64,000 nucleotides of DNA from Callipepla californica brunnescens. Lineage: Eukaryota; Chordata; Aves; Galliformes; Odontophoridae. This document shows positions 1-64,000 of this stretch, piece after piece (the stretch's first letter is position 1; each line of letters starts with the position of its first letter). Where the stretch lies: contig JALIRH010000030.1 in assembly GCA_023055505.1 (NCBI GenBank), forward strand, positions 8,924,001 to 8,988,000, given 5' to 3'. The notes beneath the pieces were generated by a model, which was not told the DNA's origin, made no database searches, and was given only the letters and a program-made list of their open reading frames with translations. The position numbers and the translations under genes were made by a program.

Positions 1-3000
1 CAATGGGGCCTCAGGGATCAATGGGACCATAGGTATCAATGGAGCCATAGGAATCAGTGGGGTCATAGAACTCAAAGGGCCATTTAGATCAATGGGACCA
101 TAGGAATCAATGGGACCATAGGAATCAATGTGGCCGTAGAACTACATGGGGCCATAGAACTCAATGTGGACATAGGGATCAATGGGGCTATTGGAATCAA
201 GGGGCCATAGGGATCAATGTGACCATAGGAATCAATGGGGCCATAGAACTCAAAGAGGCCATAGGGATCAATGGGACCATAGGAATCAATGGGGCCATAG
301 GAATCAGTGGGGCCATAGGGATCAATGGGGACACAACGATCAAAGGGACCATACGAATCAATGTGACCATAGGAATCAAAAGGGCCATAGAACGCAATGT
401 GGCCATAGAGATCAATGGGACCATACGAATCAATGGGGTCAAAGGAATCAGTGGGGCCATAGGAATCAATGGGGCCATAGAACTCAAAGGTGCCATAGGG
501 ATCAATGAACCATAGGAATCAATGGGGCCATAGGAATCAATGGGGCCATAGGGATCAAAGTGGCCATAGAACTCAATGGGGCCTTAGAACTCAATTGGGC
601 CATAGGGATCAATGGGGCCATAGGGATCAATGGGGCTATAGGGATCAATGGGGCCATAGGAATCAATGGGGCCATAGAACTCAATGGTGCCATAGGGATC
701 AATGGAGCCATAGAACTCAATGGGGCCTTAGGGACTAATGGGGCCATAGGAATCAAATGGGCCATAGAACTCATTGGGGCCATAAAAATCAATGGGGCCA
801 CAGGAATCAATGGGACCATAGGGATCAATGGGGCCATAGGAATCAATGGAGCCATAGAAAATCAATCGGGCCATAGGGATCAATGGGGCCATAAGGATCA
901 ATGGGACCGTAGCAATCAAAGGGGCCATAGGGATCAATGGGACCATAGGAATCACTGGGGCCATAGGGATCAGTGGGGCCATAGGGATCAATGGGGCCAC
1001 AGGAATCAATGGGGCCTCAGGAATCAATGGGGTCATACGAATCAATGGGGCCATAAGGATCAATGGGGCCATAGGGATCAATGGGTTCATAGGGAACAAT
1101 GGGGCATAGGTATCAATGGGGCCATAGGAATCAATATGGACATAGCAAAAAATGGCGCTGTAGGGATTAGTGGGGCCATAGTAATCTGTGGGGCCATAGG
1201 AATCAATGGGACCATAGGGATCAGTTGGGCCAAAGGAATCAATGGGGCCATAAGGATCAATGGGGCCATCGCGATCGATGGGGTCGTAGAACTCAATGGG
1301 GCCACTGAACACAATGGGACCATAGGAATCAATGGGGCCACAGGAATCAATGGGGCCATAAGGATCAATGGGAACATAAAATTCAATGGGGCCATAGAAC
1401 TCAAAGAAGCCATAGGAATCAATGGGGACATATGAATCAATGGGGCCATAGGAATCAATGGGGCCATAGAACTCAAAAAGGCCATAGAACACAATGGGGC
1501 CACAAGAATCAATGGGGCCATAGGGATCAATGGGGTCATAGGAATCAAAGGAGTCATAGAACTCAATGGGGCCATTGGGATAAATGGGGCCACAGCGATC
1601 AATGGGTCCGTAGGAATCAATGGGGACATAGGGATCAATAGAACCATAGGGATCAATGGGGCCATAGGAATCAATGGGGCCATAGGAATCAGTGGGGCCT
1701 TAGAACTCAATGGGGACATAGGGATCAATGGAGCCATAGAACTCAGTGTGGACATAGGGATCGATGGGGCTATATAAATCAAAGGGGCCATAGGAATCAC
1801 TGGGGACATAGGAATCAATGGGTCCATAGGGATCAATGTGACCATAGGAATCAATGGGGCCATAGAACTCAAAGGGGTCTTAGGGATCAATGGGACCATA
1901 GGAATCAATGGGGCCATAGAACTCAGAGGGGCCATAGGGATCAATGGGGCCATAGGGAATAATGTTGCCATAGGGATGAATTAGGCCATCGGGATCAATG
2001 GGGCCATAGAACTCACTGGGGCCATAGGAATGAATGGGGTCACAGGAATCAATGTGGCCATAGGAATCAAAAGCATCATAGGGATCAAAGGGGCCATAGG
2101 AATCAATGGGACCATAGGAATTAATGGGGCCATAGAACTCAATGTGGCCATAGAACACAATGCTAACATAGGAATCTACGGGGCCATAGGAATCAATGGG
2201 GCCATAGGGTTTAATGGGGCCTTAGGGATCAATGGGGCCATAGGGACAAATGGGGCCATAGGGATCAAAGGGGCCATAGGGATCAATGGGGCCACAGGAA
2301 TCAATGGGAACATTAGAATCAGTGGGGCCATAGAACTGAATGGGGCCATAGGGATCAGTGGGGCCATAGGAATCAATGGGGCCATAGGAATCAATGGGGC
2401 CATAGGGTTCAATGGGGCCTTAGGGATCAATGGGGCCATAGGGATAAATGGGGCCATAGGGATCAAAGGGGCCATAGGGATCAATGGGGCCGCAAGAATC
2501 AATGGGACCATTAGAATCAGTGGGGCCATAGAACTCAATGGGGCCATAGGGATCAGTGGGGCCATAGGAATCAATGGGGCCATAGGAATCAGTGGGGCCA
2601 TAGGGATCAATGGAGCCATAGAAAATCAATCGGGCCATAGGGATCAATGGGGACATAAGGATCAATGGGACCATAGCAATCAAAGGGGCCATAGGGATCA
2701 TTGGGACCATAGGAATCACTGGTGCCATAGGGATCAGTGGGGCCATAGGGATCAATGGGGCCACAGGAATCAATGGGGCCACAGGAGTCAATGTGGTCAT
2801 AGGAATCAAAGGAGTCATAGAACTCAATGGGGCCATTGGGATAAATGGGGCCACATCGATCAGTGGGTCCGTAGGAATCAATGGGGCCATAAGGATCAAT
2901 AGAACCATAGGGATTAATGGGGCCATAGGAATCAATGGGGCCATAGGAATCAGTGGGGCCTTAGAACTCAATGGGGACATAGGGATCAATGGAGCCATAG

Positions 3001-3178
3001 AACTTAGTGTGGACATAGGGATCGATGGGGCTATATAAATCAAAGGGGCCATAGGTATCACTGGAGACATAGGAATCAATGGGGCCATAGGGATCAATGT
3101 GACCATAGGAATCAATGGGGCCATAGAACCCAAAGGGGCCATAGGGATCAATGGGACCATAGGAATCAATGGGGCCAT

Positions 3179-3212
3179 AGAATTCATAGTATTCATAGAA
3201 TTCAGACCATAG
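3179..3212. other. Degenerate patch in the satellite
   Basis: A short patch in which the 18-bp register breaks into partial copies of the pattern ATTCATAG (AATTCATAGTATTCATAG and following), then returns to normal units. It looks like a local slippage or repair scar. No gene or signal is visible. Confidence 0.5.
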
Positions 3213-5424
3213 GGATCAATGGGGCCATAGGGAAAATGTGGCAATAGGAATCAATGGGGTCATAGGAATCAATGGGGCCATAATGATCAATGAGGCCATA
3301 AGTATCAATGGGGACACAACGATCAATGGGACCATAGGTATCAATGGGGCCATAGGAATCAGTGGGGCCATAGATCTCAATGGGGCCATTGTGATCAATG
3401 GGACCATAGTAATCAATGGGGCCATAGGAATCAATGTGGCCATATAACTACATGAAGCCATAAAGATCAATGGGGCCGTAGGGATCAATGGGGCCATAGA
3501 ACTCAATGTGGACATACGGATCGATGGGGCTATAGGAATCAAAGTGGCCATAGGAATCAATGGGGCCTTAGGAATCAATCGGGCCAGAGGGATCATTGTG
3601 ACCATAGGAATCAATGGGGACATAGAACTCAAAGCGGCCATAGGGATGAATGGGACCATAGGAATCAATGGGGCCATAGGAATCAGTGGGGCCATAGGGA
3701 TCAATGGGGCCTTAGGAATCAATGGGGACACAACGATCAATGGGACCATACGAATCAATGTGACCAGAGGAATCAATGGGGCCATAGAACGCAATGTGGC
3801 CATAGAGATCAATGGGACCATAGGAATCAATGGGGCCAAAGGAATCAATGGGGCCATAGGAATCAATGGGGCCATAGAACTCAATGGTGCCATAGGGATC
3901 AATGGAACCATAGGAATCAATGGGGCCATAGGAATCAATGGGGCCATAGGGATCAAAGTGGCCACAGAACTCAATGGGGCCTTAGAACTCAATTGGGCCA
4001 TAGGGATCAATGGGGCCATAGGGATCAATGGGGCTATAGGGATCAATGGGGCCATAGGAATCAATGGGGCCATAGAACTCAATGGTGCCATAGGGATCAA
4101 TGGAGCCATAGAACACAATGGGGCCTTAGGGACTATTGGGACATAGGAATCAATGGGGCCATAGGGATCAATGGGGCTATAGGGATCAATGGGGCCATAG
4201 GAATCAATGGAGCCATAGAAAATCAATCGGGCCATAGGGATCAATGGGGCCATAAGGATCAATGGGACCATAGCAATCAATGGGGCCATAGGGATCAATG
4301 GGACCATAGGAATCACTGGGGCCATAGGGATCAGTGGGGCCATAGGGATCAATGGGGCCACAGGAATCAATGGGGCCTCAGGAATCAATGGGGTCATACG
4401 AATCAATGGGGCCATAAGGATCAATGGGGCCATAGGGATCAATGGGTTCATAGGGAACAATGGGGCATAGGTATCAATGGGGCCATAGGAATCAATATGG
4501 ACATAGGAATAAATGGCGCTGTAGGGATTAGTGGGGCCATAGTAATCAGTGGGGCCATGGGAATCAGTGGGACCATAGGGATCAGTTGGGCCAAAGGAAT
4601 CAATGGGGCCATAAGGATCAATGGGACCATAGGAATTAATGGGGCCATAGAACTCAATGTGGCAATAGAACACAATGGGACCATAGGAATCTACGGGGCC
4701 ATAGGAATCAATGGGGCCTTAGGGATCAATGGGGCCATAGGGATCAAAGGGGCCATAGGGATCAATGGGGCCACAGGAATCAATGGGGCCACAGGAATCA
4801 ATGGGACCATTGGAATCAGTGGGGCCATAGAACTCAATGGGGCCATAGGGATCAGTGGGGCCATAGGAATCAATGGGGCCATAGGAATCAATGTGGCCAT
4901 AGAACTACATGGGGCCACAGGGATCAATGGGGCCGTGGGGATCAGTGGGGCCATAGAACTCAATGTGGCCATAGGGATAGATGGGGCCATAGGAATCAAT
5001 GGGGCTATAGGAATCAATGGGGCCTTAGGGATCAATGGGGCCATAGGCATCAATGGGGCCATAGGGATCGATGGGGCCATAGAACTCCAAGTGTCCATAG
5101 GGATCAATGGGACCGTAGGAATCAATTGGGCCTTAGGAATCAATGTGGCCATAGGAAACAATGGGGCCATAGGGATCAATGTGACCATAGGAATCAATGG
5201 GGCCATAGAACTCTAAGGGGCCATGGGGATCAATTTGACCCTAGGAATCAATGGGGCCATAGAACTTTGTGGAGCCATAGGGAACAATGGGGCCATAGGG
5301 AACAATGGGGCAATAGGTATCAATGGGCCCTTAGGGATCAATGGGGCCATAGAACACAATGGGAGCATAGGAATCAACGGGGCCATCGGAATCAATGGGG
5401 CCAGAGGGATAAAAGGGGCCATAT

Positions 5425-8400
5425 GGATCAATGGGGCCATAGGGATCAATGGGGCCTCAGGAATCAATGGGACCATAGGAATCAATGGGGCCATAGGAAT
5501 CAATGGGGCCATAGGAATCAATGGTGCCATAGGAATCAATGTGGCCATAGAACTACAAGGGGCCATAGGGATCAATGAGGCAATAGGGATCAATGGGGCC
5601 ATAGAACTCAATGTGGTCATAGGGATCGATGGGGCCCTAGGAATCAATGGGGACATGGGAATCAATGGGGCCATAGTCATCAATGTGGCCATAGAACTCA
5701 ATGGGGCCATAGGGATCAATGGGGCCATAGGAATCAATTTGGTCATAGAACTCAATGGGGCCATAGGGATCAATGTGGCCATAGGAATCAATATGGACAT
5801 ATCAATAAATTGCGCTGTAGGGATTAGTAGGGCCATAGTAATCAGTGGGACCATAGGAATCAGTGGGACCATAGGGATCAGTTGGGCCAAAGGAATCAAT
5901 GGGGCCATAAGGATCAATGGGGCCATCGCGATCGATGGGGCCATAGAACTCAATGGGGCCATTGAACACAATGGGACCATAGGGATCAATGGGGCCACAG
6001 GAATCAATGGGACCATTAGAATCAGTGGGGCCATAGAACTCAATGGGGCCATAGGGATCAATGGGGCCACAGGAATCAATGGGACCATTAGAATCAGTGG
6101 GGCCATATAACTCAATGGGGCCATTGGGATCAGTGGGGCCATAGGAATCAATGGGGCCATAGGAATCAATGTGGCCATAGAACTACATGGGGCCATAGGG
6201 ATCAATGGGGCCGTAGGGATCAATGGGGCCATAGAACTCAATGAGGCCATAGGGATAGATGGGGCCATAGGAATCAATAGGGCCATAGGAATCAATGGGG
6301 CCTTAGGGATCAATGGGGCCATAGGGATCAATGGGGCCATAGGGATCGATGGGGCCATAGAACTCCAAGTGTCAATAGGGATCAATGGGACCATAGGAAT
6401 CAATGGGGCCTTAGGAATCAATGTGGCCATAGGAAACAATGGGGCCATAGGGATCAATGTAACCATAGGAATCAATGGGGCCATAGAACTCAAAGGGGCC
6501 ATGGGGATCAATTTGACCCTAGGAATCAATGGGGCCATAGAACTCTGTGGAGCCATAGGGAACAATGGGGCCATAGGGATCAATGGGGCCACAGGAATCA
6601 ATGGGACCATAGGAATCAATGGGGCCATAGGAATCAATGGGGCCATAGGAATCAATGGTGCCATAGGAATCAATGTGGCCGTAGAACTACAAGGGGCCAT
6701 AGGGATCAATGGGGCCATAGGGATCAATGGGGCCATAGAACTCAATGTGGCCATTGGGATCGATGGGGCCCTAGGAATCAGTGGGGCCATAGGAATCAAT
6801 GTGACCTTAGGAATCAATGGGGCCATAGAACTCAAAGATGCTATAGGGATCAATGGGACCATAGGAATCAATGGGGCCATAGGAATCAGTGCGGCCATAG
6901 GGATCAATGGGGCCATAGGAATCAATGGGGACACAACGATCAATGGGACCATAGGAATCAATGTGACCGTAGGAAACAATGGGGCCATAGAACGCAATGT
7001 GGCCATAGAGATCAATGGGACCATAGGAATCAATGGGGCCAACGGAATCAATGGGGCCATAGGAATCAATAGGGCCATAGAACTCAATGGTGCCCTAGGG
7101 ATCAATGGGGCCATAGGGATCAATGGGGCTATAGGGATCAATGGTGCCATAGAACTCAATGGGGCCTTAGAGATCAATGGGGCCATAGGGATCAAATGGG
7201 CCATAGAACTCAATGGGGCCTTAGAACTCAATTGGGCCATAGGGATCAAAGGGGCCATAGGGATCAATGGGGCTATAGGGATCAATAAGGCCATAGGAAT
7301 CAATGGGGCCATAGAACTCAATGGTGCCATAGGGATCAATGGAGCCATAGAACTCAATGGGGCCTTAGGGACTAATGAGGCCATAGGAATCAATGGGGCC
7401 ATAGGGATCAATGATGCTATAGGGATCAATGGGCTATAGGAATCAATGGAGCCATAGAAAATCAATCGGGCCATAGGGATCAATGGGGCCATAGGGATCA
7501 ATGGGACCATAGCAATCAATGGGGCCATAGGGATCAATGGGACCATAGGAATCACAGGGGCCATAGGGATCAGTGGGGCCATAGGGATCAATGGGGCCAC
7601 AAGAATCAATGGGGCCTCAGGAATCAATGGGGTCATACGAATCAATGGGGCCATAAGGATCAATGGGGCCATAGGGATCAATGGGTTCATAGGGAACAAT
7701 GGGGCATAGGTATCAATGGGGCCATAGGAATCAATATGGACATAGCAATAAATGGCGCTGTAGGGATTAGTGGGGCCATAGTAATCAGTGGGGCCATAAG
7801 AATCAGTGGGACCATAGGGATCAGTTGGGCCAAAGGAATCAATGGGGCCATAGGGATCAATGGGACCATAGGAATCAAAGGGGCCATATGGATCAATGGC
7901 AACATAGGATTCAATGGGGCCATAGGAATCAGTGGGGCCATAGAACTCAAAGGGGCCATGGGGATCAATTTGACCCTAGGAATCAATGGGGCCATAGAAC
8001 TCTGTGGAGCCATAGGGAACAATGGGGCCATAGGGAACAATGGGGCAATAGGAATCAATGGGCACTTAGGTATCAATGGGGCCATAGAACACAATGGGAG
8101 CATAGGAATCAACGGGGCCATAGGAATCAATGGGGCCATAGGGATAAAAGGGGCCATATGGATCAATGGGGCCATAGGGATCCATGGGGCCACAGGAATC
8201 AATGGGACCATAGGAATCAATGGTGCCATAGGAATCAATGTGGCCATAGAACTACAAGGGGCCATAGGGATCAATTGGGCCATAGGGATCAATGGGGCCA
8301 TAGAACTGAATGTGGCCATAGGGATCGATGGGGCCCTAGGAATCAGTGGGGCCATAGGAATCAATGTGACCATAGGAATCAATGGGGCCATAGAACTCAA

Positions 8401-11400
8401 AGATGCCATAGGGATCAATGGGACCATAGGAATCAATGGGGCCATAGGAATCAGTGGGGCCATAGGGATCAATGGGGCCATAGGAATCAATGGGGACACA
8501 ACGATCAATGGGACCATAAGAATCAATGTGACCATAGGAAACAATGGGGCCATAGAACACAATGTGGCCATAGAGATCAATGGGACCATAGGAATCAATG
8601 GGGCCAACGGAATCAATGGGGCCATAGGAATCAATAGGGCCATAGAACTCAATGGTGCCATAGGGATCAATGGGGCCATAGTGATCAAATGGGCCATGGA
8701 ACTCAATGGGGCATTAGAACTCAATTGGGCCATAGGGATCAATGGGACCATAGGGATCAATGGAGCCATAGAACTCAATGGGGCCTTAGGGACTAATGGG
8801 GCCATAGGAATCAATGGGGCCATAGGGATCAATGATGCTATAGGGATCAATGGGGCCATAGGAATCAATGGAGCCATAGAAAATCAATCGGGCCATAGGG
8901 ATCAATGGGGCCATAAGGATCAATGGGACCATAGCAATCAATGGGGCCATAGGGATCAATGGGGCCTCAGGAATCAATGGGACCATAGGAATCAATGGGG
9001 CCATAGGAATCAATGGGGCCATAGGAATCAATGGTGCCATAGGAATCAATGTGGCCATAGAACTACAAGGGGCCATAGAGATCAATGAGGCAATAGGGAT
9101 CAATGGGGCCATAGAACTCAATGTGGCCATAGGGATCGATGGGGCCCTAGGAATCAATGGGGCAATAGGAATCAATGGGGCCATAGGAATCAATGGGGCC
9201 ATAGGAATCAATGGGGACATGGGAATCAATGGGGCCATAGTCATCAATGGGGCCATAGAACTCAATGGGGCCATAGGGATCAATGGGGCCATAGGGATCA
9301 ATGGGGCCATAGGAATCAATAGGGCCATAGGGATCAATGGGGCCATAGTAATCAATATGGACATATCAATAAATGGCGCTGTAGGGATTAGTGGGGCCAT
9401 AGTAATCAGTGGGGCCATAGGAATCAGTGGGAACATAGGGATCAGTTGGGCCAAAGGAATCAATGGGGCCATAAGGATCAATGGGGCCATAGGGATCAGT
9501 GGGTCCATAGGAATCAATGGGGCCATAGGAATCAATGGGGCCATAGGGTTCAATGGGTCCTTAGGGATCAATGGGGCCATAAGGATAAATGGGGCCATAG
9601 GGATCAAAGGGGCCATAGGGATCAATGGGGCCACAGGAATCAATGGGACCATTAGAATCAGTGGGGCCATAGAACTCAATGGGGCCATAGGGATCAGTGG
9701 GGCCATAGGAATCAATGGGGCCATAGGAATCAATGTGGCCATAGAACTACATGGGGCCATAGGGATCAATGGGGCCGTAGGTATCAATGGGGCCATAGAA
9801 CTCAATGTGGCCATAGGGATAGATGGGGCCATAGGAATCAATGGGGCCATAGGAATCAATGGGGCCTTAGGGATCAATGGGGCAATAGGGATCAATGGGG
9901 CCATAGGGATCGATGGGGCCATAGAACTCCAAGTGTCCATAGGGATCAATGTAACCATAGGAATCAATGGGGCCATAGAACTCAAAGGGGCCATGGGGAT
10001 CAATTTCACCCTAGGAATCAATGGGGCCACAGAACTCAGTGGAGCCATAGGGAATAATGGGGCCTTAGGGAACAATGGGGCAATAGGAATCAATGGGCAC
10101 TTAGGGATCAATGGGGCCATAGAACACAATGGGAGCATAGGAATCAACGGGGCCATAGGAATCAATGGGGCCATAGGGATAAAAGGGGCCATATGGATAA
10201 ATGGAGCCATAGGGATCAATGGGGCCACAGGAATCAATGGGACCATAGGAATCAATGGGGCCATAGGAATCAATGGGGCCATAGGAATCAATGGTGCCAT
10301 AGGAATCAATGTGGCCATAGAACTACAAGGGCCATAGGGATCAATGGGGCCATAGGGATCAATGGGGCCATAAAACTCAATGTGGCCATAGGGATCGATG
10401 GGGCCCTAGGAATCAGTGGGGCCATAGGAATCAATGTGAACATAGGAATCAATGGGGCCATAGAACTCAAAGATGCCATAGGGATCAATGGGACCATAGG
10501 AATCAATGGGGCCATAGGAATCAGTGGGGCCATAGGGATCAATGGGGCCATAGGAATCAATGGGGACACAACGATCAATGGGACCATAGGAATCAAAGTG
10601 ACCATAGGAAACAATGGGGTCAAAGAACGCAATGTGGCCATAGAATTCAATGGGACCATAGGAATCAATGGGGCCAACGGAATCAATGGGGCCATAGGAA
10701 TCAATAGGGCCATAGAACTCAATGGTGCCATAGGGATCAATGGGGCCATAGGGATCAATGGGGCTATAGGGATCAATGGTGCCATAGAACTCAATGGGGC
10801 CTTAGAGATCAATGGGGCCATAGGGATCAAATGGGCCATAGAACTCAATGGAGCCTTAGAACTCAATTGGGCCATAGGGATCAATGGGGCCATAGGGATC
10901 AATGGGGCTATAGGGATCAATAAGGCCATAGGAATTAATGGGGCCATAGAACTCAATGGTGCCATCGGGATCAATGGAGCCATAGAACTCAATGGGGCCT
11001 TAGGGACTAATGGGGCCATAGGAATCAATGGGGCCATTGGGATCAATGATGCTATAGGGATCAATGGGGCCATAGGAATCAATGGAGCCATAGAAAATCA
11101 ATCGGGCCATAGGGATCAATGGGGCCATAAGGATCAATGGGACCATAGCAATCAATGGGGCCATAGAGATCAATGGGACCATAGGAATCACTGGGGCCAT
11201 AGGGATCAGTGGGGCCATAGGGATCAATGGGGCCACAGGAATCAATGGGGCCTCAGGAATCAATGGGGTCATACGTAACAATGGGGCCATAAGGATCAAT
11301 GGGGCCATAGGGATCAATGGGTTCATAGGGAACAATGGGGCATAGGTATCAATGGGGCCATAGGAATCAATATGGACATAGCAATAAATGGCGCTGTAGG

Positions 11401-12604
11401 GATTAGTGGGGCCATAGTAATCAGTGGGGCCATAGGAATCAGTGGGACCATAGGGATCAGTTGGGCCAAAGGAATCAATGGGGCCATAAGGATCAATGGG
11501 GCCATCGCGATCGATGGGGCCATAGAACTCAATGGGGCATTGAACACAATGGGAACATAGGGATCAATGGGGCCACAGGAATCAATGGGGCCATAGGGAT
11601 CAATGGCACCATAGGAATCAATGGGGCCATAGGAATCAGTGGGGCCATAGAACTCAAAGGGGCCATGGGGATCAATTTGACCCTAGGAATCAATGGGGCC
11701 ATAGAACTCTGTGGAGCCATAGGGAACAATGGGGCCATAGGGAACAATGGGGCAATAGGAATCAATGGGCACTTAGGGATCAATGGGGCCATAGAACACA
11801 ATGGGAGCATAGGAATCAATGGGGCCATAGGAATCAATGGGGCCATAGGGATAAAAGGGGCCATATGGATCAATGGGGCCATAGGGATCAATGGGGCCAC
11901 AGGAATCAATGGGACCATAGGAATCAATGGTGCCATAGGAATCAATGTGGCCATAGAACTACAAGGGGCCATAGGGATCAATGGGGCCCTAGGAATCAGT
12001 GGGGCCATAGGAATCAGTGTGACCATAGGAATCAATGGGGTCATAGAACTCAAAGATGCCATAGGGATCAATGGGACCATAGGAATCAATGGGGCCATAG
12101 GAATCAGTGGGGCCGTAGGGATCAATTGGGCCATAGGAATCAATGGGGACACAACGATCCATGGGACCATAGGAATCAATGTGACCATAGGAAACAATGG
12201 GGCCATAGAACGCAATGTGGCCATAGAGATCAATGGGACCATAGGAATCAATGGGGCCATAGGGATTAATGGGGCCATAGAACTCAAAGGTGCCATGGGG
12301 ATCAATGTGGCCATAGGAATCAATGGGGCCATAGGAATCAAAGGGGCCATAGGGATCAAAGTGGCCATAGAACTCAATGCGGCCTTAGAACTCAATGGGG
12401 CCACAGGGATCAATGGGGCCATAGGGATCAATGGGGCTATTGGGATCAATGGGGCCATAGAACTCAATGGGGCCTTAGAGATCAATGGGGCCATAGGGAT
12501 CAAATGGGCCATGGAACTCAAAGGGGCCATAGGAATCAATGGGGCCATAGAACCCAATGGGGCCATAGGAATCAATGGAGTTTTAGAAAATCAATGGGCA
12601 ATAG
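5425..12604. repeat. 7,180-bp tandem duplication, copy 1
   Basis: A block of satellite whose order of variant units is repeated base for base at +7,180 wherever I compared it (for example 5461 with 12641, 7704 with 14884, 11340 with 18520, 12561 with 19741). The left edge lies where 5421-5426 reads ATATGG but the partner 12601-12606 reads ATAGGG. The spacing is two short of 399 x 18. Boundaries are uncertain by about one or two units because the flanking units are alike. Confidence 0.9.
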
Positions 12605-15600
12605 GGATCAATGGGGCCATAGGGATCAATGGGGCCTCAGGAATCAATGGGACCATAGGAATCAATGGGGCCATAGGAATCAATGGGGCCATAGGAATCA
12701 ATGGTGCCATAGGAATCAATGTGGCCATAGAACTACAAGGGGCCATAGGGATCAATGAGGCAATAGGGATCAATGGGGCCATAGAACTCAATGTGGTCAT
12801 AGGGATCGATGGGGCCCTAGGAATCAATGGGGACATGGGAATCAATGGGGCCATAGTCATCAATGTGGCCATAGAACTCAATGGGGCCATAGGGATCAAT
12901 GGGGCCATAGGAATCAATTTGGTCATAGAACTCAATGGGGCCATAGGGATCAATGTGGCCATAGGAATCAATATGGACATATCAATAAATTGCGCTGTAG
13001 GGATTAGTAGGGCCATAGTAATCAGTGGGACCATAGGAATCAGTGGGACCATAGGGATCAGTTGGGCCAAAGGAATCAATGGGGCCATAAGGATCAATGG
13101 GGCCATCGCGATCGATGGGGCCATAGAACTCAATGGGGCCATTGAACACAATGGGACCATAGGGATCAATGGGGCCACAGGAATCAATGGGACCATTAGA
13201 ATCAGTGGGGCCATAGAACTCAATGGGGCCATAGGGATCAATGGGGCCACAGGAATCAATGGGACCATTAGAATCAGTGGGGCCATATAACTCAATGGGG
13301 CCATTGGGATCAGTGGGGCCATAGGAATCAATGGGGCCATAGGAATCAATGTGGCCATAGAACTACATGGGGCCATAGGGATCAATGGGGCCGTAGGGAT
13401 CAATGGGGCCATAGAACTCAATGAGGCCATAGGGATAGATGGGGCCATAGGAATCAATAGGGCCATAGGAATCAATGGGGCCTTAGGGATCAATGGGGCC
13501 ATAGGGATCAATGGGGCCATAGGGATCGATGGGGCCATAGAACTCCAAGTGTCAATAGGGATCAATGGGACCATAGGAATCAATGGGGCCTTAGGAATCA
13601 ATGTGGCCATAGGAAACAATGGGGCCATAGGGATCAATGTAACCATAGGAATCAATGGGGCCATAGAACTCAAAGGGGCCATGGGGATCAATTTGACCCT
13701 AGGAATCAATGGGGCCATAGAACTCTGTGGAGCCATAGGGAACAATGGGGCCATAGGGATCAATGGGGCCACAGGAATCAATGGGACCATAGGAATCAAT
13801 GGGGCCATAGGAATCAATGGGGCCATAGGAATCAATGGTGCCATAGGAATCAATGTGGCCGTAGAACTACAAGGGGCCATAGGGATCAATGGGGCCATAG
13901 GGATCAATGGGGCCATAGAACTCAATGTGGCCATTGGGATCGATGGGGCCCTAGGAATCAGTGGGGCCATAGGAATCAATGTGACCTTAGGAATCAATGG
14001 GGCCATAGAACTCAAAGATGCTATAGGGATCAATGGGACCATAGGAATCAATGGGGCCATAGGAATCAGTGCGGCCATAGGGATCAATGGGGCCATAGGA
14101 ATCAATGGGGACACAACGATCAATGGGACCATAGGAATCAATGTGACCGTAGGAAACAATGGGGCCATAGAACGCAATGTGGCCATAGAGATCAATGGGA
14201 CCATAGGAATCAATGGGGCCAACGGAATCAATGGGGCCATAGGAATCAATAGGGCCATAGAACTCAATGGTGCCCTAGGGATCAATGGGGCCATAGGGAT
14301 CAATGGGGCTATAGGGATCAATGGTGCCATAGAACTCAATGGGGCCTTAGAGATCAATGGGGCCATAGGGATCAAATGGGCCATAGAACTCAATGGGGCC
14401 TTAGAACTCAATTGGGCCATAGGGATCAAAGGGGCCATAGGGATCAATGGGGCTATAGGGATCAATAAGGCCATAGGAATCAATGGGGCCATAGAACTCA
14501 ATGGTGCCATAGGGATCAATGGAGCCATAGAACTCAATGGGGCCTTAGGGACTAATGAGGCCATAGGAATCAATGGGGCCATAGGGATCAATGATGCTAT
14601 AGGGATCAATGGGCTATAGGAATCAATGGAGCCATAGAAAATCAATCGGGCCATAGGGATCAATGGGGCCATAGGGATCAATGGGACCATAGCAATCAAT
14701 GGGGCCATAGGGATCAATGGGACCATAGGAATCACAGGGGCCATAGGGATCAGTGGGGCCATAGGGATCAATGGGGCCACAAGAATCAATGGGGCCTCAG
14801 GAATCAATGGGGTCATACGAATCAATGGGGCCATAAGGATCAATGGGGCCATAGGGATCAATGGGTTCATAGGGAACAATGGGGCATAGGTATCAATGGG
14901 GCCATAGGAATCAATATGGACATAGCAATAAATGGCGCTGTAGGGATTAGTGGGGCCATAGTAATCAGTGGGGCCATAAGAATCAGTGGGACCATAGGGA
15001 TCAGTTGGGCCAAAGGAATCAATGGGGCCATAGGGATCAATGGGACCATAGGAATCAAAGGGGCCATATGGATCAATGGCAACATAGGATTCAATGGGGC
15101 CATAGGAATCAGTGGGGCCATAGAACTCAAAGGGGCCATGGGGATCAATTTGACCCTAGGAATCAATGGGGCCATAGAACTCTGTGGAGCCATAGGGAAC
15201 AATGGGGCCATAGGGAACAATGGGGCAATAGGAATCAATGGGCACTTAGGTATCAATGGGGCCATAGAACACAATGGGAGCATAGGAATCAACGGGGCCA
15301 TAGGAATCAATGGGGCCATAGGGATAAAAGGGGCCATATGGATCAATGGGGCCATAGGGATCCATGGGGCCACAGGAATCAATGGGACCATAGGAATCAA
15401 TGGTGCCATAGGAATCAATGTGGCCATAGAACTACAAGGGGCCATAGGGATCAATTGGGCCATAGGGATCAATGGGGCCATAGAACTGAATGTGGCCATA
15501 GGGATCGATGGGGCCCTAGGAATCAGTGGGGCCATAGGAATCAATGTGACCATAGGAATCAATGGGGCCATAGAACTCAAAGATGCCATAGGGATCAATG

Positions 15601-18600
15601 GGACCATAGGAATCAATGGGGCCATAGGAATCAGTGGGGCCATAGGGATCAATGGGGCCATAGGAATCAATGGGGACACAACGATCAATGGGACCATAAG
15701 AATCAATGTGACCATAGGAAACAATGGGGCCATAGAACACAATGTGGCCATAGAGATCAATGGGACCATAGGAATCAATGGGGCCAACGGAATCAATGGG
15801 GCCATAGGAATCAATAGGGCCATAGAACTCAATGGTGCCATAGGGATCAATGGGGCCATAGTGATCAAATGGGCCATGGAACTCAATGGGGCATTAGAAC
15901 TCAATTGGGCCATAGGGATCAATGGGACCATAGGGATCAATGGAGCCATAGAACTCAATGGGGCCTTAGGGACTAATGGGGCCATAGGAATCAATGGGGC
16001 CATAGGGATCAATGATGCTATAGGGATCAATGGGGCCATAGGAATCAATGGAGCCATAGAAAATCAATCGGGCCATAGGGATCAATGGGGCCATAAGGAT
16101 CAATGGGACCATAGCAATCAATGGGGCCATAGGGATCAATGGGGCCTCAGGAATCAATGGGACCATAGGAATCAATGGGGCCATAGGAATCAATGGGGCC
16201 ATAGGAATCAATGGTGCCATAGGAATCAATGTGGCCATAGAACTACAAGGGGCCATAGAGATCAATGAGGCAATAGGGATCAATGGGGCCATAGAACTCA
16301 ATGTGGCCATAGGGATCGATGGGGCCCTAGGAATCAATGGGGCAATAGGAATCAATGGGGCCATAGGAATCAATGGGGCCATAGGAATCAATGGGGACAT
16401 GGGAATCAATGGGGCCATAGTCATCAATGGGGCCATAGAACTCAATGGGGCCATAGGGATCAATGGGGCCATAGGGATCAATGGGGCCATAGGAATCAAT
16501 AGGGCCATAGGGATCAATGGGGCCATAGTAATCAATATGGACATATCAATAAATGGCGCTGTAGGGATTAGTGGGGCCATAGTAATCAGTGGGGCCATAG
16601 GAATCAGTGGGAACATAGGGATCAGTTGGGCCAAAGGAATCAATGGGGCCATAAGGATCAATGGGGCCATAGGGATCAGTGGGTCCATAGGAATCAATGG
16701 GGCCATAGGAATCAATGGGGCCATAGGGTTCAATGGGTCCTTAGGGATCAATGGGGCCATAAGGATAAATGGGGCCATAGGGATCAAAGGGGCCATAGGG
16801 ATCAATGGGGCCACAGGAATCAATGGGACCATTAGAATCAGTGGGGCCATAGAACTCAATGGGGCCATAGGGATCAGTGGGGCCATAGGAATCAATGGGG
16901 CCATAGGAATCAATGTGGCCATAGAACTACATGGGGCCATAGGGATCAATGGGGCCGTAGGTATCAATGGGGCCATAGAACTCAATGTGGCCATAGGGAT
17001 AGATGGGGCCATAGGAATCAATGGGGCCATAGGAATCAATGGGGCCTTAGGGATCAATGGGGCAATAGGGATCAATGGGGCCATAGGGATCGATGGGGCC
17101 ATAGAACTCCAAGTGTCCATAGGGATCAATGTAACCATAGGAATCAATGGGGCCATAGAACTCAAAGGGGCCATGGGGATCAATTTCACCCTAGGAATCA
17201 ATGGGGCCACAGAACTCAGTGGAGCCATAGGGAATAATGGGGCCTTAGGGAACAATGGGGCAATAGGAATCAATGGGCACTTAGGGATCAATGGGGCCAT
17301 AGAACACAATGGGAGCATAGGAATCAACGGGGCCATAGGAATCAATGGGGCCATAGGGATAAAAGGGGCCATATGGATAAATGGAGCCATAGGGATCAAT
17401 GGGGCCACAGGAATCAATGGGACCATAGGAATCAATGGGGCCATAGGAATCAATGGGGCCATAGGAATCAATGGTGCCATAGGAATCAATGTGGCCATAG
17501 AACTACAAGGGCCATAGGGATCAATGGGGCCATAGGGATCAATGGGGCCATAAAACTCAATGTGGCCATAGGGATCGATGGGGCCCTAGGAATCAGTGGG
17601 GCCATAGGAATCAATGTGAACATAGGAATCAATGGGGCCATAGAACTCAAAGATGCCATAGGGATCAATGGGACCATAGGAATCAATGGGGCCATAGGAA
17701 TCAGTGGGGCCATAGGGATCAATGGGGCCATAGGAATCAATGGGGACACAACGATCAATGGGACCATAGGAATCAAAGTGACCATAGGAAACAATGGGGT
17801 CAAAGAACGCAATGTGGCCATAGAATTCAATGGGACCATAGGAATCAATGGGGCCAACGGAATCAATGGGGCCATAGGAATCAATAGGGCCATAGAACTC
17901 AATGGTGCCATAGGGATCAATGGGGCCATAGGGATCAATGGGGCTATAGGGATCAATGGTGCCATAGAACTCAATGGGGCCTTAGAGATCAATGGGGCCA
18001 TAGGGATCAAATGGGCCATAGAACTCAATGGAGCCTTAGAACTCAATTGGGCCATAGGGATCAATGGGGCCATAGGGATCAATGGGGCTATAGGGATCAA
18101 TAAGGCCATAGGAATTAATGGGGCCATAGAACTCAATGGTGCCATCGGGATCAATGGAGCCATAGAACTCAATGGGGCCTTAGGGACTAATGGGGCCATA
18201 GGAATCAATGGGGCCATTGGGATCAATGATGCTATAGGGATCAATGGGGCCATAGGAATCAATGGAGCCATAGAAAATCAATCGGGCCATAGGGATCAAT
18301 GGGGCCATAAGGATCAATGGGACCATAGCAATCAATGGGGCCATAGAGATCAATGGGACCATAGGAATCACTGGGGCCATAGGGATCAGTGGGGCCATAG
18401 GGATCAATGGGGCCACAGGAATCAATGGGGCCTCAGGAATCAATGGGGTCATACGTAACAATGGGGCCATAAGGATCAATGGGGCCATAGGGATCAATGG
18501 GTTCATAGGGAACAATGGGGCATAGGTATCAATGGGGCCATAGGAATCAATATGGACATAGCAATAAATGGCGCTGTAGGGATTAGTGGGGCCATAGTAA

Positions 18601-19784
18601 TCAGTGGGGCCATAGGAATCAGTGGGACCATAGGGATCAGTTGGGCCAAAGGAATCAATGGGGCCATAAGGATCAATGGGGCCATCGCGATCGATGGGGC
18701 CATAGAACTCAATGGGGCATTGAACACAATGGGAACATAGGGATCAATGGGGCCACAGGAATCAATGGGGCCATAGGGATCAATGGCACCATAGGAATCA
18801 ATGGGGCCATAGGAATCAGTGGGGCCATAGAACTCAAAGGGGCCATGGGGATCAATTTGACCCTAGGAATCAATGGGGCCATAGAACTCTGTGGAGCCAT
18901 AGGGAACAATGGGGCCATAGGGAACAATGGGGCAATAGGAATCAATGGGCACTTAGGGATCAATGGGGCCATAGAACACAATGGGAGCATAGGAATCAAT
19001 GGGGCCATAGGAATCAATGGGGCCATAGGGATAAAAGGGGCCATATGGATCAATGGGGCCATAGGGATCAATGGGGCCACAGGAATCAATGGGACCATAG
19101 GAATCAATGGTGCCATAGGAATCAATGTGGCCATAGAACTACAAGGGGCCATAGGGATCAATGGGGCCCTAGGAATCAGTGGGGCCATAGGAATCAGTGT
19201 GACCATAGGAATCAATGGGGTCATAGAACTCAAAGATGCCATAGGGATCAATGGGACCATAGGAATCAATGGGGCCATAGGAATCAGTGGGGCCGTAGGG
19301 ATCAATTGGGCCATAGGAATCAATGGGGACACAACGATCCATGGGACCATAGGAATCAATGTGACCATAGGAAACAATGGGGCCATAGAACGCAATGTGG
19401 CCATAGAGATCAATGGGACCATAGGAATCAATGGGGCCATAGGGATTAATGGGGCCATAGAACTCAAAGGTGCCATGGGGATCAATGTGGCCATAGGAAT
19501 CAATGGGGCCATAGGAATCAAAGGGGCCATAGGGATCAAAGTGGCCATAGAACTCAATGCGGCCTTAGAACTCAATGGGGCCACAGGGATCAATGGGGCC
19601 ATAGGGATCAATGGGGCTATTGGGATCAATGGGGCCATAGAACTCAATGGGGCCTTAGAGATCAATGGGGCCATAGGGATCAAATGGGCCATGGAACTCA
19701 AAGGGGCCATAGGAATCAATGGGGCCATAGAACCCAATGGGGCCATAGGAATCAATGGAGTTTTAGAAAATCAATGGGCAATAG
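12605..19784. repeat. 7,180-bp tandem duplication, copy 2
   Basis: Second copy, directly adjoining the first. Matching continues to about 19800 (partner 12620), after which 19801 reads AAGAATC where 12621 reads AGGGATC. I saw no internal difference from copy 1 in the stretches compared, so the duplication is very recent, recently homogenised, or an assembly artefact. Confidence 0.9.
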
Positions 19785-20391
19785 GGATCAATGGGGCCAT
19801 AAGAATCAATGGGACCATAGGAATTATTGGGGCCATAGGAATCAGTGGGGCCATAGAACTCACTGGGGCCATTGAGATCAATGGGACCATAGGGATCAAT
19901 GGTGCCATAGGAATCAATGGGGCCATAGGGATTAATGGGGCCATAGAACTCAAAGGTGCCATGGGGATCAATGTGGCCATAGGAATCAATGGGGCCATAG
20001 GAATCAAAGGGGCCATAGGGATCAAAGTGGCCATAGAACTCAATGCGGCCTTAGAACTCAATGGGGCCACAGGGATCAATGGGGCCATAGGGATCAATGG
20101 GGCTATTGGGATCAATGGGGCCATAGAACTCAATGGGGCCTTAGAGATCAATGGGGCCATAGGGATCAAATGGGCCATGGAACTCAAAGGGGCCATAGGA
20201 ATCAATGGGGCCATAGAACCCAATGGGGCCATAGGAATCAATGGAGTTTTAGAAAATCAATGGGCAATAGGGATCAATGGGGCCATAAGAATCAATGGGA
20301 CCATAGGAATTATTGGGGCCATAGGAATCAGTGGGGCCATAGAACTCACTGGGGCCATTGAGATCAATGGGACCATAGGGATCAATGGTGC
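19420..20391. repeat. 486-bp tandem duplication (two copies)
   Basis: Copies at about 19420-19905 and 19906-20391, spaced 486 bp (27 units). The marker ATTAATGGGG at 19445 recurs at 19931, and the irregular unit GGAGTTTTAGAAAATC near 19757 recurs near 20243. The first copy overlaps the end of the 7,180-bp copy 2, so this event is probably separate. Confidence 0.88.
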
Positions 20392-21908
20392 CATAGGAAT
20401 CAATGGGGCCTTATTGATCAATGGGGCCATAGAACTCAATGGAGCCTTCGAACTCTATGGGGCCATAGGGATCAATGGGGCAATAGGGATCAATGGAGCC
20501 ATAGAACTCAATGGGGCCTTGGGGACTAATGGGGCCATAGGGATCAATGGGGCCATAGGGATCAATGGGGCCATAGGGATCAATGGGGCCATAGGGATCA
20601 ATTGGGCCAAAGAATTCAATGGGGCCTTAGGCATCAATGGGGCCATAGGGATCAATTGGGCCAAAGAACTCAATGGGGCCATAGGAATCAATGTGGCCAT
20701 AGAACTCAAAGGGGCCATAAAAATCAATTGGGCCATAGGAATCAATGGGGCCATAGAACTCAGTGGGGCCATAGGGATCAATGGGGCCATAGGGATCAAT
20801 GGGACCGTAGGTATCAATGGGGCCATAGGAATCAGTGGGGCCAGAGAACTCAATGGGGCACAGGGATCAATGGGACCATAGTAATCAATGGGCCATAGAA
20901 ATCAATGGGGCCATAGGGATCAATTGGGCCAAAGATTTCAATGGGGCCTTAGGCATCAATGGGGCCATAGGGATCAATGGGGCCATAGAACTCAATGTGG
21001 ACATAGGGATCGATGGGGCTATATGAATCAAAGGGGCCATAGGAATCAAAGGGGACATAGGGATCAATTGGGCCATAGAACTCAATGGGGCCTTCGAACA
21101 CTATGAGGCCATAGGGATCAATGGGGCAATAGGGATCAATGGAGCCATAGAACTCAATGGGGCCTTGGGGACTAATGGGGCCATAGGAATCAATGGGGCC
21201 ATAGGGATCAATGGGGCCATAGGAATCAATGGGGCCATAGGGATCAATTGGGCCAAAGAATTCAATGGGGCCTTAGGCATCAATGGGGCCATAGGGATCA
21301 ATTGGGCCAAAGAACTCAATGGGGCCATAGGAATCAATGTGGCCATAGAACTCAGTGGGGCCATATGGATCAATGGGGCCATAGGGATCAATGGGACCGT
21401 AGGTATCAATGGGGCCATAGGAATCAGTGGGGCCAGAGAACTCAATGGGGCACAGGGATCAATGGGACCATAGTAATCAATGGGGCCATAGAAATCAATG
21501 GGGCCATGGAAATCAATGGGGCCATCGGGATCAATTGGGCCAAAGATTTCAATGGGGCCTTAGGCATCAATGGGGCCATAGGGATCAATGGGGCCATAGA
21601 ACTCAATGTGGACATAGGGATCGATGGGGCTATATGAATCAAAGGGGCCATAGGAATCAAAGGGGCTATAGGAATCAATGGGGCCATAGGAATCAATGGA
21701 AGCATAGGATACAATGGGGCCATAGGGATCAGTGGGGCCATAGGAATCAGTGGGGCCATAGGAATCAGTGAGGCCATAGGGATCAATGGGACCATAGGAA
21801 TCAATGGGGCCATAGAACGCAGTGGGGCCATAGGGATCAATGGGGCCTTAGGGAACAATGGGGCAATAGAAATCAATGGGGCCATAGGGATCAATGAGGC
21901 CATAGGGA

Positions 21909-21966
21909 TCAATGGGGCACAAAAATTAATGTGGCCATAGGAATTAAATTTAATATAGGGAGCAAT
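21909..21966. other. AT-rich degenerate satellite patch
   Basis: Units here are unusually diverged and AT-rich (CACAAAAATTAATG, then GAATTAAATTTAATATAG) before regular units resume. It lies about 300 bp from the provirus insertion point. No coding or regulatory signal is recognised. Confidence 0.5.
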
Positions 21967-22259
21967 GGGGCCATAGGGATCAATGGGGCCTTAGGGATCA
22001 ATGGGGCCTTAGGAATCAATGGGGCCTTAGGAATTAGTGGGGACACAACGATCAATGGGACCATAGGAATCAATGTGACCATAGGAATCAATGGGGCCAT
22101 AGAACGCAATGTGGCCATAGAGATCAATGGGACCATAGGAATCAATGGGGCCAAAGGAATCAATGGGGTCATAGGAATCAATGGGGCCTTATTCATCAAT
22201 GGGTCCATAGAACTCAATGGGGCCTTAGAACTCAAAGGTGCCATAGGAATCAATGGGGC

Positions 22260-22264
22260 CATAG
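22260..22264. repeat. Target-site duplication CATAG, left copy
   Basis: CATAG abuts the outer end of the left LTR and is repeated at 28631-28635 directly after the right LTR. Joining the flanks with one copy restores a perfect satellite unit (GGGGCCATAGGAATC). Five bases fits class III (ERV-L-like) integration better than the six usual for betaretrovirus-like elements. Confidence 0.9.
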
Positions 22265-22512
22265 TGTCAGGGGTTTGTGGGCCGGTTCGGCCCGGCCCCG
22301 CAACAACCGAGGAAGGAGACCCACAGGCCCACACCCCGGACAGGGGGAAGGGGGAAAGGGAAAAAAAAAAAAAAAAGGAAATAAGCCCCAAAACAAAACA
22401 GCGGCAACGATCTGAGGGGGAAATGCTAATTTACTAAATAAGACATCAGGAAGTAAATAACACAATATAATGCAAAACAATTTGGAATTAAGCCCAATGA
22501 ATCAAACAAAGC

Positions 22513-22559
<47 letters not shown>

Positions 22560-22819
22560 CCCCATAAACCGAAGGCCTTACGCTAACGCTGAAGGCGGAC
22601 GGCAGCGAGCACCCACTCCTAAGTGATCCTAGAGGAAAGAGAGAGAACGTCACGTGACCGCAGAGGGTTTTTATCTGTTCCCTCTGAGCGGAAAACACGT
22701 GAAAAAAAAAACAAAGCATTGCAAAGTCCAATGGGGAATGTAGTTCTCCCTGACTCCCAATGCACTACATGATGCCTTGATGTGGAATACCAGTACCAAA
22801 AAATCACAAAACCACGACA
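22265..22819 (-). repeat. ERV-A 3' LTR
   Basis: 555 bp, opening TGTCGTGG in element sense and closing CCTGACA. In element sense it holds an E-box CACGTG near 22695, a second CACGTG near 22651 that is lost in the other LTR, a TATA-like GATAAAAACC around 22668-22677, a (CT)20 tract (plus-strand GA at 22517-22557) and an A/T homopolymer near its end. A possible variant poly(A) signal AGTAAA lies at 22430-22435. The promoter and polyadenylation calls are by motif only. Confidence 0.92.
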
Positions 22820-22830
22820 TTCCACCCCTT
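22820..22830 (-). promoter_or_regulatory. Polypurine tract (plus-strand primer)
   Basis: In element sense AAGGGGTGGAA directly precedes the 3' LTR, as expected for the RNase H-resistant primer of plus-strand DNA synthesis. Five further mostly purine bases (GGAAT) extend it to 22835. Confidence 0.88.
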
Positions 22831-22929
22831 ATTCCACATCACTGTATCATGCTTGATACATACAGAAGAACAATGATTAACATGCATTAGATACACACAC
22901 GCAACATATATACAAGTATATACATAGAA
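22831..22929 (-). other. pol-to-PPT spacer, no env
   Basis: About 100 bp between the pol stop and the polypurine tract. It is AT-rich with short CA/TA runs (plus strand ACACACACGCAACATATATAC) and has no ORF. The element therefore carries no envelope gene at the usual place. Confidence 0.8.
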
Positions 22930-25900
22930 TTACTGAGGGCGGTCTCCAGACATCAAATTCCCTTGTGGTATACATTGAACATCCCCATTCTTTTGCATCA
23001 CCCACCAGGTAGACCCAGGTCCCTGAGCAAAGACAGTTCCACGGAGAGGTTTGCCCTTTCCAGAAGCTGGAAGTACCCAAACTGCTTTGCCCAACATGTT
23101 CTTTACGTGTACTACAGGGACCTTATCTCCCTCTACAGTAGGCAGAGAGCTGGATTGGGCAGGACCATTGCGATTGATGGATCCTCGGGTGTTGACCAAC
23201 CAGGTGGCTTCTGACAAATTTTTTTCCCATGTTCCACCACCCATTGCTTTCAACATTGTTTTTAACAATCCATTGTACCTTTCAATTTTACCAGAAGCTG
23301 GTGCGTGATAGGGGATATGATAAATCCACTCAATGCCATGATCTTTGGCCCAAGTATCTACAAGAGAATTTTTAAAATGACTTCCATTATCAGACTCAAT
23401 TCTTTCTGGAGTACCATGTCGCCACAGGACTTGTTTCTCCAGACCTAGAATGGTGTTTCGGGCGGTAGCATGGGGTACTGCATATGTTTCAAGCCACCCA
23501 GTGGTCGCCTCCACCATGGTGAGCACATAACGCTTACCACTGCGAGACCGTGGCAAGGTGATATAATCAACCTGCCACGCCTCCCCATATTTATATTTTT
23601 GCCATCGCCCTTCCTCCCAAAGAGGTTTCATCCTCTTGGCTTGTTTAATTGCGGCGCATGTATCACAGTCATTGATCACCTGTGCGATGGCATCCATAGT
23701 TGAGTCCACCCCTCGGTCTCTAGCCCACTTATAGGTCGCGTCCCTTCCTTGATGGCCCGAGGTCTCATGGGCCCACCGAGCTAGAAATAATTCACTCTTA
23801 TGTTGCCAGTCCAAGTCTACTTGAGTCACCTTAACTTTGGCAGCTTGATCTACCTGGTGGTTGTTTTGCTGTTCTTCAGTTGCCCGGCTCTTAGGAACAT
23901 GAGCATCTACATGGCACACCTTTACAACCATGTTCTTTATTCGGGCAGCAATATCCTTCCACAGTTCAGCGGCCCAAATAGGTTTACCCTTCCGTTGCCA
24001 ACCATTTTGTTCCCACTGCTGTAACCACCCCCACAAAGCATTTGCCACCATCCATGAGTCAGTATAAAGCACTGGCCACCTCTCACGTTCAGCAATATTT
24101 AAGGCTAATTGGACAGCCTTTACCTCTGCAAATTGACTTGATTCTCCTTCTCCTTCAGTGGCCTCTGCAACTTGTTGCATGGGACTCCACACAGCAGATT
24201 TCCATTTGCGGTGCTTTCCCACAAAGCGACACGATCCATCTGTGAACAGAGCGTATCTCTTTTCATCTTCCGTTAGTTCATTATATGGTGGGGCTTCTTT
24301 GGCACGTGACACCTCCTCTGCTGGTGTTGTTCCAAACTTTTTACCTTCAGGCCAGTCCATGATCACCTCCAGGATTCCTGGACGGTTGAGGTTCCCCATC
24401 CGAGCTCGCTGTGTAATCAGCGCAATCCACGTACTCCAAGTGGCATCAGTAGCATGATGGGTAGAGGGAACTGTTCCTTTAAACATCCAGTTCAGTACTG
24501 GCAGTCGAGGTGCCAGAAGGAGCTGCGTTTCGGTACCGATTACTTCGGAAGCAGCTCGAACCCCCTCATACGCGGCTAAGATCTCCTTCTCAGTTGGAGT
24601 GTAGCGCTCCTCAGACCCCCTGTATGCACGACTCCAGAATCCAAGGGGTTGGCCTCGGGTCTCTCCAGAAGCTCTTTGCCACAGACTCCAAGTGGGACCT
24701 TCCTTTCCAGCAGCAGTGTAGAGGATGTTCTTTACATCCTGTCCCGTCCGCACTGGCCCCAGGGCCACGGCACGGGCTATCTCCTGCTTAATTTGCTCAA
24801 AAGCCTGCTGCTGCTCAGGGCCCCATACAAAATCATTCTTCTTCCGCATCACCTGATAAAGGGGGCTCACAATGAGGCTGTAGTTTGGAACATGTAGTCT
24901 CCAAAATCCCAGTACACCCAGAAAAGCTTGGGTCTCTGTCTTACTGGTGGGTGGAGACATGGCAGTAATTTTGTCAATCATATCTGTTGGGATGTGACGA
25001 CGTCCATCTTGCCACTTTATGCCTAGGAACTGAATTTCTTGTGCAGGCCCTTTTACTTTGCTTCGCTTAATAGCAAAGCCAGCTCGCAGGAGGATCTGTA
25101 TTATTGTCTCTCCTTTCTTAAAAACTTCCTCTGCTGTATTGCCCCATACAACAATATCATCGATGTACTGCATATGCTCAGGAGCGCCGCCCTGTTCCAA
25201 TGCAGTCTGGATCAACACATGGCAAATGGTTGGGCTGTGCTTCCACCCCTGGGGCAAACGGTTCCAGGTGTACTGAACGCCCCTCCAGGTGAAGGCAAAC
25301 TGTGGCCTGCATTCTGTGGCCAAGGGAATTGAAAAGAAGGCGTTAGCAATGTCAATGGTGGCATACCACTTGGCTGCTTTTGACTCCAGTTCATACTGGA
25401 GTTGAAGCATGTCCGGCACAGCAGCACTCAGTGGAGGTGTGACTTCATTCAGGCCACGGTAATCTACCGTCAACCTCCATTCTTCATTGGCTTTACGCAC
25501 CGGCCATATGGGGCTGTTAAACGGGGAGTGAGTTTTGCTGATCACTCCCTGGCTCTCTAGCTGACGAATCAGATTATGAATAGGGAGCAAGGAATCCCTG
25601 TTGGTGCGGTACTGCCGTCTGTGCACGGTTTTCGTAGCAATTGGTACTTGTTGCTCCTCCACTTGTAGCAACCCCACAACAGATGGATCTTCTGACAGGC
25701 CAGGTAAAACAGATAGTTGCTTAATGCTATCTGTGTCCACAGTAGCTATTCCAAAAGCCCATCGATACCCCTTGGGATCCTTAAAGTGCCCCCTTCTGAG
25801 ATAGTCTATACCAAGTATGCATGGGGCCCCCTGTCCAGTCACTATAGGATGCTTCTGCCAGTCTTTACCCGTGAGGCTTATTTCTGCCTCCAGCACAGAC

Positions 25901-26100
25901 AATTCCTGAAAGCCCCCAGTCACTCCAGAGATATGAATCAATTCTGCCCCTTTATAACTTGAAGGCATTAGAGTACATTGTGCACCAGTATCCACCAGTG
26001 CCTCATATTTCTGTGGGTTTGATGTGCCAGGCCACCGAATCCACACAGTCCAATACACTCTATTATCCCTCTCCCTCCTCTGGCTGAGGGCAGGGCCCCT
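22930..26100 (-). CDS. ERV-A pol: protease-RT-RNase H-integrase
   Basis: Retroviral Pol, 1,056 codons from the codon after the gag UAG to a TAA at 22930-22932. Residue numbers here count from the GTG at 26058. Protease: LVDTGA with catalytic Asp23, then ILGIDYL near 81. Reverse transcriptase: TIDIANAF with Asp236, LPQG at 268, YIDD at 298-301. RNase H: TDGS with Asp607, Glu645, TDSW with Asp667, and Asp737. Integrase: His764, His769, Cys798 and Cys801 zinc site, then Asp831, Asp890 and Glu926 (35 residues between the last two). No ATG precedes the protease active site; the first in-frame Met codon is residue 31. The frame is continuous with gag, so expression by UAG readthrough as a Gag-Pol fusion is the simplest reading. 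All catalytic residues are present. No dUTPase domain was recognised. No internal stops. Confidence 0.93.
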   Translation of the reverse strand, partial: RGPALSQRRERDNRVYWTVWIRWPGTSNPQKYEALVDTGAQCTLMPSSYKGAELIHISGVTGGFQELSVLEAEISLTGKDWQKHPIVTGQGAPCILGIDYLRRGHFKDPKGYRWAFGIATVDTDSIKQLSVLPGLSEDPSVVGLLQVEEQQVPIATKTVHRRQYRTNRDSLLPIHNLIRQLESQGVISKTHSPFNSPIWPVRKANEEWRLTVDYRGLNEVTPPLSAAVPDMLQLQYELESKAAKWYATIDIANAFFSIPLATECRPQFAFTWRGVQYTWNRLPQGWKHSPTICHVLIQTALEQGGAPEHMQYIDDIVVWGNTAEEVFKKGETIIQILLRAGFAIKRSKVKGPAQEIQFLGIKWQDGRRHIPTDMIDKITAMSPPTSKTETQAFLGVLGFWRLHVPNYSLIVSPLYQVMRKKNDFVWGPEQQQAFEQIKQEIARAVALGPVRTGQDVKNILYTAAGKEGPTWSLWQRASGETRGQPLGFWSRAYRGSEERYTPTEKEILAAYEGVRAASEVIGTETQLLLAPRLPVLNWMFKGTVPSTHHATDATWSTWIALITQRARMGNLNRPGILEVIMDWPEGKKFGTTPAEEVSRAKEAPPYNELTEDEKRYALFTDGSCRFVGKHRKWKSAVWSPMQQVAEATEGEGESSQFAEVKAVQLALNIAERERWPVLYTDSWMVANALWGWLQQWEQNGWQRKGKPIWAAELWKDIAARIKNMVVKVCHVDAHVPKSRATEEQQNNHQVDQAAKVKVTQVDLDWQHKSELFLARWAHETSGHQGRDATYKWARDRGVDSTMDAIAQVINDCDTCAAIKQAKRMKPLWEEGRWQKYKYGEAWQVDYITLPRSRSGKRYVLTMVEATTGWLETYAVPHATARNTILGLEKQVLWRHGTPERIESDNGSHFKNSLVDTWAKDHGIEWIYHIPYHAPASGKIERYNGLLKTMLKAMGGGTWEKNLSEATWLVNTRGSINRNGPAQSSSLPTVEGDKVPVVHVKNMLGKAVWVLPASGKGKPLRGTVFAQGPGSTWWVMQKNGDVQCIPQGNLMSGDRPQ

Positions 26101-26103
26101 CTA
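26053..26103 (-). promoter_or_regulatory. ERV-A gag UAG readthrough site with hairpin
   Basis: The gag stop TAG (26101-26103) is in frame with pol; 42 nt (14 sense codons) separate it from the GTG at 26058. Starting five bases after the stop, CCCT and CCCTC can pair with AGGG and GAGGG downstream. This gives a 5-bp inner stem with an 8-nt loop and a 4-bp outer stem across a small internal loop. A structured G/C- and purine-rich stretch after UAG is the arrangement gammaretroviruses use for about 5-10% readthrough. The same cassette is in ERV-B. The hairpin is predicted by eye; a pseudoknot was not resolved. Confidence 0.7.
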
Positions 26104-27858
26104 TTCGTTACCTGTAGTGACGGGAAAAATTTCGCTGGTAGTTGGTCTGTGTTGTAATTCTCTCACCCGTGCTCGCAGTGCAGGGGTGGGTTTTTGATGC
26201 CATTCCTTCATATCTTCTCCATTTGCACGTAAGTAACTCCACAAAGCCGCGCGCGACATGAAGTTAGTAAAGTTAGTGTTGTCATTTGCTCGAGCAGGAC
26301 AGCGTTTGCTTCTGATAGCTGCAACCGATTCAACCCTATCAATCAGTTGGGATAATTTTCCCAGTATATCTTCAATTTGTCCTTCTAACTTTGATATGGC
26401 TGAAATGGATGTGTATGGCGGCAGAAATTTTTGTTTGAAGTTTTGAAGTGTAAGAATTAGTTCAAAAACTGGGGGTTTTCTGTCTTGGTCCTCATATCTG
26501 TTGAACGTTGTCACTAGTGTACCGGCGTACCTTTCTGGTGCTGACTTTGAAAGCTTCTGACATATTTCGGGTGTACTCCTTACTTTCTCCGGATCATGGT
26601 CCCGATCGTCAGGATCAAAGGTGGGATCATACAGCATTTCCGCCACAGCTGTTTCTCTCAAATACTGGATGCCTTCCTCAATAGTTTTCCATCTTTTCAC
26701 TTTAGGTGCCAGGTCACTCTTGTAGGGATATCTTTCCCTCACAGCTACTAGCATTCGTTGCCAGAGGCTGGCGATTCCATCCATATACCTGCTGATTCCT
26801 CTGTCGACAGCTGGATCTCGGGCAATGTTTCCTAGTTGGCGAGCTTCGTTACTATCAAGGGACACACTGTTGTCCCCGTTGTCCCAGCACCGAAGCAACC
26901 AAGTGACAATACTCTCATCCGGACGTCGAACAAACTCCTTTCTTGAGCCTTGGATCTCAGACATTTTCATGGGCCGACGAAACGTCGTAACTTTAACTTT
27001 CTCTTCACCTTCATCATCACTTTCTTCTACATGTCTCTCACTTTTCTTTGTTGCCTTTCTCGATGGTGGTGGGGTTGTGGCCACCCCCTCACCTATATCT
27101 TCCTCTTCTTTCGGCACCTCTTCTTTGCGTTCTAGGCGCGAGGACACACGTTTCCATTTCTTGCCTTCCACAGGGGCAACTGACTTTGATACTGGTGCTT
27201 CCTTTGGCTGGTCAAGTGTGACCGGGAGGTTTTCCTCTTTGGTTTGGGCCTCAGTTTGGACACTCTCTCTCTTCATAATAGTATATAAACCTCGGTAAGC
27301 ATAAGCCAAGCCCCAAATAGGCTGTTCCACCTCAGATCTTTCTGAGCCGCAACACCCTTTACTCAGATACAGGCCTAGCTCCTCAGGATCCTGCAATTGT
27401 TCAGGAGAAAAATCCCATGACACCGGGTGTCCCCATGCTTCTAATTTCTTTCCTAAAACTCTCCACTCTCCCTGCCATTCAACATTCTCTGTTTCTGGGA
27501 GAAGCTTCCTGCACATGATGTAAAGTGCTACTACATGCAGGAGGACTAATATCCCAATTATTAACAAAATCCCTAAGCTGTGATCTTGAAAATTCATAAA
27601 AAACTGAGAGGGGAATCTGGATACCCATTCAAACATCACATGGTTCGTTAACATGCTATCGTTTGTTCCATTAGCTGGGGTGCCCTGGTATCTGGCAGGT
27701 GCCTCTATCATTGCTTTTAATTTATCATATAGGGACCAGAACCAATGGAACAGAATGGCAAACTTGACCAAGTTCCAGTACGTTTTGAGCATTAAGAGGG
27801 AAAAAGCAGTGAAGTACAATCCCTGTAAGGGCAGTTTTAACAGAAACAGAAAAGACAT
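26101..27858 (-). CDS. ERV-A gag with membrane-type N-terminus
   Basis: 585-codon Gag, ATG at 27858 to TAG at 26101. Identified by position between the primer site and pol and by homology to the ERV-B gag, not by a named domain hit. Residues about 3-43 are strongly hydrophobic; 44-94 form a polar stretch with an N-glycosylation sequon NGT at 63; 95-116 form a second hydrophobic segment followed by CRKL. Residues 235-295 are highly charged (KR- and E-rich) with a PPP near 263. A helical capsid-like region (about 298-470, with TWLLRCWDNG at 319) follows, then a predicted coiled segment near 495-520. There is no Gly at position 2, so no myristoylation signal, and no CCHC zinc knuckle. Intact, with no stops or frameshifts. 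An N-terminal membrane hairpin is unusual for Gag. Confidence 0.85.
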   Translation of the reverse strand: MSFLFLLKLPLQGLYFTAFSLLMLKTYWNLVKFAILFHWFWSLYDKLKAMIEAPARYQGTPANGTNDSMLTNHVMFEWVSRFPSQFFMNFQDHSLGILLIIGILVLLHVVALYIMCRKLLPETENVEWQGEWRVLGKKLEAWGHPVSWDFSPEQLQDPEELGLYLSKGCCGSERSEVEQPIWGLAYAYRGLYTIMKRESVQTEAQTKEENLPVTLDQPKEAPVSKSVAPVEGKKWKRVSSRLERKEEVPKEEEDIGEGVATTPPPSRKATKKSERHVEESDDEGEEKVKVTTFRRPMKMSEIQGSRKEFVRRPDESIVTWLLRCWDNGDNSVSLDSNEARQLGNIARDPAVDRGISRYMDGIASLWQRMLVAVRERYPYKSDLAPKVKRWKTIEEGIQYLRETAVAEMLYDPTFDPDDRDHDPEKVRSTPEICQKLSKSAPERYAGTLVTTFNRYEDQDRKPPVFELILTLQNFKQKFLPPYTSISAISKLEGQIEDILGKLSQLIDRVESVAAIRSKRCPARANDNTNFTNFMSRAALWSYLRANGEDMKEWHQKPTPALRARVRELQHRPTTSEIFPVTTGNE

Positions 27859-28064
27859 TTTTATTATTTTTTTTTTTTTCTTGTACTAAAACAATCTGGC
27901 AGTACCCAAAAGAAGTTTACAGATATCCCAAAACAACTGGCAGTACGCCCGGACTTCAAGGTCGTGTTTTGCCGTACAGCACTTGCAGTACAGATAAGCT
28001 TGTTAACAACAGACAGAGATTCACTCTAAAAGCTTGTCTCTGCCCGGCTAAGGCAGCTGGTCAT
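27859..28064 (-). other. ERV-A 5' leader
   Basis: 206-bp untranslated leader between the primer binding site and the gag ATG. It ends in a poly(A)-rich run in element sense just before the ATG (plus strand T-run at about 27868-27881). No splice donor or packaging signal was identified with confidence. Confidence 0.7.
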
Positions 28065-28082
28065 GCCCCACGTTGGGCGCCA
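28065..28082 (-). promoter_or_regulatory. ERV-A primer binding site, tRNA-Lys1,2 type
   Basis: In element sense TGGCGCCCAACGTGGGGC, 18 nt complementary to the 3' end of vertebrate tRNA-Lys(CUU), the same type used by Mason-Pfizer monkey virus and visna virus. It lies four bases (TTTT) after the 5' LTR. Confidence 0.95.
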
Positions 28083-28086
28083 AAAA

Positions 28087-28333
28087 TGTCCGGGGTTTGT
28101 GGGCCGGTTCGGCCCGGCCCCGCAACAACCGAGGAAGGAGACCCACAGGCCCACACCCCGGACAGGGGGAAGGGGGAAAGGGAAAAAAAAAAAAAAAGGA
28201 AATAAGCCCCAAAACAAAACAGCGGCAACGATCTGAGGGGGAAAAGCTAATTTACTAAATAAGACATCAGGAAGTAAATAACACAATATAATGCAATACA
28301 ATTTGGAATTAAGCCTAATTAATCAAACAAAAC

Positions 28334-28364
<31 letters not shown>

Positions 28365-28630
28365 TGAGTGCCCGATAAACCGAAGGCCTTACGCTATCGC
28401 TGAAGGAGGACGGCAGCGAGCACCCACTCCTAAGTGATCCTAGAGGAAAGAGAGAGAAAGTCCCGTGACCGCAGAGGGTTTTTATCTGTTCCCTCTGAGC
28501 GGAAAACACGTGAAAAAAAAAACAAAGCATTGCAAAGTCCTCTGGGGAATGTAGTTCTCCCTGACTCCCAATGCACTACATGATGCCATGATGTGGAATA
28601 CCAGTACCAAAAAATCACAAAACCACGACA
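28087..28630 (-). repeat. ERV-A 5' LTR
   Basis: 544 bp, TGTCGTGG...CCGGACA in element sense, about 97% identical to the 3' LTR. It is 11 bp shorter, mainly because its GA tract (28338-28364) is 27 rather than 41 nt. It carries the upstream E-box CACGTG near 28506 and the TATA-like GATAAAAACC, while the second E-box of the 3' LTR reads CCCGTG here. As the 5' LTR it would drive transcription leftward on this map. Confidence 0.93.
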
Positions 28631-28635
28631 CATAG
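28631..28635. repeat. Target-site duplication CATAG, right copy
   Basis: Exact match to 22260-22264 on the other side of the provirus; satellite units resume here in phase. Confidence 0.9.
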
Positions 28636-31600
28636 GAATCAATGGGGCCATAGGTATCAAAGGGGCCATAGAACTCAATGGGGCCTTAGAACTCAATGGG
28701 GCCATAGGGATCAATGGGGCTATAGGGATCAATGGAGCCATAGAACTCAATGGGGCCTTAGGAATCAATGGGGCCATAGGAATCAATGGGGCCATAGAAC
28801 TCAATAAGGCCATAGGAATCAATGGAACCATAGAAAATCAAGGGGCCATAGGGATCAATGGGGCCAAAGGGATCAATGGGACCATAGGAATCAATGGGGC
28901 CATAGGGATCAATGGCACCATAGGAATCAATGGGACCATAGGAATCAGTAGGGCCATAGGGATCAATGGGGCCACAGGAATCAATGGGGCCACAGGAATC
29001 AATGGGGCCATAGGAATCAATGGGGCCATAAGGATCAATGGGGCCATAGGGATCAATGGGGCAATAGGGATCAATGGGGCATAGGTATCAATGGGGCCAT
29101 TGGAATCAATATGGCCATAGGAATCAATGGCGCTGTGGGGATCAGTGGGGCCATAGGAATCAGTGGGACCATAGGGATCAGTGGGGCCATAGGAAAAAGT
29201 GGGACCATAGGGATCAGTGGGGACTTAGGAAACAATGGGGCCTTAAGGATCAATGGGGCCATAGGGATCGATGGGGCCATAGAACTCAATGGGGCCATAG
29301 AACACTATGGGACAATAGGGATCAATGGGGCCACAGGAATCAATGGGGCCATAGGGATCAATGGGAACATAAAATTCAATGGGGCCATAGAACTCAATGA
29401 GGCCATAGGAATCAATGGGGCCATAGGAATCAATGTGGCCATAGGAATCAATGGGGCCATAGGAATCAATGTGGCCATAGGAATCAATGGGGCCATAGAA
29501 CTCAAAGGGGCCCTAGAACTCAATGGGGCCATAGGGATCAATGGGGCCATAGGGATGAATGGGGCCATAGGGATCAATGGGGCCAAGGAACTCACTGGGG
29601 CCATAGGAATGAATGGGGTCACAGGAATCAATGTGGCCATAGGAATCAAAGGGATCATAGTGATCAAAGGGGCCATAGGAATCAATGGGGCCATAGGAAT
29701 CAATGGGGACATAGGGATCTATGGAGCCACAACGATCAATGTGGCCATAGGAATCAATGGGGCCATAGAACTCAAAGGGGACATAGGGATCAATTTGACC
29801 CTAGGAATCAATGGGGCCATAGAACTCAGTGGAGCCATAGGAATCAATGGGGCCATAGGGAACAAAGGGGCCATAGGAATCAATGGGGCCTTAGGGATCA
29901 ATGGGGCCATAGAACACAATGGGACCATAGGAATCAACGAGGCCATAGGAATCAATGGGGCCATAGTGATAAAAGGGGCCATATGGATCAATGGGGCCAT
30001 AGGGATGAATGGGGCCCTAGGAATCAATGGGGCCATAGGAATCTATGGATCCAAAGGAATCAATGGGGCCATAGGAATCAAAGTGGCCATAGGAATCAAT
30101 GGGGCCATAGTCATCAATGGGGCCATAGAACTCAATGGGGCCATAGGGATCAATGGAGCCATAGGAATCAATGTGGCCATAGGAATCAATGGGGCCATAG
30201 AACTCAAAGGGGCCCTAGAACTCAATGGGGCCATAGGGATCAATGGGGCCATAGGGATGAATGGGGCCATAGGAATCAATGGGGCCATAGGAATCAATGT
30301 GGCCATAGAACTACAAGGGGCCATAGGGATCAATTTGGCCATAGGGATCAATGGGGCCATAGGGATGAATGGGGCCCTAGGAATCAATGGGGCCATAGGA
30401 ATCAATGGATCCAAAGGAATCAATGGGGCCATAGGAATCAAAGGGGCCATAGGAATCAATGGGGCCATAGTCATCAATGGGGCCATAGAACTCAATGGGG
30501 CCATAGGGATCAATGGGGCCAGAGGAATGAATGGGGCCATAGGGATCAATGGGGAAATAGAACTCAATGGGGCCTTAGAACTCAATGGGGCCATAGGGAT
30601 CAATGGGGCAATAGGGATCAACGGAGCCATAGATCTCAATGTGGCCATAGGAATTCATGCGGGCATAGAACTCAATGGGGCAATAAGGATCAATGAAGCC
30701 ATAGGGATCAATGGGGCCATAGGGATCAATGTGGCCATAGGAATCGATGGGGACATGGGAATCAGTGGGGCCATAGAACTCAAAGCGGCCATAGGGATAA
30801 ATGGGGCCATAGGGATCAATAGGGCCATAGGAATCAATGGGGCCTTAGGAACCAGTGGGGCCATTGAACTCAGTGGGAACATAGGGATCAATGGAGCCAT
30901 AGGAGTCAATGTGGTCATAGGAATGAAAGGGGCCATAGGGATCAATTGAACCAAAGAACTCAATGGGGCCATAGGGATCAATGGGGCCATAGAACTCAAT
31001 GTGGACATAGGGATCGATGGGGCTATAGGAATCAATGGGGCCATAGGAATCTATGGGGCCATAGGGATCAATGGGACCATAGGAATCAAAGGGGCCATAG
31101 AACTCAGAGGGGCCATAGGGATCAATGGGGCCTTAGGGAACAATGGGGCAATAAGAATCAATGGGGCCATAGAAATCAATGGGGCCACAGCGATCAATGG
31201 GGCCACAAAAATCAAGGGGACATCGGAAGTAAAGGGACTATAGGGATCAATGGGGCCATAGTGATCGACGGGGCCATAGGAATCAATGGGGTCATAGGAA
31301 TCAATGGAGCCATAAGGATCAATGAGGCCAAAAGGATCAATGGGGACACAGCGATCAATGGGACCATAGAAATCAATATGGCCATAGGAATCAGTGAAGC
31401 CATAGATCTCAATGTGGCCATAGAGATCAATGGGACCATAGGGATCAATGGGGCCATAGGAACCAATGGGGCATTAGGGATCAATGGGGCCATAGAACTC
31501 AATGGGGCCTTCGAACTCTATGGGGCCATAGGGATCAATGGGGCAATAGTGATCAATGGAGCCATAGAACTCAATGGGGCCTTAGGGACTAATGGGGCCA

Positions 31601-33239
31601 TAGGGATCAAGTGGGCCATAGAACTCAATGGGGCCATTGGAATCAATCTGACCATAGAACTCATTAAGGGCATAAAAATCAATGGGGCCACAGGAATCAA
31701 TGGGACCATAGGGATCAATGGGGCCATAGGAATCAATGGAGCCATAGAAAATCAATTGGGCCATAGGGATCAATGGGTCCATAGAGATCGATGGGACCAT
31801 AGGAATCAAAGGGGCCATAGGGATCAGTTGGGCCATAGGGATCAATGGGGCCATAGGAATCAGTGAGGCCATAGGGATCAATGGGGCCACAGGAATCAAT
31901 GGGGCCATAGGAATCAATATGGACATAGCAAGTAATGTTGCTATAGGGATCAGTGGGGCCATAGGAATCAATAGGGCCATAGGAATCAGTGGGACCATAG
32001 GGATCAGTGGGGCCATAAGGATCAATGGTTCCATAGGGATCGATGGGGCCATAGAACTCAATGGGGCCACAGAACACAATGGGACCATAGAACACAATGG
32101 GACCATGGGGATCAATGGGGCCACAGGAATCAATGGGGCCATAGGGATCAATGGGAGCATAAAATTCAATGGGGCCATAGAACTCAATGAGGCCATAGGA
32201 ATCAATGGGGCCATATGAATCAATGGGGCCATAGGAATCAATGGGGCCATAGAACTCAAAGGGGCCATAGAACTCAATGGGGCCATAGGGATCAATGGAG
32301 CCATAGAACTCACTGGGGCCATAGGAATGAATGGGGTAAAAGGAATCAATGGGGCCATAGGGATCAATGGGGCCATAGGGATCAATGGGGCCATAGAACT
32401 CAATTGGGCCATTGGGATCAATGCCGCCATAGGAATCAATGGGGCCATAGGAATCAGTGGGGCCATAGGGATCAATGGGGCCATAGGAATCAATGGGGTC
32501 AAAGAGATCAATGGGGCCATAGGAATCAATAAGGCCATAGAACTCAATGGGTCCATTGGGATCAATGGGGCCACAGCGATCAATGGGGCCGTAGGAATCA
32601 ATGGGGACATAGGGATCAATGGAACCATAGGGATCAATGGGGCCATTGGAATCAATGTGGCCATAGGAATCAGTGGGGCCATAGAACACAATCGCGCCAT
32701 AGGGATCAATGGGACCATAGGAATCAATGGGGCCATAGGAATCAGTGGGGCCATAGGGATCAATGGGGCCACTGGGATCAATGGGACCATAGGTTTCAAA
32801 GGGGCCATAGGAATCAGTGGGGCCATAGAACTTATTGGGGCCATAGGGATCAATGGGGCCATAGTCATCAAAGGGGCCATAGAGCTCAATGGTGCCATAG
32901 GGATCAATGGGGCCATAGAACTCAATGGGGCCATAGGAATCAATGGGACCATAGGAATCAATGGGGCCATAGGGATCAATGGCACCATAGGAATCAATGG
33001 TGCCATTGGAATCAGTGGGGCCATAGGGATCAATGGGGCCACAAGAATCAATGGGGCCAGAGGAATCAATGGGGCCATAGGAATCAATTGGGCCATAGGG
33101 ATCAATGGGGCCATAGGGATCAATAAGGCCATAGGAATTCATGCGGCCATAGAACTCAATGGGGCAATAGGGATCAATGAAGCCATAGGGATCAATGGGG
33201 CCATAGGAATCAATGGGGCCATAGGAATCAATGGAGCCA

Positions 33240-36200
33240 TAGAAAATCAATGGGGCCTTAGGGATCAATGGGGCCATGGGGTTCAATGGGACCATAGGAA
33301 TCAATGGGGCCTTAGGGATCAATGGGACCATAGGAATCAATGGGGCCATAGGAATCAGTGGGGCCATAGAACTCAATGGGGCTATAGGAATCAATGGGGC
33401 CTAAGGAATCAAAGGGGCCATAGGAATCAATGGGGCCATAGGGATCAATGTGGCCATAGGAATCAATGGGGCATAGGTATCAATGGGGCCATTGGAATCA
33501 ATATGGCCATAGGAATCAATGGCGCTGTGGGGATCAGTGGGGCCATAGAACTCAATGGGGCCTTAGAACTCAATGGGGTCATAGGGATCAATAGGGCTAT
33601 AGGGATCAATGGGGCCATAGGAATCAATGGGGCCATAGAACTCAAAGGCGCCATAGAACTCAATGGGGCCATAGGGATCAATGGAGCCATAGAACTCATT
33701 GGGGCCATAGGAATGAATGGGGTCAAAGGAATCAATGGGGCCATAGGGATCAATGGGGCCATAGGGATCAATGGGGCCATAGAACTCAATGGGGCCATTG
33801 GGATCAATGGCACCATAGGAATCAATGGGGCCATAGGAATCACTGGGGCCATAGGGATCAATGGGGTTACAGGAATCAATGGGGCCTCAGGAATCAATGG
33901 GGACATAGGAATCAATGGGGCCATAGAACTCAATGGGGCCATTGGGATCAATGTGGCCACAGCGATCAATGGGGCCGTAGGAATCAATGGGGACATAGGG
34001 ATCAATGGAACCATAGGGATCAATGGGGCCATAGGAATCAATGGGGCCATAGAACACAATCGCGCCATAGGGATCAATGGGACCATAGGAATCAATGGGG
34101 CCATAGGAATCAGTGTGGCCATAGGGATCAATTGGGCCACTGGGATCAATGGGACCATAGGTTTGAAAGTGGCCATAGGGATCAATGTGGCCACTGGGAT
34201 CAATGGGACCATAGGTTTCAAAGGGGCCATAGGAATCAGTGGGGCCATAGAACTCAATGGGGCCATAGGGATCAATGGGGCCATAGTCATCAAAAAGGCC
34301 ATAGAGCTCAATGGGGCCATAGGGATCAATGGGGCCATAGAACTCAATGGGGCAATAGGAATCAATGGGACCATAGGAATCAATGGGGCCATAGGGATCA
34401 ATGGCACCATAGGAATCAATGGTGCCATTGGAATCAGTGGGGCCATAGGGATCAATGGGGCCACAAGAATCAATGGGGCCATAGGAATCAATGGGGCCAT
34501 AGGAATCAGTGTGGCCATAGGGATCAATTGGGCCACTGGGATCAATGGGACCATAGGTTTCAAAGTGGCCATAGGGATCAATGTGGCCACTGGGATCAAT
34601 GGGACCATAGGTTTCAAAGGGGCCATAGGAATCAGTGGGGCCATAGAACTCAATGGGGCCATAGGGATCAATGGGGCCATAGTCATCAAAGGGGCCATAG
34701 AGCTCAATGGTGCCATAGGGATCAATGGGGCCATAGAACTCAATGGGGCCATAGGAATCAATGGGACCATAGGAATCAATGGGGCCATAGGGATCAATGG
34801 CACCATAGGAATCAATGGTGCCATTGGAATTAGTGGGGCCATAGGGATCAATGTGGCCATAGGAATCAGTGGGGCCATAGAACTCAATGGGTCCTTAGAA
34901 CTCGATGGGGCCATAGGGATCAATGGGGCCATAGGGATCAATAAGGCCATAGGAATTCATGCGGCCATAGAACTCAATGGGGCAATAGGGATCAATGAAG
35001 CCATAGGGATCAATGGGGCCATAGGAATCAATGGGGCCATAGGAATCAATGGAGCCATAGAAAATCAATGGGGCCTTAGGGATCAATGGGGCCATGGGGT
35101 TCAATTGGACCATAGGAATCAATGGGGCCTTAGGGATCAATGGGACCATAGGAATCAATGGGGCCATAGGAATCAGTGGGGCCATAGAACTCAATGGGGC
35201 TATAGGAATCAATGGGGCCTAAGGAATCAAAGGGGCCATAGGAATCAATGGGGCCATAGTCATCAATGTGGCCATAGGAATCAATGGGGCATAGGTATCA
35301 ATGGGGCCATTGGAATCAATATGGCCATAGGAATCAATGGCGCTGTGGGGATCAGTGGGGCCATAGAACTCAATGGGGCCTTAGAACTCAATGGGGTCAT
35401 AGGGATCAATAGGGCTATAGGGATCAATGGGGCCATAGGAATCAATGGGGCCATAGAACTCAAAGGCGCCATAGAACTCAATGGGGCCATAGGGATCAAT
35501 GGAGCCATAGAACTCATTGGGGCCATAGGAATGAATGGGGTCAAAGGAATCAATGGGGCCATAGGGATCAATGGGGCCATAGGGATCAATGGGGCCATAG
35601 AACTCAATGGGGCCATTGGGATCAATGGCACCATAGGAATCAATGGGGCCATAGGAATCAGTGGGGCCATAGGGATCAATGGGGTTACAGGAATCAATGG
35701 GGCCTCAGGAATCAATGGGGCCATAGGAATCAATGGGGCCATAGAACTCAATGGGGCCATTGGGATCAATGGGGCCACAGCGATCAATGGGGCCGTAGGA
35801 ATCAATGGGGCCATAGGGATCTATGGAACCATAGGGATCAATGGGGCCATAGGAATCAATGGGGCCATAGAACACAATCGCGCCATAGGGATCAATGGGA
35901 CCATAGGAATCAATGGGGCCATAGGAATCAGTGTGGCCAAAGGGATCAATTGGGCCACTGGGATCAATGGGACCATAGGTTTCAAAGTGGCCATAGGGAT
36001 CAATGTGGCCACTGGGATCAATGGGACCATAGGTTTCAAAGGGGCCATAGGAATCAGTGGGGCCATAGAACTCAATGGGGCCATAGGGATCAATGGGGCC
36101 ATAGAACTCAATGGGGCCATAGGGATCAATGGGGCCATAGTCATCAAAGGGGCCATAGAGCTCAATGGTGCCATAGGGATCAATGGGGCCATAGAACTCA

Positions 36201-36510
36201 ATGGGGCCATAGGAATCAATGGGACCATAGGAATCAATGGGGCCATAGGGATCAATGACACCATAGGAATCAAGGGGGCCATTGGAATCAGTGGGGACAT
36301 AGGGATCAATGTTGCCACAAGAATCAATGGGGCCAGAGGAATCAATGGGGCCATAGGAATCAATTGGGCCTTAGGGATCAATGGGGCCATAGGGATCAGT
36401 AAGGCCATAGGAATTCATGCGGCCATAGAACTCAATGGGGCAATAGGGATCAATGAAGCCATAGGGATCAATGGGGCCATAGGAATCAATGGAGCCATAG
36501 AAAATCAATG
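33240..36510. repeat. 1,818-bp higher-order repeat, about 1.8 copies
   Basis: The order of units starting at AGAAAATCAATGGGGCC (33241) recurs at 35059, and the landmark GCATAGGTATC at 33471 recurs at 35289; both spacings are 1,818 bp (101 units). The first copy contains an extra 396-bp duplication (ATTGGGCCAC at 34131 and 34527). The copies differ by scattered substitutions, so they are older than the 5.4- and 7.2-kb duplications. Confidence 0.75.
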
Positions 36511-39466
36511 GGGCCTTAGGAATCAATGGGGCCATCGGTTCAAACGGACCATAGGAATCAATGGGGCCTTAGGGATCAATGGGACCATAGGAATCAATGG
36601 GGCCATAGGAATCAGTGGGGCCATAGGGATCAATGGGGCTATAGGAATCAATGGGGCCTAAGGAATCAAAGGGGCCATAGGAATCAATGGGGCCATAGGA
36701 ATCAAACGGGCCATAGTCATCAATGGGGCCATAGAACTCCCTGGGGCCATAGAACTCAATGGGGCCTTAGAACTCAATGGGGTTATAGGGATCAATAGGG
36801 CTATAGGGATCAATGGAGCCATAGAACTCAATGGGGCCTTAGAGATCAATGGGGACATAGAGATCAATGGGGCCTTAGGAATCAATGGGGCCATAGGAAT
36901 CAGTGGAGCCATAGAACTCAATGGGGCCATAGGGATCAAGGCGGCCATAGGATTCAATGGGGCCATAGGAATCAATTGGGCCATAAGGAACAATTGGGTC
37001 AAAGAACTCTATGGGGCCTTAGGTATCAATGGGGCCATAGGGATCAATTGGGCCTTAGAGCTCAATGGGGCCATAGGAATCAATGGGGCCATAGAACTCA
37101 ATGGGGCCATTGGGATCAATGGGGCCACAGAGATCAATGGCGCCGTAGGAATCAATGGGGCCATAGGGATCAATGGAACCATAGGGATCAATGGGGCCAT
37201 AGGAATCAATGTGGCCATAGGAATCAGTGGGGCCATAGAACTCAATCGGGCCTTAGGGGTCAATTGGACCATAGGAATCAGTGGGGCCATAGGGATCAAT
37301 GGGGCCACTGGGATCAATGGGACCATAGGTTTCAAAGGGGCCATAGGAATCAGTGGGGCCATAGAACTCAATGGGGCCATAGGGATCAATGGGGCCATAG
37401 TCATCAAAGGGGCCATTGGAATCAATGGGACCATAGGAATTAATGGGGCCATAGGAATCAATGGCACCATAGGAATCAATGGGGCCATTGGAATCAGTGG
37501 GGCCATAGGGATCAATGGGGCCACAAGAATCAATGGGGCCAGAGGAATCAATGGGGCCATAGGAATCAATTGGGCCATAGGGATCAATGGGGCCATAGGG
37601 ATCAATAAGGCCATAGGAATTCATGCGGCCATAGAACTCAATGGGGCAATAGGGATCAATGAAGCCATAGGGATCAATGGGGCCATAGCAATCAATGGAG
37701 CCATAGAAAATCAATGGGGCCATAGGGATCAATGGGGCCATGGGGTTCAATGGGACCATAGGAATGAATGGGGCCATAGGGATCAATGGGACCATAGGAA
37801 TCAATGGAGCCATAGGAATCAGTGGGGCCATAGGGATCAATGGGGCTATAGGAATCAATGGGGCCTAAGGAATCAAAGGGGCCATAGGAATCAATGGGGC
37901 CATAGGAATCAAACGGGCCATAGTCATCAATGGGGCCATAGAACTCAATGGGGCCATAGGGATCAATGGGGCCTTAGGAATAAATGGGGCCATAGGAATC
38001 AATGGGGCCATAGGAACCAATGGGGCATTAGGGATCAATGGGGCCATAGAACTCAATGGGGCCTTCGAACTCTATGGGGCCATAGGGATCAATCGGGCAA
38101 TAGGGATCAATGGAGCCGTAGAACTCAATGGGGCCTTAGGGACTAATGGGGCCGTAGAAATCAAGTGGGCCATAGAACTCAATGGGGCCATTGGAATCAA
38201 TGTGACCATAGAACTCATTGGGGGCATAAAAATCAATGGGGCCACAGGAATCAATGGGACCATAGGGATCAATGGGGCCATAGGAATCAATGGAGACATA
38301 GAAAATCAATTGGGCCATAGGGATCAATGGGTCCATAGAGATCGATGGGACCATAGGAATCAATGGGGCCATAGGGATCAGTTGGGCCATAGGGATCAAT
38401 GGGGCCATAGGAATCAGTGAGGCCATAGGGATCAATGGGGCCACAGGAATCAATGGGGCCATAGGAATCAATATGGACATAGCAAGTAATGTTGCTATAG
38501 GGATCAGTGGGGCCATAGGAATCAGTGGGGCCATAGAAATCAGTGGGACCATAGGGATCAGTGGGGCCATAAGGATCAATGGGTCCATAGGGATCGATGG
38601 GGCCATAGAACTCAATGGGGCCATAGAACACAATGGGACCATAGAACACAATGGGAACATGGGGATCAATGGGGCCACAGGAATCAATGGGGCCATATGG
38701 ATCAATGGGAGCATAAAATTCTATGGGGCATAGAACTCAATGAGGCCATAGGAATCAATGGGGCCATATGAATCAATGGGGCCATAGGAATCAATGGGGC
38801 CATAGAACTCAAAGGAGCCATAGAACTCAATGGGGCCATAGGGATCAATGGAGCCATAGAACTCACTGGGGCCATAGGAATGAATGGGGTCAAAGGAATC
38901 AATGGGGCCATAGGGATCAATGGGGCCATAGGGATCAATGGGGCCATAGAACTCAATTGGGCCATTGGGATCAATGCCGCCATAGGAATCAATGGGGCCA
39001 TAGGAATCAGTGGGGCCATAGGGATCAATGGGGCCACTGGGATCAATGGGACCATAGGTTTCAAAGGGGCCATAGGAATCAGTATGGCCATAGAACTCAA
39101 TGGGGCCATAGGGATCAATGGGGCCATAGTCATCAAAGGGGCCATAGAGCTCAATGGTGCCATAGGGATCAATGGGGCCATAGAACTCAATGGGGCCATA
39201 GGAATCAATGGGACCATAGGAATCAATGGGGCCATAGGGATCAATGGCACCATAGGAATCAATGGTGCCATTGGAATCAGTGGGGCCATAGGGATCAATG
39301 GGGCCACAAGAATCAATGGGGCCAGAGGAATCAATGGGGCCATAGGAATCAATTGGGCCATAGGGATCAATGGGGCCATAGGGATCAATGGGGCCATAGG
39401 AATCAATGGAGCCATAGAAAATCAATGGGGCCATAGGGATCAATGGGGCAATAGGGTTCAATGGGA

Positions 39467-42400
39467 CCATAGGAATCAATGGGGCCATAGGAATCAGTGG
39501 GGCCATAGGGATCAATGGGGCTATAGGAATCAATGGGGCCTAAGGAATCAAAGGGGCCATAGGAATCAATGGGGCCATAGGAATCAAACGGGCCATAGTC
39601 ATCAATGGGGCCATAGAACTCAATGGGGCCATAGGGATCAATGGGGCCTTAGGAATAAATGGGGCAATAGGAATCAATGTGGCCATAGGGATCAATGGAG
39701 CCATAGAACTCAATGGGGCCTTAGAGATCAATGGGGACATAGGGATCAATGGGGACATAGGTATCAATGGGGCCATAGGAATCAATGGGGCCATAGGAAT
39801 CAGTGGGGCCATAGAACTCAATGGGGCCATAGGGATCAAGGGGGCCATAGGATTCAATGGGGCCATAGGAATCAATTGGGCCATAGGGATCAATTGGTCC
39901 AAAGAACTCAAAGGGGCCTTAGGTATCAATGGGGCCATAGGGATCAATTGGGCCTAAGAGCTCAATGGGGCCATAGGAATCAATGGGGCCATAGAACTCA
40001 ATGGGGCCATTGGGATCAATGGGGCCGCAGCGATCAATGGGGCCGTAGGAATCAATGGGGCCATAGGGATCAATGGAACCATAGGGATCAATGGGGCCAT
40101 AGAAATCAATGTGGCCATAGGAATCAGTGGGGCCATAGAACTCAATCGGGCCATAGGGATCAATGGGACCATAGGAATCAATGGGGCCATAGGAATCAGT
40201 GGGGCCATAGGGATCAATGTGGCCACTGGGATCAATGGGGCCATAGGTTTCAATGGGGCCATAGGAATCAATCGGGCCATAGGGATCAATTGGGCCATAG
40301 GGATCAATGGGGCCATAGTCATAAAATGGGGCCATAGAGCTCAATGGTTCCATAGGGATCAATGGGGCCATAGGAATCAATGGGGCCATAGGAATCAATG
40401 GGGCCTTAGGGGTCAAAGGGGCCATAGAACTCAAAGGGGCCATAGGAATCAATGGGACCGTAGGAATCAATGGGGCCATAGGGATTAATGGCACCATAGG
40501 AATGAATGGGGCCATAGGAATCAGTGGGGCCATAGGGATCAATGGGGCCACAAGAATCAATGGGGCCAGAGGAATCAATGGGGCCATAGAACTCAATGGG
40601 GCAATAGGGATCAATGAAGCCATAGGAATCAATGGGGCCATAGGGATCAATGGGGCCATAGGGATCAATGGGGCAATAGGGTTCAATGGGACCATAGGAA
40701 TCAATGGGGCCATAGGGATCAATTGGGCCTAAGAGCTCAATGGGGCCATAGGAATCAATGGGGCCATAGAACTCAATGGGGCCATTGGGATCAATGGGGC
40801 CACAGCGATCAATGGGGCCGTAGGAATCAATGGGGCCATAGGGATCAATGGAACCATAGGGATCAATGGGGCCATAGAAATCAATGTGGCCATAAGAATC
40901 AGTGGGGCCATAGAACTCAATCGGGCCATAGGGATCAATGGGACCATAGGAATCAATGGGGCCATAGGAATCAGTGGGGCCATAGGGATCAATGGCGCCA
41001 CTGGGATCAATGGGGCCATAGGTTTCAATGGGGCCATAGGAATCAATCGGGCCATAGGGATCAATTGGGCCATAGGGATCAATGGGGCCATAGTCATAAA
41101 ATGGGGCCATAGAGCTCAATGGTTCCATAGGGATCAATGGGGCCATAGGGATCAATGGGACCATAGGAATCAATGGGGCCATAGGGATTAATGGGACCAT
41201 AGGAATCAATGGGGCCATAGGAATCAGTGGGGCCATAGGGATCAATGGGGTTATAGGAATCAATGGGGCCTAAGGAATCAATGGGGCCATAGGAATCAAT
41301 GGGGCCGTAGGAATCAAACGGGCCATAGTCATCAATTGGGCCATAGAACTCAATGGGGCCATCGGGATCAATGGGGCCTTAGGAACAAATGGGGCCATAG
41401 GAATCAATGGGGCCATAGGGATCAAAGTGGCCATAGAACTCAATGGGGCCTTAGAACTCAATGTGGTCCTAGGGATCAATAGGGCTATAGGGATCAATGG
41501 AGCCATAGAACTCAATGGGGCCTTAGAGATCAATGGGGACATAGGGATCAATGGGGCCATAGGAATCAATGGGGCCATAGGAATCAGTGGGGCCATAGAT
41601 CTCAATGGGGCCATAGGGATCAAGGGGGCCATAGGATTCAATGGGGCCATAGGAATCAATTGGGCCATAGGGATCAATTGGGCCAAAGAACTCAATGGGG
41701 CCTTAAGTATCAATGGGGCCATAGGGATCAATTGGGCCTAAGAGCTCAATGGGGCCATAGGAATCAGTGGGGCCATAGAACTCAATGGGGCCATTGGGAT
41801 CAATGCGGCAACAGCGATCAATGGGGCCGTAGGAATCAATGGGGCCATAGGGATCAATGGAACCATAGGGATCAATGGGGCCATAGGAATCAGTGGGGCC
41901 ATAGGGATCAGTGGGGCAATTGGGATCAATAGGACCATAGGTATCAGTGGGGCCATAGGGATCAATGGGGCCATAGTCATCAATGGGGCCATAGAGCTCA
42001 ATGGTGCCATAGGGATCAATGGGGCCATAGGAATGAATGGGGCCATAGGAATCAATGGGGCCTTAGGGGTCAAAGTGGCCATAGAACTCAATGGTGCCAA
42101 AGGAATCAATGGGGCCATAGGAATCAATGGGGCCATAGTCATTACTGGGGCCATAGAGCTCAATTGTGCCATAGGGATCACTGGGGCCATAGCAATCAAT
42201 GGGGCATAGGAATCAATGGGGCCATAGGGATCAAAGGGGCCATAGAACTCAATGGGGACTTAGAACTCAATGGGGCCATAGGGATCAAAGGGGCCATAGA
42301 ACTCAATGGGGACTTAGAACTCAAAGGGGTTTTAGAGATCAATGGGGCCATAGAACTCAGTGGGGCCATAGGAATCAATGGAGCCATAGAAAATCAAGGG

Positions 42401-44864
42401 GCCATAGGGATCAATGGTACCATAGGAATCAATGGGGCCTTAGGGATCAATGGCACCATAGGAATCAATGGGGCCATAGGAATCAGTGGGGCCACAGGGA
42501 TCAATGGGGCCACAGGAATCAATGGGGCCAGAGGAATCAATGGGGCCATAGGAATCAATGGGGCCATAGGAATCAGTGGGGCCACAGGGATCAATGGGGC
42601 CACAGGAATCAATGGGGCCAGAGGAATCAATGGGGCCATAGGAATCAATGGGGCCATAGGGATCAATGGGGCCATAGGGATCAATAAGGCCATAAGAATT
42701 CATGCGGCCATAGAACTCAATGGGGCAATAGAGATCAATGAAGCAATAGGGATCAATGGGGCCATTGGGATCAATGGGGCCATAGGAATTAATGGGGCCA
42801 TAAAGATTAATGGGGCCATATGGATCAATGGAACCATAGGGATCAATGGGGCCTTAGGAATCAATGGGGCCTTAGGAATCAGTTGGGCCATAGAACTCAA
42901 TGGGGCCATAGGGATCAATGGGACCATAGGATTCAATGGGGCATAGGAATCAGTGGTGCCATTGGGATCAATGGGGCCAGAGGAATCAATGGGGTCATAC
43001 GAATCAATTGGGCCATAAGGATCAATGGGGCCATAGGGATCAATGGGGCCATAGGGATCAATGGGGCATAGGTATCAAAGGGGCCATAGGAATCAATAAG
43101 TCCATTGGAATCAATAGGGTCATAGAACTCAAAGGGGCCATAGGAATCAATGGGACCATAGGAATTAAAGGGGCCATATAACTAAGAGTGGCCATAGGGA
43201 TCAATGGGGCCATAGGGAATAATGGGGCAATAGGAATCAATGGGGCCATAGGGATCAATGGGGCCACAGCGATTAATGGGGCCACAAAAATCAATGGGGC
43301 CATAGGAATTAAAGGGACTATAGGGATCAATGTGGCCATAGGGATCAGCGGGGCCATAGGAATCAATGGGGTCATAGGAATCTATGGGGCCATAAGGATC
43401 AATGAGGCCATAAGGATCAATGGGACCATAGGGATCAAATGGGCCATAGGAATCAAAGGAACCATAGCGATCAATGTGGCCATAGAACTCATTGTGGCCA
43501 TAAAAATCAATGCGGCCACAAGAATCAATGGGACCAAAGGGATCAATGTGGCCATAGGAATCAATGGAGCCATAGAAAATCAGTGTGACCCTAGGGATAA
43601 ATGGGGCCATAGGGATCAATGGGACCACAGGAATCAATGGGGTCATAGGGATCAATGGGACCACAGGAATCAATGGGGCCATAGGAATCAGAGGGGCCAT
43701 AGGGATCAATGGGGCCATAGGAATCAATGGGGCCAAATGAATCAATGGGGCCATTGGAATCAATGGGGCCATAGGAATCAATGGAGCCATAGTCATAAAT
43801 GGGTCCATAGAACTCAATGGGGCCGTAGGGATCAATGGGGCCATAGGAATCAATGGGGCCATAGGAATCAATGGGGCCATAGGGATCAAAGGGCCATAGA
43901 ACTCAACGGGGCCATAGGAATCAATGTGGCCATAGAACTCAATGGGGCCATAGGAATCAATGGGGCCATAGGAATCAATGGGGCCATAGAACTCAATGGG
44001 GCCATAGGAATCAATGGAGCCATAGAAAATCAAGGGGCCATAGGAATCAATGGGGCCAAAGGAATCAATGGGGCCATAGGAATCAATGGGGCCATAGGGA
44101 TCAATGGCACCATTGTAATCAATGGTGTCATAGGAATCAATGGGGCCATAGTGGTCAATGTGGCCACAGGAATCAATGGGGCCACAGGAATCAATGGGGC
44201 CATAGGAATCAATGGGGCCATAGGGATCAATGGGGCCTTAGGGATCAATAATGCCATAGGAATTCATGCGGCCTTAGAACTCAATGGGGCAATAGGGATC
44301 AATGAAGCCATAGGGATCAATGGGACCAAAGGGATCAATGTGGCCATAGGAATCAATGGAGCCATAGAAAATCAGGGTGACTCTAGGGATAAATGGGGCC
44401 ATAGGGATCAATGGGACCATAGGAATCAATGGGGTCATAGGGATCAATGGGACCATAGGAATCAATGTGGCCATAGGAATCAGAGGGGCCATAGGGATCA
44501 AAGGGCCATAGGAATCAATGGGGCCAAAGGAATCAATGGGGCCGTAGGGATCAATGGGGCCATAGGAATCAATGGGGCCATAGGAATCAATGGGGCCATA
44601 GGGATCAAATGGCCATAGAACTCAACGGGTCCATAGGAATCAATGTGGCCATAGAACTCAATGGGGCCATAGGAATCAATGGGGCCATAGGAATCAATGG
44701 GGCCATAGAACTCAATGGGGCCATAGGAATCAATGGAGCCATAGAAAATCAAGGGGCCATAGGAATCAATGGGGCCAAAGGAATCAATGGTGTCATAGGA
44801 ATCAATGGGGCCATAGTGGTCAATGTGGCCACAGGAATCAATGGGGCCACAGGAATCAATGGGG
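39467..44864. repeat. 5,398-bp tandem duplication, copy 1
   Basis: The order and sequence of units repeat at +5,398 (39541 with 44939, 43066 with 48464). Matching starts at 39467, where the preceding base differs from the partner (A at 39466, G at 44864). At least one substitution exists: GGGATTAATG near 41188 against GGGATCAATG near 46586. The length is two short of 300 x 18. Confidence 0.9.
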
Positions 44865-47800
44865 CCATAGGAATCAATGGGGCCATAGGAATCAGTGGGG
44901 CCATAGGGATCAATGGGGCTATAGGAATCAATGGGGCCTAAGGAATCAAAGGGGCCATAGGAATCAATGGGGCCATAGGAATCAAACGGGCCATAGTCAT
45001 CAATGGGGCCATAGAACTCAATGGGGCCATAGGGATCAATGGGGCCTTAGGAATAAATGGGGCAATAGGAATCAATGTGGCCATAGGGATCAATGGAGCC
45101 ATAGAACTCAATGGGGCCTTAGAGATCAATGGGGACATAGGGATCAATGGGGACATAGGTATCAATGGGGCCATAGGAATCAATGGGGCCATAGGAATCA
45201 GTGGGGCCATAGAACTCAATGGGGCCATAGGGATCAAGGGGGCCATAGGATTCAATGGGGCCATAGGAATCAATTGGGCCATAGGGATCAATTGGTCCAA
45301 AGAACTCAAAGGGGCCTTAGGTATCAATGGGGCCATAGGGATCAATTGGGCCTAAGAGCTCAATGGGGCCATAGGAATCAATGGGGCCATAGAACTCAAT
45401 GGGGCCATTGGGATCAATGGGGCCGCAGCGATCAATGGGGCCGTAGGAATCAATGGGGCCATAGGGATCAATGGAACCATAGGGATCAATGGGGCCATAG
45501 AAATCAATGTGGCCATAGGAATCAGTGGGGCCATAGAACTCAATCGGGCCATAGGGATCAATGGGACCATAGGAATCAATGGGGCCATAGGAATCAGTGG
45601 GGCCATAGGGATCAATGTGGCCACTGGGATCAATGGGGCCATAGGTTTCAATGGGGCCATAGGAATCAATCGGGCCATAGGGATCAATTGGGCCATAGGG
45701 ATCAATGGGGCCATAGTCATAAAATGGGGCCATAGAGCTCAATGGTTCCATAGGGATCAATGGGGCCATAGGAATCAATGGGGCCATAGGAATCAATGGG
45801 GCCTTAGGGGTCAAAGGGGCCATAGAACTCAAAGGGGCCATAGGAATCAATGGGACCGTAGGAATCAATGGGGCCATAGGGATTAATGGCACCATAGGAA
45901 TGAATGGGGCCATAGGAATCAGTGGGGCCATAGGGATCAATGGGGCCACAAGAATCAATGGGGCCAGAGGAATCAATGGGGCCATAGAACTCAATGGGGC
46001 AATAGGGATCAATGAAGCCATAGGAATCAATGGGGCCATAGGGATCAATGGGGCCATAGGGATCAATGGGGCAATAGGGTTCAATGGGACCATAGGAATC
46101 AATGGGGCCATAGGGATCAATTGGGCCTAAGAGCTCAATGGGGCCATAGGAATCAATGGGGCCATAGAACTCAATGGGGCCATTGGGATCAATGGGGCCA
46201 CAGCGATCAATGGGGCCGTAGGAATCAATGGGGCCATAGGGATCAATGGAACCATAGGGATCAATGGGGCCATAGAAATCAATGTGGCCATAAGAATCAG
46301 TGGGGCCATAGAACTCAATCGGGCCATAGGGATCAATGGGACCATAGGAATCAATGGGGCCATAGGAATCAGTGGGGCCATAGGGATCAATGGCGCCACT
46401 GGGATCAATGGGGCCATAGGTTTCAATGGGGCCATAGGAATCAATCGGGCCATAGGGATCAATTGGGCCATAGGGATCAATGGGGCCATAGTCATAAAAT
46501 GGGGCCATAGAGCTCAATGGTTCCATAGGGATCAATGGGGCCATAGGGATCAATGGGACCATAGGAATCAATGGGGCCATAGGGATCAATGGGACCATAG
46601 GAATCAATGGGGCCATAGGAATCAGTGGGGCCATAGGGATCAATGGGGTTATAGGAATCAATGGGGCCTAAGGAATCAATGGGGCCATAGGAATCAATGG
46701 GGCCGTAGGAATCAAACGGGCCATAGTCATCAATTGGGCCATAGAACTCAATGGGGCCATCGGGATCAATGGGGCCTTAGGAACAAATGGGGCCATAGGA
46801 ATCAATGGGGCCATAGGGATCAAAGTGGCCATAGAACTCAATGGGGCCTTAGAACTCAATGTGGTCCTAGGGATCAATAGGGCTATAGGGATCAATGGAG
46901 CCATAGAACTCAATGGGGCCTTAGAGATCAATGGGGACATAGGGATCAATGGGGCCATAGGAATCAATGGGGCCATAGGAATCAGTGGGGCCATAGATCT
47001 CAATGGGGCCATAGGGATCAAGGGGGCCATAGGATTCAATGGGGCCATAGGAATCAATTGGGCCATAGGGATCAATTGGGCCAAAGAACTCAATGGGGCC
47101 TTAAGTATCAATGGGGCCATAGGGATCAATTGGGCCTAAGAGCTCAATGGGGCCATAGGAATCAGTGGGGCCATAGAACTCAATGGGGCCATTGGGATCA
47201 ATGCGGCAACAGCGATCAATGGGGCCGTAGGAATCAATGGGGCCATAGGGATCAATGGAACCATAGGGATCAATGGGGCCATAGGAATCAGTGGGGCCAT
47301 AGGGATCAGTGGGGCAATTGGGATCAATAGGACCATAGGTATCAGTGGGGCCATAGGGATCAATGGGGCCATAGTCATCAATGGGGCCATAGAGCTCAAT
47401 GGTGCCATAGGGATCAATGGGGCCATAGGAATGAATGGGGCCATAGGAATCAATGGGGCCTTAGGGGTCAAAGTGGCCATAGAACTCAATGGTGCCAAAG
47501 GAATCAATGGGGCCATAGGAATCAATGGGGCCATAGTCATTACTGGGGCCATAGAGCTCAATTGTGCCATAGGGATCACTGGGGCCATAGCAATCAATGG
47601 GGCATAGGAATCAATGGGGCCATAGGGATCAAAGGGGCCATAGAACTCAATGGGGACTTAGAACTCAATGGGGCCATAGGGATCAAAGGGGCCATAGAAC
47701 TCAATGGGGACTTAGAACTCAAAGGGGTTTTAGAGATCAATGGGGCCATAGAACTCAGTGGGGCCATAGGAATCAATGGAGCCATAGAAAATCAAGGGGC

Positions 47801-50262
47801 CATAGGGATCAATGGTACCATAGGAATCAATGGGGCCTTAGGGATCAATGGCACCATAGGAATCAATGGGGCCATAGGAATCAGTGGGGCCACAGGGATC
47901 AATGGGGCCACAGGAATCAATGGGGCCAGAGGAATCAATGGGGCCATAGGAATCAATGGGGCCATAGGAATCAGTGGGGCCACAGGGATCAATGGGGCCA
48001 CAGGAATCAATGGGGCCAGAGGAATCAATGGGGCCATAGGAATCAATGGGGCCATAGGGATCAATGGGGCCATAGGGATCAATAAGGCCATAAGAATTCA
48101 TGCGGCCATAGAACTCAATGGGGCAATAGAGATCAATGAAGCAATAGGGATCAATGGGGCCATTGGGATCAATGGGGCCATAGGAATTAATGGGGCCATA
48201 AAGATTAATGGGGCCATATGGATCAATGGAACCATAGGGATCAATGGGGCCTTAGGAATCAATGGGGCCTTAGGAATCAGTTGGGCCATAGAACTCAATG
48301 GGGCCATAGGGATCAATGGGACCATAGGATTCAATGGGGCATAGGAATCAGTGGTGCCATTGGGATCAATGGGGCCAGAGGAATCAATGGGGTCATACGA
48401 ATCAATTGGGCCATAAGGATCAATGGGGCCATAGGGATCAATGGGGCCATAGGGATCAATGGGGCATAGGTATCAAAGGGGCCATAGGAATCAATAAGTC
48501 CATTGGAATCAATAGGGTCATAGAACTCAAAGGGGCCATAGGAATCAATGGGACCATAGGAATTAAAGGGGCCATATAACTAAGAGTGGCCATAGGGATC
48601 AATGGGGCCATAGGGAATAATGGGGCAATAGGAATCAATGGGGCCATAGGGATCAATGGGGCCACAGCGATTAATGGGGCCACAAAAATCAATGGGGCCA
48701 TAGGAATTAAAGGGACTATAGGGATCAATGTGGCCATAGGGATCAGCGGGGCCATAGGAATCAATGGGGTCATAGGAATCTATGGGGCCATAAGGATCAA
48801 TGAGGCCATAAGGATCAATGGGACCATAGGGATCAAATGGGCCATAGGAATCAAAGGAACCATAGCGATCAATGTGGCCATAGAACTCATTGTGGCCATA
48901 AAAATCAATGCGGCCACAAGAATCAATGGGACCAAAGGGATCAATGTGGCCATAGGAATCAATGGAGCCATAGAAAATCAGTGTGACCCTAGGGATAAAT
49001 GGGGCCATAGGGATCAATGGGACCACAGGAATCAATGGGGTCATAGGGATCAATGGGACCACAGGAATCAATGGGGCCATAGGAATCAGAGGGGCCATAG
49101 GGATCAATGGGGCCATAGGAATCAATGGGGCCAAATGAATCAATGGGGCCATTGGAATCAATGGGGCCATAGGAATCAATGGAGCCATAGTCATAAATGG
49201 GTCCATAGAACTCAATGGGGCCGTAGGGATCAATGGGGCCATAGGAATCAATGGGGCCATAGGAATCAATGGGGCCATAGGGATCAAAGGGCCATAGAAC
49301 TCAACGGGGCCATAGGAATCAATGTGGCCATAGAACTCAATGGGGCCATAGGAATCAATGGGGCCATAGGAATCAATGGGGCCATAGAACTCAATGGGGC
49401 CATAGGAATCAATGGAGCCATAGAAAATCAAGGGGCCATAGGAATCAATGGGGCCAAAGGAATCAATGGGGCCATAGGAATCAATGGGGCCATAGGGATC
49501 AATGGCACCATTGTAATCAATGGTGTCATAGGAATCAATGGGGCCATAGTGGTCAATGTGGCCACAGGAATCAATGGGGCCACAGGAATCAATGGGGCCA
49601 TAGGAATCAATGGGGCCATAGGGATCAATGGGGCCTTAGGGATCAATAATGCCATAGGAATTCATGCGGCCTTAGAACTCAATGGGGCAATAGGGATCAA
49701 TGAAGCCATAGGGATCAATGGGACCAAAGGGATCAATGTGGCCATAGGAATCAATGGAGCCATAGAAAATCAGGGTGACTCTAGGGATAAATGGGGCCAT
49801 AGGGATCAATGGGACCATAGGAATCAATGGGGTCATAGGGATCAATGGGACCATAGGAATCAATGTGGCCATAGGAATCAGAGGGGCCATAGGGATCAAA
49901 GGGCCATAGGAATCAATGGGGCCAAAGGAATCAATGGGGCCGTAGGGATCAATGGGGCCATAGGAATCAATGGGGCCATAGGAATCAATGGGGCCATAGG
50001 GATCAAATGGCCATAGAACTCAACGGGTCCATAGGAATCAATGTGGCCATAGAACTCAATGGGGCCATAGGAATCAATGGGGCCATAGGAATCAATGGGG
50101 CCATAGAACTCAATGGGGCCATAGGAATCAATGGAGCCATAGAAAATCAAGGGGCCATAGGAATCAATGGGGCCAAAGGAATCAATGGTGTCATAGGAAT
50201 CAATGGGGCCATAGTGGTCAATGTGGCCACAGGAATCAATGGGGCCACAGGAATCAATGGGG
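44865..50262. repeat. 5,398-bp tandem duplication, copy 2
   Basis: Second copy adjoining the first. The end is set within about 35 bp by divergence after 50262, where GGGATC replaces the GGAATC expected from the start of copy 2. Confidence 0.88.
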
Positions 50263-52694
50263 CCATAGGAATCAATGGGGCCATAGGGATCAATGGGCCG
50301 TTAGGGATCAATAATGCCATAGGAATTCATGCGGCCTTAGAACTCAATGGGGCAATAGGGATCAATGAAGCCATAGGGATCAATGGGGCCTAGGGATCAA
50401 TGTAGCCATAGGAATCAACTGGGCCATAAAGATCAATAGGGCCATAGGGATCAATGGGACCATAGGGATCAATGGGGCCATAGGAATCAATGGGGCCGTA
50501 GGAATCAGTAAGGCCATAGAACTCAATGGGGACATAAGGATCAATGGGACCATAGGGATCAAATGGGCCATAGGAATCAAAGGGGCCATAGGGATCAATG
50601 TGGCCATAGAACTCATTGGGGCCATAAAAATGAATGCGGCCACAAGAATCAATGGGACCAAAGGGATCAATGTGGCCATAGGAATCAATGGTGCCATAGA
50701 AAATCAGGGTGACTCTAGGGATAAATGGGGCCATAGGGATCAATGGGACCATAGGAATCAATGGGGTCATCGGGATCAATGGGACCATAGGAATCAATGG
50801 GGCCATAGGAATCAGAGGGGCCATAGGGATCAAAGGGCCATAGGAATCAATGGGGCCAAAGGAATCAATGGGGCCATAGGAATCAATGAGGCCATAGGAA
50901 TCAATGGAGCCATAGTCATCAATGGGTCCATAGAACTCAATGGGGCCGTAGGGATCAATGGGGCCATAGGAATCAACGGGGCCATAGGAATCAAAAGGGC
51001 CATAGGGATCAAAGTGGCCATAGAACTCAACGGGGCCATAGGAATCAATGTGGCCATAGAACTCAATGGGGCCATAGGAATCAATGGGGCCATAGGAATC
51101 AATCAGGCTATAGGAATCAATGGGGCCATAGGAATCAATCAGGCCATAGAACTCAATGGGGCCATAGGAATCAATGGGGTCATAAGGATCAATGGGGCCA
51201 TAGGAATCAATGGGGCCATAGGGATCAATGGCACCATTGTAATCAATGGGGCCATAGCAATCATTGGGGCCATAGGGATCAATGGTGCCATCGGAATCAA
51301 TGGTGCCATAGGGATCAAAGGCACCATAGGAATCAATGGGGACATAGCAATCAGTGGGGCCATAGGGATCAATGGGGCCACAGGAATCAATGTGGCCATA
51401 GGAATCAGTGGAGCCATAGGGATCAATAGGGCCACAGGAATCAATGGGGCTATAGGGATCAAAGGAGCCATAGAACTCAATGGGGCCTTAGAGATCAATG
51501 GGGCCATAGGGATAAAATGGGCCATAGAACTCAAAGGGGCCATAGGAATCAATGGTGCCATAGAAAATCAAGGGGCCATAGGGATCAATGGGGCCATATG
51601 AATCAATGGGACCATAGGAATCATTGGGCCATAGGGATCAATGGGACCATAGGAATCAAACGGGCATAGGAATCAGTGGGGCCATAGGGATCAATGGGGC
51701 CACAGGAATCAATGGGGTCATACGAATCAATGGGGCCATAAGGATCAATGGGGCCATAGGGATCAATGTGGCATAGGTATCAATGGAGCCATAGGAATCA
51801 ATATGTCCATAGGAATCAATGGCGCTGTAGGGATCAGTGGGGCCATAGGAATCAGTGGGGCCATAGGAATCAGTGGGATCATAGGGATCAGTGGGGCCTT
51901 AGGAAACAATGGGACCACAGGAATCAATGGGAACATAAAATTCAATGGGGCCATGGAACTCAATGAGGCCATAGGAATCAATGAGGCCATAGGAATCAAT
52001 GGGGCCAGAGGAATCAATGGGGCCATAGAACTCAAAGGGGCCATAGAACTCAATGGGACCATAGGGATCAATGGGGCCATAGGGTTGAATGGGGCCATCG
52101 GGATCAATGGGGCCATAGAACTCACTGGGGCCATAGGAATGAATGGGGTCACAGGAATCAATGTGGCCATAGGGATCAATGGCGCCATAGGGATGAATGG
52201 GGTCATCGGGATCAATGCGGCCATAGAACTCACTGGGGCCATAGGAATGAATGGGGTCACAGGAATCAATGTGGCCATAGGAATCAATGGCATCATAGGG
52301 ATCAAAGGGGCCATAGGAATCAATGGGGCCATAAGAATCAATGGGGACATAGGGATCTATGGGGCCACAACGATCAATGGGACCATAGGAATCAATGGGG
52401 CCATAGAACTCTATGTGGCCATAGAACACAATGGGACCATAAGAATCTACGGGGCCATAGAACTCAATGGGGCCATAGGGATCAGTGGGGCCATAGGAAT
52501 CAATGGGGCCATAGGAATCAATGTGGCCATAGAACTTCATGGGGGCATAGGGATCTATGGGGCCATAGGGATCAATGGGTCCATAGAACTCAATGTGGCC
52601 ATAGGGATCGATGGGGCCATAGGAATCAATGGGGCCATAGGAATCAATGTGACCATAGGAATCAATGGAGCCATAGTCATAAATGGGTCCATAG

Positions 52695-54900
52695 AACTCA
52701 ATGGGGCCGTAGAACTCGATGGGGCCATAGGGATGAATGGGGCAATAGGGATCAATAAGGCCATAGGAATTCATTCAGCCATAGAACTCAATGGGGCCAT
52801 AGGGATCAAAGGAACCTTAGGGATCAATGGGACCATAGGAATGAATGGAGCCATAGGAATCAGTGGGGCCATAGAACTCAATGGGGCCATTGGGATCAAT
52901 GGGGCCATAGGCATCAATGGGTCCCGAGGAATCAATGGGGCCATAGGAATCAGTGGGGCCATAGAACTCAATGGGGCCATAGGTATCAATGGGGCCATAG
53001 GAATCAATGGGGCCAAAGAACTCAATGGGGCCATAGGGATCAATGGGGCCATAGAACTCAAAGGGGCCATAGGGATCAATGTGGCCACAGCGATCAATGT
53101 GGCCAGAAAAATCAATGGGGCCATAGGAATTAAAGGGACTATAGGGATCATAGGGGCCATAGGGATCAACGGGGCCATAGGAATCAATGGGGTCATAGGA
53201 ATTAATGGGGCCATAAGGATCAATGAGGCCTTAAGGATCAATGGGGACACAACGATCAATGGGACCATAGGAATAAATGTGGCCATAGAAGTCGCTGGGG
53301 CCGAAAAAATCAATAGGGCCACAGGAATCAATGGGACCAGAGGGATCAATGGGGCCTTAGGAATCAATGGAGCCATAGAAAATCAATCGGGCCATAGGGA
53401 TCAATGGGGCCATAGGCATCAATGGGACCATAGGAATCAATGGGGCCATAGGGATCAATGGGACCATAGGAATCAATGGGGCCATAGGAATCAGTGGAGC
53501 CATAGGGATCAATGGGGCCACAGGAATCAATGGGGTCATACGAATCAATGGGGCCATAAGGATCAATGTGGCCATAGGGATCAATGGAACCATAGGGATC
53601 AATGGGGCATAGGTATCAATGGGGCCATAGGAATCGATATGGACATAGCAATCAATGGCGCTGTAGGGATCAGTGCGGCCATAGGGATCAGTGGGGCCAT
53701 AGGAATCAGTGGGACCATAGGGATCAGTGGGGCCTTAGGAATCAATGGGGCCACAAGGATCAATGGGGCCATAGGGATGAATGGAGCCATAGGAATCAGT
53801 GGGGCCATAGGAATCAATGGGGCCATAGGGATAAATGGGGCCATATGGATCAATGGGGCCATAGGAATCAATGGGGCCACAGGAATCAATGGGACCATAG
53901 GAATCAATGGGGCCATAGGAATCAATGTGGCCATAGAACTACAAGGGGACATAGGGATCAATGGGGCCATAGGAATCAATGGGGCCATAGAACTCAAAGT
54001 GGCCATGGGGATCGATGGGGCCCTAGGAATCAATGGGGCCATAGGAATCAATGGGGCCAAAGGAATCAATGGGGCCATAGGGATCAATGGGGCCATAGGA
54101 ATCAATGGGGCCATAGGGATCAATGGGGCCATAGAACTCAATGGGGCCTTAGAACTCAATGGGGCCATAGGGATCAATGGGGCAATAGGGATCAATAAGG
54201 CCATAAGAATTCATTCGGCCATAGAAGTCAATGGGGCAATAGGGATCAATGAAACCATAGGTATCAATGGGGCCATATGGATCAATGGGGCCATAGGAAT
54301 CAATGGGGCCATAGAACTCAATGGGGCCTTAGAACTCGATGGGGCCATAGGGATGAATGGGGCAATAGGGATCAATAAGGCCATAGGAATTCATTCAGCC
54401 ATAGAACTCAATGGTGCCATAGGGATCAAAGGAACCTTAGGGATCAATGGGACCATAGGAATGAATGGAGCCATAGGAATCAGTGGGGCCATAGAACTCA
54501 ATGGGGCCATTGGGATCAATGGGGCCATAGGCATCAATGGGTCCCGAGGAATCAATGGGGCCATAGGAATCAGTGGGGCCATAGAACTCAATGGGGCCAT
54601 AGGTATCAATGGGGCCATAGGAATCAATGGGGCCAAAGAACTCAATGGGGCCATAGGGATCAATGGGGCCATAGAACTCAAAGGGGCCATAGGGATCAAT
54701 GTGGCCACAGCGATCAATGTGGCCAGAAAAATCAATGGGGCCATAGGAATTAAAGGGACTATAAGGATCAAAGGGGCCATAGGGATCAACGGGGCCATAG
54801 GAATCAATGGGGTCATTGGAATTAATGGGGCCATAAGGATCAATGAGGCCTTAAGGATCAATGGGGGCACAACGATCAATGGGACCATAGGAATAAATGT
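52695..54900. repeat. Paired satellite block, 1,620-bp spacing
   Basis: A block of about 575-585 bp at 52695-53280 recurs at 54315-54900 (AGAACTCGAT at 52711 and 54331; spacing 90 units). It includes the irregular units GGGTCCCGAGG and CCAGAAAAATC. A following block near 53371 recurs at 55261 with a different spacing, 1,890 bp (105 units), so the two blocks were later separated by a 270-bp change. Confidence 0.75.
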
Positions 54901-57900
54901 GGTCATAGGAATCAGTGGGGCCATAGAACTCAATGTGGGCATAGAGTTCAATGGGACCATAGGGATCAATGGGGCCTTAGGAATCAATGGGGCCTTAGGG
55001 ATAAATGGGGCCATAGAACTCAATGGGGCCTTCGAACTATATGGGGCCATAGGGATCAAAGGGGCCATAGGGATCAATGGGACCATAGGAATCAATGGGG
55101 CCATAGGAATCAATGTGGCCATAGAAGTACATGGGGCCATAGGGATCAATGGGGCCATAGAACTCAATGTAGACATATGGATCAATGGGGCCATAAAAAT
55201 CAATGGGGCCACAAGAATCAATGGGACCATAGGGATCAATGGGGCCATAGGAATCAATGGAGCCATAGAAAATCAATCGGGCCATAGGGATCAATGGGGC
55301 CATAGGCATCAATGGGACAATAGGAATCAATGGGGCCATAGGGATCAATGGGACCATAGGAATCAATGGGGCCATAGGAATCAGTGGAGCCATAGGGATC
55401 AAGGTGGCCACAGGAATCAATGGGGTCATACGAATCAATGGGGCCATAAGGATCAATGGGGCCATAAGGATCAATGGGGCCATAGGGATTAATGGGGCAT
55501 AGGTATCTATGGGGCCATAGGAATCGATATGGACATAGCAATCAATGGCGCTGTAGGGATCAGTGCGGCCATAGGAATCAGTGGGGCCATAGGAATCAGT
55601 GGGACCATAGGGATCAGTGGGGCCATAGGAATCAATGGGGCCATAAGGATCAATGGGGCCATAGGGATCGATGGGGCCATAGAACTCAATGGGGCCATAG
55701 AACACAATGGGACCATAGGGATCAATGGGGCCACAGGAATCAATGGGGCCATAGGGATCCATGGGAACATAAAATTCAAAGGGGCCATAGAACTCAATGA
55801 GGCCATAGGAATCAATGGGGCCATATGAATCAATGGGGCCATAGGAATCAATGGGGCCATAGAACTCAAAGGGGCAATAGAACTCAAAGGGGCCATAGGG
55901 ATCAAAGGCACCATAGGAATCAATGGGGCCATAGGGATCAATGTGACCTTAGGAATCAATGGGGCCATGGAACTCAGAGGGGCCATAGGGATCAATGGGA
56001 CCATAGGAATCAATGGGGCCATAGAACTCAGTGGGGCCATAGGGATCAATGGGGCCATAGGGAACAATGGGGCAATAGGAATCAATGGGGCCATTGGGAT
56101 CAATGGGGCCAGAGCGATCAATGGGGCCACAAAAACCAATGGGGCCGTAGGTATTAAAGGGACTATAGGGATCAATGGGGCCATAGCGATCAACGGGGCC
56201 ATAGGAATCGATGGGGTCATAGGAATCAATGGGGCCATAAGGATCAATGAGGCCTTAAGGATCAATGGGTACACAACGATCAATGGGACCATAGGAATCA
56301 ATGTGGCCATAGAGATCAATGGGACCATAGGGATCAATGGGGCCATAGGAATCAAAGGGGCCATAGGGATCAATGGAGCCATAGAACTCAATGGGGCATT
56401 AGGGACTAATGGGGCCATAGGGATCAAATGGGCCATAGAACTCAATGGGGCCATCGGAGTCAATGTGGCCATAGAACTCACTGGGGCCATAAAAATCAAT
56501 TGGGCCACAGGAATCCATGGGACCAAAGGGAACAATGGGGCCATAGGAATCTATGGAGCCATAGAAAATCAATGGGGCCATAGGGATCAATGGGGCCATA
56601 GGGATCAATGGGACCATAGGAATCAATGGGGCCATAGGGATCAATGGGACCATAGGAATCAATGGGGCCATAGGAATCATTGGGGCCATAGGTATCAATG
56701 GGGCCATAGGAATCAATGGGGCCAAAGAGATCAATGGGGACATAGGAATCAATGGGGCCATAGGAATCAATGGGCCAGAGTCATCAATGGGGCCATAGAA
56801 CTCAATGGGGCCATAGGGATCAATGGGGCCATAGGAATCAATGGGGCCATAGGAATCAATGGGGCCATAGGGATCAAAGGGGCCATAGAACTCAATGGGG
56901 CCTTAGAACTCAATGGGGCCATAGGGATCAATGGGCCTATAGGGATCAATGGAGCCATAGAACTCAATGGGGCCTTAGAGTTCAGTGGGGCCATTGGGAT
57001 CAAATGGGCCATAGAACTCAATGGGGCCATAGGAATCAATGTGGCCATAGAACTCAATGGGGCCATAGGAATCAATGGGGCCATAGGAATCATTGGGCCC
57101 TAGAACACAATGGGGCCATAGGAATCAATAGAGCCATAGAAAATCAAGTGGCCATAGGGATCAATGGGGCCATAGGGATCAATGGGACCACAGGAATCAA
57201 TGGGGCCATAGGGATCAGTGGCACCATAGGAATCAATGGGGCCATAGGAATCAGTGGGGCCATAGGGATCAGCGGGGCCATAGGAATCAATGGGGTCATA
57301 GGAATCAATGGGGCCATAAGGATCGATGAGGCCATAAGGATCAATGGGGACACAACGATCAATGGGACCATAGGAATCAATGTGGCCATAGGAATCAGTG
57401 GGGACATAGAACTCAATGTGGCCATAGAGATCAATGTGATAGTAGGGATCAATGGGGCCATAGGAATCAATGGGGCCTTAGGGATCAATGGGGCCATAGA
57501 ACTCAATGGGGCCTTCGAACTCTATGGGGCCAAAAGGATCAATGGGGCAATAGGAATCAATGGAGCCTTAGAACTCAATGGGGCCTTAGGGACTAATGGG
57601 GCCATAGGGATCAAATGGGCCATAGAACTCAATGGGGCCATAGGAATCAGTGTGGCCATAGAACTCTTTGGGGCCATAAAAATCAATGGGGCCACAGGAA
57701 TCAATGGGACCATAGGGATCAATGGGGCCATAGGAATCAATGGAGCCATAGAAAATCAATGGGGCCATAGGGATCAATGGGGCCATAGGGATCAATGGGA
57801 CCATAGGAATCAATGGGGCCATAGGGATCAATGGGGCCATAGGAATCAGTGGGGCCATAGGGATCAATGGGGTCACAGGAAACAATGGGGCCACAGGAAT

Positions 57901-58952
57901 CAATGGGGTCATACGAATTAATGGGGCCATGAGGATCAATGGGGCCATAGGGATCAATGGGGCCATAGGGATCAATGTGGCATAGGTATCAATGGGGCAT
58001 AGGAATCAATATGGCCATAGGAATCAATGGCGATGTAGGGATCAGTGGGGCCATAGGAATCAGTGGGGCCATAGGAATCAGTGGGACCATAGGGATCAGT
58101 GGGGCCATAGGAATCAATGGGGCCATAAGGATCAATGGGGCCATAGGGTTCAATGGGGCCATAGAACTCAATGGGGCCATAGAACACAATGTGACAATGG
58201 GGATCAATGGAGCCACAGGAATCAATGGGGCCATAGGGATCAATGGGAACATAAAATTCAATGAGGCCATAGAACTCAATGAGGCCATAGGAATCAATGG
58301 GGCCATAGGAATCAATGGGGCCATAGGAATCAATGGGGCCATAGGGATCAATGGGGCCTTAGGGATGAATGGGGCCATAGGAATCAATGGGGCCATAGGG
58401 ATCAAAGGGGCCATAGAACTCAATGGGGCATTAGAACTCAATGTGGTCATAGGGATCAACAGGGCTATAGGGATCAATGGAGCCATAGAACTCAATGGGG
58501 CCTTAGAGATCAATGGGGACATAGGGTTCAATGGGGCCATAGGAATCAATGGGGCCATAGGAATCAGTGGGGCCATAGAACTCAATGGGGCCATAGGGAT
58601 CAATGGGACCATAGGAATCAATGGGGCCATAGGAATCAGTGGGGCCATAGGGATCAATGGAGCCACTGGGATCAATGGGACCATAGGTTTCAATGGGGCC
58701 ATAGGAATCAATCGGGCCATAGTCATCAATGGGGCCATAGGGATCAATGGGGCCATAGTCATCAAAGGGGCCATAGAGCTCAATGGTGCCATAGGGATCA
58801 ATGGGGCCATAGGAATCAATGGGGCCATCGGAATGAATGGGGCCTTAGGGGTCAAAGGGGCCATAGAACTCAAAGTGGCCATAGAACTCAATGGGGCCAT
58901 AGGAATCAGTGGGGCCATAGGGATCAATGGGGCTACAAGAATCAATGGGGCC

Positions 58953-59393
58953 TGTTATGGTTTAGTGGTTTTGATGGCGGTATTCCACATCAGAACATCA
59001 TGCAGGCCGTGAAGGAGTTAATGCTGTGGGAGCAGGGGAGTGGCAGAGCTCCGCACCAGACGCGAGGCCCGCGCTTTTTGGTGGCGCGCGCTCTCCGGGC
59101 GGCTGTGAGGAGTTCAGCACGTGTAACGTAAGCTCCCAGTTTTCTGGTTTGGAAAATTTGTCTCTCTCTCTCAATTGTTCAATTTTATTAGATTTAGTAA
59201 AGTTACCGTTCCTTCTCAGATCGTGCCGTTGTGTTTTTTTCTTTACAGACCCTCAGTCCCCTCTGTTTCCCCTCCCCCTGGAGCGCGCGGCTCTGCTGAG
59301 GCGGCCGCGCGGCAGCTTGTTTTTTTTTCCTCTCCCTTTCTTTTTCCCTTCTCGGTTCCCCCTTGGGTTACTGTCACGGATAACACCGTGACA
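58953..59393 (+). repeat. ERV-B 5' LTR
   Basis: About 441 bp, TGTTATGG...CCGTGACA, an imperfect inverted terminal pair. The end could also be 59395 (…GACACA), which would leave a 4-nt gap to the primer site as in ERV-A. The middle is GC- and CpG-rich (GGTGGCGCGCGCTC). An ATTTTATTAG stretch near 59181 and T/C-rich runs follow. No clear TATA box was assigned. Confidence 0.85.
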
Positions 59394-59399
59394 CATTAT

Positions 59400-59417
59400 T
59401 GGTGGAGAATGCGGGCA
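59400..59417 (+). promoter_or_regulatory. ERV-B primer binding site, probably tRNA-Ala
   Basis: TGGTGGAGAATGCGGGCA complements the 3' end of a vertebrate tRNA-Ala(AGC)-type sequence (…CATTCTCCACCA) as I recall it; the tRNA match was not checked against a database. It differs from the Lys-type site of ERV-A. The presumed gag ATG (59409-59411) lies within it. Confidence 0.7.
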
Positions 59418-61226
59418 GTCCAGTATTTGTACTCCCCAGTAAAACTGGTGCTGAGTGGACTAACTGTTTTCATGTACCTTGGAGCATGTTGGCGTCTTTT
59501 TAAGCTCCTCATGTTCAGCACCGGAGTCATATATGCATACAGCTGCTTTAGTGTGCTGATGGGGTTACCCCCCTCCTGCCTAAACGCCCTGGTTAATATG
59601 ACAGATTATACGGCATTTGGATTGGTTTACAGGTACTCTTTTCAAGTTTTTACCTATGTTCAAGATGTCAGCCTGGCGACTGTGTTATCCATTTTTCTGC
59701 ATGTACTCTCTGTAACAGTCATTTACATCCTGTGTAGGAAGCTTTCCTCAAAACCAGAGAGTGCTGAATGGCAGGGAAGGTGGGAAAAAATAGGAAAGAA
59801 ATTAGAAGTGTGGGGAACCCCGGTGCTGTGTGATTTTGATCTTGAGCACCTGCGGGATCCTGAGAAATTCAGTGAGTGTTTAGGTCAGGAGTCATGTGAC
59901 TCAGGCAGATCTGAGAAGGAACGGATTGTTTGGGGCTTGGCTTGTGCTTATCAAGCTATAATTGATATTCTGGAGAGAAATGGTTTCCAAACCGAGGTTC
60001 AGAGCAAAAATGAAAACCTTGAGGTTAAACCTGACCAGTCACAGGAAGCACCGGCATCCGTGTTGGTTGCCCCTGTGGAAGGCCAGAAACGGAAACTTGT
60101 GTCTTCTCGGCTAGAACGGAAAGAAGAAGCAGAGAAAAAAAAAGGAAGATCCAGGTGAGGGGCCCTCCTCAGCACCACCACCACCACCTACAAAGGCCAC
60201 TAAGAAAAGTGTGAGACATGGTGAGGACAGTGATAATGAAGAAATCACCATTACCACTATTCGTTGGATGACTGAAATCCAGGGTTCAAGAAAGGAGTTT
60301 GTACAGCGCTCAGATGAACCTACTGTCACCTGGTTGCTGCGGTGTTGGGACAACGGTGCCAGCAGCGTGTCCCTAGATGGCAATGAAGCCCGCCAACTGG
60401 GAAGCATTGCTCGAGACCCAGCTATTGACAGAGGGATTAGTAGATGTTTGAGTGGAGTTGCTACCCTCTTGGAACGAGTGCTAGTAGCTGTAAAGGAGAG
60501 ATTTCCTTACAAAGACGATCTGGAGCCTAAGGTGGAAAGATGGAATACTGTGGAGAAGGGCGTCCAATTTTTGAGAGAAATGGCTGTAGTAGAGATGCTG
60601 TACGATCCTACTTTTGTCCCTAACAATCCCACCAGGACCGTGATCCTGAGGAAGCATGGTGTAAAGCTGATGTATATCGGAAGCTCTCAAAAACAGCACC
60701 AGAAAGGTACGCAAGTACACTGGTAGCAACGTTTAATATACTCGAGGGCCGAAACAGAGGACTCCCTTTTCATGAAGTGGTTACTACACTTCAGAACTTT
60801 GAACAACAACTTCCTCCATCACACGTTTCCATTGCAGCTGTATCAACGGTAGCAGGAGAAGTCAGTGACATAAAGAAGATACTGAAAATGATACTGGAGG
60901 AATTGTCCTTACTGATGAACAGGGATGGACCTGTGTCAGTATCAGAAACACCTGATGAAGATGGGGATGATCCAAAGAATCTGATGGAGAAACTGATCAA
61001 ACTGATAAAAGTCTCAGCCATCAAAGGCAACCGCCTCTCTGCTCGAGCAGATGACAGCAGTAACTTCATGTTGCGTGTGTCCATGTGGAGCTTCTTATGA
61101 GAAAATGGAGAGGACATGAAGAAGTGGCATAAAAAACCCACCCCTGCACTACGAGCACGTGTGAGAGAATTACAGCAGAGATCAGCCACCAATGAAATTG
61201 CTCCGGTCACCACAGGTAACCAATAG
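59409..61226 (+). pseudogene. ERV-B gag, broken
   Basis: Homologue of the ERV-A gag. It starts at the ATG at 59409 inside the primer site. Hydrophobic segments span about residues 10-55 and 88-108, an NMT sequon sits at residue 63, and CRKL follows the second segment, giving the same layout as ERV-A despite low identity there. A frameshift lies in or near the nine-A run at 60136-60144, a second returns the frame at about 60630-60640, and a TGA at 61098-61100 replaces an Arg codon. The final TAG at 61224-61226 is the same stop used in ERV-A, in frame with pol. No Gly2 and no CCHC knuckle. The capsid-like region keeps TWLLRCWDNG. Confidence 0.88.
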
Positions 61227-61274
61227 AGGGGCCCTGCCCTCAGCCAGGGGAGGGAGAGGGATAATAGAGTGTAT
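61221..61274 (+). promoter_or_regulatory. ERV-B gag UAG readthrough site
   Basis: CAA-TAG-AGG context, again in frame with pol and 42 nt from the GTG at 61269. Over the 45 nt after the stop (to that GTG) it differs from ERV-A by one base (CAGGGG for CAGAGG), which falls in the loop of the proposed hairpin, so the CCCTC/GAGGG and CCCT/AGGG pairings are kept. Confidence 0.7.
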
Positions 61275-64000
61275 TCGACTGTGTGGATTGGATGGCCTGG
61301 CACATTAGAGCCACAAAAATATAAGGCACTGGTGGACACTGGTGCACAGTGCACTCTAACGCCTTCGAGTTATAAAGGGACAGAATTGATTTATATTTCT
61401 GGAGTGAGTGGGGGCTCTCAGGAATTTTCTGTGTTGGAGGCAGAAATAAGCCTCACCGGTAAAGACTGGCAGAAACATTGTATAGTGACTGGACACGGGG
61501 CTCCATGCATACTCGGTATTGATTATCTTAGAAGGGGACATTTCAAGGATCCCAAGGAATACCGATGGGCTTTTTGGAATAGCTGCTGTAGATGCTGACA
61601 ACATTTAGCAGCTGTCTGTTTTACCCGGCCTGTCAGAAGATCCGTCTGTTGTGGGGGTACTGAAAGTAAAAGAGCAGCAGGTACCAATTGCTATGAAAAC
61701 AGTGCACAGATGGCAGTACCGCACCAACAGGGATTCCTTGCTCCCCATTCATAATTTGATCCGTCAGTTAGAGAGCCAGGGAGTGATCAGCAAAACCCAC
61801 TCACTGTTTAACAGCCCCATATGGCCGGTACGTAAGTCTAATGGAGAATGGAGGCTGACGGTAGATTACCGTGGTCTGAATGAAGTCACACCCCCACTGA
61901 GCGCTGCTGTGCCAGATATGTTGGAGCTGCAATATGAACTGGAGTCAAAAGCAGCCAAGTGGTATGCTACCATTGACATTTCCAATGCATTCTTCTCTAT
62001 TCCTTTGGCCACAGAGTGCAGACCACAGTTTGCTTTCACGTGGAGGGGCATTCAGTACACCTGGAACCGTTTGCCCCAGGGGTGGAAACACAGCCCAGCC
62101 ATTTGCCATGGGTTGATTCAGACCACACTGGAACAGGGTGGGGCACCTGAGCACCTCCAATATATTGATGACATTGTTGTGTGGGGTGATACAGCAGAAG
62201 AAGTTTTTAAAAAAGGAGAGCAAATAATCCAGATTCTTCTGGGTGCTGGTTTTGCTATCAAACGAAACAAAGTGAAGGGACCTGCCCAAGTAATTCAGTT
62301 CCTAGGAGTAAAATGGCAAGATGGGTGTCGTCACATCCCAGGAGATGTGGTTGACAAAATCACCAGCATGTCACCACCAACAAGCAAAAAGGAGACACAG
62401 TCTTTTCTTGGTGTAGTACGCTTTTGGAGGATGCATGTCCCAAACTATAGCCTCATAGTAAGCCCCCTCTATCAGGTGACCCGAAAGAAGAATAATTTTG
62501 CATGGGTTCCCGAACAGCAGCAGGCCTTTGAGAAGATTAAACAGGAGATAGCCCGCGCTGTTTCTCTGGGGCCAGTACGGATGGGACAGGACATAAAGAA
62601 CATCCTCTACACTGCTGCTGGAGAGAAAGGTCCCACTTGGAGTCTGTGGCAAAGAGCCTCTGGGGAGACCCGAGGCCGACCCCTGGGATTTTGGAGCAGA
62701 GTGTACAGGGGTTTGGAGGAGTGCTACACTCCAACTGAGAAGGAGATTTTGGCAGCATATGAGGGAGTTCGGGCTGCCTCTGAAGTAATTGGCACTGAGA
62801 CGCAGCTCCTCCTGGCACCTCGATTGCCAGTGCTGAACTGGATGTTCAAAGGAAAGGTTCCCTCCACCCATCATGCTACTGATGCCACTTGGAGTAAGTG
62901 GATTGCACTGATTACACAGCGAGCTCGGATGGGGAACCCCAACCATCCAGGAATCCTGGAGGTGATCATGGACTGGCCTGAAGGTAAAAAGTTTGGAACA
63001 ACACCAGCAGAGGAGGTGTCACGTGCTAAAGGGGCCCCACCATATAATGAACTACCAGACAATGAAAAGAGATATGCCCTGTTCACAGATGGATCCTGTC
63101 GTATTGTGGGAAAGCACCGCAAATGGAAATATGCTGTGTGGAGCCCCACACGACGAGTTGCAGAGGCCACTGAAGGAGAAGGAGAATCGAGTCAATTTGC
63201 AGAGGTAAAGGCTGTCCAACTGGCCTTAGATGTGGCTGAATGGGAGAGGTGGCCAATGCTGTATCTTCATACTGACTCTTGGATGGTGGCAAGCGCTTTA
63301 TGGGGGTGGTTGCAGCAGTGGGAACAAAACAACTGGCAATGGAAGGGCAAACCTATCTGGGCTGCGGAACTGTGGAAAGACATTGCTGTCCGAACAAAAA
63401 AGTTAGGTGTAAAGGTGCATCACATAGATGCTCATGTGCCCAGGAATCGAGCTACTGAAGAGCAGAAAAATATCCATCAGGTAGATCAAGCAGCCAAAAT
63501 TGAAATGTCTAAAATAGACTTGGGCTGGCAGAACAAAGGAGAGTTATTTTTAGCTCGGTGGGCCCATGAGACCTCAGGCCATCAAGGAAGAGACGTGACC
63601 TATAAGTGGGCTAGAGACCGAGGGGTGGACTTAAGTATGGATGCCATTGCACAGGTTATCCATGACTGTGATATATGTGCCATAATTAAACAGGCCAAGA
63701 GGATGAAACCTCTCTGGCAGGAAGGGCGATGGCAGAAGTATAAATATGGGGAGGCGTGAAAGGTTGATTATATCACCTTGCCGCGATCTCGCAATGGTAA
63801 GCGTTATGTGCTCACCATGGTGGAAGCAACCACTGGGTGGCTTGAAACATATGCAGTACCCCATGCTACCGCCTGAAACACCATTCTAGGTCTCGAGAAT
63901 CAAGTCCTATGGCGACATGGCACTCCAGAATGAATTGAGTCAGATAATGGGACTCATTTCAAAAATTCTCTTGTAAATACTTGGGCCAAAGATCATGGCA
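61227..64000 (+). pseudogene. ERV-B pol, broken and cut by window edge
   Basis: Protease (LVDTGA, ILGIDYL), reverse transcriptase (TIDISNAF, LPQG, YIDD), RNase H (TDGS, TDSW) and the first part of integrase (HHCC and the first two catalytic Asp regions), closely similar to ERV-A. Breaks: one extra T in the five-T run at 61571-61575 shifts the frame; a TAG at 61606-61608 replaces a Lys codon; TGA at 63757-63759 replaces Trp before the first integrase Asp; TGA at 63874-63876 and 63931-63933 replace Arg codons. A two-residue insertion precedes TDSW near 63260. The long open stretch 61651-63759 could be mistaken for a gene. The third integrase acid lies beyond the window. Confidence 0.92.

What the first reader, a model, noticed from the sequence alone, without database searches (positions are those of the whole stretch)
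27505..27858. Gag begins with a membrane-spanning hairpin and a glycosylation sequon
ERV-A Gag residues about 3-43 and 95-116 are hydrophobic with a polar loop between them holding NGT at residue 63. ERV-B Gag has the same layout with NMT at residue 63 and CRKL after the second segment, although few residues in between match. Neither has Gly2 for myristoylation, and the elements lack env. A Gag that inserts itself in a membrane could replace myristoylation or support intracellular budding. Conserved topology with diverged sequence suggests a selected function.
Basis: partly seen in the sequence, partly recalled or inferred. Interest (0 to 1): 0.75.

Follow-up and report, generated by a model that had tools for sequence, protein, structure and literature searches.

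The report
Bird retroviral Gag with membrane hairpin
The coat protein of a family of virus-like elements in a probable bird genome begins with segments predicted to thread through a membrane around a probably sugar-bearing loop, a layout kept in distant bird relatives although the sequence itself has changed greatly.

Summary
ERV-A Gag (26101-27858, minus) has hydrophobic residues 3-44 and 95-117, a loop with N63-G-T, no Gly2 and no env; ERV-B has the same layout with N63-M-T. It is not chance: among 17 representative Gags (under 60% N-terminal identity; Galliformes, ducks, a raptor, ibis, manakin, unnamed assemblies) TM2 scores as membrane-inserting in 17 and the TM1 region in 16, against 0 of 142 and 0 of 156 control windows. 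The loop sequon is present in 15 of 17 (6.6 expected, P=1e-5). Lys/Arg number 18 before and 53 after TM2, which puts the loop in the lumen and the capsid in the cytosol. ERV-A copies show purifying selection (pN/pS 0.15). Part of the A/B divergence looks mosaic. Best reading: an env-less, class III (spuma-related) avian lineage anchors Gag in ER-type membranes by an uncleaved, N-glycosylated multi-pass module instead of myristoylation. Insertion and sugar are predictions; budding is inferred. Parallels exist (IAP Gag, MLV glycoGag, Ty1 Gag); ten searches of an open-licence library showed no description of this one. Against: some sublineages carry stops or frameshifts inside the hairpin.

The parts
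27727..27852 (-). ERV-A Gag hydrophobic stretch 1 (residues 3-44; one or two membrane passes)
   Evidence: one long helix 3-55 in the model, pLDDT about 70-79 over residues 1-50
27664..27672 (-). sequon N63-G-T in the loop
   Evidence: present in 30 of 30 fetched ERV-A copies
27655..27663 (-). second sequon N66-D-S
27508..27576 (-). ERV-A Gag membrane segment 2 (residues 95-117)
   Evidence: delta-G -3.75; helix 94-118; -3.75 to -2.49 across 30 copies
27502..27513 (-). CRKL after segment 2 (residues 116-119), basic flank predicted cytosolic
   Evidence: K/R bias
27463..27477 (-). WQGEW motif opening the conserved domain after the membrane module
   Evidence: alignment
26428..26976 (-). capsid-like region, residues 295-477
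26101..27858 (-). ERV-A gag, 585 aa, intact
22930..26058 (-). ERV-A pol ORF (protease weak, RT, RNase H, integrase), 1042 aa
   Evidence: Pfam; closest PDB sequence Pr125Pol (foamy virus by recall)
28087..28630 (-). ERV-A 5' LTR, TGT...ACA
   Evidence: 15 mismatches in 544 aligned positions to the 3' LTR
22265..22819 (-). ERV-A 3' LTR, TGT...ACA
28065..28082 (-). primer-binding site TGGCGCCCAACGTGGGGC (tRNA-Lys type by recall)
   Evidence: read
59409..60158 (+). ERV-B gag, first open part, 249 aa (frame broken after it)
59442..59510 (+). ERV-B membrane segment 1 (residues 12-34)
   Evidence: delta-G -0.75
59595..59603 (+). ERV-B sequon N63-M-T
   Evidence: 30 of 30 fetched B copies
59673..59738 (+). 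ERV-B membrane segment 2 (residues 89-110)
   Evidence: delta-G -0.70

Best explanation
In this env-less class III (spuma-related) avian element family, Gag carries at its N-terminus an uncleaved multi-pass membrane anchor of about 118 residues. The first hydrophobic stretch acts as a signal-anchor that brings the nascent Gag to the ER; a loop of about 50 residues lies in the lumen and is N-glycosylated at one conserved site; segment 2 crosses back so that the MA-like and capsid domains stay in the cytosol. The anchor does the job that myristate plus a basic patch does in other retroviruses, so capsids assemble on, and probably bud into, ER-type membranes in an intracellular life cycle. Shown here: sequence, conservation, sequon conservation, charge bias, purifying selection. 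Inferred: actual insertion, glycosylation, site of assembly, budding.
For: At delta-G 1.2 or below: TM2 in 17 of 17 representatives (0 of 142 downstream 50-aa windows) and the TM1 region in 16 of 17 (0 of 156 length-matched downstream windows). Sequon in 15 of 17 loops against 6.6 expected, P 1.1e-5; aligned column N 15/17 (D in the other two) and T/S 17/17, while upstream of the WQGxW motif few other columns are conserved (for ERV-A the T that the aligner puts in that column is not its own sequon's T). K/R 18 before and 53 after TM2; 12 up, 1 down, 4 ties. 30 of 30 fetched A copies and 30 of 30 fetched B copies keep segments and sequon, though 13 of the B copies carry a stop at residue 109. 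pN/pS 0.15 for residues 1-118 of A against 0.16 for all of Gag, no amino-acid change in residues 1-48; loop 0.14 in A and 0.13 in B. MuERV-L particles accumulate in the ER (PMC5930517, passage).
Against: No experiment. Structure models are poor (mean pLDDT 60 and 56). TM1 of ERV-A is marginal, and the number of segments before the loop at a cut-off of 2 kcal/mol differs: one in 9, two in 6 and three in 2 (P0045, P0112) of the 17. Lys46 and Lys48 of A, on the loop side, go against the positive-inside rule. Sequon missing in 2 of 17 (P0020, P0043). All 8 copies that I fetched after a P0003 search have a broken hairpin: 4 share a stop after residue 43, 4 share a frameshift at about residue 52-55; they are 8 of 96 listed matches, taken mostly from the top rows, whose short open frames favour broken N-termini. 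Shared breaks show that truncated sublineages have multiplied (in trans or by duplication). In B, residues 1-10 and TM2 show pN/pS about 1. Fetched copies are the best-scoring ones, hence biased to intact.
Confidence: 0.66

Rival explanations
1. The N-terminal stretch is a cleaved or optional ER-targeting signal; Gag is not a stable multi-pass protein, and TM2 is the only true anchor or a stop-transfer.
For: TM1 pieces are weak in ERV-A; four copies could only start after TM1 yet keep loop, TM2 and a 564-566-codon open frame; IAP Gag is brought to the ER by SRP without lumenal translocation in vitro (PMC3945221 passage).
Against: TM1 region is hydrophobic in 16 of 17 representatives; residues 1-48 of A have no amino-acid change among 30 copies.
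Confidence: 0.12
2. A glycoGag-like accessory function: the membrane-inserted glycosylated Gag, or a fraction of it, counters a host factor such as SERINC5 rather than building particles.
For: MLV glycoGag is an N-glycosylated Gag form, described as a type II membrane protein in the ER, that lowers SERINC5 (PMC12530543 passages); variability at B residues 1-10 (pN/pS 0.94).
Against: Here the module starts the only Gag frame at an AUG, with a stop nine codons upstream; a second Gag start without the module was not looked for experimentally. An intracellular env-less element has less need to defend an entry step (inference).
Confidence: 0.08
3. Relict: hydrophobic N-terminus inherited from an env-bearing ancestor, kept only because copies are young.
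For: Sublineages with broken hairpins multiplied.
Against: Same layout in lineages with little N-terminal identity, sequon column conserved, low pN/pS in the loop.
Confidence: 0.06

Closest known systems
Intracisternal A-particle (IAP) Gag, mouse
   Same: Gag brought to the ER membrane by the signal recognition particle (PMC3945221 passage; the primary paper is not held); ER-located particles (recalled).
   Different: Class II element (recalled), whereas Pol here is nearest Pr125Pol, by recall foamy virus. Whether IAP Gag has several passes and a lumenal sequon was not compared.
MLV glycoGag
   Same: A membrane-inserted, N-glycosylated form of Gag (PMC12530543 passages).
   Different: CUG-started extension beside normal Gag, mostly described as type II with the C-terminal part extracellular; here the main AUG-started Gag, capsid predicted cytosolic.
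MuERV-L / mammalian ERV-L Gag
   Same: Class III, env-less, no myristoylation signal (Table 2 of PMC8278194, passage); particles accumulate in the ER (PMC5930517 passage).
   Different: The terms hydrophobic, transmembrane and signal do not occur in the main text of PMC5930517. Mammalian Gag sequences were not compared here.
Foamy virus Env leader peptide (Elp)
   Same: About 120-130 residues, membrane-spanning, works with a Gag that lacks a myristoylation signal (PMC7828637 passages).
   Different: Part of Env, type II, released by furin; here the module is fused to Gag and there is no env.
sORF2 of Drosophila MDG1 retrotransposons
   Same: Small membrane protein of env-less elements with a basic patch after the membrane segment (PMC11952523 passages).
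   Different: Separate ORF upstream of gag, one membrane segment, N-myristoylation motif in many.
Yeast Ty1 Gag
   Same: Gag enters the ER co-translationally and its stability depends on N-glycosylation machinery (PMC3945221 passages).
   Different: Ty1 Gag goes back to the cytoplasm; no such hairpin named in the passages; unrelated lineage.

Membership tests
Class III (spuma-related) endogenous retroviruses | Pol nearest to foamy virus Pol | tested here: met
   Best PDB sequence matches are Pr125Pol entries (8.6e-54, 185.8 bits; next other molecule names 162.9 and 157.5 bits); that Pr125Pol is foamy virus is recalled; not a phylogeny
Class III (spuma-related) endogenous retroviruses | LTR termini TGT...ACA | tested here: met
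   Both ERV-A LTRs; rule quoted from a passage of PMC8278194
Class III (spuma-related) endogenous retroviruses | No Gag myristoylation Gly2 and no Cys-His box | tested here: met
   Residue 2 Ser/Arg; no CX2CX4HX4C pattern in Gag-A
ERV-L proper (mammalian type) | dUTPase after integrase | tested here: not met
   No dUTPase family in the Pfam scan of pol; about 110 bp between pol stop and LTR
ERV-L proper (mammalian type) | tRNA-Leu primer-binding site | tested here: not met
   Site reads TGGCGCCCAACGTGGGGC, by recall a tRNA-Lys type; the Leu rule is recalled too
MLV glycoGag | Upstream non-AUG start giving an extended Gag beside normal Gag | tested here: not met
   The module starts at the AUG of the only Gag ORF; a stop lies nine codons upstream
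IAP Gag | Class II betaretrovirus-like pol | tested here: not met
   Pol nearest Pr125Pol; class of IAP recalled
sORF2 / FAST-like proteins | Short separate ORF, single membrane pass, N-myristoylation motif | tested here: not met
   Module is fused to Gag, two or more hydrophobic segments, no Gly2
Retroviral capsid fold | CA N- and C-terminal domain fold | tested here: inconclusive

The most novel reading that the evidence does not exclude
Gag and envelope glycoprotein in one chain: the particle buds with its own Gag loops, each N-glycosylated, as its only surface protein, so an env-less avian lineage keeps self-enveloped particles that can move between membranes or neighbouring cells without Env.
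Probability: 0.12. Interest if true: 0.88.

Novelty: new variant of a known kind. Interest (0 to 1): 0.62.

Why it matters
A review of foamy virus assembly says that the Gag of env-less LTR retrotransposons has only capsid and nucleocapsid domains and that elements which acquired env gained an N-terminal module for membrane targeting or Env interaction, while allowing that membrane-associated assembly may have evolved earlier in some (PMC7828637, passages). This lineage lacks env and yet keeps an N-terminal membrane module with a conserved sugar site in several bird orders. If insertion is confirmed, it is another way for a retroviral Gag to reach membranes, beside myristate, basic patches and Env-dependence. 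It would help to explain how a bird element with many near-identical copies (75 scored, the window's own included, the others at 96-98%; a lower bound) completes its cycle. It gives a single-residue, directly testable prediction (N63).

Tried and rejected
Pfam, a PDB profile search and Foldseek against viral and PDB libraries gave no significant family for this Gag. dN/dS between A and B over the N-terminus is not usable: dS 1.54 with a doubtful alignment. One search was discarded: minus-strand copies were read on the wrong strand; one search repeats it correctly. Rejected: chance hydrophobicity and sequon by loop composition. Before the 17-representative count I dropped P0092 (unrelated N-terminus, TM2 score +5.64), P0033 and P0070 (start inside the module) and added A, B and P0013; N-complete meant a start Met and the WQG-type motif at residues 85-230, giving 37 of the 147 sequences then held. 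The first control was not length-matched for the TM1 region; one search is. Homologue lists: all 53 rows, the best 120 of 610, the best 120 of 180; the names shown are birds except two rows labelled Klebsiella. Hits from the third search were looked at for N-termini only by the motif rule, which passed one (P0146, truncated). Mammalian and other non-avian class III Gags were not compared.

Full report
Setting. The window lies at G000:C30:8924001-8988000 of an unnamed 1.085-Gb genome. It is mostly an 18-bp tandem satellite carrying two proviruses: ERV-A on the minus strand, LTRs 28087-28630 and 22265-22819, and ERV-B on the plus strand from about 59 kb, running off the window. The homologues of Gag that carry a name are birds, two odd labels apart, so the host is very probably a bird; this is inference.

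The observation. The stated details were verified: hydrophobic residues 3-44 and 95-117, sequon at 63 in both elements (A has a second at 66), CRKL after segment 2, no Gly2. The model of Gag-A has one helix 3-55 and one 94-118, with modest confidence; a model of a manakin Gag has helices 2-29, 35-67 and 119-143 among others, with low confidence.

More than chance. I took Gags with a complete N-terminus from the 147 sequences then held, 37 of them, and reduced them to 17 representatives under 60% N-terminal identity. TM2 is at or below +1.2 kcal/mol in 17 of 17 and the TM1 region in 16 of 17 (at or below zero in 13 and 14). Downstream in the same proteins 0 of 142 fifty-residue windows and 0 of 156 windows matched in length to the TM1 region reach +1.2. 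The loop has a sequon in 15 of 17; shuffling each loop predicts 6.6, P 1.1e-5. In the alignment the Asn column is N in 15 and D in 2, the Thr column T in 16 and S in 1, with the residue between free to vary. For ERV-A the aligner places a later Thr in that column, although its own N63-G-T is intact. Conserved ends and a free middle are what selection for a glycosylation site leaves (inference).

Topology. Lys and Arg in the 15 residues before TM2 total 18, after it 53; 12 of 17 representatives have more after, 1 fewer, 4 tie. By the positive-inside rule the capsid side is cytosolic and the loop lumenal, which agrees with a used sequon. How many passes precede the loop is open: at a cut-off of 2 kcal/mol one segment in 9 representatives, two in 6 (ERV-A among them) and three in 2.

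Selection. The 30 ERV-A copies fetched are the best-scoring of 75 scored (58 of the 75 without a stop) of 4823 first-look candidates, so they lean to intact ones. In them residues 1-118 have pN/pS 0.15 and the whole Gag 0.16; residues 1-48 have no amino-acid change; TM2 has 0.96, five of its six variable sites staying hydrophobic. Among 23 distinct ERV-B copies (24 distinct of 30 fetched, L050 left out for its length; 150 scored of 3178 candidates), the loop has 0.13, residues 11-50 0.34, TM2 1.15 and residues 1-10 0.94. An anchor that must be hydrophobic but need not keep its letters would look like this (inference).

Against. Eight further copies reached through a Lagopus Gag query all carry B-type N-termini that are broken: four share a stop after residue 43 and four share a frameshift at about residue 52-55. 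They are 8 of 96 listed matches, chosen mostly from the top rows, whose open frames are short (560-566 codons), so they say little about frequency. Shared breaks mean that such copies multiplied, by trans-mobilisation or duplication; the module is not indispensable for copying in every circumstance. Thirteen of the 30 fetched B copies carry a stop at residue 109. Two of 17 lineages lack the sequon.

Mosaic history. ERV-A residues 1-60 are nearest to P0007 (25/58) and P0024 (22/58), against 12/56 for ERV-B, while its TM2 is nearest to ERV-B (11/23) (ten sequences compared). An element with a P0007-like N-terminus lies just downstream of ERV-B (L069). So part of the striking A/B difference looks like exchange of N-terminal segments between lineages. 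The numbers are small and no tree was made.

Mechanism. The most likely reading is a signal-anchor that brings Gag to the ER during translation, one glycosylated lumenal loop, and a cytosolic capsid assembling on that membrane. Parallels in print: ERV-L and the frog element XtERV-S lack a myristoylation signal (PMC8278194, passages and gag section); MuERV-L particles accumulate in the ER (PMC5930517, one passage); IAP Gag is taken to the ER by SRP and Ty1 Gag enters the ER (PMC3945221, passages); MLV glycoGag (PMC12530543, passages). Insertion, glycosylation and budding are not shown here.

Novelty. Ten searches of an open-licence library returned no paper that I could see describing a membrane-spanning glycosylated Gag in avian class III elements; for most listed papers only title and start of abstract were seen, passages of others, and subscription papers are not held. 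I file it as a new variant of a known kind: ER-inserted Gag is known in principle, the conserved multi-pass, sequon-bearing module of an env-less avian lineage appears not to be.

Noticed in passing
P0036 (Buteo buteo), P0073 (Accipiter gentilis), P0076 (Tyto alba); Predicted USP4 isoforms join the USP4 N-terminus (DUSP and ubiquitin-like domains, about 225 aa) to this Gag just downstream of TM2, without the membrane module. Buteo and Tyto share 206/232 identities in the USP4 part and 385/488 in the Gag part. Possible captured Gag exon kept open in two orders, or a gene-model artefact of an intronic provirus.
   Followed up: partly
L069:1635-2500 (G000:C30:8989335 onward), just beyond the window: A third, internally deleted element of another subfamily (P0007-like N-terminus, coiled-coil-like Gag part, pol start) begins a few hundred bases after the ERV-B 3' LTR.
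   Followed up: partly
L061-L068: Eight B-type copies share one of two breaks inside the hairpin; the four with the shared stop (L061, L062, L067, L068) keep an open frame of 564-566 codons after it and may use a Met in or near the loop, keeping TM2 only.
   Followed up: partly
L035, L036, L042, L049, L051-L059: 13 of 30 fetched ERV-B copies have identical residues 1-130 with a stop at residue 109, all on contigs C60 and C69: probably segmental amplification of a dead copy.
   Followed up: partly
P0126, P0212: Bird-like ERV Gag proteins are filed as Klebsiella pneumoniae hypothetical proteins, probably host DNA in bacterial assemblies.
   Followed up: no
P0187 Taeniopygia guttata; P0166 Hirundo rustica: Other host gene models appear fused to this Gag (macrophage immunometabolism regulator isoform; C2H2 zinc-finger protein).
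   Followed up: no
window 1-22260 and 28640-59000: 18-bp tandem satellite, open in several frames, with longer-period repeats: ORFs 7687-8877 and 14867-16057 recur at 7180-bp spacing.
   Followed up: no
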